DNA of 63,533 bases from IMG/VR virus record IMGVR_UViG_3300010157_000065, positions 1 through 63,533 of that record. One strand, given 5' to 3'. The translations under genes were made by a program, and so were the position numbers. The notes under the pieces were generated by a model. It did not search any database. It was not told where the DNA came from and was given only the letters and a program-made list of their open reading frames with translations. The stretch is from a virus. Of this stretch, positions 1 through 63,533 are shown piece by piece (the first letter of the stretch is position 1; every line of letters starts with the position of its first letter).

Positions 1-30
1 ATCACACCAGTCTTAGGTAGGTTTTTTAAT
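1..30. repeat. Terminal direct repeat, left copy
   Basis: These 30 bases recur at the right end of the window (63504-63533) with a single difference, at position 8 (C here, A there). Joining the ends through this repeat restores one intact reading frame, so it is best read as the overlap of a circular or circularly permuted genome rather than as a separate element. Confidence 0.85.
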
Positions 31-107
31 CCTGGAGCAGGAAACCTCCAAAACTTCCACCACTCTAATAACATCGGATAATCTTCCTCAGTAAAATATC
101 TTGTCAT
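1..107 (-). CDS. GNAT-type acetyltransferase, N-terminal part (continues at right end)
   Basis: The ATG at 107-105 opens a frame that runs off the left edge and continues from 63503 down to 63233 when the ends are joined, giving about 125 residues. This part holds the start MTRYFTEEDYPMLLEW and the proline-rich PAPGLKNLPK stretch. The continuation has the strands and the terminal GFVLGSKNCNEYIKLL pattern of small GNAT enzymes, which transfer an acyl group from acyl-CoA. Short phage GNATs of this kind sit beside virion genes, and their substrate is unknown. A TAnnTTTG promoter lies 24 bases upstream. The residue before CVIV or GVIV differs between the two repeat copies (Gly here, Cys at the right end). 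The GNAT assignment is from overall pattern, not from a clear acyl-CoA loop. Confidence 0.65.
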   Translation of the reverse strand, partial: MTRYFTEEDYPMLLEWWKFWRFPAPGLKNLPKTGV

Positions 108-130
108 ATATTAAATTAAAATTAACTATG

Positions 131-138
131 CAAAGATA
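131..138 (-). promoter_or_regulatory. Bacteroidetes -7 box, TATCTTTG
   Basis: On the minus strand TATCTTTG matches the Bacteroidetes TAnnTTTG consensus and is followed by CA. It lies 24 bases upstream of the GNAT start at 107 and would drive the whole internal virion protein operon that continues at the right end. Confidence 0.6.
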
Positions 139-144
139 ATGAAA

Positions 145-897
145 TTATTGAAACGACTTGAATACCTCTGTATTAACCGTAAATAGAGTGGCTTCATTAC
201 CGCTATCTATAGTTGTTAGCTTTATTGTTGCGTGGTTTCCTTTAAGACCATTGCTTTCGGCAGTAGGACTTTTAGCTACAAAATAAAAAGTATTAGCATC
301 TCCTTGATTTGTGAATGGATAAACTACTTCTATAGTTGTTGCACTAAAGTTTTGTACCCTCCCAATTTCAAGAGGTTCTCCATTTCCATCTAAAGTAAAT
401 AATGTATCGTCTGTAGATAAGAAAGAAGGTACTTCATCAAATTCATACAAACTTCCATCTACGTTAATAGAATTTCCAACACCTTGTATTGATAGGTGAG
501 TGAAGTCTAATATTGAAGAATCATTCCTACTTATCGTTGCGTAATGTTCTCCCTCTCTAGTATCAAAATTACCCCAATATATATGTCCGCTATCAAGATT
601 GGTCTCAACTTCTACATCCCATTTATTAGTATTGCTCTCTAATGATATTGTTTTAAAATGTTTTATATCACTAGGAGTTTGATTAAATGAAACTGTTACT
701 GATGATTCTTGAACTCCCATACTTCCAAAATCATTATAGAAATAATTTCTAGGTGCTGTTTCTGAGTGGTGTACATATAGTTGTCCTTTTTTAAAAGAAA
801 AGAAACTACGGTTAAGTCTAGTCATACACTCAGGGTTGTATCCCCAACGAGATGTCCAAGTATTTGTTTTTTCATCAAATGATAATGTCTCTGCCAT
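145..897 (-). CDS. Tail muzzle/stabilisation protein, C-terminal-like component
   Basis: A 250-residue protein that begins with FDEKTNTWTSRWGY and carries VSFNQTPSDIKHFKTI (about residues 68-83) and REGEHYATISR (about 114-124). From memory, these motifs occur at the C terminus of the very large stabilisation or muzzle proteins of crAss-like and related Bacteroidetes podoviruses. Here they form a separate gene directly downstream of the 1587-residue protein, 37 bases away and on the same strand. I infer that it docks onto or completes the distal tail tube. It is rich in Asn, Ser and Thr and has no membrane segment, as expected for a beta-rich virion protein. Confidence 0.6.
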   Translation of the reverse strand: MAETLSFDEKTNTWTSRWGYNPECMTRLNRSFFSFKKGQLYVHHSETAPRNYFYNDFGSMGVQESSVTVSFNQTPSDIKHFKTISLESNTNKWDVEVETNLDSGHIYWGNFDTREGEHYATISRNDSSILDFTHLSIQGVGNSINVDGSLYEFDEVPSFLSTDDTLFTLDGNGEPLEIGRVQNFSATTIEVVYPFTNQGDANTFYFVAKSPTAESNGLKGNHATIKLTTIDSGNEATLFTVNTEVFKSFQ

Positions 898-934
898 TTT
901 TATTTCTTTTTTTCTTTTTCTTTTTCTTTATTTA

Positions 935-3900
935 TTAAGGACAATTCCCAACTTTAACTACATTTATTGTAGGCTCTATTATTGTTCTAGCGCAGAAGAA
1001 ATCTTCCACATAACCTGAAGTTCCATCTACACTTATTGATTGTACATTATTTGAAGTATCTACATATAGACAAGAATTAACACCTTCGCTACTATATATT
1101 TTATATTGCTTGTAGTATGCTTGATTACAACTTCCTAAATCTGTAATTGTTGCAGAAGGAGTTGAACTAGGTATTATAGAAGTTCCACAAAAGTTAGATG
1201 TAGATAATGCTAGAGTTAAAGACCTAAAAGATTTAATCCCATCACAATCTATATAGTCTATGGTTTCTACTTGATCTGGGTCTCCATAATCTACCCAATT
1301 TGCTCTAAAACTTCTACAGTCTACAAAGTCTCTCATATTTATATCGACTCTTATTAATTCAGAGCAACTTCCACTAGCTACAATATATTCAAAATAGTCA
1401 GGTAGATAATCATTGCCAGTGCTTAGGTAAGTAATAAGGTCTCCTATAACTTCAACTTCTCCAAGAGGAGGATATGTATCAATAGTTATAGTATATGGTG
1501 AGTTTACAAAAATATTATCTAACGCATTGAAGGTAAAACTTTCTTTTTGATTTATGTAATATAATTTGTTTTTAATGGTTGCATACACATCATCTATGTA
1601 ATCCCATACAATATATAATTTTGCGTTTAAATCTCCATCTCTATCAAATAGAAACTCAATGTAGTTGTCATCTCCATCTGTTGTTATAGCAGGATAAGAA
1701 GCTCTATCTCTTATTTGTTGAGCATCTAAAATATCTCTAGTTACTATATAACCTATTTTGTTACAAGAAGTAAATACTCCACTTATTTTACTAGAATAAA
1801 CTCTAATTGTAGAACCTTGAAATGGGATACCACCATCGGATTCATTTCCTACAATGGTTTCAAATCTAGTAAGACCAGAAGACTCAAATGTATCATCATT
1901 AGAATATTCCCCACTAAATCCATAAACAGAATCAGTCCAAGTGTATCTATTTCTCATAGACTTGTTGGCATCAGATAAATCATTTACAACTAATGAAACT
2001 ATTTCTAATTGAGGTGTCTCAGGAATAGTATTATATAATGAAATATTAACTACATCAGATAATGAATTGTTTGTGATATTCACTGTAATTATTTCTGCTG
2101 TAGTATTTTTAGTAAAGCTAAAGTTTCCTATTCCAGCCCTAGCTATACCATTATAAGTATCTCCATCAAACAATACTTCTATATCTAAATCATTATCGCA
2201 ATCGTAATCTATTATAAAATCTCCTACTTTTTTACCTGCATTTATTTCATAAGTATATGTATTATTTTTTAATATAGGTAAATTACTTAGTCTTTGATTA
2301 GGTTTAACTCTTGGAATAGCTAAAGTACGAGACTCTCCTGTAATTGAAAAAATATAGTTGTCATAAGAAGGGTCGTAACCTCCAGAGAAAAACTTTCCTT
2401 TATTTATTCTTAAATTATCTCTAAACCAATCTCTCATTCCGTATCTTGAGATAGGCTCTAAGCCATCAGGACCTAATCTTAAAATAGCCCCCCTTCTTTG
2501 GTCTGCAAAATAAATGTTATTAGCAAAATTAGAGAAACTCTCAGGGTCTAATCCTATTCCATATTCTCCAGAGAAAGGAATCTCTTGACCTAAAACATTT
2601 TCAACAGATGTTATTTGACCTCCTCCAACAGCATCAGAAAGTAAGTTTTTATTATAAAGAACTTTATGCACCTTATCTTCTTGAAAAACTATTAAATCCG
2701 TATCCCTTGAAAATATCTTTTGAATGCTTCCGTATTTATCATCTAAGTCTTTATAGTTTGCTCTTGATAGATTAAACTCATTTAAAGAGTTATAAACTGT
2801 GGTTTTATCATAACCTCCACTATAAGTCAAAGAAGATATATTCCTTCTTTCTTTATACTCATCTAATAAAACCGCATTAGGTCTTGTATTTGTAGATAGG
2901 AAGTTTGAAGAGAATAAATCCCTAACTCTATAACTCTCCGCACCATTTCCTTGAGTATAACAATTAAAAAAAGATAGATTTAATTTGGCAGGAGTGCTAG
3001 ACGTTTGGTCTTGGTCTCCATTATCAATTCCATTTGATAAATGATTACCATTAAGGTCTATTAGGTAAGTATCAGGTGTCTCATAGTAAACTTGAGATAC
3101 TTTATCTTTAGGTTCTGTTTCAAATATAAGAAGTTTTGCTGCATTTGTTATTGTTATATTAAACCACATCCTAGAAAAAGTCTGTCCATTACCAGCGTGT
3201 ATTCCATACCCTTCCATATACAATGCCCCATTAGGGTTTGGGGTATAAACAGTATATGGCTGACCAGCAAAATACTGAACTTGAGCAGTAAGTCTTAAAA
3301 AACCATAACCAAAAGGACCTAATCCATTTGCTTCACTTTGAAACCAACTTTGAAAATTAAGGTAATCATCTCCTACCGTATAACTTTTAGAATGAGTAGT
3401 CCGCTCAGCATTATCTCCAACAGCATTAAGAACATATATATCTATCTTACTTCCAGCCGTTATAGGAAAATCTTCATACAATCCAGTTGTTGCATTTAAT
3501 TTACTAAATGATGGAGTTAATCTAACTCCTGGTATTCCGCTAGTTTCACCATCGCTTATTTGTTGAAAATAAAGAGTGTTACTGGCTGAACTTTCGTTAA
3601 TTATTCCTCCAACATCTTTAAGTTTTATATAATTTCCAGCTATTTCAGTAGGTGTTCCCTCGATAAAATTTGAGAGTTGTTGTTTATATTCTAACACTTC
3701 TATCTTCTCTAAAACATCTAAAGGACCGTTTAAGTTTCTTTTAAGAATTAAGAAATCACCTTGCGCTACTTTATTTTTGTCTTGCCCTTCTAGTTTTATC
3801 CATACATTATTTTCTTCCTTATATTGCACAAGTCCATATATGGTTTGATAATCTAGTTTATTATCTTTTACAAAAATTTTATATTTAGTAGCCCAAATAG

Positions 3901-5698
3901 GAGCTTTATGATTTATTTGTAATTTTAAAGTATTCTTTGTTTTTGAATATGTTATAGGAATAAAATGATTGTTTGTTCCTGTTTGTTTTGCATTAGTTAT
4001 AACCGTAGAATATCTACCTTCAATATCTAAATAAACAATGCCAACCTCATAACTCCTATTACTTTTAACACTAGAATAAGCATTCCCATTTGATAAATTC
4101 GCATAAAGACTTCCATCAAATATAGAGAAATATTCTTGACGATAAATAGTTCCGACCTTATACTCTATGTATGGTATTTTAATTTTTATTTTATTAACTG
4201 ATGCAGATGGTAACACTTCAAATGGTTTGTATTTACCTGCATATAAAGGGTCTTCCCCTAAAGGAGCGTTACTTCCTGTTAAGTAATTTTTAAAGTTATT
4301 TGAAGCTATGTTTATGAAATTAGCAAACTCTGGAGATACTTGTAATGCTTCTGCATTTGTATAATTAGAGTCTATATATGTAAATAAAGAAAATACATAA
4401 TTTCCTCCATAATTATAAGGAGTTATTGGACTTGTGGCTCTAAAGTTTAATCCTAATACCTCTCCTGATTTAATGGGTAAATTTGTAAAATCTAACTCTA
4501 TTACGTTAAAAATAGTACTTGTAATTGGAGTTGTGTCGGTAGTAGTTACTGAATTAGATATTCTATTAGAAGGAAGTGTAGCTGAACTTAATGGATTGTT
4601 TACTGATGATAAATTATAATCTATTTTTATAAAAGCTCCAGAGTTATCTATTAAATCTCTACCTTCTACATAGTTTCCATATATTAATCTATTCCCAATG
4701 AAGTCTTGAGATTTTGCTTTAATAGGTACATTATCAAATAATCTATTAACCTCATCTTCTGGAAGCACTGAGTATATTTGATTGTTAGAGAATGTGTATG
4801 ATTGATTTACATTATTTGTCCATCCAGATTTCCATTTATTAAAAGTGTCAATTATCCAAATAGTATTACTATTACTCTCTTTAAATAATAGTTGAACATC
4901 TGTAACATTTTTATCTCCTGTATCGAATTTTATATTTACTGCATTAAATTTATTTACCATCCCAAGGTTTTCATTAGTTTGAAAATCTATTCTAAACTTA
5001 CCAGGGTAAAATTGTGGGTTTGAAAAAGTAGAGATAGCTGAATATTCTCCATCTAAATATTTCCATCTATAACCAAAAGAAAGGAATCTCTCTTTAATAT
5101 TATTTTCAAGACCACTTCCGTATATTGTTGGTGTGCATACAGGAGGGAAATGAGGTTGTACTTTATATAAGTTTATGTCTTTACTAGAAAATGTATCTGC
5201 TGAAGGAGATGCAGGTCCATATCCTTTTGCTCTATTAATATTTATACATCTAATAGGGTTTAAATCATCAGTCCAAACTAATAGCTTTTCTTTATTAAAT
5301 GAATTGTATATTACATTAGCTCCTGTTATTTTATAATTTTTTTTAAAATTTAATACATTTGTATAACCTCTGGTATCTTCTAAAACAGTAGACACAGTTC
5401 CTGCATTGTTTAATTGGTCGTACTCAAATATATAATTTCCTGTAGATGATGTTACAAACCAATAAATACATTCATTACCCTCATCAGTAACACTACCTAT
5501 TGTTTCAGAATCAGAAGGTATAAATACATTACTTATTTTATCAAGACCAAAAGAGTTTTGTACACTTCCAACTTGAGAACCCTCAGAATTTGAAACCAAT
5601 ACATTAAAAGCATCTATATATTCACCTTCAGGTATTAAACGGACATCAAAGTCCTTGTTCATTTTACCTTGTACAAAATTCTTTTTTAATTCACTCAT
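935..5698 (-). CDS. Large tail muzzle/stabilisation protein
   Basis: At 1587 residues this is the largest protein of the genome. It opens with VQGKMNKDFDVRLIPEGEY and EGSQVGSVQNSFG, which I recognise as the start of the stabilisation or muzzle family of Bacteroidetes podoviruses. A central block with SGEYGIGLDPESFSNFANN, ADQRRGAILRLGPDGLEPIS, YGMRDWFRDNL and GGYDPSYDNYIFSI fits the same family's conserved core. The composition is beta-rich, high in Asn, Ser and Tyr, and without membrane helices. Its start overlaps the stop of the upstream ring protein gene by one base (TAATG), implying translational coupling and a stoichiometric role at the tail end. The C-terminal domain usual for the family appears to be split off as the next gene (145-897). 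Confidence 0.8.
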   Translation of the reverse strand: MSELKKNFVQGKMNKDFDVRLIPEGEYIDAFNVLVSNSEGSQVGSVQNSFGLDKISNVFIPSDSETIGSVTDEGNECIYWFVTSSTGNYIFEYDQLNNAGTVSTVLEDTRGYTNVLNFKKNYKITGANVIYNSFNKEKLLVWTDDLNPIRCININRAKGYGPASPSADTFSSKDINLYKVQPHFPPVCTPTIYGSGLENNIKERFLSFGYRWKYLDGEYSAISTFSNPQFYPGKFRIDFQTNENLGMVNKFNAVNIKFDTGDKNVTDVQLLFKESNSNTIWIIDTFNKWKSGWTNNVNQSYTFSNNQIYSVLPEDEVNRLFDNVPIKAKSQDFIGNRLIYGNYVEGRDLIDNSGAFIKIDYNLSSVNNPLSSATLPSNRISNSVTTTDTTPITSTIFNVIELDFTNLPIKSGEVLGLNFRATSPITPYNYGGNYVFSLFTYIDSNYTNAEALQVSPEFANFINIASNNFKNYLTGSNAPLGEDPLYAGKYKPFEVLPSASVNKIKIKIPYIEYKVGTIYRQEYFSIFDGSLYANLSNGNAYSSVKSNRSYEVGIVYLDIEGRYSTVITNAKQTGTNNHFIPITYSKTKNTLKLQINHKAPIWATKYKIFVKDNKLDYQTIYGLVQYKEENNVWIKLEGQDKNKVAQGDFLILKRNLNGPLDVLEKIEVLEYKQQLSNFIEGTPTEIAGNYIKLKDVGGIINESSASNTLYFQQISDGETSGIPGVRLTPSFSKLNATTGLYEDFPITAGSKIDIYVLNAVGDNAERTTHSKSYTVGDDYLNFQSWFQSEANGLGPFGYGFLRLTAQVQYFAGQPYTVYTPNPNGALYMEGYGIHAGNGQTFSRMWFNITITNAAKLLIFETEPKDKVSQVYYETPDTYLIDLNGNHLSNGIDNGDQDQTSSTPAKLNLSFFNCYTQGNGAESYRVRDLFSSNFLSTNTRPNAVLLDEYKERRNISSLTYSGGYDKTTVYNSLNEFNLSRANYKDLDDKYGSIQKIFSRDTDLIVFQEDKVHKVLYNKNLLSDAVGGGQITSVENVLGQEIPFSGEYGIGLDPESFSNFANNIYFADQRRGAILRLGPDGLEPISRYGMRDWFRDNLRINKGKFFSGGYDPSYDNYIFSITGESRTLAIPRVKPNQRLSNLPILKNNTYTYEINAGKKVGDFIIDYDCDNDLDIEVLFDGDTYNGIARAGIGNFSFTKNTTAEIITVNITNNSLSDVVNISLYNTIPETPQLEIVSLVVNDLSDANKSMRNRYTWTDSVYGFSGEYSNDDTFESSGLTRFETIVGNESDGGIPFQGSTIRVYSSKISGVFTSCNKIGYIVTRDILDAQQIRDRASYPAITTDGDDNYIEFLFDRDGDLNAKLYIVWDYIDDVYATIKNKLYYINQKESFTFNALDNIFVNSPYTITIDTYPPLGEVEVIGDLITYLSTGNDYLPDYFEYIVASGSCSELIRVDINMRDFVDCRSFRANWVDYGDPDQVETIDYIDCDGIKSFRSLTLALSTSNFCGTSIIPSSTPSATITDLGSCNQAYYKQYKIYSSEGVNSCLYVDTSNNVQSISVDGTSGYVEDFFCARTIIEPTINVVKVGNCP

Positions 5699-6573
5699 TA
5701 TTTAATCCAATTTGTTTGACCACGAAGAGATTGTAATATTTCATCATAACGAATATTCATCATTCTTATCTTGGTATTATTTCTTATTGCTCTAAATTCT
5801 GTCTTAGCTCTTTGAACTATATACTCTTGAACTCCATATTTGTTTGAGAGTATCTCATATTTAATGTACTGATATAAAAACTTCTCACATAATTTATTTA
5901 CTTTAATTTCATCCTCAGCTAAATCAGAGAGACCATCAGATACATATTCTATTACGATAGTTTTTGTTTTAACATCACTACTAAATCTTATAACCCCTAA
6001 GTTTTTATCTATAATAAATTTTCCATTTTGATTTGCTATTTTACCATCAATACCAAATCTACTTCCATACTGATACAAACTACCGCTATCGTATAAATTA
6101 TTTGATTTAGGATTAGCACTATTAATTTCTGTCATAGAAGTACCTTCTAAAGCATCTCCATTTTGATCAAACATTACGTTGTAGTTATTGTCTTGTAAGT
6201 AAGCAGTGGCTATTGTGCTTTGATTGTTTGTAACCATTGGTCTTAAATTACCATCATCATCTACCCAACTAATCCTAACATAGTTAATATAATCTTTAGG
6301 AAGTATCATTGTAAGGTTATCAGGAAGGTCTAACTCTAAAGCTTTAACTTCTTTTGCTACATCATAGTTTAATTCTTGCAAACCTCTCTTAGCGTGGAAT
6401 ATAACCTCATATCTTTTACAATCGCTTATTACTTTGTCATCTCCTACATACATTAAATAAAACTTATTTATAATGTCTTTTAAAAGTACATATTGATAGT
6501 TCCCCCAATTTTCATCTCTAGGTGAAGTACCTGCATTCTCATAGTATTGATAATCTGTTAAGTTATTACTCAT
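5698..6573 (-). CDS. Head-tail ring / tail tube protein
   Basis: A 291-residue protein with YEVIFHAKRGLQELNYDV (about residues 54-71) followed by LELDLPDNLTMILPKDYINYVRISW. This layout is typical, as far as I recall, of the ring or tail tube proteins lying between portal and muzzle in crAss-like podoviruses. It sits between the adaptor gene (5 bases upstream) and the muzzle gene (one-base overlap), which is the expected assembly order. The C-terminal third is helical and basic. The function is inferred from order and motif, not from a solved domain. Confidence 0.65.
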   Translation of the reverse strand: MSNNLTDYQYYENAGTSPRDENWGNYQYVLLKDIINKFYLMYVGDDKVISDCKRYEVIFHAKRGLQELNYDVAKEVKALELDLPDNLTMILPKDYINYVRISWVDDDGNLRPMVTNNQSTIATAYLQDNNYNVMFDQNGDALEGTSMTEINSANPKSNNLYDSGSLYQYGSRFGIDGKIANQNGKFIIDKNLGVIRFSSDVKTKTIVIEYVSDGLSDLAEDEIKVNKLCEKFLYQYIKYEILSNKYGVQEYIVQRAKTEFRAIRNNTKIRMMNIRYDEILQSLRGQTNWIK

Positions 6574-6578
6574 ATATA

Positions 6579-7265
6579 TTATTGTTGCTGTTGTTTATCT
6601 TCTGCCTCAAATGCTGTTGCTGCTTGAACTATATCAGCTTCTCTTATGTTTAATCCTGCGTATTTTAAAATCTTCATTATAATCTCAAATTTATCATCAA
6701 AACCAATTTCTAAATCTTGGTATCCTGGAAGAGACTGATTAAATACAGGGTTATCGTTTATCACTGTGTATGTCCAGTTAGGGTCTTTAGGTGTTCTAAA
6801 ATAAGTTAAGAATACACCACTAATTATAGTTGAAGGGAATACTTTATAAGTATTTGCATATTTTATGTATGTTGGGTAAAATACACTATTCCCTGAGAAG
6901 TCATCTTGTAAATGATAGTTTAATTTATCTCTATCTAACAACTCTATCTCTCTTCCATTATATGTAAAATTAATAGTGGTGTACATATCGGAAGGTTGAT
7001 TGAATACTTGAGCCATTCCATCATAAGATAACTGAGTAGGTTGGCTAATAAACACATCCATATTCTCTCTGGTCTTTCTCAATATCTGCTTGTCATTTGC
7101 TCTAGCTACCCTAGATACAGATGCTTTGTTATATTCATAAAAGTAACCATCTACAATTTCTTGCTGTGCTTGCTTTGCAAATGTATTAAACTGTAAAGGA
7201 GTTATATAACCACGACTTTCTTTGTTAAGAATAAACCTAGTTATATTGTAAATATCGTTTATCAT
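6579..7265 (-). CDS. Head-tail connector (adaptor / ring) protein
   Basis: A 228-residue protein with LQFNTFAKQAQQEIVDGYFYEYN near the start (about residues 23-45) and a later YFRTPKDPNWTY segment (about 155-166). These patterns are shared with the adaptor protein next to the portal in Bacteroidetes podoviruses. It ends in a polyglutamine tail. It has its own promoter (TAACTTTG at 7283-7290) and lies after a terminator that isolates it from the head genes, so the three tail genes 6579, 5698 and 935 form one transcription unit. Confidence 0.65.
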   Translation of the reverse strand: MINDIYNITRFILNKESRGYITPLQFNTFAKQAQQEIVDGYFYEYNKASVSRVARANDKQILRKTRENMDVFISQPTQLSYDGMAQVFNQPSDMYTTINFTYNGREIELLDRDKLNYHLQDDFSGNSVFYPTYIKYANTYKVFPSTIISGVFLTYFRTPKDPNWTYTVINDNPVFNQSLPGYQDLEIGFDDKFEIIMKILKYAGLNIREADIVQAATAFEAEDKQQQQ

Positions 7266-7282
7266 TTTTTATGTATTTTGTG

Positions 7283-7290
7283 CAAAGTTA
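7283..7290 (-). promoter_or_regulatory. -7 box TAACTTTG for the tail operon
   Basis: Minus-strand TAACTTTG followed by CA sits 18 bases upstream of the ATG at 7265 and directly after the terminator of the preceding gene, so it marks the start of a new transcript. Confidence 0.65.
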
Positions 7291-7292
7291 CT

Positions 7293-7325
7293 AAAAAAAA
7301 AGCACCCCTATTGTAGAGGTGCTTT
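7293..7325 (-). terminator. Intrinsic terminator after the head gene at 7347
   Basis: The sequence forms an 8-bp stem, AAAGCACC (7299-7306) with GGTGCTTT (7318-7325). Read leftward it is followed by the T run encoded by the A tract at 7293-7300. It lies just past the stop of the gene ending at 7347. Confidence 0.75.
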
Positions 7326-7346
7326 GTATATAATACTTGATAGTTC

Positions 7347-8138
7347 TTAGTATAAACTATTTGAGATGTTGCTTAATACATCCATTCCTTCGTCAGTCAT
7401 AAAAAAAGAAGCCAATGCGCTATAAGCATTTTCACCAAAAGGAACAGTAATTATTTTACCACCTCCTTGACTCTCACTCCACGATACGTTTCTTCCATCA
7501 TTACTTAAAGCTATAATACCCATATCAACCGCTCTAATAGCAATATTTCTTAATTTCAAAGACTCATCATTAACTAATGACATCAACTCTTTAGGATTGT
7601 TTCTTGCATATAACAACATATCTCTTCTGATTTCAGATGATGTCATTCTATCTACTTTACCTTTCAATACCACTCTTGCTACAGCTTCAAGGTCTCCAAT
7701 AGGCATTTCTTTAACCGTAACCTGAGCATCTAATTGAGTTGTTAAAATATCATACTCTTCGTTTGCTACTTCTTCCGCATCAAACTCATAATACTTAACA
7801 TTTCTTGCAGGATGATAAAATGAAAGGAACTTTTGCAACTCTACATTTTCTTTAGTTACATATAACTTTCCATCTTCAAAAGTAATTGGAGGACAAATAG
7901 CATATCCATCTTGCTCATCTACAAATGGGGATTGTTGGTTATCACTCCATCTTAAAGCTCTATTGCTTTTCCCATCAAAGTACAAGAGGGGTCTGTTTTG
8001 AGTATGCTTTGTTTGTAGCATAAAAGTGATTGGAGTCTCATTACCTTTTAAAAGATATAGTCTATCTTTAACTTCAAAGTCGTTTACTGATGGTTTAGAA
8101 ACCACAGTAGGTTTTTTAGGGATTGCTTTAGTAGCCAT
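7347..8138 (-). CDS. Putative head/structural protein
   Basis: A 263-residue protein of a type I associate with the capsid gene neighbourhood of large Bacteroidetes podoviruses. Its middle holds LLYFDGKSNRALRW (about residues 51-64) and YAICPPITFEDGKLYV. A later helical part has KVDRMTSSEIRRDMLLYARNNP (about 161-182). The sequence shows neither an enzyme motif nor a membrane segment. It is bracketed by its own promoter at 8164 and a terminator at 7293-7325, so it can be made at a level independent of the capsid gene, which suits a decoration or head-vertex protein. The exact role is not known. Confidence 0.5.
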   Translation of the reverse strand: MATKAIPKKPTVVSKPSVNDFEVKDRLYLLKGNETPITFMLQTKHTQNRPLLYFDGKSNRALRWSDNQQSPFVDEQDGYAICPPITFEDGKLYVTKENVELQKFLSFYHPARNVKYYEFDAEEVANEEYDILTTQLDAQVTVKEMPIGDLEAVARVVLKGKVDRMTSSEIRRDMLLYARNNPKELMSLVNDESLKLRNIAIRAVDMGIIALSNDGRNVSWSESQGGGKIITVPFGENAYSALASFFMTDEGMDVLSNISNSLY

Positions 8139-8163
8139 ATTAAATTAAATTTTAAATTCTTTG

Positions 8164-8171
8164 CAAAATTA
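8164..8171 (-). promoter_or_regulatory. -7 box TAATTTTG
   Basis: Minus-strand TAATTTTG followed by CA lies 26 bases upstream of the ATG at 8138. It lies downstream of the capsid-gene terminator, so it would start a separate transcript. Confidence 0.5.
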
Positions 8172-8201
8172 CATAAAATAATTATATGGTTTTTAAACAA
8201 T

Positions 8202-8232
8202 AAAAAAAGGGGAAGAAATTAATCCTCCCCTT
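8202..8232 (-). terminator. Intrinsic terminator after the major capsid gene
   Basis: A 7-bp stem, AAGGGGA (8207-8213) with TCCCCTT (8226-8232). Read leftward it is followed by a run of seven T, encoded by A at 8202-8208. It is placed 22 bases after the capsid stop codon. Confidence 0.75.
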
Positions 8233-8253
8233 ATTATTAAAAGTCTTGTAAGA

Positions 8254-9666
8254 CTATAACAACATAAAGTTATTTGCTCCAAGAACTACTAAACATCTTT
8301 CAGATAAGAAGTTTACGCTCATGCTATCTACTTCACTATTAGTTGCTCCACCAGCAGAACCAATAATCCAAGATTTGTATTTACGGTCTTCAGTTTCAGA
8401 TTTTCTGTAACGAGTGTGTAAGAATGGTCTCTTAGCATTTTTACCTAATACTTGGTCGTATACGGTTAAAGTACCAGCAGGAACTAAAACTCCATTTACT
8501 GAGTTAATCAATCCACCAGTTGTAGCATCATTAAGATATTTCCAATCTGTTTTGTAGAAATCGTAACCTAAGTTAAATCCTTTAAATCCTAAATTTAATG
8601 CCATATCTTGCTCGTTGTCAAAAAGACCGTAAGAAGCTTGCATTACAGAAGAGTTAGAGATAGAAGCTAATACTTTATCAATATCAAAAGATAATTGACG
8701 ATTAACAAAAAGAACATTCTCTTGAATAGCTCCCTCTTTGTCTAAGATTTTGATAATGTTTTCAAGGTCTTCTCTCTCAGTAATTGTACCTGTTCCGATA
8801 TTACCTCTGTTTCTGATTTCGTAGAATAAACCTTTAGTACCTTTGTAACCTTGTCCTAAAGCAGCAGAACTAGCTACAGCAGGCTCACCTTCAATCATAG
8901 AAGTTTCTAAGTAATCTTCAAAACGTAAACGAGTTTCGTGCTCTGATTTTAAATACCACAAGTAACCTGTAGCACCATTTTCAGTTGTAACTTCAATCCA
9001 TCCGATTTGAGCCATATCTGAACCACTAACCTCGTATTTATCTTTGATAATAATTGGAGTGGTATCTAAGATTTGAGATTCAGCTTCGTTTGAACCAACC
9101 ATACCAGCAGATCCTTTTATAAACTCAGAACCATACACAAAAAATCTTAATGCAGATGCAGTAGCGGACAAAGCAGATATGTTAGCAGCAGAGTAAGCAT
9201 CTACAGTAATAACATCACCTCCAGCATTTACGCTTCTAACTATAGCTTTAATAGTAACGCCAGCAGTGTCTCTAATAATAATAGTTTGATTAGCTCTTAC
9301 GGCAGGGTATTTAGTTTGAGAACCTGAACCTGTTGAAGGTTGAACTATGCTTTGGTTAGAATCAAAAGTAATTTGGTTTGTACCTGTTTTAGTACCTGTT
9401 CCAAATATGTGAAGACGACCTTGCTCACTCCATTTAATCATATCTGAAGTAGAAGGCATTTCAGCTCCTACCATTCTCAAGAATGATGCAACAGAACGAT
9501 TACCAAATCTTTCAAATTCTTTTTCATAAAGATCTGGAAGTTCGTGTGATAAGAAGTCAAATGTACCTACATAGTTTGTATTTAGTGTTGTTTTGACTGG
9601 CGCAGGAGTCAATAATGGTGCTCCTGTAATTGTGTTCGATGTAAAATTTGCAGTATTTAATGCCAT
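8254..9666 (-). CDS. Major capsid protein
   Basis: A 470-residue protein directly downstream of the scaffold-like gene and portal, and upstream of a strong terminator: the position and size of an HK97-fold capsid protein. Supporting segments are FGNRSVASFLRMVGAEMPSTS near the N terminus (about residues 54-74), the DTTPIIIKDKYEVSGSDMAQ stretch (about 203-222), and LKSEHETRLRFEDYLETSMI (about 239-258). The last resembles the spine helix and loop region seen in crAss-like capsid proteins. Its codons are comparatively regular and it has a dedicated terminator, in keeping with high expression. The identification rests on synteny and family resemblance. Confidence 0.8.
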   Translation of the reverse strand: MALNTANFTSNTITGAPLLTPAPVKTTLNTNYVGTFDFLSHELPDLYEKEFERFGNRSVASFLRMVGAEMPSTSDMIKWSEQGRLHIFGTGTKTGTNQITFDSNQSIVQPSTGSGSQTKYPAVRANQTIIIRDTAGVTIKAIVRSVNAGGDVITVDAYSAANISALSATASALRFFVYGSEFIKGSAGMVGSNEAESQILDTTPIIIKDKYEVSGSDMAQIGWIEVTTENGATGYLWYLKSEHETRLRFEDYLETSMIEGEPAVASSAALGQGYKGTKGLFYEIRNRGNIGTGTITEREDLENIIKILDKEGAIQENVLFVNRQLSFDIDKVLASISNSSVMQASYGLFDNEQDMALNLGFKGFNLGYDFYKTDWKYLNDATTGGLINSVNGVLVPAGTLTVYDQVLGKNAKRPFLHTRYRKSETEDRKYKSWIIGSAGGATNSEVDSMSVNFLSERCLVVLGANNFMLL

Positions 9667-9694
9667 TTTAAATTTGTTTTAATGTTTGTTTGTT

Positions 9695-10744
9695 TTATTT
9701 TTTCCTAATTCGTAAACCACCATCAAAATCATCATTACTCATTACTCTCATTTTAGGACCATCACTATTATTTGTAACTTCTTTAGAATCTCTAACATTC
9801 ATATCAATGTTTTTCATTCCTTTAATCACATTATTAGTAGAATCTGCTTTACCTTGTTCATAAAAAAACTTAGCAAAACCATCTGGGTCTCTAAACATAG
9901 CCAAAGCTTTGTGATAACTATGAGCGTCTTTCAACACTCCATTCTCATCTAAATGTTTTTGAATCACCGAAGATATATCTGATTGAACCGTTTTGGTTTC
10001 ATTTACATCTTTAGGTTTATAAACTTGTTTTTTATCTCCTAAGTTAAATTCAAATCCTTTGAACTCGTTAGAAAATAACTGCGAAGTTTTATCATCAAAC
10101 ACTTTTGCTTTAGCTTGAGCAATTTGCTCCGCTTGTTTTGATTGTGTTTCATATTCTTGATAGAAACTAAATGCTTTTTTATAATCTTCTGTAACTTCAG
10201 CTGCTTTAGACCCTAAATCAACCTTATATTGTTCCTTCAGACCATTTAGATACTCTTTAGCTCTAAACAATTCTTCTTTTAAAGCCACCTGCTTTTTTTT
10301 AATTTCTCTGTCGTCATCAATTTCTTCATCAAAAGAATATTCTTCTTCTAGTAAGTAATCAATATCAGCATCGTCAAGATGTGGCTTTGTTTGTTTGTAG
10401 TACTCTTTTAATGTTTCAGTACTATTTGCTTTATCCCAGTCTTTGTTAATTTTAATGTAGTTGTCTACACCATACTCCATTAACTTTTTTACATCCTCTG
10501 GAAGCTCAGCTTGTTTTTCATTCTGTGTAAGAACTTCGTCTAATGACTGGTATTCTTTTTGATACCTATCTTTTAAATAATTAAGGACTCTAGCATCGTC
10601 AATATCATTTACTACAGGTTCAACTACATCTTCATTCGTACTCTCATCTTTTAAACCATTTTCAAAATCTGCTTGAATCTGTGCTTCTTGCTCTTGAATT
10701 GAAGCTGGTTCTTCAGCATCAACTACTTTAAATGTCATTCCCAT
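9695..10744 (-). CDS. Putative capsid scaffolding protein
   Basis: A 349-residue, very acidic and charged protein with long predicted helices (for example residues 145-215, rich in Lys, Glu and Gln) and a basic C-terminal tip ending GGLRIRKK. This is the composition of a tailed-phage scaffold, which nucleates capsid assembly and is then lost. It lies between portal and capsid genes, where scaffolds are found. No protease catalytic residues are visible, so it is not an obvious scaffold-protease fusion. It has a promoter (TACCTTTG at 10774-10781). Confidence 0.65.
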   Translation of the reverse strand: MGMTFKVVDAEEPASIQEQEAQIQADFENGLKDESTNEDVVEPVVNDIDDARVLNYLKDRYQKEYQSLDEVLTQNEKQAELPEDVKKLMEYGVDNYIKINKDWDKANSTETLKEYYKQTKPHLDDADIDYLLEEEYSFDEEIDDDREIKKKQVALKEELFRAKEYLNGLKEQYKVDLGSKAAEVTEDYKKAFSFYQEYETQSKQAEQIAQAKAKVFDDKTSQLFSNEFKGFEFNLGDKKQVYKPKDVNETKTVQSDISSVIQKHLDENGVLKDAHSYHKALAMFRDPDGFAKFFYEQGKADSTNNVIKGMKNIDMNVRDSKEVTNNSDGPKMRVMSNDDFDGGLRIRKK

Positions 10745-10773
10745 AATGTATTTGTATTAAATTAAATTTTTTG

Positions 10774-10781
10774 CAAAGGTA
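10774..10781 (-). promoter_or_regulatory. -7 box TACCTTTG for scaffold-capsid genes
   Basis: Minus-strand TACCTTTG followed by CA is 30 bases upstream of the ATG at 10744, in the 49-base gap after the portal gene. It would let the scaffold and capsid be made in excess over the portal. Confidence 0.6.
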
Positions 10782-10793
10782 TATAAATTATTT

Positions 10794-13217
10794 TTATTCA
10801 ACTTTAAACAAGTCATCCATACCACCTAGACTATCTTCCTCATTAAAATCTATAGGACTTAAATCTTGTTGTCTTTGATTTATCATCTTACTTTGCTGAG
10901 TAGCTTGTAGTTTAGTTCTGGTATCTTTCCTATCCTCTTTATCCATATCTTTTTTATGAATTAAATCCATCTCAGCTTGTTTTACTTGACCTTGAAAACC
11001 TTGTTGTAACTTGATAAGTTCTGATTTATATTGAAACTCCATCTGCATTTTTTCCATATCCATTTGATGTTTCATTTGTTCTAATTGTGCATCACCTTGA
11101 GAAGTTGCTTGTATAACTTGAAGTTTACCTTGAGATGTAGCTTGAGCAAGTTGAGCTTGACTTTGAGCCTGGCTTTGCATTGTCTTAGCTTGTAACTCTT
11201 GGTCTCTTTCCTCTTTACGTTTCTTCTTAACTTTTAGTAACTGAGATGCTATTTTAATATTCTTCACATTACGAATATCTATTGCATCATCTATATCAAT
11301 TTTACCTGCTGCTAATGCTGCTTGAATGTTTTGATTTAACAACTGAGTTTCTTCTTCGTCTGGCATTAAATTAATGTATATACCAAAGTTGTACAAGTGT
11401 AGGTCTTTAATTTTATTAATTACATCTATACTTCCTCCTCCAATCATTAATGCAAAATCATCACGCATATCAGAGTACTCAAGAAGGTCTGACATTCTAT
11501 AACATATACATTCAGCAATCCTTCTAGTCATAAATAAACCACTTTGAAGAATATGTCTTGTAGCTGTGTTAGAGTTTAAAGCTGCTAGTTTTTGAAGACC
11601 TACTAAACTATTCTCATCTGGCATACTTCCATCACGAGCCTCATTAAGACCTGTGCTTTGACGAATCATATCTAGGTAGTGATTATACATACCAAGAAGA
11701 CTTTGTAGCTTAGCGTTAGCTCCTGAAGCTGTAAGCTCTTGAATTGGCATACGAGCATTATTAAACTCTCCATCTTCTGTGTAACTTCTTCCTACAACTG
11801 ACCCTGTTTGAAAATATAAATTTAATGCTTGTTCTGGACTATATGTTTGACCATTTCCTAAATTCACACCATTTAATCCATCTATATCTAAGAATACACC
11901 ATCAGGTTTCATTCCAGAGATAACTTGCTGTAGCTTTAAGTGTGTAAGTTGTATTTGGTCTGCAAAAGGAATCATTCTTTTAACTAATGAATCTATTGCT
12001 CCTCTGTACATTCTTGGAGCTGACATAACGTATGGAGGGTAAACTTTAGATATAGCAGATTTAGGTCTAACCATATTTTTCATTACCTCCCACTTTAGCA
12101 AGTAATTTGTACCCATAACCAATATTCCCTCAAACCAAACATCTATTCTTTTAGATATTTTTTCAAATTGAGCATCATCAGTTTTAGGTCCTTGAAAGCT
12201 ATCATCTCTCTCAATTACTTTATCTCCACCGTTAGCATTTCTTTTTTTCTTATAAACTACATTCAAATCACTTTTGTATGAGAAGAACAATAGTGTTGCT
12301 GAATTGTTTCTAATGTTTCCTCCTAATATTGTACCTCCTTGAATGTTTTGGTAAGCATCCCATTTAGAAGCTAACTTAGAAATTTCTTTAATCTCTTCTT
12401 GAGTTAAATTAGGATTTAATTTTTTTAGCTCTGTAATAGGCACATTTTTAACCTCTCCAAAATAATAACAATCTTGAAAAGTAGGGTCTTCAGTTGGACT
12501 AAATACCATATTTGCAGGATCGCAATATTCTATTCTAACTCCATTGTGTGTATCAAAAGAATGTCTAACTGCTGAAACACCTAATATAACTTGGTCTTCA
12601 TCTGTTCTTCTTTTAATTAAATCGTAGTTATTTATATTTAAAACATTCTCAATAGCTTTTTCCTCAGCAATCTCAATCTCATCCTTGTAGAACTCCATGT
12701 GCAAATCAAGCTCTTGCTTGTTCTGTGGCATTTCTTCTTCAGGAATTGGATACATATCAATACCTAATAAATTCTTAGCATCTTTCAATAGAGGAGCAGC
12801 TACCATAGCTTTCTCTACCTCTGTCTTATATCTATTCTTTTTATCTGAAGATATGTTATCTACTGCCTCTGCTTTAACTTCATATTGCCTAGTAGACATT
12901 CCATTAACAACTATATCAACAAACTTAGGTATAATTGGAAGTGGTGTCCAATCTAAATTAAGGTAAGAAATATCTCCATTAACAGACATCTCTTTCTTAT
13001 ATTTTTGAACTGATTGTTCTCCTCTTGCGTATAATCGCAATTTATGGAAGTGGTCTCTTGTAGTATAAAACCTTGAACCGTTTAATGATGTTTTTCTGAA
13101 CCATTCCGCTGTAATTGCTTGCCCCACGCTCCTACCATAATCCTCACTTTTCTTTATCTCATCAGTAGCTAGTTGATCAGGAAAATATATGTTAGGCATA
13201 GTTAAATCTTGATTCAT
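10794..13217 (-). CDS. Portal protein
   Basis: An 807-residue protein immediately downstream of the large terminase gene. The N-terminal half contains FHKLRLYARGEQSVQKYKK, NLDWTPLPIIPKFVDIVVNG and VRIEYCDPANMVFSPTEDPT, all features I associate with portals of crAss-like and other Bacteroidetes podoviruses. The last 150 residues form a long Gln/Lys-rich helical tail with repeats such as QAQSQAQLAQATSQGK, matching a portal barrel or crown extension. It forms the dodecameric ring through which DNA enters and leaves the head. The length is at the large end for portals, typical of short-tailed phages. Confidence 0.85.
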   Translation of the reverse strand: MNQDLTMPNIYFPDQLATDEIKKSEDYGRSVGQAITAEWFRKTSLNGSRFYTTRDHFHKLRLYARGEQSVQKYKKEMSVNGDISYLNLDWTPLPIIPKFVDIVVNGMSTRQYEVKAEAVDNISSDKKNRYKTEVEKAMVAAPLLKDAKNLLGIDMYPIPEEEMPQNKQELDLHMEFYKDEIEIAEEKAIENVLNINNYDLIKRRTDEDQVILGVSAVRHSFDTHNGVRIEYCDPANMVFSPTEDPTFQDCYYFGEVKNVPITELKKLNPNLTQEEIKEISKLASKWDAYQNIQGGTILGGNIRNNSATLLFFSYKSDLNVVYKKKRNANGGDKVIERDDSFQGPKTDDAQFEKISKRIDVWFEGILVMGTNYLLKWEVMKNMVRPKSAISKVYPPYVMSAPRMYRGAIDSLVKRMIPFADQIQLTHLKLQQVISGMKPDGVFLDIDGLNGVNLGNGQTYSPEQALNLYFQTGSVVGRSYTEDGEFNNARMPIQELTASGANAKLQSLLGMYNHYLDMIRQSTGLNEARDGSMPDENSLVGLQKLAALNSNTATRHILQSGLFMTRRIAECICYRMSDLLEYSDMRDDFALMIGGGSIDVINKIKDLHLYNFGIYINLMPDEEETQLLNQNIQAALAAGKIDIDDAIDIRNVKNIKIASQLLKVKKKRKEERDQELQAKTMQSQAQSQAQLAQATSQGKLQVIQATSQGDAQLEQMKHQMDMEKMQMEFQYKSELIKLQQGFQGQVKQAEMDLIHKKDMDKEDRKDTRTKLQATQQSKMINQRQQDLSPIDFNEEDSLGGMDDLFKVE

Positions 13218-13229
13218 ATATGTTTTTCT

Positions 13230-15497
13230 TTATTTTAGTAATTCGCTGTGCATTCCTTTATTAGAATATCTTGCAAAATTAAACATTATTTCGGTATTAT
13301 TTCGTATGGGTTTTGTAACGTATGTTTGATTAGCCATAATAGCAAGACCACTACTGATGGTTGCATCAAATTTTGTACGGTTAGCAATATCAAAATTAGC
13401 CCAATCTAAAAGAGTTCTATTAAAATACATATTACCAACACTACCTTCTTCTCTAAACTCGCCACTATAATCTACTCCTACATATTGATTTATATATGCC
13501 TCAATAGCATTTGCTTGTAACTCAATAGTTTGCGTAGATGATGGAATCCCTCCTAATTCTTTTTCTGAGGAAGACAAATCATTCTTATGTTTGTCTGGTC
13601 TATTCAAAGAGAAACCACGATACCCTCTATTGGAAAAATACTTTAACTGACCTACTTTGTTATTCTCAATTAAAATTGGCATACCATAAAACACACAAGC
13701 CATTAAACAATTCTCATAAAACTCCTCTGAAGTTCTTGGTCTTGCAATGTATTCTAAAAAAAAATGATTACTAGGTGCGTCATCCATATTAAATTTTGTT
13801 AGTCCGTGAAAAGAACCTTTAGATCCTCCTCCTCCAACTACACCTGATATGTCATAAGTATCACAACCAAAGCTCCCAACGTGTGCGTTACCTGCATATT
13901 TCCTCCCATTTTTTATCTCTATGTTATTACGCATTCCAGGCTTAGGTAGCCAAGTGGTTTTAAAATCTCCATCATTACAAGGTGTCCATATAACCTCTGT
14001 ATCTTTTATACCATTCTTCCAAGAAAACTTACCTGTTGTAATTACTCTTGAGTGTTCTAAACCATCATTATAATCTATCTGTTCGTATATCTTTGAAAGG
14101 TCAAACAAACTATTCTTAGCTTCATCACGAAATGCGTGTCCTTCTGTTCTAGGATTTTGTCTGTAAAACTCATTTAACGCATCAGAATCTTTTTTTAAAC
14201 TCTCTACGCTATTCTCAAAATAATCTAATACTCCATCAAGAATATAACCTCCTTGAATATCTTTAATAGGTTTCTCAGGAGTTCTAAATACAGGGAAACC
14301 ATAAATATCAATGTACCCCTCAAAGTTCCACTCCATAGGTATGAATAAAGCATAAAGACCACTCATAGTCCTTCCGTTCTTATCTCTCTTGGTTACATCA
14401 CTATTGTAGTATAATTTTTTAAAGTTATCACCTCCATTTGCTTGAGAATTACAAGTACTTCCCATCATACACTTCCCTATAAGTTTACGACCAACTCTTA
14501 AACAAGTTTGTGTTACTTTCCAGTTATTTGAAATGTTATTTGGTCTTAACCATTTCCCACTTTCATCGTGCACAAGTAGTTTTAATTTTTCCCCATCATA
14601 AGAGTTATCTCCTGTGTTAGCCCAGTCAATAGAAGTATCTAATCCTTCCATCTCATCTTGAGCATCAGACATATTATTCTTTGTGATTTTAGACGCTGGA
14701 ACACGGTAAGATATTTCTGTTTTAGGTTTATCCATACCATCCATAATCGGTTTAAAGAAAAAAGGGTAATTACTTGAGATTGGAACTACTTTATCAGTAA
14801 ACATTTTCTTAGCATCACCTCCTGTTTTAGAAAGGATACCAAGCCTACTATCTTTAGATATTGTAGCTACATTTACAAGTTCAGAACTACCCATAAAAGA
14901 AAATCCAGAACGTCTATTCTTTAAGTAACAAATACCAAAACTCCTATCATCTGCTTTACAAGCCTCCCAAAATATCCAATAAATTCTATTGCTCTCTCTA
15001 AATTCAGGAAGACCAATATCAATCTTTGTCCATTGAAGGTACATATAGTGAGAACCTGTAATGTAAGAGGGTTTTCCATTATTCATAAAAAACATTCCTT
15101 CATCTCTCTTATTAAATTCTTCTTCTATGTAATCTACCCATTTACCTTTAAATTCTTTAGGCATACTATTCCATTGAAAGATAGTCTTGATTTTTGATAG
15201 TTCTTTAGGGTATTCATCAGCTTCCCAATATTGCTCTTCAGGTTTTTTGTCTCTAATTTTTACTTTATTTGGGACAGAAGGTAATGCAACTTTAAGACCT
15301 TGTATGTTATATATCTCTCCTATAGTTCCATCTTTGGATATTACAACTACATCAAACTCTTGATTATATCCATATTCCCACCCCTTCTTTTTATTTCTTT
15401 TATCTATTTCTTTTTGAGGAATTAAATCTATTACAGTGTAAAGACTACTTTCCTTTGTTGCTTCGTTTTTCAGCAAAGCTTTCAAATTTTGGCTCAT
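13230..15497 (-). CDS. terL: Terminase large subunit
   Basis: The packaging motor ATPase and nuclease, about 755 residues. I place the start at the ATG at 15497 (MSQNLKALLKNE); the frame is open to 15524 but that extension adds only an unlikely leader. Visible motifs are an ATPase motif I region YLKNRRSGFSFMGSSE (about residues 191-206), a Walker B LLVHDE (about 307-312) with the catalytic Glu, and an Asp in GSFGCDTYDISG (about 530) that fits the first RNase H-like nuclease acid. The Walker A lysine is replaced by the Arg-rich loop common in terminases. The gene overlaps the upstream small-terminase candidate by 53 bases and is followed 12 bases later by the portal gene. Confidence 0.88.
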   Translation of the reverse strand: MSQNLKALLKNEATKESSLYTVIDLIPQKEIDKRNKKKGWEYGYNQEFDVVVISKDGTIGEIYNIQGLKVALPSVPNKVKIRDKKPEEQYWEADEYPKELSKIKTIFQWNSMPKEFKGKWVDYIEEEFNKRDEGMFFMNNGKPSYITGSHYMYLQWTKIDIGLPEFRESNRIYWIFWEACKADDRSFGICYLKNRRSGFSFMGSSELVNVATISKDSRLGILSKTGGDAKKMFTDKVVPISSNYPFFFKPIMDGMDKPKTEISYRVPASKITKNNMSDAQDEMEGLDTSIDWANTGDNSYDGEKLKLLVHDESGKWLRPNNISNNWKVTQTCLRVGRKLIGKCMMGSTCNSQANGGDNFKKLYYNSDVTKRDKNGRTMSGLYALFIPMEWNFEGYIDIYGFPVFRTPEKPIKDIQGGYILDGVLDYFENSVESLKKDSDALNEFYRQNPRTEGHAFRDEAKNSLFDLSKIYEQIDYNDGLEHSRVITTGKFSWKNGIKDTEVIWTPCNDGDFKTTWLPKPGMRNNIEIKNGRKYAGNAHVGSFGCDTYDISGVVGGGGSKGSFHGLTKFNMDDAPSNHFFLEYIARPRTSEEFYENCLMACVFYGMPILIENNKVGQLKYFSNRGYRGFSLNRPDKHKNDLSSSEKELGGIPSSTQTIELQANAIEAYINQYVGVDYSGEFREEGSVGNMYFNRTLLDWANFDIANRTKFDATISSGLAIMANQTYVTKPIRNNTEIMFNFARYSNKGMHSELLK

Positions 15498-15738
15498 CTT
15501 TAGTTGAATTAGGATTATCTTCAAGAATGTCTTGTTCTCTTTGTATCTTATCTAAAATATAAAAAGCATCATCAAGAGCTGTTTTCTTTGCAAGTACAGC
15601 ATTACGCATTTTGTCAGCTGTTATATCTACATCGTCATTGTCGGATATAATTTCATCAGCAAGAACTTTTATAAGTTCTGTAACAGATTTATAAGCAGCT
15701 TGAATAATCTGCTCTTTTAATTCTTTATGATTATACAT
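15445..15738 (-). CDS. Putative terminase small subunit
   Basis: A 97-residue mostly helical protein, with an acidic middle (ISDNDDVDITADKMR) and a basic end (FAEKRSNKGK). It lies directly upstream of and overlapping the large terminase gene, the usual place for the DNA-recognition subunit, and its size is at the short end for that family. No clear helix-turn-helix can be read by eye, so the assignment is positional. It follows the GroES-like gene with no gap (TAAATG). Confidence 0.45.
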   Translation of the reverse strand: MYNHKELKEQIIQAAYKSVTELIKVLADEIISDNDDVDITADKMRNAVLAKKTALDDAFYILDKIQREQDILEDNPNSTKDEPKFESFAEKRSNKGK

Positions 15739-16314
15739 TTAATTTAATTTAATTACTATATCATTGTCTGTCATTCTATATAGCTTCTCATCATCTATCT
15801 CGAAAGCATACTCACTATTCTTTTTAAAACCGACTATATCTCCAGGTTTAAAACCTAACGCTATTAAAGCAGGACATCCATATATCAATTCTCCAGAATG
15901 TTTCTCTTCTTTTTCTGTGTCGTAAAGCATTTCTCCTTGTTTGTTTTCTATTGGTCTCACGAAACAATAATTTAAGTTTGAAGACCATTCACTGCCCTCC
16001 TCATCTTTTCTTTTTAAATATATTCTTTCAGGACTAACCACATAATCACCATCTCTAAAATACTCTGGACTTTGCGTTTGTCTTCCCTTCATGTCGTAGT
16101 AAGTTCTAAATACATTGTGGTGTAACACTACTATATCTCCAACCTCAATATTTCCTTGATAATTTATAGGAAGTTCTTTTACTTTACCAAACCTATTAAC
16201 GTGTTTTGATGATTCTAAAGAAGTGTTTACTGTAAACTGTAAACCATCAACTATTTTAAAATTGTTGTATTTTTCCCCATAAGGAGAAATTATAAAATTG
16301 TATGGACTCCTCAT
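15739..16314 (-). CDS. GroES-like co-chaperonin, apparent two-barrel form
   Basis: A 191-residue protein in which both halves resemble GroES. The C-terminal part reads FKPGDIVGFKKNSEYAFEID followed by MTDNDIVIKLN (about residues 154-191). This matches the end of GroES, where a PGD-V turn, a Lys-rich strand and a final DDI-hydrophobic strand close the beta barrel. The middle part has VGDIVVLHHNVFR and, after an insert, YVVSPERIYLKR (about 58-102), the same pattern. A separate canonical groES-groEL pair exists at 25.8-27.6 kb. Being placed between the fibre and terminase genes suggests a role in folding virion proteins. It starts by a one-base overlap with the gene upstream. Confidence 0.55.
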   Translation of the reverse strand: MRSPYNFIISPYGEKYNNFKIVDGLQFTVNTSLESSKHVNRFGKVKELPINYQGNIEVGDIVVLHHNVFRTYYDMKGRQTQSPEYFRDGDYVVSPERIYLKRKDEEGSEWSSNLNYCFVRPIENKQGEMLYDTEKEEKHSGELIYGCPALIALGFKPGDIVGFKKNSEYAFEIDDEKLYRMTDNDIVIKLN

Positions 16315-16541
16315 TAGTAATTTATATTAAATTCAACAAGGATTGGTAGGTTTTTATTTGGATTTTTCCATACCACTATTTCTTTACTCGCATTCTCTAT
16401 CCATACATAGTATCCATCACCAATATCTGTAATAGCGTGTATGACATTAGACCCTCCTAATACTTCTTGTCCAACTATATAGTGCATTGAGTTTTTATAA
16501 TCAAGACCAATAGTTATCTTTCTTATTTCATTTTTATTCAT
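16314..16541 (-). CDS. Small protein of unknown function
   Basis: A 75-residue protein, first gene of the terminase-portal transcript, with a -7 box (TAAATTTG) at 16568-16575. It shows alternating strands (HYIVGQEVLGGS, DGYYVWIENASKEIVVWKNP) suggestive of a small beta domain, and no enzyme motif. Its stop overlaps the start of the GroES-like gene by one base, so the two are probably translated together. Confidence 0.55.
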   Translation of the reverse strand: MNKNEIRKITIGLDYKNSMHYIVGQEVLGGSNVIHAITDIGDGYYVWIENASKEIVVWKNPNKNLPILVEFNINY

Positions 16542-16567
16542 TTTATTTTATTTTATTTAATTCCTTG

Positions 16568-16575
16568 CAAATTTA
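16568..16575 (-). promoter_or_regulatory. -7 box TAAATTTG for the packaging operon
   Basis: Minus-strand TAAATTTG followed by CA lies 26 bases upstream of the ATG at 16541 in a short intergenic gap. It would drive the genes from 16541 through terminase and portal. Confidence 0.6.
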
Positions 16576-16586
16576 TGCTTTTTATA

Positions 16587-16856
16587 TTAAACAAAACTTT
16601 TTACTAAAATAATTTCTTTTTCTTCTTCAATAGGAATATTGTTTTTAAATAACTCTTTAAAATCAATTTTTTTATTTAACCAAGTCTTTAAAATGTCAGT
16701 TGTTATCAATTCAAAATCAATAAAACTACTCTCTATAGGGTTTTCAAGTTCTAAAGTTCCAGAAGTATCTCCACAAATCCACTCAATAGATTTTATTACA
16801 TTGGTTAATCCTTCAAATAGCTCAACATAATAAACATTTAATATTTTTAATTCCAT
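16587..16856 (-). CDS. Small protein next to the tail fibre
   Basis: An 89-residue acidic protein immediately downstream of the tail fibre gene (4 bases). It has IEWICGDTSGTLELENP in the middle. No family is recognised. Its position suggests a fibre chaperone or an accessory fibre protein, but that is inference from order only. Confidence 0.5.
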   Translation of the reverse strand: MELKILNVYYVELFEGLTNVIKSIEWICGDTSGTLELENPIESSFIDFELITTDILKTWLNKKIDFKELFKNNIPIEEEKEIILVKSFV

Positions 16857-16860
16857 AATT

Positions 16861-19791
16861 TTAGTTATTTGCTATTATTATCCAGTTTGCTCCTGTAGAT
16901 ACAACATTTATATATTTATTCAATGTAGCACCTAAAGCTACTGTTGTAAGTCCATCTATGGTTTGAGAAGATGTAGTTGCTACTGTTACAAGTGATGCTC
17001 CAGTATTTTTTATTATATAATTTTTTCCAGCACATCCAACAGCTGTTGGTAATGTTGCAGTAACTACTCCAGTTGTTACATGAATCAAATAATCAGATGT
17101 TTTTATTGAATAACTACTTGTAATTGCTAAATAAGGTAACACAACACTACCTGATACAATTTCTATTCCTCTAAAATCTTGAGCAGATGTTAAAGTAGGA
17201 TTTATATATAAACCTCTTGTTATACCTGTGGCGACTCCTGCTGTTTGATTTATTATATTTGCAAGTGTTATACCATTGTAAGTTGCTAATCCAGTTGTAG
17301 GGTTAAAAGTTTCAATAGTTTTAAATACACCACATTCATTACTTGTAGCTGTTCTTGATCCTGTAACGCTACTTGCGAATATACCATAACCTTGCTCAGT
17401 TGTAAGATTATGAAATAATCCTATTGCTTTTCCACTTGTTGAAGTTCCTGATGTTATTCCTCCTGATAGACCTATTGTTGGAGAATATACTGGAAGCCCA
17501 AATGCAATAAAACCATCCTTTGAAATTGAAAATTTAGGTGTTCCAGAAACTTGAAATTGAAAAGGTACTGCATTATATAAACTTGCGGTATTTGTAACAT
17601 TTATTTTTAATGTAATAGGATTTCCTGAAGCGTTGTTCCAAGTTTGTTGCAAATCTAACAAAGAACCTTGTAATCCTGTTCCTGCTAAAGTGGTATCTAT
17701 TAATGTTACTTTACTTGTTGTAGAAATTCCTCCTACTCCAAGAGTTGTTCCATTATCTTGAATTAAACTATCTCCTAAAGTAGAAGTTCCTGTTGCTTTA
17801 GGTATATATCCTGATGTTAATGATAATGTTGCTTGTTTGCCATTTAATTGTGTTTGTATACTACTTGTTGCACCTTTTAGCCAAGTTAATTCAGAGAGTG
17901 AAGGATATGTTGCAGTATCTAATGATTGAATGTTTTTGCTTGCATCTAAAGCTAATATTTGAGATGCAGTTAATGAATTTAATATTGGTGCTGTAGAAAA
18001 TGTTTTAGCTCCTGCTATTGTTTGACTACCTGTCGTTATTACTCCTCTTGCTGTAGCAGAAGCATCTGGAAGATTAAATTTATGGTCAGTTCCTGAATCA
18101 ACTATTGCAAAGTCATTTCCAGTAGTTCCTGTAGTTAATGTTTGAGTAGCTCCTGTTAAAGAATTTATGGCTGTTAATCCTGTACCTGCCATTATACCAC
18201 TTTGTTGTGTAACTGTTAATATAACTGATGGTATTATTGGATGAGCAAATGGAGAAGTTTGTGCTGCCTCATATAACAATCTAACGTGTGTATCTGGTGT
18301 ACTCCACATTAATTGATAATAATACCCACCAACTACATTTAATACATAATTCCAAGAAGCTATTGTTTGTGAAGCAGTTGCGCCACCAGTCATTACTATT
18401 TTACCACCACTTCCTGGAACATCTACTCCGTTTTCTCTTAACCATATATCAATAGAATCAGTACCACTATTTGTTCTATCAAATTGTGCTGAAAACTGAA
18501 TATTATAAACTCCTGTATTAGCAATAGTAATTCTTGTTAAATTACTGCCATCACTTACAACTGTTACTCCGTTGTTTAAATCAGTCATACCAAACTTTAT
18601 TGCATAAGGTGTATTTATAGCAGCAGCAGTTTGTATAGTTCTATCTTCAAATGCTCCATAATAACCTGTTGGTGTAGGAGTTGCTGTATTAGTTAATATT
18701 CCACCTGATAGCGTAAGACCTGAACCAATAGTTATTTGTTCCATTACTCCTGTACCAGCCGTACTTCTACCTATCAACTTGTTAGTTGCCATAGATGTAG
18801 ATATTACAGGTGTAGTTCCTCCACTTGAAGTTATAGGACTTGTTGCTGTAACACTTGTAACGGCTGTAGTTAAATATGTATTGCTATCTAAACTACCATC
18901 AGCTTTAACAAATTGAGAGGATGTTCCTGATATATAGGATATAGTTCCTGAAGTTGATTTTACTATTCCACTTCCTGATAAAGGAGCTTGATAATTTGTG
19001 GATACTGATATTGTTCCATCTGATGCTATTGAAACTCCATCTCCTTTTTTAACACCTCCTAATACTGATGATGTTGCTACAGGTAAAGTGTATGCACTTC
19101 CTGTACTTAAATAAGTAGCATCTGCATATCCTTTGTCTATAAGAGTTCTTGCATCAAAAGTGCCTGATAAATCTGTTTTATATTTAAACAATGTTGTACC
19201 TAAGATAATGCCATCTTGCTGTATTCTAAGTCTTTCGTATGGAGACAACCCATTTGGTTGATTTGTTGCAAAAACAATATCAGGTCTTCCTTCACTATTT
19301 GATATAAAATATATACCTGCTCTAACATTACCAGCGTTATAATCTTGACTTTGTATTCCTGATACTGATCCTTCAACTGGATAATTGTCAGGTGTTGGGT
19401 TTGGTATAAAATTTATTATAGCAGGATTTTCTGAATTATTACAACCATATTTAGTAGAATTTCTTCCAAATATATTTAATCCAGCATTTGTGTTTGTTGC
19501 ACTTGTTCCAAATAATAAAACTTTTCCAGAGTTGTTATTATAAATATCGTCAGCTACTTTAGTCCAATCAGTTATAAATGTTTTTTCTACTAAATCTCCA
19601 TCTCCAATTCCTGTTTTATACCAATATTCTTTTCCTGCAATATTTACAGTAAGTCCTCTATGCCTTACAGAAGATAATATTGAAGTGTTAGCTTCACTAA
19701 CAGTTGCATAAGGAGATAATCCATTAAAATATTTATCGTCAAGAGGTTTTTGTTGTCCAACTCTTATACTGTCTGTTAAATTAATTGCCAT
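16861..19791 (-). CDS. Tail fibre protein
   Basis: A 976-residue Gly/Ser/Thr-rich protein built of low-complexity beta segments, as in trimeric fibres that bind the host surface. The N terminus (LTDSIRVGQQKPLDDKYFNG) resembles a virion-anchoring part. Central repeats include SGGTTPVIS, GGVKKGDGVSIASDGTISVS and SGGILTNTATPTPT. The C-terminal 90 residues (TLPTAVGCAGKNYIIKN, TTSSQTIDGLTTVALG, NWIIIANN) are a pattern common at the tips of phage fibres. There is no intramolecular chaperone or peptidase motif at the end. It forms a fibre module with the next two genes upstream. Confidence 0.8.
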   Translation of the reverse strand: MAINLTDSIRVGQQKPLDDKYFNGLSPYATVSEANTSILSSVRHRGLTVNIAGKEYWYKTGIGDGDLVEKTFITDWTKVADDIYNNNSGKVLLFGTSATNTNAGLNIFGRNSTKYGCNNSENPAIINFIPNPTPDNYPVEGSVSGIQSQDYNAGNVRAGIYFISNSEGRPDIVFATNQPNGLSPYERLRIQQDGIILGTTLFKYKTDLSGTFDARTLIDKGYADATYLSTGSAYTLPVATSSVLGGVKKGDGVSIASDGTISVSTNYQAPLSGSGIVKSTSGTISYISGTSSQFVKADGSLDSNTYLTTAVTSVTATSPITSSGGTTPVISTSMATNKLIGRSTAGTGVMEQITIGSGLTLSGGILTNTATPTPTGYYGAFEDRTIQTAAAINTPYAIKFGMTDLNNGVTVVSDGSNLTRITIANTGVYNIQFSAQFDRTNSGTDSIDIWLRENGVDVPGSGGKIVMTGGATASQTIASWNYVLNVVGGYYYQLMWSTPDTHVRLLYEAAQTSPFAHPIIPSVILTVTQQSGIMAGTGLTAINSLTGATQTLTTGTTGNDFAIVDSGTDHKFNLPDASATARGVITTGSQTIAGAKTFSTAPILNSLTASQILALDASKNIQSLDTATYPSLSELTWLKGATSSIQTQLNGKQATLSLTSGYIPKATGTSTLGDSLIQDNGTTLGVGGISTTSKVTLIDTTLAGTGLQGSLLDLQQTWNNASGNPITLKINVTNTASLYNAVPFQFQVSGTPKFSISKDGFIAFGLPVYSPTIGLSGGITSGTSTSGKAIGLFHNLTTEQGYGIFASSVTGSRTATSNECGVFKTIETFNPTTGLATYNGITLANIINQTAGVATGITRGLYINPTLTSAQDFRGIEIVSGSVVLPYLAITSSYSIKTSDYLIHVTTGVVTATLPTAVGCAGKNYIIKNTGASLVTVATTSSQTIDGLTTVALGATLNKYINVVSTGANWIIIANN

Positions 19792-19794
19792 TTT

Positions 19795-21402
19795 TTATGA
19801 ATTTCTTAATTGTATATTAGTTGATTCTGTTATTAATCCTGGACTAACGTGTATTTTGTAATTTACATTTGACCATAAACTAGTTGTACAAGCTAAAATT
19901 GTAGCAGAGCCAAATACTCCTCCAGGAATACTACCATTACTTAAAGCTGTTACATACCATACTGTTTTAGTTGTTGATGTACTTGGATATGCTACAGCTA
20001 AATATTGTCCAGTAGCAGCAAAAGGAATACTAATTGTACCTGTTGAATCACTCACAACTTTATTTGCTGTTCCTGAGTTAATTGCAGATTGCATATTTGC
20101 AGCAGTAATTGGTGATGATGATTTATACCAAAAATATGGATATATACCTTGCACTGTTGTTGATTGCGTTGTTGAAGTTGCTCCTGCTAAAGGAATATCA
20201 AAATTCCCTCCTTTACTATTTAATGGTTGAATACCTGTTGCGTAAGTAACAGTTGCATTAAATGTATTGCCAGTTTCTAAAAGCGTAGGTGTTATTGATT
20301 TTGTATTGCTACCTTGTGCAACTCCATCAAATGAATAACTTGACGCAGTGCCAGCTCTATATCCTTGAGTAACTGTAGGTTGCCAAATGCCAGATACTAT
20401 GTTTCCTAATATGTTGCCTTGATTAAAATTAAATGTTAATGTAATAGCTGATGAACTTCCAATTTCTCTGACACCTGCATTATTAGTCAATGAAAAACTT
20501 GGAGGAGTTAAAGTAGGATTAAAAGTTTTAGTTAGTAAGTCTTCTACAAATGTTTGTAAAGTAGTTCCAATAGGTATTACTTGTTGGGCTGCTACACCAC
20601 CAACTTCGACATCCGCAGTTACAGCAGCTGTTGTTACAGAGGGAACAGGAGAAGTTATTGTTGACCATGAATAAGAAACATCGTTTAATGTAATTGCGTC
20701 AAGGTCTATTGTTAAATTATGACTTGAATCAAAATTATCAATAATTTTTATTGTTGGAAATTCGTCTTTGTTTAAATATAATTGTCTATTATTTACAAAA
20801 TTTGTTGATTGTATAAACGCTGTACCAGTACCACGATAATTAGATATGCCATTTCCACTATTAACTACACTTTGTAAAGTAGGAATTGAAGATGAAGAAG
20901 GAGAAGAATAAAGAGATATTAAATAATCTTTATCTTCTAATATACTTCCATTTCCTTGAATAAATTCTAAATCAACAACAAAAAAATTATTATCAGGAAT
21001 ATAAGGAGTGATATTTGTTATTTTGTAAACACCAAATTCATTTATATTCTCACCTCTTGAAAGTATTATTTTATCACCATTTATGAAGTTTAAATATTGA
21101 GAAATAGAATTTCCTTTTAAACTTTTATTACTCATTAAAAATGTAGAGATAGAAGAAAATAAAACTGAAGGTCCTCTTTCTGTAACAAAAGATATAGTTC
21201 CATCACTTCTTTGTTCTCCTATGTTTAATGTTTGATAAGTAAATTTTAAAAATGGAGAGTCTATAACTTGAGAATGATTATAATATTCAGCTAAAGAAGT
21301 AGGTGTAAAATTTTTTGTTTCGTTATTATTATTAGAGTCAGTTCCTATCCACTTATCAGTAGCAGTTACATTGGTATCTTTAATATAATTATTTATCCTC
21401 AT
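19795..21402 (-). CDS. Tail fibre / receptor-binding-type structural protein
   Basis: A 535-residue beta-rich protein three bases upstream of the fibre gene. Its first 40 residues (NNYIKDTNVTATDKWIGTD, then ETKNFTPTSLAEYY) match the start of the protein at 23805-24473 (NYLLDTELNDADTLIGTD, KTKNFTLGDLRNYV), so both probably share an attachment module for the same virion site. The central part has VPSVTTAAVTADVEVGGVAA and long Ser/Thr stretches. No enzyme motif is visible. Its start overlaps the spanin stop (ATGA). Confidence 0.65.
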   Translation of the reverse strand: MRINNYIKDTNVTATDKWIGTDSNNNNETKNFTPTSLAEYYNHSQVIDSPFLKFTYQTLNIGEQRSDGTISFVTERGPSVLFSSISTFLMSNKSLKGNSISQYLNFINGDKIILSRGENINEFGVYKITNITPYIPDNNFFVVDLEFIQGNGSILEDKDYLISLYSSPSSSSIPTLQSVVNSGNGISNYRGTGTAFIQSTNFVNNRQLYLNKDEFPTIKIIDNFDSSHNLTIDLDAITLNDVSYSWSTITSPVPSVTTAAVTADVEVGGVAAQQVIPIGTTLQTFVEDLLTKTFNPTLTPPSFSLTNNAGVREIGSSSAITLTFNFNQGNILGNIVSGIWQPTVTQGYRAGTASSYSFDGVAQGSNTKSITPTLLETGNTFNATVTYATGIQPLNSKGGNFDIPLAGATSTTQSTTVQGIYPYFWYKSSSPITAANMQSAINSGTANKVVSDSTGTISIPFAATGQYLAVAYPSTSTTKTVWYVTALSNGSIPGGVFGSATILACTTSLWSNVNYKIHVSPGLITESTNIQLRNS

Positions 21403-21878
21403 TTAATGTATTTTTTATATAAAACATAACCTACAATAATTAAAACAAGTATCCACCAATAAGACAAAATACTTTCTATTCTCTCAGATTTTTTTATAGA
21501 TGTTTTTTTTGAAGAATCTTTCCTTTCTTTTTTTGCAAATACAATATGTTTTTGATTGATTTCAGACACTTTTTCTATCTTGTCTATAGCAATATTGTTC
21601 TTGTGTTTTTTAATCCTTAAAATAGCATTTTTTACAGTGTCTCCTTTATAGATAAATGGTTTTGTTTTATCTATAGGGGATATTTCTATTTCAGAACCTT
21701 CAGAACTATCAATTACTTTTGTTTCTATATTGGTATTTTTAATTGCTTTAGAAGAATCTACTTTTTTTATTTCAACAACTTCTTTTTTTATTTCTTCAAC
21801 TTCTGTTTTATGTACTTTTCTTGAACCACAAGATATAAGACTTACACATAAAATTACTGCAAACATTATTTTTTTCAT
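21399..21878 (-). CDS. Unimolecular spanin (lipoprotein with C-terminal membrane anchor)
   Basis: A 159-residue protein with a lipoprotein signal, MKKIMFAVILCVSLISC, in which Cys17 fits a lipobox. A long charged periplasmic part is rich in Lys, Glu and Ser, and a single C-terminal transmembrane helix, YWWILVLIIVGYVLYKKYIK, closes it. An outer-membrane lipid anchor at one end and an inner-membrane helix at the other is the design of u-spanins such as phage T1 gp11, which fuse the two membranes in the last step of lysis. It overlaps the endolysin stop by four bases (ATGA), the usual lysis-cassette arrangement. The sequence similarity to known spanins was not tested. Confidence 0.72.
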   Translation of the reverse strand: MKKIMFAVILCVSLISCGSRKVHKTEVEEIKKEVVEIKKVDSSKAIKNTNIETKVIDSSEGSEIEISPIDKTKPFIYKGDTVKNAILRIKKHKNNIAIDKIEKVSEINQKHIVFAKKERKDSSKKTSIKKSERIESILSYWWILVLIIVGYVLYKKYIK

Positions 21879-22375
21879 TTTGGAAGTCTTTTAATTACTG
21901 AGTTCATAACTGATTTTAATTGGTCTGCATAATCTGGAGCTGTTGCATATCCAGCTTTACTTATCTCTTCAAAAAATTTAACTGGATTATTTTTAACCAA
22001 TAAAGCTTTAGAGTATCTAGGATTTTTTAAAAAAAAACTTATGTGGTCCTCAAATCCTTCAGCTGGTGTTTTGTATTTTCTAAACCAATCTTTGACTGTG
22101 TATTTAAAAGTGCCGTTAGTTTGTTTTACTATGCTTATAACTTCAGGATATTTAACAGAGTCTTTTGAATGATACTCTGTTGTCGTAATTAATTGCTTGT
22201 CTTGTTTATTTCCTTCACTCCATTTAATACCAAAGAAATTATTTCCCAAAGCTTTCTTACCCCAACCACTTTCAAGCGCTCCTTGAGTAAGGGTTATTAA
22301 ATAATTAAACCCTGTTTCGTTCTCTACTTTTTTTGCTTCTGGTAAATATGTTTTAACAAATTCTTCTGGAGTCAT
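21875..22375 (-). CDS. Endolysin: glucosaminidase-type peptidoglycan hydrolase
   Basis: A 166-residue protein matching the FlgJ/LYZ2 glucosaminidase domain over its full length: LITLTQGALESGWGKKALGNNFFGIKWSEGNK (residues about 26-57) carries the catalytic Glu of the ALESGWG motif. The later VKDWFRKYKTPAEGFEDHISFF and ISKAGYATAPDYADQL complete the domain. It cleaves the glycan backbone of murein. There is no signal peptide, so export would depend on the holin encoded just upstream. It is followed by the spanin gene with a four-base overlap. Confidence 0.85.
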   Translation of the reverse strand: MTPEEFVKTYLPEAKKVENETGFNYLITLTQGALESGWGKKALGNNFFGIKWSEGNKQDKQLITTTEYHSKDSVKYPEVISIVKQTNGTFKYTVKDWFRKYKTPAEGFEDHISFFLKNPRYSKALLVKNNPVKFFEEISKAGYATAPDYADQLKSVMNSVIKRLPK

Positions 22376-22383
22376 ATATTTTT

Positions 22384-22578
22384 TTATTTCTTAAATATTT
22401 TTTCAAATGCTGTAGCGGTTAAAGCCGTACCTGCTAATGCCGTAACAGCCTCTACTAATATATCTGTGTGAAATATAAACATAGCAACTATTAAAGACAA
22501 TGAACTTATGACCCCAATAAATCTCTTTGAACTATTAGGGTCTTGTGTGTTCAATAATGATTTTAAAAATTCAATCAT
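22384..22578 (-). CDS. Putative holin
   Basis: A 64-residue protein when started at the ATG at 22578 (MIEFLKSLLNTQDP), which overlaps the stop of the preceding gene by eight bases. A longer frame to 22602 is less likely. It has two hydrophobic segments, FIGVISSLSLIVAMFIF and a weaker AVTALAGTALTATAF, and ends with charged residues. Position directly ahead of the endolysin and size fit a holin that times lysis. Confidence 0.6.
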   Translation of the reverse strand: MIEFLKSLLNTQDPNSSKRFIGVISSLSLIVAMFIFHTDILVEAVTALAGTALTATAFEKIFKK

Positions 22579-22732
22579 CTTTTTTTCCGTTTTTCCAATC
22601 AATTAACTTTAACAAAGTATATATTATAGATGCTACTAAAAGAAAAATTCTTAAAAATGTTTCTAACTTAGAAAATGACAATGTAAATGCTAACAAATTG
22701 ACCGAGTATATCCTTAAATCTTGTATATTCAT
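22571..22732 (-). CDS. Small single-span membrane protein of the lysis cassette
   Basis: A 53-residue protein. It contains a hydrophobic helix around LRIFLLVASIIYTLLKLI (about residues 27-44) and a charged C terminus KNGKKDD. Its last eight bases overlap the start of the holin candidate, so the two are coupled. It may be a second holin, an antiholin or a pinholin-like regulator. This is inferred from topology and position. Confidence 0.55.
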   Translation of the reverse strand: MNIQDLRIYSVNLLAFTLSFSKLETFLRIFLLVASIIYTLLKLIDWKNGKKDD

Positions 22733-22736
22733 TATT

Positions 22737-23021
22737 TTATGCACCAGTATTAGTTCTTAAAAAAGTAAGAAGCTGAGCATAAGTTAGAGTATCAAAATTA
22801 TCTCCTCCAGCTGAATCATAAATATCAAAACCCCCAGTTTTAATAATACCTCCCATTCCTCCTAAAACATAAAAATATAAATTTGGAGAAGGGTCTCCAT
22901 CTACATTTTCTATTCTATAGTATATGTATTTTGCTGGAAGGCATAATACTTCTTGTGATGTTACAAGATCTGTTACTACTATATAATTATTTGTTTTTGC
23001 TATTGAATATTGTGCTGCCAT
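22737..23021 (-). CDS. Small beta-rich virion-type protein
   Basis: A 94-residue protein lying just upstream of the lysis genes. It begins MAAQYSIAKTNNYIVVTDL and has a Gly-rich middle (VLGGMGGIIKTGGFDIYDSAGG). The strand pattern and lack of charge suggest a small structural protein, perhaps a fibre or baseplate-like accessory. No family is recognised. Confidence 0.5.
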   Translation of the reverse strand: MAAQYSIAKTNNYIVVTDLVTSQEVLCLPAKYIYYRIENVDGDPSPNLYFYVLGGMGGIIKTGGFDIYDSAGGDNFDTLTYAQLLTFLRTNTGA

Positions 23022-23048
23022 TTTTTTATTTTTTGTTTTTAGTATTAT

Positions 23049-23300
23049 TTACTTTTTCTTTCCTCCACCTCTTGCTCTATTAGCTTTAGCACTCTCTAGT
23101 TTAGTTACCTTACCACCAAAATGAGATGCGTCTAATCCATCGCCATTTCCGTAAGTTCCTTTTTTTCTATTATAAGCATTAGCTTCCTCTCTTTTTTTTA
23201 TAGCAGATGGTTTTGAAGCAGCTTCTCTTGAGGTATCTCTATGTTTTTTTTTAGCCTCTGGATTATCTCTATAATACTTAGCTGTTCTTCCTAAAGGCAT
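23049..23300 (-). CDS. Conserved small basic phage protein
   Basis: An 83-residue, very basic protein with KKREEANAYNRKKGTYGNGD followed by GLDASHFGGK and a GGGKKK end. I recall a recurrent small protein in many tailed phages with the NR-GTYGNGDG-D-SH pattern. Its function is unknown. It belongs to a run of small lysine-rich genes (23049-24946) that I infer to be minor virion or DNA-associated proteins. Confidence 0.55.
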   Translation of the reverse strand: MPLGRTAKYYRDNPEAKKKHRDTSREAASKPSAIKKREEANAYNRKKGTYGNGDGLDASHFGGKVTKLESAKANRARGGGKKK

Positions 23301-23302
23301 TA

Positions 23303-23605
23303 TTACTTCATTTTCTTTTTAGCTACAACTATTGCAACTTTACCTTGCATTTTTTTAGCAGCAACTTTTTTAGCCATAAATTTAGCCTCTTCATTTTTCT
23401 TTACAGTTTTGCTCTCACCTTTCTCGTGTTTCATCATAACTGCTTTAGAAGGATATTTCTCTCCTGTTTTTTTCTCAACAATCATTGCTGTTTTTTTTGT
23501 ACTTGTTGTTTTCATTTTTTTGTTTTTGTCTAGGTTTTTTAATATATTAACTTGAGTTTCATTGAATCTCATTACTCTATGGTTTAAGGATAATCCTACA
23601 TCCAT
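23303..23605 (-). CDS. Lysine-rich small protein
   Basis: A 100-residue protein with about a third Lys in the C-terminal half (VAAKKMQGKVAIVVAKKKMK) and the segment IVEKKTGEKYPSKAVMMKHE. The start at 23605 overlaps the upstream stop by one base (TAATG), which favours coupling. An alternative ATG at 23515 has the A-rich leader typical of this genome and would give a 70-residue protein. The composition suggests nucleic acid binding, possibly packaged with DNA. Confidence 0.5.
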   Translation of the reverse strand: MDVGLSLNHRVMRFNETQVNILKNLDKNKKMKTTSTKKTAMIVEKKTGEKYPSKAVMMKHEKGESKTVKKNEEAKFMAKKVAAKKMQGKVAIVVAKKKMK

Positions 23606-23784
23606 TATTTTTTTTTGTTTTGAGGCATTGATTTTTTAGGAAGTTCTTTTGGTCCTTTTCCTTTTACCTTTGATTTACCAGCTACTGATAATGCAATAGC
23701 AATAGCTTGAGCTTTAGACTTTCCATGAGACATTTCAGTCTTGATGTTTTTCCCTACGTTTTCTCTTCCTTTTAATAGTGGCAT
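23605..23784 (-). CDS. Small conserved phage protein (QAIAIALS motif)
   Basis: A 59-residue basic protein, too short for many gene callers. It carries ENVGKNIKTEMSHGKSKAQA followed by IAIALSVAG and a Lys-rich tail. I recall many phages with small proteins of the form K-x-N-I-x-x-E-(M/L)-x-x-G-(K/R)-x-x-x-QA-A-AL. The role is unknown. It is coupled to the next gene by a TAATG overlap. Confidence 0.55.
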   Translation of the reverse strand: MPLLKGRENVGKNIKTEMSHGKSKAQAIAIALSVAGKSKVKGKGPKELPKKSMPQNKKK

Positions 23785-23804
23785 AATTTTTATTTTTATA
23801 TTTT

Positions 23805-24473
23805 TTAATTGTAAACTCTAATTTCTATAGATTTATTTACTAAACCATTTGTTCTTCCATTTTTGTCACATAAAAGAAATTCTATGTAATCAACAAATTG
23901 TTCTTCTCCATAGACTGTTAATTGTGCTATTTGTGGTGATTCTGTAATGTTATAGTTTTCAGGACCTATAAATACAATTGTTTTTCCAATTGTAAATAAA
24001 TTATTGGAATTTAAAACATAATCTCCAACATTATTATATATCCACCATACATTACCAATAGTATTTTCTAATACTTTTACAGTTGGAGATCCTGTATCAT
24101 ATCGTAAATATACATTTATTCCCCAACTACTAGGAACTTCTCCTGTTGCTACAAAATAAGTTCCAAAAGCATTACTTGGAGCACCAACATTTGTAAAGTC
24201 GTGATTAGCTCCTCCTCCATCATCTATAATTTGATATGTAGTACCAATAGTTAAATTGGTTTGATATAAAGGTTGTAAAGAACTTGTTCCACTCTGTGTT
24301 AATAAAGCTGTAAATACTTTATACTTTAATTCTCCACTTCTAACATAGTTTCTAAGATCTCCTAAAGTAAAGTTTTTAGTTTTATTCAAATCATTACCTA
24401 TTGATCCATCTGTTCCAATCAATGTATCGGCATCATTTAATTCAGTATCTAATAAATAGTTTTGTATCTTCAT
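23805..24473 (-). CDS. Structural protein sharing an N-terminal module with the fibre gene
   Basis: A 222-residue beta-rich protein. Residues 1-45 (MKIQNYLLDTELNDADTLIG, then KTKNFTLGDLRNYV) match the start of the 535-residue fibre-type protein at 19795-21402, while the rest differs. The middle is rich in Tyr, Gly and Thr, and the end reads GLVNKSIEIRVYN. I infer a virion appendage protein that uses the same docking module as the fibre protein. Confidence 0.55.
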   Translation of the reverse strand: MKIQNYLLDTELNDADTLIGTDGSIGNDLNKTKNFTLGDLRNYVRSGELKYKVFTALLTQSGTSSLQPLYQTNLTIGTTYQIIDDGGGANHDFTNVGAPSNAFGTYFVATGEVPSSWGINVYLRYDTGSPTVKVLENTIGNVWWIYNNVGDYVLNSNNLFTIGKTIVFIGPENYNITESPQIAQLTVYGEEQFVDYIEFLLCDKNGRTNGLVNKSIEIRVYN

Positions 24474-24476
24474 TTT

Positions 24477-24635
24477 TTATTTTTTATATGGGAACTTTTT
24501 ATTTAAAACTTTTTTTCTTTTTTCGCAATCTCCACAATCTTTTCCTCCATTCATTTTTTTAACCAATGGTTTAATTCCAGTGAATTTAGTTAGTTTTTCT
24601 ACAGTATCACCCAATCCTTTACTTTTTTTTGCCAT
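24477..24635 (-). CDS. Small CxxC protein (CGDCEKR motif)
   Basis: A 52-residue basic protein that ends with GGKDCGDCEKRKKVLNKKFPY. The CxxC pair followed by KR--LN--FPY recurs, as I recall, in small proteins of Bacteroidetes phages. The sequence may bind one metal ion with a partner or form a disulphide. It lies between two structural-type genes with gaps of 2 and 3 bases. Confidence 0.55.
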   Translation of the reverse strand: MAKKSKGLGDTVEKLTKFTGIKPLVKKMNGGKDCGDCEKRKKVLNKKFPYKK

Positions 24636-24637
24636 AA

Positions 24638-24946
24638 TTATTTTTTATTTTTAAATCTTTCTCCAACTCCAGAAGTCCTTCCTTCTCTATATACTTTAGA
24701 TTTAGGACTCCACAAGTCGTGCATAGACCAATATCCAGCTGTCAATTTAGATTGCTCTCCTTCTCCAGCGTGTCTCTTTCTATATTGCTTTCTTGCTTCA
24801 GAACTATAGTTTGAACTATATCCTTTAGCTCCATATCTAACTATTTTTTCTTCTCCTCCAGAACAAGCCTTAACTACTCTTTTGTGCTTACCATCGTTAG
24901 CAGGTCTAGGTTTGTTGCAAGGCATATTCTTTTTATCTATTGGCAT
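24638..24946 (-). CDS. Small conserved protein, first gene of the lysis/virion transcript
   Basis: A 102-residue protein with MPCNKPRP near the start, KRVVKACSGGEEKIVRYGAK and, later, RKRHAGEGEQSKLTAGYWS. The pattern of a Cys-containing basic start followed by RH--------L-A-YW-----W is one I associate with small conserved proteins of marine and Bacteroidetes phages, of unknown function. It has its own promoter (TAACTTTG at 24969-24976), so it heads the leftward operon that runs through the lysis genes. Confidence 0.6.
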   Translation of the reverse strand: MPIDKKNMPCNKPRPANDGKHKRVVKACSGGEEKIVRYGAKGYSSNYSSEARKQYRKRHAGEGEQSKLTAGYWSMHDLWSPKSKVYREGRTSGVGERFKNKK

Positions 24947-24968
24947 AAATATGTTTTTTTAATCTGTG

Positions 24969-24976
24969 CAAAGTTA
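24969..24976 (-). promoter_or_regulatory. -7 box TAACTTTG, leftward
   Basis: Minus-strand TAACTTTG followed by CA is 22 bases upstream of the ATG at 24946. It is one half of a divergent promoter pair with the rightward box at 24992. Confidence 0.65.
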
Positions 24977-24991
24977 CATATTTTTTTATTT

Positions 24992-24999
24992 TACATTTG
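24992..24999 (+). promoter_or_regulatory. -7 box TACATTTG, rightward
   Basis: TACATTTG followed by CA lies 22 bases before the ATG at 25022. It is separated from the leftward box by only 15 bases, so the protein made from 25022 could regulate both directions. Confidence 0.65.
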
Positions 25000-25021
25000 C
25001 ATATAAATTTAATTCAATAGT

Positions 25022-25567
25022 ATGGGAAGAATAGCAGGAAGAAGAAGAATGTACAAAAAAGGAGAGAGAAAGTACACCGTTCAAAAATTAAAAACAGTAG
25101 CAAGAAAACCTAATTACTTATACTCAGAGAAGGCATCTACATACCTAAAGTATATTCGTGTTGTAAGAAAGTACATACAGAAAAAATATGAGCTTAGCAT
25201 ATCTGAATTAGAGTTGGTCTTATATCTTTATGATGAGAGTATATTTGATAATAAAACTTTTGTAGAGTATTCTTCTATACTAGGTTTCTCAACTATAGAT
25301 TGGTTACACCGTTTGAAAGAAAGAGGGATAGTGAAGAAGTGGAGAGATGAGCCTGGATATAAAAGATTATATACATTAACTCACAAATATAAGATTGCTT
25401 GTAATAAACTATATAAACACCTTGAAGGAGAGCCTATACCTACTAATGTAAATCAAAACCCTTTGTTTAAAGTGTCTGCATCTTATAGTGATAAATTGTA
25501 TGCAAGGTTAATAAAACAGATGAATAGAAAAAGAGAGGAAGGAAAAAAGAATCCAGACCTCTCTTAA
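25022..25567 (+). CDS. Winged-helix DNA-binding protein (MarR-like)
   Basis: A 181-residue protein with a very basic start (MGRIAGRRRMYKKGERKYTV). It is followed by a winged-helix-like region: LSISELELVLYLYDES, TFVEYSSILGFSTIDWLHRL and ERGIVKKWRDEPGYKRLYTL (about residues 57-122), with the last as the wing. It is a lone rightward gene among leftward virion genes and shares a compact divergent promoter region with the operon at 24946. I infer that it is a transcription regulator of late genes; a virion role for the basic N terminus cannot be excluded. Confidence 0.6.
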   Translation: MGRIAGRRRMYKKGERKYTVQKLKTVARKPNYLYSEKASTYLKYIRVVRKYIQKKYELSISELELVLYLYDESIFDNKTFVEYSSILGFSTIDWLHRLKERGIVKKWRDEPGYKRLYTLTHKYKIACNKLYKHLEGEPIPTNVNQNPLFKVSASYSDKLYARLIKQMNRKREEGKKNPDLS

Positions 25568-25588
25568 TGATACCAACTTCAGAAGAAA

Positions 25589-25750
25589 CTATTTATCTTC
25601 TAACACCTCTTCTGTAGGTTGTGTTTTCATAGCTAACAAAACATTCAATGCGTCATTAACCACCGCAGAGTCTTTTAAATTAAAAACTCCTTTTTGAGCA
25701 GATATATTTAATGCTTGCTCGATAACTGTAATTGCTTGATCTAAATTCAT
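25589..25750 (-). CDS. Small helical protein after groES
   Basis: A 53-residue protein, MNLDQAITVIEQALNISAQK and onward, that is probably one helical hairpin. It lies 21 bases after the groES stop and is the last gene of the chaperonin operon. The function is unknown. Similar helical snippets occur in phages as capsid or chaperone accessories, but I have no direct match. Confidence 0.55.
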   Translation of the reverse strand: MNLDQAITVIEQALNISAQKGVFNLKDSAVVNDALNVLLAMKTQPTEEVLEDK

Positions 25751-25771
25751 TTTTATTTATTTATTTATTAA

Positions 25772-26032
25772 TTAAAGTACTATTCTAATGTCATTCTCGC
25801 TAATGACTAGGTATTTTCCGCCTTCTATTCTTAATTCACTAGCATTAGTTTTATCGTAGTAAATTTTATCTCCAGGTTGAATACCTTTAACCAAATCACC
25901 TGTTAGAAATACATCGGCAAGTTTATACCGTATCTCTCTATCGTTTGCTTCAGTTATTACTAAACCAACTTTGTTTTTAACCTCCTCTTTAATTGGGGAG
26001 ATAACTATTGTTCTTCCAAATGCTTTTGCCAT
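25772..26032 (-). CDS. groES: Co-chaperonin GroES
   Basis: An 86-residue protein with the GroES plan: the start FGRTIVISPIKEEVKNKVGL, then VIT (the mobile loop with a Gly-hydrophobic-hydrophobic-hydrophobic tip), IQPGDKIYYDK (about residues 51-61), and the closing ISENDIRIVL. It caps the GroEL ring for folding of client proteins. Its start overlaps the groEL stop by one base (TAATG), so the order is groEL then groES, the reverse of the usual bacterial groESL operon. Confidence 0.85.
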   Translation of the reverse strand: MAKAFGRTIVISPIKEEVKNKVGLVITEANDREIRYKLADVFLTGDLVKGIQPGDKIYYDKTNASELRIEGGKYLVISENDIRIVL

Positions 26033-27630
26033 TACCCTTGTCTTTTATTAGTTATTGTAGCCTCTGTAGTCAATAAAATAGAGGAAACAGATACTGCATT
26101 CTCAACAGCATTACGAACAACCTTAGTCGCATCAATAACACCCATTTTAAACATATCCCCACATTCTTCTGTAATTACGTTATATCCATATCCTTTGGTA
26201 TCCTCTTTAAATATATCTGCTAATATTTCATCTACACCAACACCAGCATTTTTTAATATTTGGTCAAATGGAGAATGTAAAGCAGACATTATTGAAAAGT
26301 ATCCTTTATTGAAATCGCTTTGAGAATTTAATTCAAATGGGTCTTTAAACATTTTTAAGCCATTAAAAACATCAATCAATGCTATTCCTCCTCCAGGCAA
26401 AATTCCTTCTTCTAACGCAGCCTTTGTAGCTTTAATCGCATCATCAACTCTATCTTTCTTCTCCTTCATTTCAACCTCGCTATTAGCCCCTACTTTTACT
26501 ACAGCAATCCCACCACATAATCTGCCAAGTCTGTCTTCGTAGTGCCATAGGTCTAGTTTGTTTTCAGAGAGTGAGATAGATTCTCTTACGTTAGAAACAC
26601 GAGCCTCAATATCATCTATGTACTTCTCTCTATCTGTAATAAGAATAGTTTGGTGTACATCAGAAATACATTTAAAAGCCTCTCCTAAGTAAGATGCGTC
26701 AATAGTAGATAAATCATTCCCTGTTTCATCAGATGCAAGTGTAGCTCCTGTTAATGCACATAGGTCCTCTAGTAATTCAAACCTTTTGATACCAAATCCT
26801 TCAGGTGAAACCACATTAACTTTAATTACTCCTTTAGCTTTGTTTACGTTCAAAGTATTCATAACACCATCTTCAACATCAGAGATAATCAAGAGGCTTC
26901 TTTTGTTTTGCATAGCAGCCTCACATATTGGAAGAATATCCTCAAGACTTTTAATTTCTTGGTCTGAGATAAATACTAATGGGTTTTCTAACACACACTC
27001 TTGTTTCTGTTGGTTTGTTATTAAATAAGGAGAGTTATACCCCTTCTTAATTTTAGTTCCATCAATAACTTCAACGTATGTTTTAGAAGACATACTTTCC
27101 TCCATAGTTACAACACCATCAACACCAACTTTTAAGTAAGCACTTGCAATAATATCACCCAGCTCACTATCATTATTAGCTGAGATTCTAGCTACGCTTT
27201 TAAGGGTCTTGTTGTTTACCTTCTTACTTTGTTTTTTCAACGCTTCAACAATGTCGTTTGAAGCCATCTGCATACCCTTTTTAAACTGAGAGATATTTGT
27301 CTTTTCATCAATTAATGTAATTGCTTTGTTTACAATGCTTTGTGTTAATACTGCTGTGGTTGTAGTTCCATCGCCTGCGTTATCAGCACTTCTTATAGAT
27401 GCTTGCTTGATAATACTTGCTCCTAGATTTTCTGTGGGATCAGATAGATTAATAGACTTTGCTACTGTAACACCATCTTTTGAAAGGTGAGGAAGACCTC
27501 TCTCATCTTCTATTGCAACATTTCTTCCTGCTGCACCTAATGTAACTTTTACTGCGTTTGCAACAATGTTTACACCGTTAATTAATTTTTCTTTGGCATC
27601 ATCTCCAAAGAGGATTTCTTTTTCAATCAT
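26032..27630 (-). CDS. groEL: Chaperonin GroEL
   Basis: A 532-residue chaperonin subunit with normal length and key residues. KVTLGAAGRNVAIE and the ATP-binding Asp52 in SKDGVTVAKS are present. The nucleotide motif AGDGTTTTAVL has Asp87, and EMKEKKDRVDDAIKATKAAL holds the Asp equivalent to E. coli Asp398, followed by GILPGGG. It forms the folding cage for phage proteins such as capsid or fibre. The C-terminal Gly-Gly-Met repeat is missing; the protein ends TNKRQG. The divergence from cellular GroEL within the apical domain (residues 190-370) suggests a viral lineage rather than a recent host copy. Confidence 0.92.
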   Translation of the reverse strand: MIEKEILFGDDAKEKLINGVNIVANAVKVTLGAAGRNVAIEDERGLPHLSKDGVTVAKSINLSDPTENLGASIIKQASIRSADNAGDGTTTTAVLTQSIVNKAITLIDEKTNISQFKKGMQMASNDIVEALKKQSKKVNNKTLKSVARISANNDSELGDIIASAYLKVGVDGVVTMEESMSSKTYVEVIDGTKIKKGYNSPYLITNQQKQECVLENPLVFISDQEIKSLEDILPICEAAMQNKRSLLIISDVEDGVMNTLNVNKAKGVIKVNVVSPEGFGIKRFELLEDLCALTGATLASDETGNDLSTIDASYLGEAFKCISDVHQTILITDREKYIDDIEARVSNVRESISLSENKLDLWHYEDRLGRLCGGIAVVKVGANSEVEMKEKKDRVDDAIKATKAALEEGILPGGGIALIDVFNGLKMFKDPFELNSQSDFNKGYFSIMSALHSPFDQILKNAGVGVDEILADIFKEDTKGYGYNVITEECGDMFKMGVIDATKVVRNAVENAVSVSSILLTTEATITNKRQG

Positions 27631-27654
27631 AGTTTTAATTTAATTTAATTTGTT

Positions 27655-27789
27655 TTATTCCCAAGTAAGTTTTAATTTAAAAATAAAGAAGTAAACTCCT
27701 ACTTCGTTGTAATCATATTCTTGGTCTTTGTAGTAAAAGTCAAAACCAAATAGGCAAAGTTGTGGGGAGATTTCTAATTCTATTTCCAT
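27655..27789 (-). CDS. Small protein at the head of the chaperonin operon
   Basis: A 44-residue protein that starts at the ATG at 27789, 28 bases after the -7 box TATATTTG. It is rich in aromatic residues (GFDFYYKDQEYDYNEVGVYF) and hydrophobic at the end. The groEL start is 24 bases beyond its stop. No family is known. It may act as a leader peptide or as a small chaperone accessory. Confidence 0.5.
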   Translation of the reverse strand: MEIELEISPQLCLFGFDFYYKDQEYDYNEVGVYFFIFKLKLTWE

Positions 27790-27816
27790 ATTTATATTTA
27801 ATTTAATTTAACCTTG

Positions 27817-27824
27817 CAAATATA
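27817..27824 (-). promoter_or_regulatory. -7 box TATATTTG, leftward (groEL operon)
   Basis: Minus-strand TATATTTG followed by CA precedes the first chaperonin-operon gene by 27 bases. With the rightward box at 27840 it forms a divergent pair only 15 bases apart, as at 24.97 kb. Confidence 0.65.
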
Positions 27825-27839
27825 TATAATTTATTTCAA

Positions 27840-27847
27840 TATATTTG
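27840..27847 (+). promoter_or_regulatory. -7 box TATATTTG, rightward
   Basis: TATATTTG on the plus strand lies 25 bases before the ATG at 27873 and is the rightward half of the divergent pair. Confidence 0.6.
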
Positions 27848-27872
27848 TGTTTTAATATCAAACCAAATAAAA

Positions 27873-28082
27873 ATGTACCAACAATTCATAGATAAGTGTG
27901 AAGAATTACTTTTAAACTTCAAAGAAACAGGAGAGATTGAATCATTATTACTCTTAGAATCATATTTATCAAACTTCTTAGATTACGCTGTAGATGATTA
28001 CTTAGATGAAATCAATGACTCTAATACCACTCATTCAGTACCTGCCTCACATTTTAATTGGAACTCAAATAACACTTTATAA
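27873..28082 (+). CDS. Small acidic protein of unknown function
   Basis: A 69-residue protein with a helical start rich in Leu and Glu (FIDKCEELLLNFKETGEIES) and a DYAVDDYLDEINDS segment. It has its own promoter at 27840 and ends in the 3' end of the leftward gene at 28054 (29 bases shared, opposite strands). It is isolated in orientation from its neighbours. It could be a small regulator of the flanking operons. No family is recognised. Confidence 0.5.
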   Translation: MYQQFIDKCEELLLNFKETGEIESLLLLESYLSNFLDYAVDDYLDEINDSNTTHSVPASHFNWNSNNTL

Positions 28083-28299
28083 ACTTCCCATCTTTATCAT
28101 ACAGTTTATCTAGTTTAAACTTATCATCAATGTGTTCTATGATATTATCTAGGTTAATTGTTTGAAACAACATCTGAAACTTGTTTACATTCATATCTGG
28201 GTCTTGAGAGTTATCCATATAGTGTTTGTAAAACCACATAAGGTCGTAATTACCTGTGTTACGCATCTCAATGTATTTTTCTATTTCTTGTGTTTTCAT
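28054..28299 (-). CDS. Small protein of the regulator operon
   Basis: An 81-residue charged helical protein (MKTQEIEKYIEMRNTGNYDL, MNVNKFQMLFQTINLDNII). It is the last gene of the operon that begins at 29716 and overlaps the upstream gene by four bases (ATGA). No domain is recognised. Confidence 0.5.
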   Translation of the reverse strand: MKTQEIEKYIEMRNTGNYDLMWFYKHYMDNSQDPDMNVNKFQMLFQTINLDNIIEHIDDKFKLDKLYDKDGKFIKCYLSSN

Positions 28300-28544
28300 A
28301 GTTTTTCTATTTCTTCTCTAACGTTATACCAAAACCCTTTACCCAATCCAACTTCAGGCAAACCATTTATTAATGATTTTATTATTTCATTAACACAAAT
28401 TAAAGCACATTGTTTAGAATTAAATCTACCTATTTCCATAGTCATTTTATCAAATAACTCTTGTGCTTTTTCTTTTGCTTTCTCTCTTGCTTTTTCAAGT
28501 CTTATTTCGTGAGCTTTAATAAACTCTTCTTTGTCTTTATTCAT
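28296..28544 (-). CDS. Small protein of the regulator operon
   Basis: An 82-residue protein with an amphipathic, Lys/Glu-rich start (KEEFIKAHEIRLEKAREKAK) and a later CALICVNEIIKSLIN. It is similar in plan to the 66-residue protein at 46275-46475, which has KKCALITVDEVLENSH and a WEEVKQEIEWL end matching its own WYNVREEIEKL end. The two are probably paralogues. ATGA overlaps join it to both neighbours. Confidence 0.5.
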   Translation of the reverse strand: MNKDKEEFIKAHEIRLEKAREKAKEKAQELFDKMTMEIGRFNSKQCALICVNEIIKSLINGLPEVGLGKGFWYNVREEIEKL

Positions 28545-28801
28545 AGGTTTTCTATTTTATCTACGTCTATTAATGCTCCCATTTTTATTTCTCCATCAAC
28601 AATATTAATTATTAAATCGCAATTATTTTCTTTTTTAAAAGCTTTTATTTTATAATTAAACATATCTTGTAGATATACTGCGTTAGTAAATATTGACTCG
28701 TATTTTTCATCAATATTATTCAAATTGTTTTTTTCTCTCCATTCTTTCACTCTTGCGTTGTGAGTTTCTATAAAATGTTTTTCGTGCTCTTCTATATTCA
28801 T
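28541..28801 (-). CDS. Small protein of the regulator operon
   Basis: An 86-residue protein with the start EEHEKHFIETHNARVKEWRE and a hydrophobic C terminus (LIINIVDGEIKMGALIDV). It follows the helix-turn-helix gene by 3 bases. The function is unknown. Confidence 0.5.
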   Translation of the reverse strand: MNIEEHEKHFIETHNARVKEWREKNNLNNIDEKYESIFTNAVYLQDMFNYKIKAFKKENNCDLIINIVDGEIKMGALIDVDKIENL

Positions 28802-28804
28802 AAT

Positions 28805-29716
28805 TTATTTATTTAATTGTTTTAACCATTTGTTATATTCGTCTAAAGCATTTTGTACATCATCTTCATCCCATAAATTGTAAACCGTATTGATGTGCAA
28901 CTCTGATTTTTTAGATACACTTCTTTTAGTTAATCTACTTTCTAAAACTTCTTTGAATGATGATATAGCGTGAGTTATTTTCATTACGTTACATCCCTTT
29001 ATAAATTCTTGGTATGAGTGCGTTGAAAACATAGAGTAGTTGTAGTTGTCTATATCTTTTTTAAACATAAAGTACAATCTTTTAACTGTTGATTCAGAAA
29101 CCATACTAACTTTAGATATATCTTTTATAGTTAAGAAAGTATTATCATCATTACCTAATTCAATTAATAAATCAATAGCTCTCTCTATATTGTGTATTGA
29201 TTCTATTCTTTTAGACTTATTGTAATGAGACATTACTACTTTTGATTTTCCATCATATATCTTTCCCTCAATCTCCCTATCTTTCTTACCAATCTTATCA
29301 TAAGGTTTAACCCAAAAGAATTTTTTTGTTACAGGAGATATTTCATATAAACCTTCTCTAACCGTATTTATGTTGTCTAGTATTACTCCTCTATCAGCTA
29401 TCAATTCTTTGGTATCAAAAAACTCCACACACAACAAATTCATATACTTAAAAAGAATAGATTGTTCTATGTCTGGATTCAAATAAGACAATACACCAGC
29501 TATTCTAAAAGCATTAGAGAAATTACCCCTTGATAATGATGTGTGAGCAGAAAATGAATCATACCCATCTTCTATGTAATAAGAGACCAGAGTGCCATTA
29601 TGTATTACTTCTTTACCAACTCTTTTAGCTTCCTCTAAATCTATCCCATCCCATCTTAATACCAATTTGTATTTAGATAAATAATCTCCACTAGTTTTTA
29701 ATTCTTCTGTTTTCAT
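28805..29716 (-). CDS. Helix-turn-helix protein, candidate replication initiator or regulator
   Basis: About 303 residues from the ATG at 29716 (MKTEELKTSGDYLSKYKLVL). The frame is open to 29755, but the promoter box lies inside that extension. One helix-turn-helix is visible at TIKDISKVSMVSESTVKRLY (about residues 200-219), and a second is possible at KRSVSKKSELHINTVYNLWD near the C terminus. The N-terminal 150 residues are not recognised. It is transcribed away from the 0.7-kb repeat-bearing intergenic region, as plasmid-type initiators and master switch proteins often are. Whether it binds the origin or a promoter is not resolved by the sequence. Confidence 0.5.
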   Translation of the reverse strand: MKTEELKTSGDYLSKYKLVLRWDGIDLEEAKRVGKEVIHNGTLVSYYIEDGYDSFSAHTSLSRGNFSNAFRIAGVLSYLNPDIEQSILFKYMNLLCVEFFDTKELIADRGVILDNINTVREGLYEISPVTKKFFWVKPYDKIGKKDREIEGKIYDGKSKVVMSHYNKSKRIESIHNIERAIDLLIELGNDDNTFLTIKDISKVSMVSESTVKRLYFMFKKDIDNYNYSMFSTHSYQEFIKGCNVMKITHAISSFKEVLESRLTKRSVSKKSELHINTVYNLWDEDDVQNALDEYNKWLKQLNK

Positions 29717-29721
29717 AGGTA

Positions 29722-29729
29722 CAAATATA
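29722..29729 (-). promoter_or_regulatory. -7 box TATATTTG adjoining a start codon
   Basis: Minus-strand TATATTTG ends only 5 bases before the ATG at 29716. With transcription starting a few bases after this box, the message would have almost no leader. This fixes the start of the helix-turn-helix gene at 29716 and not at the upstream 29755. Confidence 0.6.
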
Positions 29730-30389
29730 CAACATATTTTCCACATTATATACATAAGTTACTAATAAATAAAAAGTATACAAGAGTGGTATCACTCATC
29801 ATATAAGTTAGCCTTATAGAATGGTTGAGACCTATGTTGTATGTTTTTTTAGAATACCACATATCAGTAAGTTTTAGGTTATACCCCATTCTCCACCCTC
29901 TCACCTCTCCCCATAACCGAATATATTTCACCCCCCCCATAATTATAATTACATTTTGATTTTAAACTTTTTGCCTTTTTTCCTCCTATATATGTAACCG
30001 TAAATAAATAACCCTGTTTTAATTTTATAGGTTTTTTTTAGTAGGTCCATTTTGCGATACCTTGAAAAAAGTTTTTTTAGATGGTCCAAAAGGTTGTGTT
30101 AAACCAGCTCTAAATTCTAAAAACAGTTAATTTGTTTAAATAATCAATTTACATTATTATGTTTTCATAGTTTATATATTATGCTGCAATAGTTTAAATA
30201 GTGTTTATATTACATTATATATATGTTTTCGTTGTCCTTATATATATACGTGTTTTAATAGTTTTATATGTTAATTATTTTAAATTGGATTAAAAAATTA
30301 TATCCTTGATACTCAACAACTTACAAAATACTTTTATTTAATTATGTTAAAGTTTTGTTAAAAATTTGGAAATAACATTTTAACCGCCG
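29730..30389. other. AT-rich divergent intergenic region, candidate replication origin
   Basis: About 660 bases without a convincing gene, at the only place where the leftward and rightward blocks diverge. It contains a pyrimidine-rich plus strand with a run of eight C (near 29930), a direct repeat with GGTCCA cores (30031-30088), repeats of ACATTAT followed by ATGTTTTC (about 30150 and 30210), and three copies of ATAGTTT followed by A/T bases (about 30167, 30189, 30258). Such AT-rich repeats beside a DNA-binding protein gene are typical of origins. No direct evidence of origin function is available. Confidence 0.4.
30031..30088 (+). repeat. Direct repeat with GGTCCA core
   Basis: Two copies of a G-T7/8-AG-NN-GGTCCA unit lie at 30031-30049 and 30071-30088, spaced 39-40 bases apart, about four helical turns. 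They may be binding sites for a protein such as the helix-turn-helix product of 28805-29716. Confidence 0.5.
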
Positions 30390-30397
30390 TATATTTG
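30390..30397 (+). promoter_or_regulatory. -7 box TATATTTG with upstream TTTG
   Basis: TATATTTG (30390-30397) with TTTG at 30365-30368, 21 bases upstream, fits both Bacteroidetes promoter elements. It opens the rightward block. The leader contains a hairpin GTTGC/GCAAC and, just before the ATG at 30474, an imperfect TTAGT...ACTAA hairpin. Confidence 0.65.
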
Positions 30398-30473
30398 TAC
30401 CGTTGCAATGAAGCAACAAAAAACATATTATAACTAAATTAGTTTTCGGAGCTTTTTAAAACCGACTAAAAAA

Positions 30474-30896
30474 ATGAATACAACAGTAAAAAACACCAGT
30501 ACAAAAAAAGTAGCTACAAAATTGAGCGTTACTGAATTATTAAAAGCAACTACCGAAAAAATCGCAACCCCTAAAAAAACAAATTTAGAGAGACAAAACG
30601 ACCTTATAAATAAAGAGGACAAAACTACTTTTGACTGGGTAAAACTGGCAAATGTAACCGATAAAATAGAGGACAAAACTATTTCAAAGGTTTACAAAAA
30701 TTGTATAAAAAACGTTTATTTAAAAAATATAACGGGACTAACTAAAACACCTACTTTTGAGGACTTCAAAGCTAAAATGTCAGTAAAAGAAACTTATTCA
30801 AACTGGGACGGATACAAAGCACTGGCTAAATTTAACGTAAAAAATAACACAGCTGCAAAGGTGAAAAGACAAAACAAAAAAGAGGCTAAAAAATAG
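30474..30896 (+). CDS. Lysine/threonine-rich protein of unknown function
   Basis: A 140-residue, very basic protein that starts MNTTVKNTSTKKVATKLSVT and ends NTAAKVKRQNKKEAKK. A better-ordered middle reads TYSNWDGYKALAKFNVKN. It is the first rightward gene, has its own promoter, and is followed directly by the structured non-coding region. The basic ends and low complexity suggest nucleic acid binding. An association with the adjacent RNA is an attractive but untested idea. Confidence 0.55.
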   Translation: MNTTVKNTSTKKVATKLSVTELLKATTEKIATPKKTNLERQNDLINKEDKTTFDWVKLANVTDKIEDKTISKVYKNCIKNVYLKNITGLTKTPTFEDFKAKMSVKETYSNWDGYKALAKFNVKNNTAAKVKRQNKKEAKK

Positions 30897-31340
30897 CCTT
30901 TAAATAGGTGTAAAAGACTTGGCTTTTTTATCGGGTTCAATTTGCCCGATACACCACTAATAAATGTAAGGAATACACCAAAAACAAACGTTTTGAGGTC
31001 GTTAACTGGCGAAATGCGAGGACTTCAAAAAAGGCGAAACGCTATGTTTGTTATAACGTGCAAAAATTCTGGAAATATTTAGTAACCTTTAATATGAGGG
31101 ACTGGCAAAGGTCTTGCCTACTAAATTTGACACGGAATACAAGAAACAACTACACTGAACCGTCAAGGGTGTAAGGCTATAAAAGTAGTCAGGTTTGAAC
31201 TGCGAGGAAATTTATAGGGCTTTTTAAATACATTTAGAATGTATTATTTTAGTCAATACCATATTTGAAATATAGGGCAAAAAATAAAGATAATTATATA
31301 TTTTAGGCACACCTTATAAAATAGGTGTGCCTTTATTATA
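30897..31340 (+). ncRNA. Putative large structured RNA
   Basis: About 440 bases without an ORF of 60 codons but with many complementary segments on the plus strand. These are GGTGTA/TACACC (30907-30912, 30950-30955), TATCGGG/CCCGATA (30929-30935, 30945-30951), and ACAAAC/GTTTGT (30984-30989, 31046-31051) enclosing TTTTGAGGTC/GACTTCAAAA (30991-31000, 31021-31030). Further on are ATTTAGTA/TACTAAAT (31077-31084, 31119-31126) enclosing GGCAA/TTGCC (31104-31108, 31114-31118), TACAC/GTGTA (31151-31155, 31169-31173) and an 8-bp hairpin at 31227-31245. It ends in a strong terminator. The base composition is less A-rich than the flanking genes. It is probably co-transcribed with 30474-30896. No known RNA family is claimed. 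Confidence 0.5.
31305..31337 (+). terminator. Strong intrinsic terminator
   Basis: A perfect 10-bp stem, AGGCACACCT (31305-31314) with AGGTGTGCCT (31323-31332), with an 8-base loop, followed by TTTATTAT. It ends the transcript carrying the structured RNA. Confidence 0.85.
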
Positions 31341-31406
31341 TGGTATGTTGCAAGGTGCAAAGGGCAAAATTATTTTGTCTTATGGGTTCGATTCCCATCA
31401 TACCAA
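31341..31406 (+). tRNA. Degenerate tRNA-like element
   Basis: The 5' TGGTATG (31341-31347) pairs perfectly with CATACCA (31399-31405) as a 7-bp acceptor stem. ATGGG-TTCGATT-CCCAT (31382-31398) is a canonical T arm joined to it without a gap. The D arm is reduced to TTGC/GCAA (31348-31360). An anticodon-like stem, GGCAA/TTGTC, has the 7-base loop AATTATT, which lacks the usual U33. The total of 66 bases is short for a tRNA. No CCA is encoded. It is either a decayed tRNA or a tRNA mimic; a functional tRNA seems unlikely. Confidence 0.4.
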
Positions 31407-31454
31407 CAACTGCAATAGTGCAGCCAAACAATAAAATAATATAAAAAAAAGAAA

Positions 31455-31652
31455 ATGAAAAATTTAAGTCAATCAACTTGGGAGATGTGGTTTATTACAT
31501 CAGTAACGGTATTTTTAGCAATGTTTTTTATCGGGGCGTTGCCAGGCAGTGTGGTCTTCTTCCCTTTATTCTGGTGGATGTTCGGGCCTGTAATCCTTAA
31601 TTTAGTAGCGTGTATTTATGTTGGTCTTAATTCACAATCACATGAGGAATAA
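31455..31652 (+). CDS. Small membrane protein
   Basis: A 65-residue protein with two hydrophobic spans, WFITSVTVFLAMFFIGALP and VVFFPLFWWMFGPVILNLVA, joined by a short turn. An early inner-membrane protein of this type could be a superinfection exclusion or host-modifying factor, but the sequence gives no specific function. The end of the gene carries the recurrent TTCACAATCA motif (31631-31640), and the next gene starts inside its last codons. Confidence 0.55.
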   Translation: MKNLSQSTWEMWFITSVTVFLAMFFIGALPGSVVFFPLFWWMFGPVILNLVACIYVGLNSQSHEE

Positions 31653-31809
31653 TAAAAGGTATACGGAAAGCAAGGCAAAATCGAGTGATGCCGTTAAACA
31701 AATGGAAGGGTTTTACTCTTGGATGCTAAAAATAAAGAGCATACACCTAGCCGACAACGAGAGGATGTCAAGGGCATACCAAAACATATATAATAATGCA
31801 GTAAAGTAA
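31642..31809 (+). CDS. Small basic protein
   Basis: A 55-residue protein that begins at the ATG at 31642 (MRNNKRYTESKAKSSDAVKQ), overlapping the membrane protein gene by 11 bases. The frame is open further upstream, but this start gives a normal overlap. It is helical and basic. No family is recognised. Confidence 0.45.
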   Translation: MRNNKRYTESKAKSSDAVKQMEGFYSWMLKIKSIHLADNERMSRAYQNIYNNAVK

Positions 31810-31826
31810 AATAATATAAAGAAAAC

Positions 31827-32054
31827 ATGAGAAAACGTATATCAATAAAAATAGACATTAACGCAATAGGCTTAGAGATAAAAAATAATCAAGACAGAAA
31901 AAGGTCTTTATTTAGAGAGGCTTTAAGAGACGTTTGTGAGAGAGATAATATTCGTATAGGCGAGGCAAAAAAGACGCTTAAAAGTGAGCTTAAATGGCAG
32001 TGTATTAAAAGAAGTATTAATATTTTACATACAGAAAACTATATTATTAATTAA
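31827..32054 (+). CDS. Small basic protein
   Basis: A 75-residue protein (MRKRISIKIDINAIGLEIKN) with VCERDNIRIGEAKKTLKSEL in the middle. The segment IGEAKKTLKSEL is close to YGEAKRLYQMRR of the protein at 36146-36346, which hints at a shared small helical fold. It is preceded by the intergenic element TAAAATAATATAAA. Confidence 0.5.
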   Translation: MRKRISIKIDINAIGLEIKNNQDRKRSLFREALRDVCERDNIRIGEAKKTLKSELKWQCIKRSINILHTENYIIN

Positions 32055-32060
32055 ATTTTG

Positions 32061-32068
32061 TATATTTG
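32061..32068 (+). promoter_or_regulatory. -7 box TATATTTG of kissing-loop RNA 1
   Basis: TATATTTG followed by CA lies at the stop of the preceding gene and a few bases before the first hairpin of the small RNA, so the RNA would start at about 32072-32074. Confidence 0.65.
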
Positions 32069-32071
32069 CAG

Positions 32072-32156
32072 TGAGCAATCCACTACTTGCTGCATACTTA
32101 TTTATAAAAACATATACAAACCCTTATTGAGTGTAGTGGCTCAGTAGGGGTTTTGT
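32072..32156 (+). ncRNA. Kissing-loop small RNA 1, upstream of a GIY-YIG nuclease
   Basis: This short unit has a 5' hairpin, AGCAA (32074-32078) with TTGCT (32087-32091), whose 8-base loop contains CCACTAC (32080-32086). An A/T-rich linker follows, then a terminator hairpin whose 8-base loop contains GTAGTGG (32133-32139). The two loop segments are perfect 7-bp complements, so the hairpins can kiss. The RNA would end 10 bases before the start of the GIY-YIG gene. It is either a free small RNA or a leader in which the kiss affects termination. Confidence 0.6.
32119..32156 (+). terminator. Terminator of kissing-loop RNA 1
   Basis: A 13-bp stem (32119-32131 with 32140-32152) that includes two G-U pairs and no mismatch, followed by TTTTG. 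It is located just before the ATG at 32167. Confidence 0.8.
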
Positions 32157-32166
32157 ATTTTAAATT

Positions 32167-32787
32167 ATGATAGGAATATACAAAATAATCAGCCCTAGTA
32201 ATAAAGTGTACATAGGTCAGTCCGTAAACATTAGAAAAAGATTTAATGCTTATAGATATGCTAAATGCAAAGGACAAATAAAACTATATAGATCATTCAT
32301 TAAATATGGCGTAGAAAAACATATTTTTGAAATTATAGAAGAATGTAATATTGAAGAACTAAATAAAAAAGAAAGATATTATCAAGATTTATATAATGCT
32401 ATTTGTCCCAAAAACGGATTAAATTGTTTATTGACCGCAACTGAAACTAAAAGTAAAGTTTTTAGTAAGGAAACTAGAGAAAAAATGTCAATATCAAGAA
32501 CAGGTAAAACTCAAAGTAAGGAAACTAGAGAAAAAGTATCTAAAGCAAATAAAGGTAAATTGTTTAGTAAAGAAACTAGAGAAAAATTATCTATAGCTGC
32601 AAAAGGAAGGATTAGGACAGAAGAACATTTAAAGAATAGATGTAAAATAATATTAGATACAAATAACGGAGTGTTTTACTTCGGATTAAAAGACGCATCT
32701 AAATATTCAGGAATAAATGAGCATACACTGAGAGCTAAATTAAATAATAGATTTGGACCAAACAATACCAGTTTAAGGTATGTATAA
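32167..32787 (+). CDS. GIY-YIG homing endonuclease with NUMOD3 repeats
   Basis: A 206-residue protein. The GIY-YIG domain covers residues 1-90: IGIYKIISPSNKVYIGQSVN is followed by the Arg of NIRKRFNAY and the Glu region IIEECNIEELNKKERYY. Three NUMOD3-type DNA-binding repeats follow (SKETREKMSISRTGKTQ, SKETREKVSKANKGKLF, SKETREKLSIAAKGRIR). A C-terminal helix-turn-helix of NUMOD1 type reads GLKDASKYSGINEHTLRAKL. This is the architecture of I-TevI relatives, which cut a specific site and copy themselves into it. It lies just after the kissing-loop RNA and is otherwise free-standing. Confidence 0.85.
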   Translation: MIGIYKIISPSNKVYIGQSVNIRKRFNAYRYAKCKGQIKLYRSFIKYGVEKHIFEIIEECNIEELNKKERYYQDLYNAICPKNGLNCLLTATETKSKVFSKETREKMSISRTGKTQSKETREKVSKANKGKLFSKETREKLSIAAKGRIRTEEHLKNRCKIILDTNNGVFYFGLKDASKYSGINEHTLRAKLNNRFGPNNTSLRYV

Positions 32788-32856
32788 TAAAATAATATAA
32801 ACAAGTAAAGTAAAATAATATAATCAAATAGGTTGTGCCTTACCACTAAATCAAAA

Positions 32857-33051
32857 ATGTATTCAAATTTAACAAAAGAGCAATTAATCGCACATTTAGA
32901 AGCAAAAGATGATATAATAGAACTTCAAGAAAGTACTATTGAAATGTATCTATCAGTAGTTGAATTAATAGAACATAAACTAAAAATGGTATTAGAATTA
33001 CAAGAAATTCAAGAAGACAAATTAAATAAAATAGAACAATCAATAAAATAA
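32857..33051 (+). CDS. Small coiled-coil protein
   Basis: A 64-residue protein from the ATG at 32857 (MYSNLTKEQLIAHLEAKDDI). A TTG at 32833 would only add an unlikely leader. It is almost entirely one long amphipathic helix of Glu, Leu and Ile heptads, likely a coiled-coil dimer. The function is unknown. Confidence 0.5.
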   Translation: MYSNLTKEQLIAHLEAKDDIIELQESTIEMYLSVVELIEHKLKMVLELQEIQEDKLNKIEQSIK

Positions 33052-33063
33052 TATAAAAAAAAG

Positions 33064-33831
33064 ATGAAAGCAAAAAACAAAACAACAGACGTACAAAGAT
33101 TAGTATTTAGAATGGTTACAGAAAATACAGGGATTCACTTCTTAGATAGTGGTTTCTCAAATGGTCGTATGTGGCAACGCAACGCAAAGAAAACAATACA
33201 AGACTTTATTAGAGAGCCTGAAGAGTCATACACCTTTGACAATACCTACGGCTACATAGAGCGGACCGTATCTGTATTTCATTACTTATGTGGTCTTGAA
33301 TTAGACGAGGTGTGCGAGAAATTCAATAGGAGAAACACTAATCCAGCCGATCACGATGGGAACACAGGAGTTCTAGAAGATACATACGGAGTTAGTGAAC
33401 GTGCAGGCAACTGGCTAAAAGATAACCACGAAGTAGAAGTAGAGTACACCTTTAATACATACAATGGAGATAGCGACCTATCACAGATATTGCAAGGCAG
33501 TATAATGGAAATTGATGGAGATACTTACTACTTAATTCAAGTACACGGAGGGGCAGATGCTCGTGGAGGTTACACTGATGCAAAGTTATTTAAAAGAAGT
33601 CATTATTCAGGAGGCATACACGAATACTTGCAAGAGTATAGAGATAGTAGTGAGATTATGGATGACTTAAATGATGGGTATTTAGATGAGGTGGTAGATG
33701 ATGGAGACAAAACCATTATATACACCTCACAACAAATATTAGATAGAATGCAAGAGATTAAAGATGAGGAACATAACAAAAAAGTTATGCAAGAACTTAT
33801 GGATGAATGTACAAAAATTAAAAACTCATAA
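33064..33831 (+). CDS. Conserved phage protein of unknown function
   Basis: A 255-residue acidic protein. The stretch NTGIHFLDSGFSNGRMWQRN (about residues 20-39) is one I recall in a family spread across Bacteroidetes phages and some T4-like phages, without a known function. Later segments are YLIQVHGGADARGGYTDAKL, with its HGGAD core, and an acidic C-terminal helix region. It is preceded by the intergenic TAAAATAATATAA element 7 bases before the ATG. It is the largest of the early genes, so it is probably a host-takeover protein. Confidence 0.55.
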   Translation: MKAKNKTTDVQRLVFRMVTENTGIHFLDSGFSNGRMWQRNAKKTIQDFIREPEESYTFDNTYGYIERTVSVFHYLCGLELDEVCEKFNRRNTNPADHDGNTGVLEDTYGVSERAGNWLKDNHEVEVEYTFNTYNGDSDLSQILQGSIMEIDGDTYYLIQVHGGADARGGYTDAKLFKRSHYSGGIHEYLQEYRDSSEIMDDLNDGYLDEVVDDGDKTIIYTSQQILDRMQEIKDEEHNKKVMQELMDECTKIKNS

Positions 33832-33834
33832 CCT

Positions 33835-33975
33835 ATGAAAACAATTAAAGAAAGATTATCAAAAGAATTTGGATACATGCCGACAGACAGTGAAGTTATA
33901 AACCTTTACAGATGTGGCGAATTAATATTAACAGATAAAGAGGAAGACTCTATATTAGAACATTTAGACCTATGA
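33835..33975 (+). CDS. Small early protein
   Basis: A 46-residue protein (MKTIKERLSKEFGYMPTDSE and onward) that begins three bases after the preceding stop and ends in an ATGA overlap with the next gene. It is acidic at the end. No family is recognised. Confidence 0.5.
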   Translation: MKTIKERLSKEFGYMPTDSEVINLYRCGELILTDKEEDSILEHLDL

Positions 33976-34151
33976 AAACACAAGTAATTAAAAAAGAGGT
34001 GGTGTATACAATGCCGTACACCACCGAATCGGATATTAAAAAAGCCTCACAGAAAAGAGAAAGGCTTTACGAGAAATGGAATAACGTGCAAGTATATCCT
34101 AATGGAATGCACGAGGTAAGAATAGTTTGTTCACAATCACAAAACATATAA
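33972..34151 (+). CDS. Small early protein
   Basis: A 59-residue protein (MKTQVIKKEVVYTMPYTTES) with a basic helix KKASQKRERLYEKW and the ending VCSQSQNI. That end is encoded by the recurrent TTCACAATCA motif (34130-34139). The gene is translationally coupled to its upstream neighbour. Confidence 0.5.
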   Translation: MKTQVIKKEVVYTMPYTTESDIKKASQKRERLYEKWNNVQVYPNGMHEVRIVCSQSQNI

Positions 34152-34155
34152 AGCT

Positions 34156-34773
34156 ATGAGAACAGTTATAACAGAAGAAGTTATTTACTCTTGGGAAGAC
34201 GTAAAAAACAATGCGGAATTATTAGAGGTGGTCTTAGATAAAAATAGAGACATCAACATCGATCACGGTATGGAGTGGTGGGATATGGTATATGAAGACT
34301 GGACCGAGAAGTTGGAGGAGTTTGGCTACAGAAACATAGATATTTGTTTTAGTGGTTTCTATTCTCAAGGCGATGGAGCAAGTTTTACTGGCAATGTAGA
34401 TGTATTGGAATGGATTAAAACCAATGATAAAGAAGGGAAGTATAAACGTATTGCAAAGCTAATGAGTGATGGTATTATAGACATTAACGATGACAGAATA
34501 GTAAGAGATAGGTGGCACAGCTATGTACACGAGAATACAACTACATTTCACTTCTCAACCGACTACCAATACGGAGCTTGTCAAGACTACATAAATATAG
34601 AGATGATTTTAAACGATTTAGAGAGCGATATTTATCTGCACCACAAAAACCTTAATAGAGAGATTTATTCTTCTTTAGACGAGAGCTATAACTACCTACA
34701 AAGCGATCAAAGTGTATCAGATACATTAGAAGTAAGCGATTACGAATTTAACATTAACGGAGATATAGTATGA
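34156..34773 (+). CDS. Conserved phage protein (SGFYSQGDGASF family)
   Basis: A 205-residue acidic protein with WWDMVYEDWTEKLEEFGYRN followed by CFSGFYSQGDGASFTGNV (about residues 36-75). That motif marks a family found in many unrelated phages and without assigned function. The remainder is rich in Asp, Tyr and Glu. The stop overlaps the next start by four bases (ATGA), so the two are coupled. Confidence 0.6.
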   Translation: MRTVITEEVIYSWEDVKNNAELLEVVLDKNRDINIDHGMEWWDMVYEDWTEKLEEFGYRNIDICFSGFYSQGDGASFTGNVDVLEWIKTNDKEGKYKRIAKLMSDGIIDINDDRIVRDRWHSYVHENTTTFHFSTDYQYGACQDYINIEMILNDLESDIYLHHKNLNREIYSSLDESYNYLQSDQSVSDTLEVSDYEFNINGDIV

Positions 34774-35039
34774 TACACACAACGCAAGACTTTTATAATA
34801 AAGTCGCAACAAAATTAAGAGGAAAGTTTTTTAAAGAAGAGAATCACGGATGTACACAGAATCCTAACTACCACAAAACAAGCCACACTCTTGAGTTATT
34901 TAATAATGGTTGCTTAACATATAGGCAAATGATAGGAAGACTAGCAAAGAGTTGTAATCAATCCACTAAAAATATACATTCTATTGTAGAGAATTATGTG
35001 GTATCATTCGGAGAATATAAATATAAACCTAAAAAATAA
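34770..35039 (+). CDS. Small early protein
   Basis: An 89-residue protein with a basic centre (TKLRGKFFKEENHGCTQNPN, then YHKTSHTLELFNNGC) and the two Cys at positions that could pair. It overlaps its upstream gene by four bases. The pattern of strands around a helix suggests a small folded domain, but I cannot name one. Confidence 0.5.
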   Translation: MIHTTQDFYNKVATKLRGKFFKEENHGCTQNPNYHKTSHTLELFNNGCLTYRQMIGRLAKSCNQSTKNIHSIVENYVVSFGEYKYKPKK

Positions 35040-35046
35040 AGAATCT

Positions 35047-35220
35047 ATGAAAATAATAGTATTAGACTTTCAAACAGAAGAAGTTCTTATATTCAACTAC
35101 TCTCCTGATTTTGGAGATGCAGAAGAATATATGTACCAGCTTGAGCAAGACGGCAGTATTTCTAAAGTGAGTGATTGTCAGTGGATGGTAGTAAATGAAT
35201 TAAAATTACAAATAATATAA
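35047..35220 (+). CDS. Small early protein
   Basis: A 57-residue acidic protein from the ATG at 35047 (MKIIVLDFQTEEVLIFNYSP), which has the CTATG start context shared by many genes in this block. The frame is open from 34996, but that extension would overlap the preceding gene. MKIIVLDF is a single beta-strand start, typical of small phage proteins that carry EVL--D. Confidence 0.5.
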   Translation: MKIIVLDFQTEEVLIFNYSPDFGDAEEYMYQLEQDGSISKVSDCQWMVVNELKLQII

Positions 35221-35241
35221 ACAATTAAAAATCAATTAGTT

Positions 35242-35601
35242 ATGGGGCGCTATTTTACAGGAATGATCGAAGGAAAGTTTTGGTTTGGAGTACAAAACAG
35301 TACAGCTGCTGATAGGTTTGGGGTATCATACACTGAGCCAAATTATGTAGAGTATTACTACAATACAGAAGACCTTGAAGGGGTTGAAAACGAGATAAAA
35401 GTTATTGAGGATAGTTTAGGAGATAAGATAGGGGTTATGGAGAAGTTTTTTAATAGTGTAAACGGTTACAATGACAAGCAGTTAGAAGAACTTGGAATAT
35501 CAAGAGACGACCTGAGCGAGTATGCCGATTTAAAGTTAGGTATAAAGATTAGAGATTGTATAAAAGAGAATGGAGAATGTACATTTGAAGCAGAGTTATA
35601 A
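35242..35601 (+). CDS. Conserved small phage protein (GRYFTG-IEGKFWF family)
   Basis: A 119-residue acidic protein that begins MGRYFTGMIEGKFWFGVQNS and has TAADRFGV next. I recall this N-terminal pattern from small proteins in many phages and some bacteria, without a known function. A DDLSEYADLKLGIKIRDCIK segment follows. The protein is likely a single compact domain. Confidence 0.55.
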   Translation: MGRYFTGMIEGKFWFGVQNSTAADRFGVSYTEPNYVEYYYNTEDLEGVENEIKVIEDSLGDKIGVMEKFFNSVNGYNDKQLEELGISRDDLSEYADLKLGIKIRDCIKENGECTFEAEL

Positions 35602-35626
35602 ATATAATATAAAACAAGAAAAACCT

Positions 35627-36145
35627 ATGAAAACAAGAGTAGAATTGATTGAAGATTTTTTAGCTACGATTAAAGTAGAGAATTTAGACATCCCTTATTA
35701 TGTGGATGCAAGTGAGGTTAATAGCTTTGAAGAGATGTTTGAGACCATTGAAGATAACAGAGGGTTTGAGGTAGAGATAATCTACTACGCAAGTGCTATG
35801 GACTATCTAAGAGAAAACGATCCATCCCTTAGTGAAAGTATGGAGATTGCTGAGGAGTATGGTTACACCCCTAAAAAAATCAACAGCGAGTTATTAGCTA
35901 GTCTATTAGCCTCAAAAAATTGTCGTGATGAGTTTGAAGAGTATAGAAGTGAGATAGAAGACTTCTTTGAAGAGTTAGAAGATAACGAGGATTTATTCAG
36001 AGGGTATATGGAAGGGAAGGATTACGATGTGGATGATGTAGACAACTATATCATTGACGATTTTGATGATGACCTATCTATGGAAGAGAATGAAGAAAGA
36101 CTAATTGATTACATAAGAAAAAGTAAAGAAGGAGAGAAAGAATAA
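35627..36145 (+). CDS. Highly acidic early protein
   Basis: A 172-residue protein from the ATG at 35627 (MKTRVELIEDFLATIKVENL). About a third of its residues are Asp or Glu, with dense acidic runs such as YDVDDVDNYIIDDFDDDLSM. The central YYASAMDYLRENDPSLSESM and INSELLASLLASKNC are conserved-looking helices. The charge density would suit a DNA-mimic inhibitor of host DNA-binding enzymes, but that is inference. The next gene starts directly after its stop. Confidence 0.55.
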   Translation: MKTRVELIEDFLATIKVENLDIPYYVDASEVNSFEEMFETIEDNRGFEVEIIYYASAMDYLRENDPSLSESMEIAEEYGYTPKKINSELLASLLASKNCRDEFEEYRSEIEDFFEELEDNEDLFRGYMEGKDYDVDDVDNYIIDDFDDDLSMEENEERLIDYIRKSKEGEKE

Positions 36146-36346
36146 ATGAGACCAAGAACAAATAGAGTTTGTATAGAATTAGTTAGTAATCTCCTTGAGG
36201 CTGAACACCAAGAGGAGATTAATGGTATTAGAAAGATACAAAAAGAAGATAACTTAAAGTATGGTGAAGCAAAGAGACTATACCAAATGAGGAGAAATCC
36301 AATAGCAATGCTAGAACACAAATTATTTAAAAATTCACAATCATAA
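36146..36346 (+). CDS. Small basic protein
   Basis: A 66-residue protein (MRPRTNRVCIELVSNLLEAE) with KYGEAKRLYQMRRNPIAM later. It ends NSQS, encoded by the TTCACAATCA motif at 36334-36343. It is helical and basic, similar in part to the product of 31827-32054. Confidence 0.5.
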   Translation: MRPRTNRVCIELVSNLLEAEHQEEINGIRKIQKEDNLKYGEAKRLYQMRRNPIAMLEHKLFKNSQS

Positions 36347-36350
36347 AACT

Positions 36351-36581
36351 ATGGAAAACAAAATGACAAAAGCAGCAGAAAAATTAAACGGATTAGAACT
36401 TAACCTAGATGATTTCTTCTGTATAAGTTTATGGGGAGAAAATGAAATATCGCTACACGCAAAGTTCTCTAATGAACTATTCGACAATTTAGATAGTAAA
36501 GGCTTCGACCTAGAATTTGACAAGTCAACTAAATTTTTTAGAGCGGAAAACGATGGAGTTAGAATAGTATTAGGTATGTAA
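36351..36581 (+). CDS. Small early protein
   Basis: A 76-residue protein (MENKMTKAAEKLNGLELNLD) with an acidic beta-alpha layout and FDNLDSKGFDLEFDKSTKFF in the second half. The start follows the preceding stop by four bases in the CTATG context. No family is recognised. Confidence 0.5.
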   Translation: MENKMTKAAEKLNGLELNLDDFFCISLWGENEISLHAKFSNELFDNLDSKGFDLEFDKSTKFFRAENDGVRIVLGM

Positions 36582-36583
36582 CT

Positions 36584-36820
36584 ATGGGAGTAGTAAATAA
36601 AACAATACAGTACAAAGGAGTAGAGCTTGACATCGAGTTCTACTTCTCTCCTGCTGAACCTGAAGTTAGGTATTACGCAGATGGTAGTGGTTATCCTGGA
36701 TGCGGTGAAGAAATAGAGATTTATTCTATCGGACATCGTGGGGAAGATGTTACGGAATTACTAGAGGATAACTTCTCAGATATTGAGGAGAAATTAATTG
36801 AAGAAATACATAATGATTAA
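36584..36820 (+). CDS. Conserved small phage protein (YYADGSGYPGC motif)
   Basis: A 78-residue protein with a strand-rich start (VNKTIQYKGVELDIEFYFSP) followed by AEPEVRYYADGSGYPGCGEE and an EIEIYSI strand. The pattern YKGVE--------PAEP--YY-D-SGYPGC is one I recall from many phage small proteins. The function is unknown. Confidence 0.55.
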   Translation: MGVVNKTIQYKGVELDIEFYFSPAEPEVRYYADGSGYPGCGEEIEIYSIGHRGEDVTELLEDNFSDIEEKLIEEIHND

Positions 36821-36824
36821 TACT

Positions 36825-37538
36825 ATGAAAAACATACACATATTACCAACAGATAAACCAAGTAGGGTTTATAAAAATTTACTTACTGATAAGTTATTTA
36901 TTTTAGAAAATTCATTTATGGATGTTTCTGAATGTAATAGAGAATATCAAAACATCTACATCACTAATTCAGAAGAAATTAATCAACAAACTGAACCTTG
37001 TTGGTGTATTAACACTATTAAAAATACTTGGGATGATGATTTGATTTATTATCAAGGTTCAATGCCACAGTATCATTATGTAGGATTTAAAAAAATCATC
37101 CTAACAACAGACCAAGACTTAATCAAAGATAATGTACAAGCTATTGATGATGAGTTTTTAAAATGGTTTGTTAAGAATCCAAGTTGTACGGGGGTTGAGG
37201 TAAGACAAATAGAAGATGAACTTATTTCTCCTAAAAATCCAAAAATAAGATTTAATGCTTTACAAGACCCTCCAAGTTTTATTTCAGCCAATTCTTTAAA
37301 TGATATGATTTTAACGTACAAATACAAAATCATCATCCAAAAAGAAAAACCTAAACAAGAAATACTTGAAAATAGTATTAAGTTATTAGTAAATAAATGG
37401 CAACAACAACAAATAAATTACGAGACTTTAGCAGAACATTATATTGATGACCAACACAACAATAGAAAATTCACTTACAAAGCAATGGCTACAAGAGATT
37501 ATTGGAAAGAACTATTAAAACTCATAGAAAATAAATAA
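36825..37538 (+). CDS. Conserved Flavobacterium-phage-type protein (ILPTDKPSR)
   Basis: A 237-residue protein from the ATG at 36825 (MKNIHILPTDKPSRVYKNLL). An ATG at 36813 and a TTG further up are alternatives. I associate the start with a family that is widespread in Flavobacterium phages and prophages. The following WCINTIKNTWDDDLIYYQGS and YHYVGFKKIILTTDQDLIKD, and a C-terminal helical part, are typical as well. There is no assigned function. It supports the host inference for the whole genome. Confidence 0.65.
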   Translation: MKNIHILPTDKPSRVYKNLLTDKLFILENSFMDVSECNREYQNIYITNSEEINQQTEPCWCINTIKNTWDDDLIYYQGSMPQYHYVGFKKIILTTDQDLIKDNVQAIDDEFLKWFVKNPSCTGVEVRQIEDELISPKNPKIRFNALQDPPSFISANSLNDMILTYKYKIIIQKEKPKQEILENSIKLLVNKWQQQQINYETLAEHYIDDQHNNRKFTYKAMATRDYWKELLKLIENK

Positions 37539-37560
37539 AAAAATTTAAAAACAAATAAAA

Positions 37561-37905
37561 ATGAAAAAAATAACAAAATCAGTAATTAAGCTTTCAGAAT
37601 TACCAATAAGATTACAAAAAAATGAAATTTTCAAAGGTCATAAATTACATACTTATGCAGAGTTTCATATTGATGAATCAGAAAAAGATGAACTATCATT
37701 ATGGTTAATTGAAAATTATCCTACTATAAAAATGAAAATCAGTTTTTTAATTCATATCGATTCTGATGAAGAAATTGATTATCCAGTTGATAAAATAAAA
37801 CAACAATGTTATAATGAAGAAGATATGATTAATTTTCTAAAATCAGTTTTTGGTATGGAAGATTTTGATTATGAAAAAGCTCTTGAACAATTTAAAAAGA
37901 AATAA
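37561..37905 (+). CDS. Small acidic protein
   Basis: A 114-residue protein (MKKITKSVIKLSELPIRLQK) with HTYAEFHIDESEKDELSLWL and an acidic end, EKALEQFKKK. The last 18 coding bases and the stop are repeated exactly at the end of the next gene (37886-37906 and 38119-38139). No family is known. Confidence 0.5.
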   Translation: MKKITKSVIKLSELPIRLQKNEIFKGHKLHTYAEFHIDESEKDELSLWLIENYPTIKMKISFLIHIDSDEEIDYPVDKIKQQCYNEEDMINFLKSVFGMEDFDYEKALEQFKKK

Positions 37906-37907
37906 AA

Positions 37908-38138
37908 ATGACAATAGAAAGAATAAAAGAAATTCAAAAAGAAACAGCATATCCAGATAGTATAAGTGTTCAACAAGCATTACTTCAAGTTTGGAATGAA
38001 TGCCAACAACAACAAAGTTATAGTGATTTAGATATTGAAAATATTATTGCTGAAACTTGGATAAAATGTGTAGGTAATGACGGCAATAATTTTAAAGAGA
38101 CCAGAGATAATATACTGAAACAATTTAAAAAGAAATAA
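37908..38138 (+). CDS. Small protein, phage-type (QQALLQVWNECQQQ)
   Basis: A 76-residue protein with ERIKEIQKETAYPDSISVQQ and ALLQVWNECQQQQ in the first half. That segment resembles the C-terminal parts of the ILPTDKPSR family as I remember it. It is mostly helical. It ends with KQFKKK, encoded by the repeat shared with the preceding gene. It starts two bases after that gene's stop. Confidence 0.5.
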   Translation: MTIERIKEIQKETAYPDSISVQQALLQVWNECQQQQSYSDLDIENIIAETWIKCVGNDGNNFKETRDNILKQFKKK

Positions 38139-38147
38139 AGAAACAAT

Positions 38148-38327
38148 ATGATGGAAACACAAATAATGCAAGAACTAAATTTAGTTTTAGATTGCCTAGA
38201 ACAAAGCGAGAATACATTTCTATTTAATAAAGTTAAAAAGGTTATGGAAGACCTAGAGTTTTACTTCGGAAGTAGCGAGTATTACGCACAAGAAATAAGA
38301 AAAATAATTAATGATTCACAATCATAA
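38148..38327 (+). CDS. Small acidic helical protein
   Basis: A 59-residue protein (MMETQIMQELNLVLDCLEQS). It has a second possible start at the next codon. The end (INDSQS) is encoded by TTCACAATCA at 38315-38324. It is helical and acidic. The function is unknown. Confidence 0.5.
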   Translation: MMETQIMQELNLVLDCLEQSENTFLFNKVKKVMEDLEFYFGSSEYYAQEIRKIINDSQS

Positions 38328-38347
38328 ACTATAAAAAAAATAAAACT

Positions 38348-38749
38348 ATGGAAAAAGAAATATTTGAAATGTGCACGACAAGAGGTATGCAAGTGCATAA
38401 GTTCACTAACAATACAAGGTGTATATTTTACAAGGGATTTAAGTTTGAAGAAGTAACCGATGTTAATGGTGATTTATCATACAACTGTTACAATGTAAGG
38501 TATGTTAATTACAAGAGATTAACCAATGAAGAGATGAGAATGCTCTTAGACTTTGGAGTGATAGTATCATCTGATGTATTGTCTTTTAAAAACTATAAAA
38601 GGTTAGTAGAGGTTAGTAGGTTGGCAATAAATAATCCAAAGAACGGATACAAAGTAATAGAGAAGTCTAATAAGATGGCTGAACACTATGAAAAATTGTG
38701 TAATAATTTAATCTCTCTACATAAAAAACACACAGAATTATTTGTTTAA
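38348..38749 (+). CDS. Protein of unknown function before the recombination genes
   Basis: A 133-residue protein that begins MEKEIFEMCTTRGMQVHKFT. It has five Cys and Met-rich parts, and VNGDLSYNCYNVRYVNYKRL followed by a basic helical end. No clear metal-binding spacing is visible. It precedes the ERF gene by 56 bases and may belong to that operon. Confidence 0.5.
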   Translation: MEKEIFEMCTTRGMQVHKFTNNTRCIFYKGFKFEEVTDVNGDLSYNCYNVRYVNYKRLTNEEMRMLLDFGVIVSSDVLSFKNYKRLVEVSRLAINNPKNGYKVIEKSNKMAEHYEKLCNNLISLHKKHTELFV

Positions 38750-38805
38750 GTATAAAGTAATTAGTAAATTTGTTAATAATTAAAATCAAGTAAATTAAAT
38801 TAAAA

Positions 38806-39360
38806 ATGGGAACAACAGCAAAAAAAGAATCGGTAGAAGTAAAATCATTATCTCAAAAACTAAGCGAGATACAAGTTGGTTTTAAAGCAAAGAAGAGTAG
38901 GTTTAATTCTTTTGGTAAGTATAACTTCAGAAGTGCTGAGGATATATTAGAAGGATTAAAACCATTCAATAAAGAACACGATGTGTACTTTAAAATAACA
39001 GAGAGTTTAATTAATACAGATCCTCTTATATTAGAGAGTGTTGCATCTATTGTAGATTGTTCTACAGGAGAAACCATAGAAGCTAAAGCAATAGTAGGTA
39101 TTGACTTGATGCAGAAGGGGATGCAAGCTGCACAATGTTTTGGTAGTTCTTCTTCTTACGGTAAAAAGTATTCATTAGGGAATCTATTACTTATAGATGA
39201 TACTCAAGATGCTGATGCTAATAACGACCACACTAAACAACCAATCCCTGATGCAAGGTTTCAAGCAGCACTTAAAGCTATAGCTGGAGGTACATTCACT
39301 AAAGAACAATTACTTAATGGTTTTGAACTTACACCTGAACAAATAAAACAATTAGGATAG
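38806..39360 (+). CDS. ERF-family single-strand annealing protein
   Basis: A 184-residue recombinase that anneals complementary single strands in phage recombination. ERF features are FKAKKSRFNSFGKYNFRSAE (about residues 25-44), a central DCSTGETIEAKAIVGID, and QCFGSSSSYGKKYSLGNLLL (about 105-124) with the conserved YGKKY and L-N-L-I-D followed by the acidic DTQDAD. It is followed in the same operon by the YqaJ-like exonuclease and the SSB, so the three form a typical exonuclease-annealase-SSB recombination set. Confidence 0.88.
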   Translation: MGTTAKKESVEVKSLSQKLSEIQVGFKAKKSRFNSFGKYNFRSAEDILEGLKPFNKEHDVYFKITESLINTDPLILESVASIVDCSTGETIEAKAIVGIDLMQKGMQAAQCFGSSSSYGKKYSLGNLLLIDDTQDADANNDHTKQPIPDARFQAALKAIAGGTFTKEQLLNGFELTPEQIKQLG

Positions 39361-39361
39361 T

Positions 39362-39433
39362 ATGGGAGTGGGTATAACACTCCTTGTACTAGGAATAATA
39401 ATGATAGCTTATAACAAAAAACAAGACCTATGA
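39362..39433 (+). CDS. Single-span membrane micropeptide
   Basis: A 23-residue peptide starting two bases after the ERF stop, with GVGITLLVLGIIMIAY as a membrane helix and a basic tail NKKQDL. Its stop overlaps the next ATG (ATGA), which supports real translation. Its function is unknown. Confidence 0.4.
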   Translation: MGVGITLLVLGIIMIAYNKKQDL

Positions 39434-39648
39434 AAAAAATACTATTAGTAGCTATAATGTTATTTAGTTTGTCTAGTTGTTATTGTACAACTGAATCTCA
39501 AGATTTGCAAATGCTACAGAAAAAATACCCTAAAGCTGGTATTATGAGAGTAAGAGGAAGTCAATATATTGTAGCAGATACTTTGCATACATATAGTATT
39601 ATATTAAGTGATAATGGAGATGTATTTACAACAATTAAAATTAAATAA
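39430..39648 (+). CDS. Small lipoprotein
   Basis: A 72-residue protein with a lipoprotein signal peptide, MKKILLVAIMLFSLSSC, in which Cys17 follows a good lipobox. The short mature part has one beta-rich domain (AGIMRVRGSQYIVADTLHTY). It would sit on a membrane surface in the infected cell and could be a superinfection exclusion factor, since small phage lipoproteins such as T5 Llp have that role. That role is inference. It is coupled to the micropeptide upstream. Confidence 0.6.
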   Translation: MKKILLVAIMLFSLSSCYCTTESQDLQMLQKKYPKAGIMRVRGSQYIVADTLHTYSIILSDNGDVFTTIKIK

Positions 39649-39652
39649 CTCT

Positions 39653-39907
39653 ATGAAGACAGCTGTAGAATATTTATACGAAAATTATTTAGACAATCCT
39701 TTATCAAATGAAGATATTATATACAACATAAATGTATTTGAACAAGCTAAAGAAATAGAAAAGCAACAGATTATTAATTTTACTAATGAATTTATTAATA
39801 AACATACTTTTGGAGATTATGATAGCAGAGTTCAAGAAAATAAAACAATAGAAGAATACTACAACGAAACATTTAAAAATAAAAACAATGAAAACACAAC
39901 AATTTAA
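39653..39907 (+). CDS. Small helical early protein
   Basis: An 84-residue protein from the ATG at 39653 (MKTAVEYLYENYLDNPLSNE). The plan, with VFEQAKEIEKQQIINFTNEF and an EEYYNETF end, belongs to a set of small proteins I recall as frequent in flavobacterial phages and prophages. The function is unknown. Its 3' end overlaps the exonuclease start by 20 bases. Confidence 0.55.
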   Translation: MKTAVEYLYENYLDNPLSNEDIIYNINVFEQAKEIEKQQIINFTNEFINKHTFGDYDSRVQENKTIEEYYNETFKNKNNENTTI

Positions 39908-40568
39908 AGCCAGGTGCTCATCTCTAGGAAAGATATTCACTAACCCTCGTAGCAAGGCAGAGACTATCTCAGAGACCACCAAAACATACCTAGAAGAATG
40001 GGTATTAGAAGCAAAGTACGGAATCAAGAAAGAGATTACATCAAAGTATCTTGATAAAGGTTTACAAATGGAAGACACCGCTATTCAAGAGTACTCAAAG
40101 TTATTCAATGTAGAATGCTTTAAGAATGATGAGTGGTTTGAGAATGATTATATAACTGGTACTCCAGATTTAATACTTGACAATAAGATTGTAGATATTA
40201 AGTGTAGCTTCTCTTTATTCAGCTTCCCTATGTTTGACACCAAATTAGACAACAAGGCTTACGAATATCAGTTACAAGGGTATATGTACCTCACAGGAAA
40301 AACAGATGCTGAAATAGCTTATTTCCTTCTTAACTCTCCAGAGAACATTATCCTTAGTGAAGCTAAAAGTATTATGTACAAAGAAGCATTAGGACAAGAG
40401 TGGTTGGATATATTAGTTGAGGAGGTTAGAGCAAACCATACTTACGATCATATCCCTATTAAAGATAGATGTAAGGTGTTTAAAGTTGAGAGAGATGAGA
40501 GTATCATATCCGAGATTAAAGATAGGGTAGAAAATTGCAGGGTACATATCAAAACGCTTGGATATTAA
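39888..40568 (+). CDS. YqaJ-like recombination exonuclease
   Basis: A 226-residue PD-(D/E)XK nuclease. Motifs in order are the start FKARCSSLGKIFTNPRSKAE, the helix around LDKGLQMEDTAIQEYSKLFN (about residues 56-75) with the conserved Glu, YITGTPDLILDNKIVDIKCS (about 87-106) with the catalytic Asp and D-x-K, and YEYQLQGYMYLTGKTDAEIA. It degrades one strand of double-stranded DNA ends to make substrate for the annealase. It lies between the ERF and SSB genes, which supports the assignment. Confidence 0.85.
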   Translation: MKTQQFKARCSSLGKIFTNPRSKAETISETTKTYLEEWVLEAKYGIKKEITSKYLDKGLQMEDTAIQEYSKLFNVECFKNDEWFENDYITGTPDLILDNKIVDIKCSFSLFSFPMFDTKLDNKAYEYQLQGYMYLTGKTDAEIAYFLLNSPENIILSEAKSIMYKEALGQEWLDILVEEVRANHTYDHIPIKDRCKVFKVERDESIISEIKDRVENCRVHIKTLGY

Positions 40569-40572
40569 TTTG

Positions 40573-40580
40573 TATATTTG
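40573..40580 (+). promoter_or_regulatory. -7 box TATATTTG for the SSB gene
   Basis: TATATTTG is placed 58 bases before the ATG at 40639, directly after the exonuclease stop. The transcribed leader contains a small GCTG/CAGC hairpin. It allows the SSB to be expressed apart from the recombination operon. Confidence 0.6.
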
Positions 40581-40638
40581 TATAGCTGAATAGCCGACAA
40601 CAGCAGTAAAAAGGTAGGCGACACTAAATTATTTTATT

Positions 40639-40941
40639 ATGGGACAGCTATTAGCTATCAGTATTGATGTAACAAAACTTGACAAAAGTAAATTCGTTAC
40701 AGGAAAAAAAGGAACTTACGCAAACCTTACAATTAGCGTAAATGACACAGACGATCAATTTGGAAACAATGTTTCTATTTGGGAAGGTCAAAGTCAAGAA
40801 GAGAGAGAAGCTAAGGCTGATCGTAATTTTCTAGGGAATGGGAAGGTTGTATGGAAAGGTGAGGACAAAGGTTCACAATCATCAAAACCAGCAAGTGTAA
40901 AGAAATCTATTCCAGTAGAAGATTCGGATCTCCCTTTTTAA
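40639..40941 (+). CDS. ssb: Short single-stranded DNA-binding protein
   Basis: A 100-residue protein with an OB-like strand pattern, MGQLLAISIDVTKLDKSKF, KKGTYANLTISVNDTDDQFG, and a Ser/Lys-rich linker. It ends in the acidic tip SIPVEDSDLPF, the equivalent of the bacterial SSB tail DDDIPF, which recruits repair and replication proteins. The domain is shorter than in cellular SSB. It is located after the annealase and exonuclease and is followed by a terminator. Confidence 0.75.
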   Translation: MGQLLAISIDVTKLDKSKFVTGKKGTYANLTISVNDTDDQFGNNVSIWEGQSQEEREAKADRNFLGNGKVVWKGEDKGSQSSKPASVKKSIPVEDSDLPF

Positions 40942-40968
40942 GCTTTTCATTGAACACACAACTACAAC

Positions 40969-41000
40969 AAAACCACTCTTGAAACATAGGGTGGTTTTTT
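40969..41000 (+). terminator. Intrinsic terminator after ssb
   Basis: A stem of AACCACTC (40971-40978) with GGGTGGTT (40989-40996), including one G-U pair, followed by six T. It ends the recombination-SSB transcript. Confidence 0.8.
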
Positions 41001-41017
41001 ATTTAAACATTAAACTT

Positions 41018-41155
41018 ATGAAAATAATATATATGCAACGAACATTCCCTTTATTATCTAGTGAAGTATGGGATGTAATAGAGAGAGATCAGAATAAAGA
41101 AGTTAAGACTTTAAACGAGGAACAATACATTGTTTTAAAAATAAATGAAGAATAG
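41018..41155 (+). CDS. Small protein between terminator and kissing-loop RNA 2
   Basis: A 45-residue protein (MKIIYMQRTFPLLSSEVWDV) with an acidic end, LKINEE. It lies after the ssb terminator and before the next promoter, with no clear promoter of its own. It may be weakly expressed by read-through. No family is known. Confidence 0.4.
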   Translation: MKIIYMQRTFPLLSSEVWDVIERDQNKEVKTLNEEQYIVLKINEE

Positions 41156-41203
41156 TTTTGATTGTCAAAAGTTATTTATTAGATTTGTCAAAAATAATAT
41201 TCG

Positions 41204-41211
41204 TATCTTTG
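41204..41211 (+). promoter_or_regulatory. -7 box TATCTTTG of kissing-loop RNA 2
   Basis: TATCTTTG followed by CA has TTTG at 41184-41187 in the right range for a -33 element. The RNA would start at about 41215. Confidence 0.65.
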
Positions 41212-41214
41212 CAG

Positions 41215-41327
41215 AGATTAATATGAGGTAAGAGGCATATAATCTAAACGACATAATAAATAAAACACAACTTAAACCTTGTGGCAATGCATCCTCTTAC
41301 TTTAGTGCAAAGCCTCAGGGTTTTTTG
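41215..41327 (+). ncRNA. Kissing-loop small RNA 2, upstream of a T5orf172 nuclease
   Basis: This unit repeats the plan of the RNA at 32.07 kb. A 5' hairpin (41215-41225 with 41236-41245, ten pairs and one bulged A) has a 10-base loop that includes GGTAAGAGG (41227-41235). An A-rich linker follows, then a terminator hairpin with a 12-base loop beginning CCTCTTACT (41293-41301). The loops can form eight Watson-Crick pairs plus one G-U pair. The transcript would end about 18 bases before the start of the GIY-YIG-type gene at 41345. Confidence 0.6.
41274..41326 (+). terminator. Terminator of kissing-loop RNA 2
   Basis: The outer stem AAACCTTGTGGC (41274-41285) pairs with GCCTCAGGGTTT (41312-41323), with one G-U pair and one mismatch. 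An inner TGCA/TGCA stem lies at 41288-41291 and 41306-41309. A run of six T (41321-41326) closes it. Confidence 0.75.
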
Positions 41328-41344
41328 TTACAAATTATTTATGT

Positions 41345-41872
41345 ATGGAAAATACTATCATTGACAACCAATCAAAATGCCTAAGACTTATTGAGCATGA
41401 AAAATCATTATTTTTTTTTAATGGTATTCAATATGAAGAACCTTCTCTTGAAGAATTAAAGAATATAAAAAAATTAATAGAGTCAAATATAAAAAATTAT
41501 GATTCTGTATCTTCAAATATAAAATATTACAACGAATGTATTTACGAAGATTTATTTCCTACTATTAAACGTAAATATATCAATGAACCTAAAAAAACTA
41601 TTAGTGGAATTATATACATATTAAAATGCGAGAGAACAAAACTATATAAAATAGGATTAACCTCTACAAAAATAGATTCAAGACTTAAATCTTTGAAAAC
41701 TGCAAATCCAAGTATAAGTTTAGTTAAATATTATTCAGGAATTACAGATATATATTCTGAAGAAAAAAAATTGCATAATTTATTTGCTGATAAAAGAATA
41801 GATGGAGAATGGTTTGAATTAGATGATTCTGACTTAAATACTATAGACTGGTTTTTTAATATACCTTTTTAA
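41345..41872 (+). CDS. T5orf172-type GIY-YIG nuclease
   Basis: A 175-residue protein. The C-terminal 80 residues (about 95-175) are a T5orf172/MUG113 domain: SGIIYILKCERTKLYKIGLT has the YI-L and YKIG core, SRLKSLKTANPSISLVKYYS follows, and EKKLHNLFADKRIDGEWFEL closes it with the conserved GEWFEL. The N-terminal part is a helical region that may bind DNA or RNA. Such nucleases are common mobile or host-attack genes in phages. Together with the gene at 32167 it is preceded by a kissing-loop RNA. Confidence 0.8.
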   Translation: MENTIIDNQSKCLRLIEHEKSLFFFNGIQYEEPSLEELKNIKKLIESNIKNYDSVSSNIKYYNECIYEDLFPTIKRKYINEPKKTISGIIYILKCERTKLYKIGLTSTKIDSRLKSLKTANPSISLVKYYSGITDIYSEEKKLHNLFADKRIDGEWFELDDSDLNTIDWFFNIPF

Positions 41873-41874
41873 TT

Positions 41875-42765
41875 ATGAGTGGATGGATAAAAATACATAG
41901 AGAAATAAAAAATCATTGGATTTGGAATAATACAGAATACTTTAAATGGTGGATGGATATTTTATTGGAAGCTAATTATCTTCCTAGTAAGGTAGTTATA
42001 AAAGGAACTATTTATGAGTGCGGAAGAGGTGAAAAACTATACTCTTTAGATACTTGGGCAAGTAGATGGAATACCAATAAAAGTAAGGTTAGAAGGTTTT
42101 TAAATCTGTTACAAAATGACTCAATGATAGAGATTAAAAACGAAACGCAAACGACACGTATAACTATCTGTAATTACGATGATTACCAAGATAAAGAAAA
42201 CGCAAGTGAAACGCAAATGAAACGCAAACGAAACGCAAGTGAAACGCATTTGACACCAATTAAAGAAAGAAAAGAAATAAAGAAAGATAATCTTTTAGTA
42301 GAAGTTGATAGAAATGGTCTTGATGATGCCACAAAAACATACTACGATATTGCAATTGGCTTTCAAAGAGTATTTATTCTTAATAAAAAATCTTTAGGAC
42401 TTACTAATTTTGAAGATCAAAATAATGCTACATTTAAAAGTTATGTCGAGCCTATTAGATTAGCATTTGAAAAAGATAAAAGAACCAGAGATGACTTTGC
42501 TAAGATATTTATATTTCTTCAGTCAGATGAGTTTTGGATGAAGAACATTATGTCTACATCTAAACTAAGAGAAAAAATGGGTGATTTATTAATTAAAGCA
42601 TCAAAACTTAAAGCTAAACAAGCTAAACTACCTGATGACTGGTATTCAAGAGAACTAACTACAGAACAACAATCACTACTATCACCTGAGCAATTAAAAA
42701 GATGGAAAGAAAATAAGGTTAGGTTAGGTGTTGAGGGTGGATATTTAAAACCAATAGAAAGATAA
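41875..42765 (+). CDS. Replisome organiser / replication initiator
   Basis: A 296-residue protein with the N-terminal winged-helix module of phage replisome organisers. It begins GWIKIHREIKNHWIWNNTEY and then has TIYECGRGEKLYSLDTWASR followed by SKVRRFLNLLQNDSMIEIKN (about residues 42-86). A Lys-rich linker (ETQMKRKRNASETHLTPIKE) joins it to a helical C-terminal domain. In relatives it loads the helicase at the origin. It sits in the replication gene cluster, two bases after the nuclease gene. Confidence 0.75.
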   Translation: MSGWIKIHREIKNHWIWNNTEYFKWWMDILLEANYLPSKVVIKGTIYECGRGEKLYSLDTWASRWNTNKSKVRRFLNLLQNDSMIEIKNETQTTRITICNYDDYQDKENASETQMKRKRNASETHLTPIKERKEIKKDNLLVEVDRNGLDDATKTYYDIAIGFQRVFILNKKSLGLTNFEDQNNATFKSYVEPIRLAFEKDKRTRDDFAKIFIFLQSDEFWMKNIMSTSKLREKMGDLLIKASKLKAKQAKLPDDWYSRELTTEQQSLLSPEQLKRWKENKVRLGVEGGYLKPIER

Positions 42766-42768
42766 GAT

Positions 42769-43644
42769 ATGAAAAAAGTAATAGCGTGGTGGTCTGGTGG
42801 TATTACATCAGCAGTAACTTGTAAGATATGTATAGATACATACGGAGTTGAAAATGTAAGGGTTATTTTTATTGATACATTCAATGAAGATGAAGATACC
42901 TACAGATTTAAAAAAGATTGTGAGGTTTTATATGGTAAAGAAATAGAGACCATAACATTGATAGGTAAAAAATATAAATCTATTCAAGATGTATGGATAA
43001 AACACAAGTCATTAAACGTAGCTAAAGGTGCTGTATGTTCTTCTGAACTTAAAAGAAGTGTTAGAGAGAAATGGCAAAAGAATAATGAGTATGACCTACA
43101 AGCATTTGGTTTTGAAATAGAAGAGATTAATAGAGCAAAGTCTATGAAGTTAAACCATTCAAAAGCTAAACCTATATTCCCTTTATTGTTATATGGCTAT
43201 TCAAAAAAAGATTGTATTAAAATAATGGAGGACTATGGAGTTCAAGTTCCAAGAATGTATTACTTAGGTTTCCATAATAATAATTGTTTTAACACTGGAT
43301 GCGTTCAGGGAGGTATTGGTTATTGGCAAAAGATAAGAGATGAATATCCTGACAAGTTTAATGCTATGGCAGAGATGGAACATAAACTAACAGAACTTAA
43401 AGGTGAGCCTGTTACTATGCTTAAAGACCAAAGCAATGAAGCAAAACAATCTAAAAATCAGTTAATATTTTTAAAACCACATCCTGATTATCCTGCTATA
43501 AAAGATATATCTATGATTAAAGGTAGAGAAGTTAAACCTTTATTTGAGTGTAATGGTTTCTGTGGTGTAAATGATTTATCAGAGAGAACTGAAACTGAGA
43601 AAGAGATTAATTATGGACAATTAGATATGTTTGGAGATGAGTAA
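42769..43644 (+). CDS. PP-loop ATPase of the PAPS reductase family
   Basis: A 291-residue protein with the PP-loop SGGITSAVTCKI (about residues 9-20), which binds ATP and forms an adenylated intermediate, and a VIFIDTFNEDEDTYRF motif. Later CSSELKRSVREKW and a Cys pair in NNCFNTGCVQGGIGYW may hold a metal or an iron-sulphur cluster. Relatives include sulphate-activating reductases and DndC, which acts in DNA phosphorothioation. The phage branch has no assigned substrate. It lies between the replisome organiser and primase-helicase genes, which hints at DNA or nucleotide modification. Confidence 0.7.
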   Translation: MKKVIAWWSGGITSAVTCKICIDTYGVENVRVIFIDTFNEDEDTYRFKKDCEVLYGKEIETITLIGKKYKSIQDVWIKHKSLNVAKGAVCSSELKRSVREKWQKNNEYDLQAFGFEIEEINRAKSMKLNHSKAKPIFPLLLYGYSKKDCIKIMEDYGVQVPRMYYLGFHNNNCFNTGCVQGGIGYWQKIRDEYPDKFNAMAEMEHKLTELKGEPVTMLKDQSNEAKQSKNQLIFLKPHPDYPAIKDISMIKGREVKPLFECNGFCGVNDLSERTETEKEINYGQLDMFGDE

Positions 43645-45442
43645 TAGTAAAGTAACAGTATTCAAAGACCTCTTCTCTTTAAACACCCCAATGTATGTAG
43701 ACATAGATTATGTCCTACAAAGAATACAAGAGGAAGTATGTAGTGAGTTGGTCAATAAGATTAGACAAGAGAAAGACAAGAGCAGTCGTAACATCCTTAA
43801 AAAGAAGTTGCCTTGTGTGTTATTCTCTGGAGAGTTTAGCAGTAGAGCAGATAACGCCTTAGTTCAGCACAGCGGTTTTATATGCTTAGACTTCGATGGG
43901 TTTGAGGATCAAGAAGTCCTTACATTTTCCAAAGACTATTTAATAAAAGATAAGTACACTTACTCTGTATTTACTTCTCCTAGTGGTGATGGTCTTAAAG
44001 TAATTGTCAAAATACCAGACGACTTTGAAAACCATAGGTCTTACTTCAATGGTCTTAAAGAATACTACAATAGTCCATACTTCGATGAGAGTTGTGTTAA
44101 TGAGAGTAGGATATGTTATATGTCATCTGACAAAGACATCCACATACAGAAAGATAGCGAGGTATTCTCTACTAAAGCAAAACCAAGAGAGTATGTACAG
44201 AAACAAAGTATATCGCATATCGCAATTAAAGATGATGACAGAGTTATCAAAGGTCTTTTAAAGTGGTGGGAAGATAAGTACGGAATGGTAGAAGGGGAAA
44301 GAAACAGAAATGTTTTCATTCTATCTATGGCACTCAATGAGTTTGGTATCTCTGAAATGGAAGCCAAGAGTGTATGTATGCAGTTTGCACATCAAGGTTT
44401 TGACGAGGAAGAAATAAAGGCGTGTGTAGAGAGTGCATATAGAAAATCACATTTGTTTAATACCAAATCATTTACCGATGATGAGAGGTTTGATAACTAC
44501 TCACCTTCATCAGTAGAAACCTATGAAAAGACAAGGGTAAACTTCCATAACATTTATGAGAGTGCATTTGTAGATGTAAAGAAGAAGATAGAGTTCCCTC
44601 CAGTAGCAATAAGTATGGGAACATACAACTACAATGGTAAACAATTCCCTATACCCTTTGGAACATACGGTAACTTCTCTTGCATAGTTGGTGCATCTAA
44701 ATCTAAAAAGACTTTCTTAAAGAGTTTGATTATGGCATCATACATTGGAGGGAACTCTTCTATGTACGCTAGTAGTATTAAAAGCCACAGAGAAAGGGAT
44801 ATGTTTGTAATAGACTTGGATACTGAGCAATCAGCCTGGCACGCACAGAATGTATTTAAAAGGACTATGAAGATGGTAGGGTGTGAAGACTATGAGTTCT
44901 ACAAACCTTTTGCTTTAAGACCATACGACCCTAAGCAAAGACTAGAGTTTATAGAGTGGTTGATTTATGAAAGCGATATGCGTGATAACATTGGTCTTGT
45001 AGGTATAGATGGTCTTGCAGATTTAGTTGATGATTTTAATGATTTAAAGGAGAGTCAGAAAGCTATACAGAAAGTAATGAAGTGGACCGATGACAAACAA
45101 TTTCACCTTACAACTATCCTTCACTCTAACTACGGAAGTGCTAAAGCTGTTGGACATATTGGAAGTAGTATGCTAAAGAAAGCCGAGACAGTTTGCTCAG
45201 TAGTTAATACAGATGGTATTGTTACTGCTACATTTACACATACAAGAGGTTTTCCAATAGAGAGTTTCTCTTATGATGTACAAAAAGAAACTGGTCTACC
45301 TTTTATTATTGGAGACAATTCTTTAGACAATAACTACATACCATCATCGACAAAAAAAGAATTTATTACAGAGGATAAACCCCTCCCATTTATTAACCCA
45401 TCTGATGCGTTTGATAACCCATTAGATAGTATTCCGTTTTAA
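43637..45442 (+). CDS. VirE_N-type primase-helicase
   Basis: About 601 residues from the ATG at 43637 (MSNSKVTVFKDLFSLNTPMY), which overlaps the upstream stop. A TTG at 43631 is the alternative. The N-terminal half is a VirE_N (BT4734-like) domain, with CVLFSGEFSSRADNALVQHS, GFICLDFDGFEDQE and YSVFTSPSGDGLKVIVKIP (about residues 60-150), typical of Bacteroidetes mobile-element primases. The C-terminal half is a RecA-like helicase: FGNFSC-like strand, then VGASKSKKTFLKSLIMASYI (about 350-369), VIDLDTEQSAWHAQNVFKRT and LVGIDGLADLVDDFND. The nucleotide loop GASKSKKT lacks the second Gly of a canonical Walker A. Replication depends on this protein and the host polymerase. Confidence 0.8.
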   Translation: MSNSKVTVFKDLFSLNTPMYVDIDYVLQRIQEEVCSELVNKIRQEKDKSSRNILKKKLPCVLFSGEFSSRADNALVQHSGFICLDFDGFEDQEVLTFSKDYLIKDKYTYSVFTSPSGDGLKVIVKIPDDFENHRSYFNGLKEYYNSPYFDESCVNESRICYMSSDKDIHIQKDSEVFSTKAKPREYVQKQSISHIAIKDDDRVIKGLLKWWEDKYGMVEGERNRNVFILSMALNEFGISEMEAKSVCMQFAHQGFDEEEIKACVESAYRKSHLFNTKSFTDDERFDNYSPSSVETYEKTRVNFHNIYESAFVDVKKKIEFPPVAISMGTYNYNGKQFPIPFGTYGNFSCIVGASKSKKTFLKSLIMASYIGGNSSMYASSIKSHRERDMFVIDLDTEQSAWHAQNVFKRTMKMVGCEDYEFYKPFALRPYDPKQRLEFIEWLIYESDMRDNIGLVGIDGLADLVDDFNDLKESQKAIQKVMKWTDDKQFHLTTILHSNYGSAKAVGHIGSSMLKKAETVCSVVNTDGIVTATFTHTRGFPIESFSYDVQKETGLPFIIGDNSLDNNYIPSSTKKEFITEDKPLPFINPSDAFDNPLDSIPF

Positions 45443-45466
45443 ATAAAATATACCATTTTAAATTAG

Positions 45467-45474
45467 TATATTTG
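45467..45474 (+). promoter_or_regulatory. -7 box TATATTTG for the HNH gene
   Basis: TATATTTG followed by TA lies 15 bases before the ATG at 45490 in a 47-base gap. It gives the endonuclease gene a short leader and independent expression. Confidence 0.6.
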
Positions 45475-45489
45475 TAAAAAAAATAAATT

Positions 45490-45993
45490 ATGTTATTAGA
45501 GAAAAAATGTTTTAAGTGTAATGAAGTAAAAATTATTGATGATTTTTATAAGCATAGTAAAATGAAAGATGGACATTTAAATAAATGTAAAGAATGTTCT
45601 AAAAAAGAAAGTAAAAAAATTTACAGTAAAAATTACTTAGATAAAGAATGGGTTATTAAAGAAAGAAAAAGGTGTGTTGAAAGAAACAAAAGATTAAATT
45701 ATAATAAAAAATATTTTTTAGATTCTTTACTTGATTATTCTAAATATAAAAATGCAAGGAGAAAATATAAGATTTTAAAACCGTATGAAGTACATCATTG
45801 GAATTATAATTTTGGACACGAAGAAGACTTTATTGTTTTAGAATTAAAGGAACATAGAAAAGCGCATACTTTTTTAATTAGAAATAAGGGAGAGTATTTA
45901 TTTAAAGATGAATTTAATAATATTTTAGATACTAAAAAAAAGCATATAGATTACTTGAATAAAAAAGGAATAATAATTTTTAGAGAATTTTAA
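45490..45993 (+). CDS. HNH homing endonuclease
   Basis: A 167-residue protein with an N-terminal zinc ribbon, KKCFKCNEVKIIDDFYKHSK and GHLNKCKECSKKESKK (Cys pairs about residues 7-10 and 35-38), and an HNH nuclease region, YEVHHWNYNFGHEEDFIVLE and KEHRKAHTF (about 100-130), with the two-His core. This is a free-standing homing endonuclease, very A-rich in its codons compared with its neighbours, as expected of a recently inserted mobile gene. It has its own promoter. Confidence 0.8.
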   Translation: MLLEKKCFKCNEVKIIDDFYKHSKMKDGHLNKCKECSKKESKKIYSKNYLDKEWVIKERKRCVERNKRLNYNKKYFLDSLLDYSKYKNARRKYKILKPYEVHHWNYNFGHEEDFIVLELKEHRKAHTFLIRNKGEYLFKDEFNNILDTKKKHIDYLNKKGIIIFREF

Positions 45994-45995
45994 TT

Positions 45996-46205
45996 ATGAG
46001 AAGTTTAGAAGAAGAATTTAGAGAGAAGTTACAAGGACATTTATCCGATGAGAAAACAGAGATTGATGTTAGAATTGCTGTAAAAATAGCAGATGAATTT
46101 GCTATTGGATTTGCAGAGTGGGCTATTACTAAAAATATGGGTGTAAATAAATTTACTTTATATGAAGGAGAATTAGAAATCTATAAAAAAGAAAAAGGAT
46201 TATGA
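45996..46205 (+). CDS. Small acidic protein
   Basis: A 69-residue protein (MRSLEEEFREKLQGHLSDEK) with one long helix followed by AIGFAEWAITKNMGVNKFTL. It precedes a membrane micropeptide with a four-base overlap. No family is recognised. Confidence 0.5.
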   Translation: MRSLEEEFREKLQGHLSDEKTEIDVRIAVKIADEFAIGFAEWAITKNMGVNKFTLYEGELEIYKKEKGL

Positions 46206-46270
46206 TACACTTTTATTTCATTGTAATAATCATAGGTTTAGCAGCAATTTACGATAACACTAAAGAATAA
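46202..46270 (+). CDS. Single-span membrane micropeptide
   Basis: A 22-residue peptide with IHFYFIVIIIGLAAIY as a membrane helix and the tail DNTKE. The start overlaps the preceding stop (ATGA). It is the second of several such peptides in this block, which makes chance less likely. Confidence 0.35.
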   Translation: MIHFYFIVIIIGLAAIYDNTKE

Positions 46271-46274
46271 TATT

Positions 46275-46475
46275 ATGAGTAGTCCAAAAGAAAAAGCAGT
46301 AGAGCTATATGAAAAGTATTTTTATATTATACCATCAACTATTGATGATTATTTTTCAGATAGTTTAGCCAAAAAATGCGCATTAATAACAGTTGATGAG
46401 GTACTAGAAAATTCACATACAAATGTATTTACAAAGTATTGGGAAGAAGTTAAACAAGAAATAGAGTGGTTGTAA
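46275..46475 (+). CDS. Small helical protein
   Basis: A 66-residue protein (MSSPKEKAVELYEKYFYIIP) with DSLAKKCALITVDEVLENSH and a C-terminal WEEVKQEIEWL. It matches the product of 28296-28544 in its KKCALI-V-E and EEV/VREEIE parts, so the two are likely paralogues placed in different operons. This type of small helical protein is common in flavobacterial phages as I recall. Its stop overlaps the next start (TAATG). Confidence 0.55.
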   Translation: MSSPKEKAVELYEKYFYIIPSTIDDYFSDSLAKKCALITVDEVLENSHTNVFTKYWEEVKQEIEWL

Positions 46476-46759
46476 TGGCTAAAAGAGTTGTAAAAGTATT
46501 CTCTCCAAAACCAGAACAATTGTCTCACGCTAGATTCTCAAACAGTAAAGGTATAGCAATATGTATTCAACCTATACCTGATAGAAGTGGTAGTTACTGG
46601 GTAGAGAAACACTTAATAGAGGAATACAAAGAAGTACAGTTTTTAAGGGTGGACCAATCTAAGAAAGATACCCCTGCAAATAGAATGGTATTCAACGAAT
46701 ATGATGGGCAAGCAAAGTGCTTTGAGATGTATGAAATGTTTTATAATAAAAATAATTAA
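46475..46759 (+). CDS. Small conserved-type protein
   Basis: A 94-residue protein from the ATG at 46475 (MAKRVVKVFSPKPEQLSHAR), overlapping the preceding stop by one base. It has ICIQPIPDRSGSYWVEKHLI and an EYDGQAKCFEMYEMF end. It has a compact beta-alpha layout. No function is recognised. Confidence 0.5.
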   Translation: MAKRVVKVFSPKPEQLSHARFSNSKGIAICIQPIPDRSGSYWVEKHLIEEYKEVQFLRVDQSKKDTPANRMVFNEYDGQAKCFEMYEMFYNKNN

Positions 46760-46844
46760 CAATTTAATTGTGTTATTAGTTATTTCTATATACTTTTGGA
46801 GAAATAATTTAAAACACCATGAGAAACCAAAACAATTTTATTAA
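46731..46844 (+). CDS. Possible single-span membrane protein
   Basis: A 37-residue frame (MKCFIIKIINNLIVLLVISI, then YFWRNNLKHHEKPKQFY) with one clear membrane helix and a basic tail. It overlaps the end of the preceding gene by 29 bases and the start of the next by 26, filling an otherwise empty gap. The plausible topology is its only support. Confidence 0.35.
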   Translation: MKCFIIKIINNLIVLLVISIYFWRNNLKHHEKPKQFY

Positions 46845-46983
46845 CCACGTTACAAAACAAATCAATGATTTAACTGATGTAATTATCGAGGAACTATACG
46901 AAGACGAGAGTGATGTACTTCCTGATGCAGTAGATGATTTGACAGAGATTTTGAAACAATTAAAGCAGGATTATGAGCGATAA
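46819..46983 (+). CDS. Small acidic protein
   Basis: A 54-residue protein (MRNQNNFINHVTKQINDLTD) that is acidic and helical. Its last 11 bases overlap the start of the phosphoesterase gene, so it is probably translated with it. Confidence 0.5.
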   Translation: MRNQNNFINHVTKQINDLTDVIIEELYEDESDVLPDAVDDLTEILKQLKQDYER

Positions 46984-48274
46984 GAAAACTAAAAAGTATT
47001 CCAAAGAGTTAGTAAGCAGAGCAACAGAACTTTTAAAAGAAGGTTTTAATATTACAAAAGCATCTGAAATAGTATGTGAAGAGTTTGAGATTAAATATAA
47101 TGATACTGTTAGAAGATCTATATCAAAAACATTACAAAGAAATAAAGTAGATAATGATTTAGAGAATGAAACAACTACTGATACAAGTCAGTACAAGTCA
47201 GATTTATCTAGTATGCCATCAGCATGGTCTTCAGAAAATAAAAGATTTTATTCTATTGAAGAATATTGTGATGTATATGGATTAGATAAAAACTCAGTTA
47301 AGAGTTCTAAATTAGTTAGTCATAATGCTTCACACATGGTTTACAACATAGCTTTCTTTACAGATGAGGAAGAAGCAGTTATAGAGGTAGGTGAAAATTT
47401 AGAGGAGATTATACGGAAGTATATAAATCCAATTGAAGTTGAAACATCATCTATTGGAGTGTCAGAATACTTTGATAGACTTGTTTATACAGATACACAT
47501 ATAGCTATGAATGTTCAAGGTAAAGACGGAGATCCTTTATATGATGGAAAATGGGATGAAGAAGAAGTTTTAGGTAGGCTTTCAAGTATGATAGCTCACA
47601 TCAAAACATTTAAGTCATCTAATTTTTTAATCATTGATGATTTAGGAGATTTCATGGATGGTCTAGGAGGACAGACAACAAGAAAAGGACACGAGCTTCC
47701 TCAAAATATGAATGATAAAGAAGCATTTGATTTGGCATTAAAATTTAAAATAGCATTAGTAGATGCATTGGTTTTAGAGTATGATGAAATAATATGTAAT
47801 AATATTACTAATGATAATCATAGTGGTGTATTCTCTTATTTTGTTTCTTCTGCTGTTAAGGGTATTTTAGAGCAAAGGTATCCTGGAAAAGTTAAGGTTA
47901 ATTCTGTTAAAAAATTCATGCACCATTATTCTGTTCACAATCATACGTTTGTAATTTCTCATGGTAAAGACATAGGAGAAAACAAGTTTGGATTTAAACC
48001 AAAACTAGACGCTATACAAGCTGAAAAAATTGATCAATACTGCAAAGAACATAAGTTATACAATGGAAACTTTATAGAGTTCTCTAAAGGAGATAGTCAT
48101 CAAGCAATTTATGATGATACCACAAGTAATGATTTTAGTTATTATAATTACCCTGCATTTTCACCTCCATCAAACTGGGTTAAGACAAACTTTAAGAATA
48201 GCAAATCAGGGTTTAATTTCTTTAACATAAGTAAAGATAGTAACATTAAAATATCAATACCTTATTGGTTTTAA
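46973..48274 (+). CDS. Calcineurin-like metallophosphoesterase with N-terminal helix-turn-helix
   Basis: A 433-residue protein. Residues 10-60 form a helix-turn-helix-like region (LLKEGFNITKASEIVCEEFE). The catalytic part has the metal-binding signature of the calcineurin-like family in order: YTDTHIAM (D-x-H, about residue 170), LIIDDLGDFMDG (GD-type block), NITNDNHSG (N-D-x-H), FVISHGKD and FSKGDSHQ (His ligands). Phage members of this family cleave phosphodiester bonds, possibly in DNA processing, but the substrate is not known. It is directly followed by a LAGLIDADG gene. Confidence 0.75.
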   Translation: MSDKKTKKYSKELVSRATELLKEGFNITKASEIVCEEFEIKYNDTVRRSISKTLQRNKVDNDLENETTTDTSQYKSDLSSMPSAWSSENKRFYSIEEYCDVYGLDKNSVKSSKLVSHNASHMVYNIAFFTDEEEAVIEVGENLEEIIRKYINPIEVETSSIGVSEYFDRLVYTDTHIAMNVQGKDGDPLYDGKWDEEEVLGRLSSMIAHIKTFKSSNFLIIDDLGDFMDGLGGQTTRKGHELPQNMNDKEAFDLALKFKIALVDALVLEYDEIICNNITNDNHSGVFSYFVSSAVKGILEQRYPGKVKVNSVKKFMHHYSVHNHTFVISHGKDIGENKFGFKPKLDAIQAEKIDQYCKEHKLYNGNFIEFSKGDSHQAIYDDTTSNDFSYYNYPAFSPPSNWVKTNFKNSKSGFNFFNISKDSNIKISIPYWF

Positions 48275-48280
48275 AATATT

Positions 48281-49144
48281 ATGGGTAAAATTTGGACACA
48301 AGAAGAAATACAGTTTTTAAGGGATAATTATCCTAATAAAGGAAGTAATTATTGTTCAACGTATTTAAACAGAAAAGTAAGCTCAATTCACTCTAAGTGT
48401 AGTTTATTAAGAATAGGTTTAAGTAAAGAATGTTTGTTTTTATCTAACAAAGAAACTCAGAAAAAGATAAACGATAAAAGACCTAATTCAGATTTTAATG
48501 TAAACATAGATCAGTTCTTAAATATTGAATCTCCAGATGTGGCTTATTTTTTAGGTTACTTATGGGCTGATGGATATATAGTAAGACAAGAAATTAGATT
48601 AAGTATCTTGACTTCAGATATGGATGTAATTAAACCTGTACTTAATAGAATTGGTAAGTGGAACTATAATGAAAGACAAAGAGAGAATAGAAAACCAATA
48701 TGCACAGCCATTACTAATAATAGAAAATTAGTTGATTTTTTAAAGGATAATGATTTTAAAATAAAGTCAGGTGCTTCAGCAGATAAAATATTAAGTAAAA
48801 TAAATGATTCTATAAAACACTATTTTTTTAGAGGGCTTATTGATGGTGATGGTTATATAAGAGAAAGAGGTTTGTCTATAAGTTCTAACTACATACAAGA
48901 TTGGAGTTACGTAACTAATGTAGCTGACGAGTTGAAAATAAAAAGCTATATATATAGAATTATTAGTGGAAAAAATAAATACTCTGCTTTAGAAATGAAC
49001 GGTGTTAATGGGTTATTGTTTGGAGATTATATCTACAAAGGTATAGATAAAGACAATATAGGACTAAAAAGAAAACATTTAAAATACTTAATATTAAAGA
49101 GTAGGGTGGATAATGGAAGAAAAAATAAAAAAGAAAAACTATGA
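48281..49144 (+). CDS. LAGLIDADG homing endonuclease
   Basis: A 287-residue protein with an N-terminal helix-turn-helix (WTQEEIQFLRDNYPNKGSNY). Two LAGLIDADG motifs follow, YFLGYLWADGYI (about residues 85-96) and FFRGLIDGDGYI (about 178-189), each carrying the catalytic Asp. One polypeptide therefore forms both halves of the active site. It is free-standing, six bases after the phosphoesterase gene, and not inside a split gene. Its codons are A-rich like the HNH gene. Confidence 0.88.
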   Translation: MGKIWTQEEIQFLRDNYPNKGSNYCSTYLNRKVSSIHSKCSLLRIGLSKECLFLSNKETQKKINDKRPNSDFNVNIDQFLNIESPDVAYFLGYLWADGYIVRQEIRLSILTSDMDVIKPVLNRIGKWNYNERQRENRKPICTAITNNRKLVDFLKDNDFKIKSGASADKILSKINDSIKHYFFRGLIDGDGYIRERGLSISSNYIQDWSYVTNVADELKIKSYIYRIISGKNKYSALEMNGVNGLLFGDYIYKGIDKDNIGLKRKHLKYLILKSRVDNGRKNKKEKL

Positions 49145-49287
49145 AAACACACACACAAAGTCCATTACAAAGAATAAAGAGAGTGATGGACTACTATTAC
49201 AAGCAAGGGCACAACTCAGAGAGAGTTAATAAAGTCTACAGAAATATAATTATAAACAGATTAAATAAAAAAAATGTACACAATTAA
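49141..49287 (+). CDS. Small basic protein
   Basis: A 48-residue basic protein (MKTHTQSPLQRIKRVMDYYY) that is helical. It is coupled to the LAGLIDADG gene by an ATGA overlap and overlaps the next start by 14 bases. The function is unknown. Confidence 0.5.
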   Translation: MKTHTQSPLQRIKRVMDYYYKQGHNSERVNKVYRNIIINRLNKKNVHN

Positions 49288-49786
49288 TCAAATAAAAGAA
49301 GATGTATCTGAGTTTTTTAATTTAGATTTGTCTTCTAAAACAAGAGACGCTAAACATTTCAGAGCTCGCTCAGTTTTCTATAAGCTATGTTTTAATTTAT
49401 ACTATAACCCAACCTATCAAGCAGTAGGAGAAGCTGTAAATAGAGACCATTCAACCGTTATTCACTCTATGAGAAATTGGGATAACAATCTAAGGTATGA
49501 CTCTAATATGAAGAAAGCTTATGAGGTATTACTTAATAAATATAAGAATTATGGGGATATGAGTTTCTCAAAGATACTTAAAGAGATTAACAAAAAAGAA
49601 GAGGAAGTCAATAGATTAAATAATGAAGTAGATTTTTTAAAAAATAAAAGTAATGATTCTGGATTTGAAGAAATAAATTGTCTAAAAGGATTATTACAAA
49701 ACTTAGATTACGATGAGCAAGTTCTGTTAAGGTTTAAATTACAAGCAGTGTACGAATTAAATAAAGGGAAGGTAAAAATTAAATAA
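49274..49786 (+). CDS. DnaA domain IV-like DNA-binding protein
   Basis: A 170-residue protein whose first 75 residues resemble the DNA-binding domain of the initiator DnaA. RDAKHFRARSVFYKLCFNLY is the first helix, and PTYQAVGEAVNRDHSTVIHS (about residues 49-68) matches the signature around G-x-x-RDHTTV-H. It lacks the AAA+ ATPase. The C-terminal part is a coiled coil (NKKEEEVNRLNNEVDFLKNK). It might bind DnaA-box-like sites in the phage genome to direct or block replication. Confidence 0.75.
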   Translation: MYTINQIKEDVSEFFNLDLSSKTRDAKHFRARSVFYKLCFNLYYNPTYQAVGEAVNRDHSTVIHSMRNWDNNLRYDSNMKKAYEVLLNKYKNYGDMSFSKILKEINKKEEEVNRLNNEVDFLKNKSNDSGFEEINCLKGLLQNLDYDEQVLLRFKLQAVYELNKGKVKIK

Positions 49787-49814
49787 AACAAAAGAAAAGA
49801 AAAGAAAAGAAATT

Positions 49815-50102
49815 ATGAAATTAAAAAAAGATTTACAAGTAAACATGAGCTGGGATAATAACAAGGGATACTACAATGGATTGGTATCTAACTTCCCTCT
49901 TTCAAATGGTCTTAAAGCTGATTTTAATCTAAGAGTAGCTTGTGTTGAGAATGTGTACAGAAATGCTGATGACTATGATATGCTAAGGATTGATGTAGAA
50001 GATCTAAAAGTATTCACTCACACCAATGATTACATTCAATTTAAAGGAGGACAAGAGAGAGAATTAATTAATAGTATTCAAACTAGAGTAACATGGGGAT
50101 AG
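49815..50102 (+). CDS. Small early protein
   Basis: A 95-residue protein (MKLKKDLQVNMSWDNNKGYY) with strand-rich SNGLKADFNLRVACVENVYR and a KGGQERELINSIQTRVTWG end. It is preceded by a 10-copy-like AAAAG run. Its stop overlaps the next start by ten bases. No family is recognised. Confidence 0.5.
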   Translation: MKLKKDLQVNMSWDNNKGYYNGLVSNFPLSNGLKADFNLRVACVENVYRNADDYDMLRIDVEDLKVFTHTNDYIQFKGGQERELINSIQTRVTWG

Positions 50103-50470
50103 CTATAGAAAAATATATAGATGGGGATAATAGAGGTAAAGAAAACTTGGTATTTACCTTATATATGTCAAACCCTCCAATAAATAATTTTAAAGACTAC
50201 GTTATTCTAAGTGGAGATTTATACAGACACAGTAATGTTTCTGATTGCATAACCACCTATGCTTATATGAATACTGATATGTACCTTGATTTAATCCTAG
50301 ATAAAATAAAATATAAAGACCAAGAAGGAGATTTTATATTTACATCTGGAGTAATAGGAAATTTTAAAAAACTATCAAAGCCTGAGCGTAAAAAAAATAT
50401 CTACTTAGAAAGCGGAATACTAGGAATACACAAAAAAGAAGAGTTTAAAGTTATAAAAGAAGTAATATGA
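50093..50470 (+). CDS. Small early protein
   Basis: A 125-residue protein (MGIAIEKYIDGDNRGKENLV) with mixed strands and helices, including VILSGDLYRHSNVSDCITTY and a basic end, YLESGILGIHKKEEFKVIKE. It is coupled to both neighbours by overlaps (ATGA downstream). The function is unknown. Confidence 0.5.
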   Translation: MGIAIEKYIDGDNRGKENLVFTLYMSNPPINNFKDYVILSGDLYRHSNVSDCITTYAYMNTDMYLDLILDKIKYKDQEGDFIFTSGVIGNFKKLSKPERKKNIYLESGILGIHKKEEFKVIKEVI

Positions 50471-50871
50471 CACACATAAAAAAAAGGTTTTTAGATGAGT
50501 TTATAAATGATATTGAGGTTAATGAACCAAAAGTTATCTCAGATTCTATAGTAGATAATGTAATACAAAGCTTTAGGGAGCGTTCTAACGTAGGAATTAA
50601 GAAATATGGTGTAACGCTAGACAGAGAAGATTTAAGTCCTTTAGAATGGATCTCTCACCTCCAACAAGAATTACAAGATGCTATCCTTTATGCGGAGAAG
50701 TTAAAGGGGGATTTGGCTGAGGATAGTGAAAGTAAAACCTCTTACCATTTACTAAAAGTAGAGGAGGTTAATATTAAATCTAATTTCGGACACTCTATTC
50801 ATAGAAACTTCAATCAGGTTTGTCTTGAGTATTCTTTAGATGGTAAAGTAGTAACATTAAATATAACATAA
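50467..50871 (+). CDS. MazG-like pyrophosphohydrolase-type protein
   Basis: A 134-residue protein whose first 90 residues carry RERSNVGIKKYGVTLDREDL followed by SPLEWISHLQQELQDAILYA (about residues 38-77). This EWxxHxxEExxDxxxYxE pattern belongs to phage members of the MazG superfamily, in which acidic residues bind metal for nucleoside triphosphate cleavage. A second gene of the same class follows. It may adjust nucleotide pools or the host alarmone level. Confidence 0.65.
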   Translation: MTHIKKRFLDEFINDIEVNEPKVISDSIVDNVIQSFRERSNVGIKKYGVTLDREDLSPLEWISHLQQELQDAILYAEKLKGDLAEDSESKTSYHLLKVEEVNIKSNFGHSIHRNFNQVCLEYSLDGKVVTLNIT

Positions 50872-50880
50872 GAAAAAAAA

Positions 50881-51303
50881 ATGAGGAAAGAAATAAATAA
50901 TTTAATTGAATTTAACGAGGCGTTTGAAATTAAGTTTCCATCGTCTCCTTTGTTAGTAGATGCTAAGACACAAGAGTTAAGAGTTAATCTATTGTTAGAG
51001 GAATTGGAAGAGTATAGAGTAGCAAATACTAGGGGAGATATTACTGAGGTATTAGATGCTATTGGAGATATGCTTTATATAGTGATAGGTACAGCAGTTC
51101 AACACGGTATGCAGAATATAGTTGAGGAAGCTTTTAGAATTATTCATTCTTCTAATATGAGTAAGCTAGATAAAGATGGGAGACCAATTATTAATGGAGA
51201 CCAAACTTATGATGGTAGAAAGCCTATAGGTAAGGTTTTAAAGAGTGATATGTACTGGAGTCCTACAGAGAAATTAAATAACTTAATATGTAAACAAGGA
51301 TAG
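50881..51303 (+). CDS. MazG-like nucleoside triphosphate pyrophosphohydrolase
   Basis: A 140-residue protein with FNEAFEIKFPSSPLLVDAKT, then LLLEELEEYRVANTRGDITE and VLDAIGDMLYIVIGTAVQHG (about residues 40-79), which give the E-x-x-E and E-x-x-D metal ligands of the all-alpha pyrophosphohydrolase fold. The later SSNMSKLDKDGRPI and an end typical of the phage branch fit well. It removes pyrophosphate from noncanonical or excess nucleotides. Confidence 0.8.
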   Translation: MRKEINNLIEFNEAFEIKFPSSPLLVDAKTQELRVNLLLEELEEYRVANTRGDITEVLDAIGDMLYIVIGTAVQHGMQNIVEEAFRIIHSSNMSKLDKDGRPIINGDQTYDGRKPIGKVLKSDMYWSPTEKLNNLICKQG

Positions 51304-51306
51304 GTT

Positions 51307-51402
51307 ATGAAATATTTATTGTTAATAGTAGCTTATGAGATGATAAGGGATAAGGCAATATGGCTTTGGTATTATTTAATTAAAAAAGGAGGAGGAGAGT
51401 AA
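51307..51402 (+). CDS. Membrane micropeptide
   Basis: A 31-residue peptide (MKYLLLIVAYEMIRDKAIWL, then WYYLIKKGGGE) that is amphipathic and hydrophobic. It starts three bases after the MazG stop and overlaps the next start by one base (TAATG). It is probably real but of unknown function. Confidence 0.4.
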   Translation: MKYLLLIVAYEMIRDKAIWLWYYLIKKGGGE

Positions 51403-51647
51403 TGAAAGCAAAATTAATATTTGACACGACAGACCCAGACGACAGACAAGAGTTTTTAAGATGTAGCAAATCACTCGATATGTCATTAGCATTATGGGAT
51501 GTAATGCACCTAAGAAAGAAGTTAGCGACAAGATACGAGGTTGAAAACAATTCAAATAATGATGTGTTTGATGGAATAGATGGTTTTGCTGATGAGGTCT
51601 TAGAAATCCTAGACAAATATAATATTAACTTAGATGAATTAGTGTAA
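51402..51647 (+). CDS. Conserved small phage protein
   Basis: An 81-residue protein with KAKLIFDTTDPDDRQEFLRC followed by SKSLDMSLALWDVMHLRKKL. The F-----DD--EF--------L-LW----LR-K pattern is shared by small proteins of many phages. The function is unknown. Its start overlaps the micropeptide stop. Confidence 0.55.
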   Translation: MKAKLIFDTTDPDDRQEFLRCSKSLDMSLALWDVMHLRKKLATRYEVENNSNNDVFDGIDGFADEVLEILDKYNINLDELV

Positions 51648-51684
51648 CAATGGAAAACAAAATTAATGTAACTATAGAATAATT

Positions 51685-52266
51685 ATGAAAAATAAAGTAA
51701 AATATTTTATTAAAGGTTTTGATTACCTAAGAGTATATAACTCTCCTTTTAAACCACCAAAGATTAAGTTGTATTTTGGGAAGGTAGCTATAGGAACTCC
51801 AATATTCTTCCCTAGAAAGTGGGTTAAATTCACCCAAGTAGATAGAGTAGAAGCTGCAATAAAAAATATAAATGACCCTAAAAAAGTAGTGAAGAGTTTT
51901 AATGAATGGTACGAACACTATAAAGGATATTCTAAGGCAATCCCTAAAAAGATAGGTTTTGATTTTGTAAGTCTTGGATGGAAAACCAAATACGATAGCT
52001 ATAGACACGAATGGAATCCCTTAATTAGTTTTGTATTCTTTAAGTGGCAGATAGCTTTAATGTTTATTCCTGAACACGATATGCACTATTGGGAATCCTG
52101 GTTATACTATACAAGAGAGACGGATAAATCCGCCCCTATAGCTGAAAGAATAGCTCAATGTCGGAAAGAAGCACCACAGACTTGGAGTAGAATGACAAAT
52201 CCTATAGGCACAAAAGAAACCATAGATTATTATGAATTAATTTTAAAAGATAAATACAATGGCTGA
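51685..52266 (+). CDS. Conserved phage protein of unknown function
   Basis: A 193-residue basic aromatic protein with IGTPIFFPRKWVKFTQ and FVSLGWKTKYDSYRHEWNPL followed by ISFVFFKWQIALMFIP (about residues 35-130). I recall a similar plan in other Bacteroidetes phages. The hydrophobic FVFFKWQIALMFI could be a buried or membrane strand. The C-terminal part, AERIAQCRKEAPQTWSRM, is helical. It overlaps the next gene by eight bases. Confidence 0.5.
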   Translation: MKNKVKYFIKGFDYLRVYNSPFKPPKIKLYFGKVAIGTPIFFPRKWVKFTQVDRVEAAIKNINDPKKVVKSFNEWYEHYKGYSKAIPKKIGFDFVSLGWKTKYDSYRHEWNPLISFVFFKWQIALMFIPEHDMHYWESWLYYTRETDKSAPIAERIAQCRKEAPQTWSRMTNPIGTKETIDYYELILKDKYNG

Positions 52267-52585
52267 TATTTCAATGTGTGAAAACATCACTTGCCCTTCA
52301 AAAGAATATTGTTATAGATACACAGCAACTCCAAATGAGTTCAGACAGTCTTATGGAGTATTTACTCTTGAAGAAGATGAGATTAATTGCAGCCACTTTT
52401 ATCCTAATGGAAAAGACTCTAACAAGTGTAAACTAAGAGGCGTTAAACGCGATGGGGAGATATGTAATTTAGATTACTGTACTTACCCAAAATGTGTTCA
52501 AGATAGTTACTGCCCTAAATGTCATAAGATAGATGGAGAACACAAGATGAGCTGTGAAACAAGAAAGGTAACTATTTTGTTGTAA
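52259..52585 (+). CDS. Cysteine-rich putative zinc-binding protein
   Basis: A 108-residue protein with 13 Cys arranged in several CxxC-like and longer pairs (CENITCPSKEYC, CNLDYCTYPKCVQDSYC, CPKCHKIDGEHKMSC), which suggests two or more zinc sites. The first part resembles short phage proteins with C-----CP-----CYR. It could bind nucleic acid or protein. The function is not known. Confidence 0.5.
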   Translation: MADISMCENITCPSKEYCYRYTATPNEFRQSYGVFTLEEDEINCSHFYPNGKDSNKCKLRGVKRDGEICNLDYCTYPKCVQDSYCPKCHKIDGEHKMSCETRKVTILL

Positions 52586-52590
52586 CTTTG
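52583..52590 (+). promoter_or_regulatory. -7 box TAACTTTG adjoining a start codon
   Basis: TAACTTTG ends 4 bases before the ATG at 52595 and overlaps the stop of the preceding gene. As at 29722, the message would be nearly leaderless. Confidence 0.5.
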
Positions 52591-52594
52591 CCTT

Positions 52595-53041
52595 ATGGGA
52601 AAGAATATATCAAGAGCAATTAAGACCACATACAAAGGAAAGAAATTCCAAAGCAGATTAGAACAACACCTATTTCAGTTGTTTGATGATGCTGGGGTAA
52701 AGATTAAGTATGAGGAAGAAGTGTTCACAATCATAGATAAATTTCATTTCCCTAATGCTTCTTATGAGAAAACCATTAATAGTAAAGGTACTCTTATAAA
52801 CAAAGGTGAGAAAACTCACTTAGCAATCAAATACACTCCTGATTTTACATTGGATATTGGTGATTTAAAGGTAGTTATAGAAACAAAAGGATTAGTAACT
52901 GACGTGTACGCAATGAGAATGAAACTATTTAAAAAGTATATAGCAGACAATAATCTAAACTATGTTATATATGTTCCAAGAAACCAAGCACAGAATAAAT
53001 GGGTGTTTGATGAGGTAATGAAATTAATTAAGGTGGTATAG
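52595..53041 (+). CDS. T7 endonuclease I-like PD-(D/E)XK nuclease
   Basis: A 148-residue protein with FQSRLEQHLFQLFDDAGVKI (Glu of motif I, about residues 18-37), YTPDFTLDIGDLKVVIETKG (about 88-107), where the Asp and E-x-K are the catalytic set, and a following helix. In size and motif spacing it fits the phage T7 endonuclease I and Holliday junction resolvase type, which clears branched DNA before packaging. It is the last rightward gene, before the bidirectional terminator. The TTCACAATCA motif lies within the gene (52724-52733). Confidence 0.72.
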   Translation: MGKNISRAIKTTYKGKKFQSRLEQHLFQLFDDAGVKIKYEEEVFTIIDKFHFPNASYEKTINSKGTLINKGEKTHLAIKYTPDFTLDIGDLKVVIETKGLVTDVYAMRMKLFKKYIADNNLNYVIYVPRNQAQNKWVFDEVMKLIKVV

Positions 53042-53079
53042 GCGCAAAACTTCTTCCCTTTTCAATAGAACGCAAATTA

Positions 53080-53107
53080 AAAGCCACCAAATGACTTAGG
53101 TGGCTTT
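53080..53107. terminator. Bidirectional terminator between convergent blocks
   Basis: A perfect 9-bp stem, AAAGCCACC (53080-53088) with GGTGGCTTT (53099-53107), has a 10-base loop and T-rich flanks on both sides. It separates the rightward block (ending 53041) and the leftward block (ending 53118). Confidence 0.85.
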
Positions 53108-53117
53108 ATTTTTAGTT

Positions 53118-56100
53118 TTATTTATTTCCTTTAGCCATTAACTTGAAGAATGATGCTACACTTGAATCAGATAATATTTTGTTTTCATTAAGTTCTATGG
53201 CTACACTCACAAGTCTTTCAAACTCTTTATTATCTCCACTATTCTTAGCGTCTCTAAGTTTTGTTAAAATAGCTGGCTCAACATCATCTTTTTTCATCTT
53301 CATATATTTAGAGGCATCTTCACTAAATATCTTATTTCTAATCTTTCTTCTTAGTATAGCTGCTTCTGCTGCTTTATTCATTAAACCATTTAACTCGTCA
53401 TTACTTACCCTCAATTTAGTTCCAAACTCCTTAGTTAATGAAGGGTATATTTTACGCATTTGACTATCAATTTTATTTTCTTGACCTTCAGTTGTTTTCG
53501 ATCCGTACTCTTTAAATAGACTCAAGTACTCATTATACATCCTAGTCTTTACATATCTATACATCTTTCCTTCCAAATCAGATATTTCTTTAGGAGATCC
53601 AGTGCGATAAATCTCTTTTTGGTCTTCAATAGTAGGTATTGATGAAAACTTCTCTTGAGACTTCATTGCATTAACGTCTTTAGCAAAAGGTAATATACCT
53701 GTGCCTTGAGCAGTTTTAATTATTCCTGACTTAACATCTCCTTCACCTGCTTCAATATCTTTCCTAACTTCTTCACTTGCTATTCCTAAAGAACCTGTGT
53801 TACTCATTAAGTAATCAAAACCATTTTTAAAACCTCCTGCATTTGGGTCGTAAGAAGTAAAACCAAATGAACTTGCATTTTTATCGTATGCTCCTTCGTA
53901 TGTTACTCCTTGCATATACTTGTCATTAAGGAACTCAGCACCAATATTAACAGCGTTAGATGCGAAGTTACCTGATGCTCCTGTAACAAAGTTTATAGCA
54001 GCTCCTATTAAATCCCTAACTCCTTGTTTCTCTTCTTTCTCATTATCTTTAAATACAGAGTATCCTAGTGCAGACGCTATTCCTGAGAACAAACCTGCTT
54101 GAACAAACCTTTTAGAAGCTGTGTATGCGTATTGACTTGCAAACTTAGACCCTAAAATACCCACATCTTTTCTGTTTATCTTACCATTTGAAACCATATT
54201 ATCCAAAGCCATATATATTCCTGTTTGCTGTCCAGAATTATGTGCTCTAAGGTTGGAGTTAAAGTGGTTTAAAATCACTTCTGATTGTCCAGCGCTAGGT
54301 TTAGTTTGGTACTTACCAGCTACTACATAAGGATTCTTTGACGAAACTATTTGACTAATATCAACGTCTGCTTGTCTAGTAGCTTTATCTAATTGCTTTC
54401 TAAACTTGTCAATATATTCTACATCTCCATCTGATATTTTCTTGTAATTAGGCTTCTCTCCAGCAAGCTCAGTAAACCTGCTTTCAAACAATCCATAAAA
54501 CAAAGGAACTGCAACTGCTTTATCTGGAGTAGCTAATAAAAAATCCCCAAGTTCTTCTACAGTTTTTTGAGTACCTTCCAACATTGAGTCTCTATATAGC
54601 TTCAATAACAACTTCTTTGCAGGACCATCTAAATTACTACTTCCTTGTATTCTTGTTTCAAAAGGAACATCTGCACCACCTTGTCCTCCTATCTTAGGAA
54701 GTTCAAATATATTATTGGCAAAACGAGCAGCTTGTGGAACTTTTAATTCATACATTATTTTGTTGTGGTCTGCTCCACTCTTTAATATGTCGTTGTAAGT
54801 CTTAACTCCATAGAAATACTTTTCAGCGTGAGGAAGTGAATTGACTACGTTTCCAAATAATTCGGGAATAGCTTTAGTAATACCAACCAATTTTACCTTA
54901 GTAACTTTACCAGAGAAAAAACCCAAGAGACCTAATCCCATACCTTTAGAATGTATACCAGCTATGGATTTATGTTGTAAAGACTCTATGGTTTGAACAA
55001 CTATCTTTTGTTCTTCGGTAAGTGTAGGGTCTTTAAGTAGTGATTTTATTAATGCTTGGTCTCTCCTAGTTCTATCTAGTAAATGGTATCTTGTAGAAAC
55101 ATCCTCTAAGTACTTGTGCATCTCCTCTGTTATATCTAAAGATATAGCTTTGTTGCCTCCACCTGTTCCTCCAGTTTTCTCAAGAATATTTCCAGCCTTA
55201 AAGCTAGGCTTAGTAAACTCTAATACCTTATTGTTTATCTCTCTCTCTAAACTCTCTCCTTTACTTATAGTACTACTAAGAGATATTGGTGTATAGTTCT
55301 CTTTTACTTTAAGTACATTACCATCATCATAAAAAGCAGTATCGTAAGCCTTATCTTTTATATCGCTATTGTAGAACTTATCATGTGCTTCTACTATAGC
55401 CTTCTCTGAATCTCCAAAGTTTTTAGAGTTAAAAAAATCTTCAGAATTAAAGTTTAAATCTTTAAATTCATCCACCAATTCTTTAATTACTTTTCTAGTC
55501 TCTTTAGAGTACTTATTATTCTCTCCTTTATCAGAAAAAAACCTATCAGAAAAATACTGATCTACCGATAAATCTTCTTTAGCCCCTGAAGTTTCGTGAA
55601 GTCTTTGTATTACATATAATTTAGCTCTAACTTTTGCTTTAAATATAGCATCAGTATCACTACCGTGAACATCTTGAAGATATTTTTCTATCGGATTTAT
55701 TAATTTCTGTCTAGTGGTTAATATGTATATATCATTTGCTCCAACTTGTTGAGAGCCTTTACCAAAGAATGTACCTGCTAAATCTGTATCCTTAGACCCT
55801 AAAACGGTATCTACTGCGTATTTGTGGTATCTCAATAATTGATTGCTTAAACCGCTTCTTTTTAAAGAGTTCTTACTTTTAATTAAAGAGTTGAAAATAG
55901 CTTTCATTCTTGAAGATGGAGCTAAGTCTTTAAGTTTTAGTTTAGATTGCTCTAGCGCATTCTTTACCTCTTTAGAGCTATTAAATAATTCTATAGAAGC
56001 ATCTATTGTATTCAAGTTTTTATTTATGAAACCATCTCCTATGTTTAGTAAGTGGTCCTTCATATTATCCAAATCTTTATCAGATAAACTATCTAAGTAT

Positions 56101-57134
56101 TCATCAGATACATTATCTAAAACATTATCAATCCTTGACTTTGTTGATTTATCTAAAACACCTATATTCTTTAAATCTCGTATATCGTTCAAAGAGTTTT
56201 TAATGGTTTCTTTTCTCTCGTCTTTTTCTTCTTTAGTAAATGGTTCTTTAGTAGCTCTATTGTTCTTCACATCTACAGAGTTTTTAAAGAAATCCTCATT
56301 GTCTAACAAGTAACTCTCCTCTTCTTTAGATATATTTCCCTCTGAACGCATCTTATCTACAACACTATCAAAACCCTCTGCTTTTAATTCCTCAAAGTCA
56401 TTTAAGAATTGGTCTACCCTTTGTTTTAAATCAACATCTTTAACATTTCTATTCTCATAAGATGCAATTACGTTATTAGCATCAGCTACAAGAGCGTTAA
56501 CGCCTTCTCCTGACATTTTTCCGCTAGATAACTTATCTACTATCTCCTCGTATTTTGGTAGGTATTCAGAAGGTATTCTATCTGGGTTAAGAGATAACAT
56601 TCTTTTAAAAGAGTTTACACTATAAGTGTCTTTGACAACACCTGCTTTTGACAACCTGGTTATTGCTTTACTTCTAGCCTTATTAGAATTGGCTACCTTT
56701 TCTTTGTAGTCAGCAGTATCAAATACTTTATCAACGTGTTCAACAAATTCTGAGATAGCTTTGTTCACGTCTCTTTCTGAACTAATCCTTCCTAGTTTAG
56801 ATATTATAGACTTGTATTGAGCATTGGTTATTTCTTTCTTACCAAGACTTTCTTTGAATATTTTTATAGCGTTTGTTACTCCATCTTTAATGGTTCTCTT
56901 GGTTTCCTTAGCCTTTTCTCCATATGCTTTGTCAGATGCTTTTAATGCTTCTGTACTAGCCTTAAAAACGTCTAAAACTTGACCCTTTAGGTCTTTAACT
57001 TGTTGCTTTAAATCTTCTTTGTAGTCAGCTTCTAATACCCTTCTACCCTCTTCTTTGTTTAGGTATTTTTTGAAAGCAGCATCACTTTTGAAAAATTTAC
57101 CATTATAATTCCAACCATCGCAAGGATTCGCCAT
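53118..57134 (-). CDS. Very large internal virion / ejection protein
   Basis: A 1338-residue, mostly helical and Lys/Asp/Ser-rich protein, the last gene of the leftward virion operon. The start MANPCDGWNYNGKFFKSDAA is followed by long helical stretches (coiled-coil-like around residues 60-390) and a few hydrophobic segments near the C-terminal third (LGLLGFFSGKVTKVKLVGIT, LFSGIASALGYSVF). Large helical proteins at this place in short-tailed phages are ejected with the DNA to form a conduit through the periplasm or are packaged as cargo. It is similar in plan to such proteins in crAss-like phages. No lytic transglycosylase or other enzyme motif was found. Confidence 0.6.
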   Translation of the reverse strand: MANPCDGWNYNGKFFKSDAAFKKYLNKEEGRRVLEADYKEDLKQQVKDLKGQVLDVFKASTEALKASDKAYGEKAKETKRTIKDGVTNAIKIFKESLGKKEITNAQYKSIISKLGRISSERDVNKAISEFVEHVDKVFDTADYKEKVANSNKARSKAITRLSKAGVVKDTYSVNSFKRMLSLNPDRIPSEYLPKYEEIVDKLSSGKMSGEGVNALVADANNVIASYENRNVKDVDLKQRVDQFLNDFEELKAEGFDSVVDKMRSEGNISKEEESYLLDNEDFFKNSVDVKNNRATKEPFTKEEKDERKETIKNSLNDIRDLKNIGVLDKSTKSRIDNVLDNVSDEYLDSLSDKDLDNMKDHLLNIGDGFINKNLNTIDASIELFNSSKEVKNALEQSKLKLKDLAPSSRMKAIFNSLIKSKNSLKRSGLSNQLLRYHKYAVDTVLGSKDTDLAGTFFGKGSQQVGANDIYILTTRQKLINPIEKYLQDVHGSDTDAIFKAKVRAKLYVIQRLHETSGAKEDLSVDQYFSDRFFSDKGENNKYSKETRKVIKELVDEFKDLNFNSEDFFNSKNFGDSEKAIVEAHDKFYNSDIKDKAYDTAFYDDGNVLKVKENYTPISLSSTISKGESLEREINNKVLEFTKPSFKAGNILEKTGGTGGGNKAISLDITEEMHKYLEDVSTRYHLLDRTRRDQALIKSLLKDPTLTEEQKIVVQTIESLQHKSIAGIHSKGMGLGLLGFFSGKVTKVKLVGITKAIPELFGNVVNSLPHAEKYFYGVKTYNDILKSGADHNKIMYELKVPQAARFANNIFELPKIGGQGGADVPFETRIQGSSNLDGPAKKLLLKLYRDSMLEGTQKTVEELGDFLLATPDKAVAVPLFYGLFESRFTELAGEKPNYKKISDGDVEYIDKFRKQLDKATRQADVDISQIVSSKNPYVVAGKYQTKPSAGQSEVILNHFNSNLRAHNSGQQTGIYMALDNMVSNGKINRKDVGILGSKFASQYAYTASKRFVQAGLFSGIASALGYSVFKDNEKEEKQGVRDLIGAAINFVTGASGNFASNAVNIGAEFLNDKYMQGVTYEGAYDKNASSFGFTSYDPNAGGFKNGFDYLMSNTGSLGIASEEVRKDIEAGEGDVKSGIIKTAQGTGILPFAKDVNAMKSQEKFSSIPTIEDQKEIYRTGSPKEISDLEGKMYRYVKTRMYNEYLSLFKEYGSKTTEGQENKIDSQMRKIYPSLTKEFGTKLRVSNDELNGLMNKAAEAAILRRKIRNKIFSEDASKYMKMKKDDVEPAILTKLRDAKNSGDNKEFERLVSVAIELNENKILSDSSVASFFKLMAKGNK

Positions 57135-57137
57135 AAT

Positions 57138-57656
57138 TTACCCTTTAAATAAAACTTTCTCTAATAATAACATCTCAAATTTACTATCTCTATTAGTACC
57201 TTCTACTACATTTAGTTTATCGCTGTACTCAGCAACAGCTTCTTTCTGTGTAGTTCTAAAGAATTGTAAGAAATCAAATACGCACAAATCTCCTATTTTA
57301 AATACCTTTATAGATGTATCTTCATAACCCTCGTATAAAGCAAACTCCATATCGTATGCTTTCTCTATAACATCTACCAAGTCTGTGAACTCTAACACTG
57401 GTTTTAAAATGTTTGAGAGGTCTGGAGTAATATTCCAATCTACTAAGTAATCCTCAATCTTTTTAGCGTGAGTTAATTCATCATCACTCTCTGCTTTAAA
57501 GAATGCTGCGGCTTTAAAAAATCCTTTGTTTTGACACCAATTAGTAGCGCTTCTATAAAAGTAGAATGCTTTAAATTCATCAGGTAATCTCTCAAGTAAT
57601 AAGTTTACTACTTCTTGACTTAACTTCTCTGGTTTCTCAATTTTACTATTATTCAT
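57138..57656 (-). CDS. Ferritin
   Basis: A 172-residue four-helix ferritin. LPDEFKAFYFYRSATNW has Glu27, and FFKAAAFFKAESDDELTHAK has Glu60 and His63. AYDMEFALYEGYE has Glu104, and FLQFFRTTQKEAVAEY has Gln137 and Glu139. These fit the diiron ferroxidase ligands of bacterial ferritins almost one for one, with an offset of ten from E. coli FtnA. The ligand equivalent to its Glu130 is not exactly aligned. The gene lies between two giant internal virion protein genes (3 and 14 bases), so the product may be made late or packaged. It stores or oxidises iron. Confidence 0.82.
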   Translation of the reverse strand: MNNSKIEKPEKLSQEVVNLLLERLPDEFKAFYFYRSATNWCQNKGFFKAAAFFKAESDDELTHAKKIEDYLVDWNITPDLSNILKPVLEFTDLVDVIEKAYDMEFALYEGYEDTSIKVFKIGDLCVFDFLQFFRTTQKEAVAEYSDKLNVVEGTNRDSKFEMLLLEKVLFKG

Positions 57657-57670
57657 ATATTTTTATTTTT

Positions 57671-60600
57671 TTATTCGCAAGGCTTAGTTAATTTACCGTC
57701 TTTCATTAATTTATCAACTACATCTTGAAAGTTACTGTCGTCTATAACTTTAGGCAAAGATACCACTTCTTTTTGTTTTGCTTCCTCTACCTTTACTTCT
57801 TCTGTAGGTTTAGCATTTCTTGTACTTCTTGATTTAGGTTCTGTCTTAACTTCTGTAGGTTTTCCTAACAAATCCTCTACTGCCTTTACAAATTCAGGAT
57901 TACTTCCGTCTGCTTTTGTGTCAAAATATATCTTTGCAACATCTTCAGTTAAAATATCAGCATTTGAACCTAATTTTTCATTAAATAAATCAATATTTTT
58001 ATTTATAAATGTATTATATTCTTTATCATTTACATCTTGTAATGATTTAGCTAAATTTGGCTCAAATACTTCTTTTACAGGTTTGGCAGCTTCTATCTCT
58101 CTTAATATAGGAGAGATTAATTTATCGTACTTATTATAGATTTCACCAAGTTTAACTTTATCATCAGGACTTACATCTTTGTATTCTTTCTGTTCTTCCT
58201 CTCTTAATCTTTTTACCTCAGCTTCTTTTTCAGGTATAGTAGTTTCTGTAGGTTTAGGAAGTACTTGTAACTCTATAGGCTGAGATATTTCATCTTGTGT
58301 GCCTTTAGGTTTATTTTCTGCCTCAACAGCTTTTTGCTTCTCATTGTTAATATTAGCTTCATGTAGTTTAACTGCTTCAACAACTATATCTCTATTGCTA
58401 AAGTTAAAGTTTTCCTCCCCTCTTTCTCTAGCCTCAGAAACTAATTTCTTTCCAGCCTCATCTTTAAGTTTGTTTTGTTCTCTTTCAGGGAGGCTATAAA
58501 AACCTTCTTTTCTAGGAGAATAGTTTTCTCTAACATTCTTTAAGTTCTTCTCGTTTTCTACATACTCTCTCTTTACTTTGTCTAATGAAACTCGTTTCTC
58601 TTCTTTAATTAAATTAGAGTTTTGAATGTCTGAAGCTTCTTGTCTTAGTTCTGAAGATTTTTTAGCTAATGAAACCACTTTGTTATAATCTCCCTCACTC
58701 ATATTTCCCATTCTATCCAAAACATCATCTATATGACCTTTGCTTTCTGAGGACACTCTATCAAGTTGTTTTTTAATTAAGGCTTTTTCTTCAGGTATCA
58801 ATGACTCATCATTCATTCTCTCAGTCATGTATGAAATTAACTTTGCATTTTCATCTATGGTTTTAGCCTCTTCATTTGTCATCCAAGGCTTAGCTGTTTG
58901 TCCTAATGCGTGTGCAAATCCTTTATTCATTACCGTAAGAAAAGCAGCATCAGCTAATGGTCTTATATCTGTAGCTACTTTAAACCAATCAACATCTTTA
59001 CCCATTGCGTTATCAAGAGTTGCTTGAGACAAAGCCATTACCTTTAAATCACCAGCAAATTCTAGTGTATGTTTTAAATAGTCTCCTCCGTTTTTAGCTA
59101 AGAAAGCTCCAACACTTTTCTTTTGAGAGTTTAATAAAATATCAGGAGATTCTTTTTCTAAAGCAGCAATCATCCTAGCTTCATTCTTAAAAATCTTTAA
59201 TTGTTTTGCAGCAGGAAGATACATAGCAGCACCCCATAATAAAGGCACAGCAGCATCAGCTAATTCAGAATGAAACTCTTTATCTTTATAATCACTTACA
59301 TTATATTGTTTCCCATCAAACTCAAAAGACTTTTCTTTATTTTTTATAGCCTCTTGTTTTAATTGATTGAATGATTCATCCTCATGTCTCATCTCTTTTG
59401 ATTTACCTCCAGCAGATTCTAAGGCTGTTAATCCTACAGCAATTTCTCCTCCTGAAACAATAGCAGCCACCATCCCAAGATTATCTCCTGTCATAGTAGT
59501 TATTTGGTTAGTCCATTCATTTACGTTTTTTAAAGATAAATCAGATGTTAAATCTCCTACTTTAGTTCTCCCTCCTAATCTAACTCCTGGAGTAACTTCA
59601 ACTCCCTCTTTTACATCCTCTGCTTTTTTACTTAATACCTCACTGACTTTTCTCGCCCCTTCTTGAAATGGTATTGCTTGAAGTGGAGCAGGACCATTAG
59701 CTATTACATACGGAGCATACTTCCCTACAATTTCAGATATGTTTCCAACAGCTCCATAAAACCATCCTTTTACGCCTTGAGCTATATCTTTAAATTCATT
59801 GTTTTGAGAAGAAACCGCTTCTGCCTCTTGCTTAAAAGTACCTAAGTTTTTATTATTACTATTTAGCGTACCTTGATAGTTTTTCATCAAACCTAAGTTT
59901 ACATTTATGCTGTGTAAAATATCTTCGTGTTGATCAATAATTTCTTGTGGTATCTGACCTCCTTTGGATGTAATCTCTTTCATTTGAGATTCTATACTTG
60001 CTTTATCAGATATTAAACCTTTATTAACCGCTGCTGTTTCGTGAAAGTTTTCAGCAACTTTTTTATTCTCTTTAGATAGGTTAGCGTATTGATCTGCTTT
60101 ATGTTTACCAAATGCGTATTGCTCTCCTGTTGAAAGATTTTCTTTAGCTAAATTAAGTTTACTTTGGTATATATCATGAGTTTTTTTCTCTATAAATTTT
60201 TGTTTAACTCTATATTCTATTTGACCAGGAAGAAGAACCTCTTTATGTTTTAAAGCATCAGCCTTAACTTCTTTCCTTAAATCTTCTAATACATTTGGAA
60301 CTTTTAAATCGCCAGTCTCATCTACAAGACCTAGTTTATTCATACCAGACATTGCAGCATTCATAACATCAGTTACCCCTTGTTTAATACCATTCCAAGT
60401 TCCTTTTTCAGGGTGCAAAGCGTCTTGATAATCTTTCTCAATATCTTTTAAATCATTTGCATTTACAGAAGCTCCCTTCATTTTTGTGATGGCAGATTCA
60501 TAATTCTTCTTTACAAAATTATCAAATTGTGGTTTTAATTCAGGAGTCTTTTTAACTGTGGTTGAGAAATCTTTATACCCTTTTACAGGAGCTACAAAAG

Positions 60601-61063
60601 AAAGTGCATTAGTTAAAGCAGAAGGTAAAGTAGTGGGTTGAGTTGATGTTTCCTCTCCCTTATTAAAAGAAGATAATTCATCAACAGACATATTATCAAA
60701 GTTTACAGGCTTAACTCCTCCAGATAAAGATGCCGAAACCGATGGCTTCTTTGGACCTCCTCCATCCAATAAAGATTTTCTTACTGGTGGTTGTATAGAA
60801 GAAACCTTTTGAGGAGTTTCCCCAACTGGTTGAGAATCGTCTTTTTTTTTTACTTCAAAAAACTCAGGGAACTTAGAATTTATAACTTTATAATCCCCTC
60901 CATATTTTTTATTATTAGCAGTTGCAACATATTCTTGCAACACTCCTTCATCATAATTTTTTAATTCAGGAAATTTAGAATTTATAATAGAATAATCTCC
61001 TTTATATTTAGGGTTATTTGCAGTTGCTACATACTCTTGTAATACTCCTTCTATTTCTTCCAT
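57671..61063 (-). CDS. Large internal virion protein with N-terminal tandem repeats
   Basis: An 1130-residue protein. It starts with two copies of a 35-residue unit (EGVLQEYVATANNPKYKGDY, then a near-identical EGVLQEYVATANNKKYGGDY), each ending INSKFPE. A Pro/Gly-rich linker follows, then long helical stretches. A central hydrophobic part (VGKYAPYVIANGPAPLQAIP, GMVAAIVSGGEIAVGLTALE) may insert into a membrane. The C terminus is Lys/Glu-rich. It overlaps the upstream gene by one base (TAATG). As with the 1338-residue protein, ejection or cargo function is inferred from order and size. Confidence 0.6.
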   Translation of the reverse strand: MEEIEGVLQEYVATANNPKYKGDYSIINSKFPELKNYDEGVLQEYVATANNKKYGGDYKVINSKFPEFFEVKKKDDSQPVGETPQKVSSIQPPVRKSLLDGGGPKKPSVSASLSGGVKPVNFDNMSVDELSSFNKGEETSTQPTTLPSALTNALSFVAPVKGYKDFSTTVKKTPELKPQFDNFVKKNYESAITKMKGASVNANDLKDIEKDYQDALHPEKGTWNGIKQGVTDVMNAAMSGMNKLGLVDETGDLKVPNVLEDLRKEVKADALKHKEVLLPGQIEYRVKQKFIEKKTHDIYQSKLNLAKENLSTGEQYAFGKHKADQYANLSKENKKVAENFHETAAVNKGLISDKASIESQMKEITSKGGQIPQEIIDQHEDILHSINVNLGLMKNYQGTLNSNNKNLGTFKQEAEAVSSQNNEFKDIAQGVKGWFYGAVGNISEIVGKYAPYVIANGPAPLQAIPFQEGARKVSEVLSKKAEDVKEGVEVTPGVRLGGRTKVGDLTSDLSLKNVNEWTNQITTMTGDNLGMVAAIVSGGEIAVGLTALESAGGKSKEMRHEDESFNQLKQEAIKNKEKSFEFDGKQYNVSDYKDKEFHSELADAAVPLLWGAAMYLPAAKQLKIFKNEARMIAALEKESPDILLNSQKKSVGAFLAKNGGDYLKHTLEFAGDLKVMALSQATLDNAMGKDVDWFKVATDIRPLADAAFLTVMNKGFAHALGQTAKPWMTNEEAKTIDENAKLISYMTERMNDESLIPEEKALIKKQLDRVSSESKGHIDDVLDRMGNMSEGDYNKVVSLAKKSSELRQEASDIQNSNLIKEEKRVSLDKVKREYVENEKNLKNVRENYSPRKEGFYSLPEREQNKLKDEAGKKLVSEARERGEENFNFSNRDIVVEAVKLHEANINNEKQKAVEAENKPKGTQDEISQPIELQVLPKPTETTIPEKEAEVKRLREEEQKEYKDVSPDDKVKLGEIYNKYDKLISPILREIEAAKPVKEVFEPNLAKSLQDVNDKEYNTFINKNIDLFNEKLGSNADILTEDVAKIYFDTKADGSNPEFVKAVEDLLGKPTEVKTEPKSRSTRNAKPTEEVKVEEAKQKEVVSLPKVIDDSNFQDVVDKLMKDGKLTKPCE

Positions 61064-62664
61064 TATCTACTTTTTACTTGATTTGTTGTTGGTGTAGTTT
61101 TTTTAGGAGCTCTCCATTTCTTATCTACAACTATATTTAATACTTGAGAATAATCTTTAACACTAGAATTTCCTTGTAACATAGAGTTTACAGTTACTTC
61201 TGGAGCTGTATAGTAAGCCTCTTTTGTTTCTTTTCCTTTTGTGTAAGAAGCTAATTCAGCCTCATTATCTTCAGGAGATTTGCTTTGATTGTATCCTGAC
61301 CATCCATTATTTTTAGCTACTTTGTATAACTCAGTTTTAGACACAGGCTCAGCAACTCTTATTAATGCGCTTCCGCCTTTACCTTTAGTTACTCCTGTCA
61401 ATGTACTTCCTGCTGGGAGTTGAATTGATTTTCCACTATCTGAAATTACGCTGTATCCGCTATTTGTTGTAGGAGAAGCGTCAGGAATAGTTACAAAACC
61501 TTTACGAACTACATCAGGAGATACTCTTTTTGATATGGTAACAGGAACTAATGATAATCTATATTTCTTTAAATCCTCTTCTTTCTGAGCTCTTACTTCA
61601 GCTAAATTAACATCTTCAGTATGTTTTTTCCCAAATTTACCAAATATAATATTTTCATATTCGCCTCTAACAATATCATTGTCTTTATCTGTATATTCTT
61701 TCTCTAACATAGGATGAGAATATCTTTCTAAATTAGCTTTATCTTCTTCACTTAAATTCTTGTCATTTTTATGAGCTTGATAATAATTATATAAAACATT
61801 TATTCTCTTATCTCTATTTCCTACTAATGAATCAATACTAGAATCTATAGCTTTTTTTACTCTTTCGTCTTCATAATATAAATTAGAAGCTTTTTTATAT
61901 CCATTGTCAGTACCTACTTCATTTCCAACTATTGCAGCTTGAATTTTTTTAGCATCTTCATTAGGGTCGTATGAATCCATTATATCGTAAGCCTTTGCAT
62001 TTTGCATTTCACTTTGAGATATAGAATCTGCTTGAGTTCCATCTCTATTATAAAATTTTTTATAAACCTTTTGTCCATTTTTATCAAGCACAAATTTTCT
62101 GTCTACTTCTCCAGTTGTAGGATTATTAGATACTTCTATTTCAGGGAATTTAAAAACATAAGAGCCATTTGAATATATAGGTTCAGCATCTTCTTGATTA
62201 TCAAATCCATGACCTAACAAATCTAACTTGCTTTGCATTACACCGCTTTTCTTACCTACATTTTCTAATAATAATTTAGCATTTGCACCTACTTGTTTAT
62301 TTGTTTCAGTAAGTGTTTTTATTAAATCTGGAACTCTATAATATTCAGCTTGCTCTTCTGGAGTCAAGAAATTTACTCCGCCTTTTTCAGTAGCTTTATT
62401 ATACAATTCATTTTTTCTTTGTATAGCAGTTTGAGCTAATTTGCTAATAGCTAAATCATATACTTTAATACCAGATGGTATTACTTCACCATTAGCAGTA
62501 TACTCTATAGGTTTAACTTTCTCAGCTTTTAATTGAGCTAATTTTAAATCCTTCTTTCTTTCTAAATCTGCCTGTTGAAACTTCTGTGCATTTAAAGCTA
62601 TATCCCCAAAATCTACATTTGGTGCTTGTACTGTTGCGTATGCATTTACTTTACCTATCGCCAT
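61063..62664 (-). CDS. Internal virion protein
   Basis: A 533-residue, charged, mostly helical protein (MAIGKVNAYATVQAPNVDFG) with a long N-terminal helical arm up to about residue 130 and a more compact C-terminal part (IQLPAGSTLTGVTKGKGGSA). It lies between the small internal protein and the giant proteins in a single leftward operon. In short-tailed phages this position is taken by an ejection protein or core protein. No enzyme motif is seen. Confidence 0.55.
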   Translation of the reverse strand: MAIGKVNAYATVQAPNVDFGDIALNAQKFQQADLERKKDLKLAQLKAEKVKPIEYTANGEVIPSGIKVYDLAISKLAQTAIQRKNELYNKATEKGGVNFLTPEEQAEYYRVPDLIKTLTETNKQVGANAKLLLENVGKKSGVMQSKLDLLGHGFDNQEDAEPIYSNGSYVFKFPEIEVSNNPTTGEVDRKFVLDKNGQKVYKKFYNRDGTQADSISQSEMQNAKAYDIMDSYDPNEDAKKIQAAIVGNEVGTDNGYKKASNLYYEDERVKKAIDSSIDSLVGNRDKRINVLYNYYQAHKNDKNLSEEDKANLERYSHPMLEKEYTDKDNDIVRGEYENIIFGKFGKKHTEDVNLAEVRAQKEEDLKKYRLSLVPVTISKRVSPDVVRKGFVTIPDASPTTNSGYSVISDSGKSIQLPAGSTLTGVTKGKGGSALIRVAEPVSKTELYKVAKNNGWSGYNQSKSPEDNEAELASYTKGKETKEAYYTAPEVTVNSMLQGNSSVKDYSQVLNIVVDKKWRAPKKTTPTTNQVKSR

Positions 62665-62703
62665 TTGTTATTTAGTTTTTGTATCTTCTCCTTTTGTATC
62701 TTC

Positions 62704-63228
62704 TCATTTTTTACCTGCTGCATAAATTTGAGCTGCACTAGCAAATCCCTGAACAGCTCCATGAAGACCTTGCATCTGTTGTGCGTTTCCAGCACTAATT
62801 TGAGAAGACAAAGCAGCTACATTACCCATATATCTTTGCTCTTTCATAGCTTGCATTCTAGCTTCATCTCCTGCTTGAGCCATTGCTATATCATTCTCTT
62901 GCTTATCGTAATCAGCTTTAATCTGTAAGTCAGTTTGTTTAGCTTGAGCATTAGCTTCTCCTAACCCTCCAATAATTCCTCTAACACCACCGCTTCTTAA
63001 AGCATCTACATTAGTTGCAAACCTTTTTTGGTTTTGTTCTGATAATAATTCATTTCCTAGTTTACTAACTTGCATACCTGCATATACATTCTGTAATTCT
63101 GGGATAGGTAAATCATTTAAAGCGTTTTGAGCATCTCTAGCTTGTTTCGCTCCTGTTATTGCTTGAAAAGCCCCTCCTAATGCAGAGATACCTCCTATTC
63201 CAAGGGCTACTGATGTTGCTGCTGCCAT
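62704..63228 (-). CDS. Small internal virion protein (gp14-like)
   Basis: A 174-residue protein rich in Ala, Gly and Gln. It has a glycine-rich hydrophobic start (SVALGIGGISALGGAFQAIT) that may span a membrane, a helical middle with ELQNVYAGMQVSKLGNELLS, and the ending GAVQGFASAAQIYAAGKK. Composition, size and place before larger internal proteins fit the gp14-type core protein of T7-like phages. That name is by analogy only. Confidence 0.6.
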   Translation of the reverse strand: MAAATSVALGIGGISALGGAFQAITGAKQARDAQNALNDLPIPELQNVYAGMQVSKLGNELLSEQNQKRFATNVDALRSGGVRGIIGGLGEANAQAKQTDLQIKADYDKQENDIAMAQAGDEARMQAMKEQRYMGNVAALSSQISAGNAQQMQGLHGAVQGFASAAQIYAAGKK

Positions 63229-63232
63229 ATTT

Positions 63233-63533
63233 TTATAATAATTTTATATATTCGTTACAATTCTTACTCCCTAAAACAAATCCCTCTTCTAAATATTTGT
63301 TCTGTAAATTCTCATTCTTTAAAGATGTGTATGCAACCTCATATCCCATCTCTTTTGCTATATAACACAACTGATTTATACACTCTGAAATATCATTCTT
63401 CCTAACCTCTTTATCTTTCTCTTCAGGATTGCTAACTATAAATTCTATCCAACACATATTACTATTAGTTAAGTAGACAAAGCCAGCGCAAGTGTTGTTC
63501 ACAATCACACAAGTCTTAGGTAGGTTTTTTAAT
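63233..63533 (-). CDS. GNAT-type acetyltransferase, C-terminal part (begins at left end)
   Basis: The frame enters from the right edge and ends at 63233, continuing the gene whose start is at 107. Visible features are CVIVNNTCAGFVYLTNSNMC (strand-turn-strand), WIEFIVSNPEEKDKEVRKND, then a helical segment with CINQLCYIAKEMGYEVAYTS and the ending LEEGFVLGSKNCNEYIKLL. The pattern fits a short GNAT fold in which the last strand pair completes the enzyme. It is the first gene of the internal virion protein operon. The target is unknown. Confidence 0.65.
   Translation of the reverse strand, partial: LKNLPKTCVIVNNTCAGFVYLTNSNMCWIEFIVSNPEEKDKEVRKNDISECINQLCYIAKEMGYEVAYTSLKNENLQNKYLEEGFVLGSKNCNEYIKLL
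63504..63533. repeat. Terminal direct repeat, right copy
   Basis: This is the same 30-base sequence as at 1-30, with A instead of C at the eighth base. It starts inside a copy of TTCACAATCA (63498-63507). Confidence 0.85.

Follow-up and report, generated by a model that had tools for sequence, protein, structure and literature searches.

A kissing-loop RNA leader before replication and homing-endonuclease genes of Bacteroidota phages, with a probable role in attenuation

The window analysed here, a complete virus record (63,533 bases) from IMG/VR, encodes two short RNAs in which the loop of a 5' hairpin is complementary to the loop of an intrinsic terminator. In dozens of other phages of Bacteroidota, leaders built on this plan but with different matched loops precede genes for replication or homing endonucleases. 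Comparison of these sequences suggests that such genes are probably gated by this hitherto undescribed RNA. On balance we take the leader to be an attenuator of phage replication operons that acts in cis through loop kissing and that homing endonucleases have co-opted.

Two leader RNAs in the window

The second of the two RNAs, RNA 2, has a Bacteroidota-type promoter on the plus strand (41184-41211; assigned by sequence consensus only), with TTTG at 41184-41187 and the -7 box TATCTTTG at 41204-41211. The motif TANNTTTGC is enriched in the window (28 sites versus 15.6 expected), and an identical promoter box was found 3-16 nt upstream of the 5' hairpin loop in homologues. The predicted 5' hairpin (41215-41245, plus strand) has 10 bp and one bulge, and presents the loop AGGTAAGAGG at 41226-41235. 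The terminator (41274-41326, plus strand) is predicted to fold at about -19 kcal/mol as a stem with symmetric internal loops (hairpin 41274-41323) followed by T6 (41321-41326); its loop CCTCTTACTTTA (41293-41304) contains the partner segment CCTCTTACTT at 41293-41302, located from sequence, fold and a duplex energy of -12.6 kcal/mol. Promoter, 10-bp hairpin and terminator all lie where the sequence-only reading had placed them. The eight Watson-Crick pairs and one G-U that it counted between the loops are present, but the tally was slightly low: the pairing covers 10 positions, namely eight contiguous Watson-Crick pairs, then G-U and A-U.

RNA 1 repeats this layout at 32061-32158 on the plus strand with other paired letters, as had been claimed. 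Its -7 box TATATTTG (32061-32068) is followed by a predicted 5' hairpin (32068-32093) with the kissing segment CCACTAC at 32080-32086, and by a terminator (32114-32158) with the segment GTAGTGG at 32133-32139. The z-score of the fold energy was -5.4 for the whole of RNA 1 and -2.4 for RNA 2. The comparison of native loops with shuffled loops of the same composition, which had been proposed as a check, favoured the native loops in both RNAs: an equally good duplex arose in 7 of 5000 shuffles (about 0.1%) for RNA 2 and in 53 of 5000 for RNA 1. Since 7 of 5000 shuffles matched its native duplex, RNA 2 alone is only moderately improbable; the decisive evidence for kissing is comparative.

Both RNAs, described earlier as structures in themselves, are real as such, but their context had been missed: they are not strays but gene-adjoining leaders of a widespread phage element. 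Directly behind RNA 1 lies a GIY-YIG/NUMOD3 homing endonuclease gene (32167-32787, plus strand; Pfam PF01541 and PF07460). Behind RNA 2, with its start codon 24 nt past the T-run, is a candidate free-standing homing endonuclease gene (41345-41872, plus strand) with a MUG113 domain (Pfam PF13455, E 6.6e-12), which we take to be a GIY-YIG-like domain. A protein search of viral contigs returned no close relatives of this endonuclease, and among named phages only partial-length matches were obtained. A replisome organiser/replication protein gene (41875-42765, plus strand; Phage_rep_org_N just below the cut-off) begins 2 nt past the endonuclease stop. Its product is homologous to the replication protein of phage elemoF (52% over 152 aa), and the gene is likely to have been the original first gene behind RNA 2. 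Two genes further on, in the same operon, a DNA primase/helicase gene (43631-45442, plus strand; PHROG) encodes a protein 55% identical to its counterpart in Flavobacterium phage vB_FspP_elemoF_6-3D.

Two further features of the window were recorded. A putative HNH-like endonuclease with CxxC motifs (45490-45993, plus strand) has no Pfam match and no evident kissing leader. A tRNA-like sequence (31341-31406, plus strand; 28.3 bits versus the tRNA cut-off of 29, with no call from ARAGORN) sits in a stretch of about 500 nt that has no long open frame.

Leaders before endonuclease genes in other phages

We collected by protein homology 80 viral loci with relatives of the RNA 1 endonuclease, and at many of them a promoter, a 5' hairpin and a terminator with complementary loops stand immediately upstream of the endonuclease gene. 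A scan of the whole contigs and the window, open to genes of any type, found 394 terminators; the strong kissing cases lay nearly all before GIY-YIG, HNH or MUG113 genes, a DEAD-box helicase gene being the exception. Upstream of GIY-YIG genes, 38 terminators had distinct loops, and 24 of these had a complementary stretch of 7 nt or longer no more than 100 nt upstream. Swapping of partners gave a mean of 2.0 and a maximum of 5.4 (1000 permutations); the loci of this set had been chosen by protein homology, not by their loops, and the terminators by fold energy. At further loci the element precedes other genes, among them a replisome organiser (L177) and a Prim-Pol primase (L219).

One 102-kb contig (G019) carries at least eight copies of the element, each before a homing endonuclease gene and each with seven-base loops of its own that match completely. 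Among eight of them the loop match is 7/7 within a copy and mostly 1-4 between copies; two copies have 6 of 7 loop letters in common, so that cross-talk is not strictly avoided. In the same contig, the HNH frame behind one kissing leader (about 3195-3326 of locus L121, minus strand) has an in-frame stop, and this endonuclease is decaying while its leader stays intact. The contig also holds a cluster of 20 tRNA genes (L121, 9652-13188, minus strand).

The proposed checks came out for kissing, but homologues without complementarity, which the sequence-only reading had set against the interaction, were encountered as well. Homologous endonuclease genes lack a kissing leader at L003, L043, L082 and L226, and the leader is therefore common yet not obligatory for endonuclease genes.

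Other arrangements were seen around these genes. In Flavobacterium phage FL-1 (L082, 1380-1500) a promoter and a terminator precede a GIY-YIG gene with loops that are not complementary, a natural counter-example. At L043 (2900-3010) a TATCTTTG box leads straight into a short terminator, and the GIY-YIG start codon adjoins its T-run; this leader consists of a terminator only and has no kissing loop. Many leaderless GIY-YIG genes, at loci such as L055-L077, have ATATTTAT 5-25 nt upstream of their start, which may be a late-promoter box of the phage. Just past the first gene after the kissing leader of another locus (L181, 655-687) lies a match to the Rfam RNA DUF805b (38.2 bits versus a cut-off of 35.6).

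Covariation of the kissing loops

One sub-type of the leader has the conserved core AGUAGAG-N7-CUCGAAA, in which an inner stem GAG/CUC sits atop an AGUA/GAA internal loop; this loop presumably resembles the bulged-G (sarcin-ricin) motif. A DNA pattern of this core and a T-run, with N7 left free and hence blind to kissing, was searched against all viral contigs and matched 43 loci, at 41 of which N7 recurred as its exact reverse complement in hairpins no more than 100 nt upstream. The non-redundant set contained 17 different N7 and an exact 7-nt complement in 31 of 33 loci (permuted N7: mean 1.85, maximum 6), and every one of the seven kissing positions was occupied by two to four Watson-Crick pair types. 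The promoter box was not matched by pattern in all elements (9/31). Retention of complementarity while the letters change had been put forward as the mark of a selected interaction, and both tests uphold this (24 of 38 against 2.0 expected; 31 of 33 against 1.9).

In the isolated phages elemoF (of Flavobacterium sp. BAL314) and Harreka_1 (of Olleya), the element heads the replication region, where it is intergenic and unannotated. The kissing loops are CTGTGGAGG/CCTCCAC in elemoF and CTGTGGTGG/CCACCAC in Harreka_1, a compensatory difference. When ten elemoF/Harreka-type sequences were aligned, 98% of cells were paired, against 30-51% in slid controls, although the structure was derived from the aligned members themselves, which favours this figure; the kissing helix was 100% paired. 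Ten pairs were changed on both sides, and none of 500 shuffles supported the structure equally well. At a homologous site in G019, L191, L194 and L196, with flanks 74-89% identical, the loops are GGACCAG, GGACCAG, GTACCAG and GTTGCAG, respectively, each with a matching 5' loop. These data make it near certain, as far as comparative analysis can, that the leader structure with its loop-loop kissing is real and not a product of chance.

Distribution and absence from databases

Flavobacterium phage 11b likewise carries an intergenic and unannotated element, counted here among the replication leaders, with kissing loops CGGGCAGG/CCTGCCCG at about 33.7 kb. No clear copy was found in the first 50 kb of Cellulophaga phage phi38:1 or in the first 40 kb of Maribacter phage Panino. 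The pattern was found in none of 395 host genomes of one Bacteroidota class, and within the sample examined the leader is phage-restricted. An exact-pattern search of viral contigs for the RNA 2 hairpin and a DNA search of named phages with the RNA 2 region both gave no match.

Rfam 15 covariance models at the gathering threshold gave no match in the window and none at the element in homologous loci. Assignment of the elemoF leader to trpB was rejected, the score being sub-threshold (25.8 of 59 bits) and the aligned stem containing many non-pairs. Among open-licence papers, nothing relevant was found on kissing loops and terminators in Bacteroidetes phages or homing endonucleases; we likewise found in them no description, and in Rfam no family, of an intramolecular contact between a 5'-terminal hairpin and a terminator loop.

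Genes behind the leader

Pfam searches of the genes behind the blind pattern set, in which several genes without a Pfam match were classed by eye, identified mostly replication genes (Prim-Pol/DUF3987, DUF6291/Phg_2220_C, HTH_36 and weak DUF7833 matches) or homing endonuclease genes (GIY-YIG, NUMOD4/HNH_3 and HNH). Endonuclease VII, RNase H and Bro-N/KilAC were single cases of other kinds.

Related loci differ in what stands between the leader and the replication gene. At L129, whose leader shares 87% identity with the elemoF leader over 157 nt, an HNH gene separates the leader from a replication-type (DUF6291-type) gene; at L244 the leader is followed directly by the homologous gene. Similarly, RNA 2 is followed by the MUG113 gene and then by the replisome organiser gene, and at L177 the leader, with the loops AGGTGAGAGA/TCTCTCAC similar to those of RNA 2, stands before an organiser with no endonuclease between. 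The two organisers are distantly homologous (28% identical overall). The simplest reading of these comparisons, which are between relatives and not isogenic empty sites, is that different endonucleases have been inserted between the leader and the first gene.

Proposed mechanism and alternative explanations

Transcription is proposed to begin at the host-type promoter, and the first 30 nt or so would fold as a hairpin. The intrinsic terminator follows about 50 nt on, and the 5' hairpin is expected to dock on its complementary loop through a kissing helix of 6-10 bp (typically 7 bp). In RNA 1, RNA 2 and their equivalents the terminator stands between the promoter and the start codon, and expression from the leader promoter therefore requires read-through. 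Most transcripts would stop as an RNA of about 110 nt, and a regulated fraction would read through into the gene; the kissing helix may set the speed or firmness of terminator folding. No classical antiterminator was found in the leader, the loop pairing using no strand of the terminator stem. In the predicted fold of a nascent RNA that ends before the 3' arm, the loop segments are paired in RNA 2 and unpaired in RNA 1. The leader probably originated as that of a phage replication operon. Endonucleases of several families would have come to lie behind it by insertion before the first replication gene, or by carrying their own copy, and may thereby gain low, timed expression.

The distance from the T-run to the start codon is 7-27 nt in 33 distinct-loop elements, always on the strand of the gene, which favours action in cis. 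A trans-acting small RNA, in which the transcript of about 110 nt pairs with sister copies or with unrelated transcripts, alone or while doubling as an mRNA by read-through, is a less likely account of the leader. A full promoter-to-terminator unit does exist, short and read-through isoforms of a phage RNA are known for IsrK (PMC4825925), and the loop pairs differ for the most part among the eight copies of one phage, matching at 7/7 within a copy and mostly at 1-4 between copies. However, two of those copies are alike in 6 of 7 loop letters, every loop already has its partner within the same molecule, and a free small-RNA gene would not need to lie on the same strand right before a gene; the constant spacing to the start codon led us to downgrade this explanation. 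The same spacing suits a translational gate: the hairpin, with the 5' end docked on it, would stand close before the start codon and block ribosomes, termination being secondary. T4 endonucleases are indeed silenced by hairpins that cover the ribosome-binding site (PMC2988022). The leader hairpin, however, ends upstream of the start codon without pairing with the start region, and in every case it is followed by a T-run, which is terminator anatomy; we regard such a gate as improbable.

That the element heads the replication genes of elemoF, Harreka_1 and many contigs, with fully paired 7-nt loops as in plasmid RNA I/RNA II, would be in keeping with a processed RNA that primes replication or marks an origin, hence its place beside the replisome organiser. 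But at least eight copies in one phage, each before a homing endonuclease gene, are ill-suited to an origin, and the loop pairing requires no partner from the opposite strand, which makes this explanation very unlikely. An ordinary promoter and terminator with loops complementary by chance might be entertained for RNA 2 alone, whose match was equalled by about 0.1% of the letter shuffles, with several candidate sites per genome; for the family, the swapped partners, blind pattern, covariation and alignment exclude chance, and this account is hardly credible. The cis-acting attenuator remains our preferred reading. Transcription of the replication operons may also come from promoters further upstream, and the terminated RNA itself might then be the relevant product. 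A more speculative extension, which we hold to be rather doubtful, is a self-antisense attenuator: the terminated leader would be both regulator and target, acting in trans on copies of itself that are still being transcribed, with the loop pair as a private specificity, and would couple the replication genes to the copy number of the phage genome, and endonucleases would have captured the unit as a portable expression cassette with loops re-coded in each copy.

Relation to known regulatory RNAs

Plasmid attenuators of the pT181 type sit just before a replication initiator gene. As in these antisense systems, the leader ties a loop-loop contact between hairpins to an intrinsic terminator (PMC4878617). 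Their partner is a separate antisense RNA, whereas that of the leader is its own 5' hairpin on the same transcript and strand; unlike in the pT181 type, the contact is made with the terminator loop itself. In the kissing of ColE1 RNA I and RNA II, loops of seven nucleotides are paired over their full length between two RNAs from opposite strands. The leader shares the full-length pairing of seven-base loops, but its kissing is intramolecular. HEARO/OMEGA RNAs are structured RNAs beside the mobile endonuclease gene of IscB-type nucleases; the leader, in contrast, is followed by nucleases of unrelated folds and also by replication genes, which makes it unlikely to serve a single nuclease as guide RNA, and the idea of an RNA-guided nuclease was dropped.

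Homing endonucleases of T4 are restrained by RNA hairpins and terminators (PMC2988022), and in both cases an RNA structure before the endonuclease start codon is thought to limit and time expression. The T4 case has no kissing loop, lacks a dedicated promoter-hairpin-terminator unit common to endonucleases of unrelated families and is not tied to replication operons, and T4-type pairing of the hairpin with the ribosome-binding site or start codon was not found in the leader, whose hairpin ends before the T-run. IsrK of prophage Gifsy-1 (PMC4825925) resembles the leader in that a short terminated transcript and a longer read-through mRNA arise from a single promoter, which in the leader would be expected; the effect of IsrK on its long isoform is exerted in trans, and the abstract describes no internal kissing of a 5' hairpin with the terminator loop. 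We have filed the leader as a variant of the attenuator kind, outside any named family.

Significance

Cultured hosts are available for elemoF (Flavobacterium sp. BAL314) and Harreka_1 (Olleya), and the mechanism is therefore directly testable. The many natural seven-base kissing pairs on terminators offer a test bed for the effect of loop contact on intrinsic termination, and kissing terminators are a possible part for RNA circuits. The covariation is strong enough for the structure to be accepted without experiment. If this reading is right, the leader represents an undescribed RNA class of Bacteroidota phages, absent from Rfam and left unannotated in isolated phages, and would place unrelated homing endonucleases under one expression system linked to phage DNA replication.
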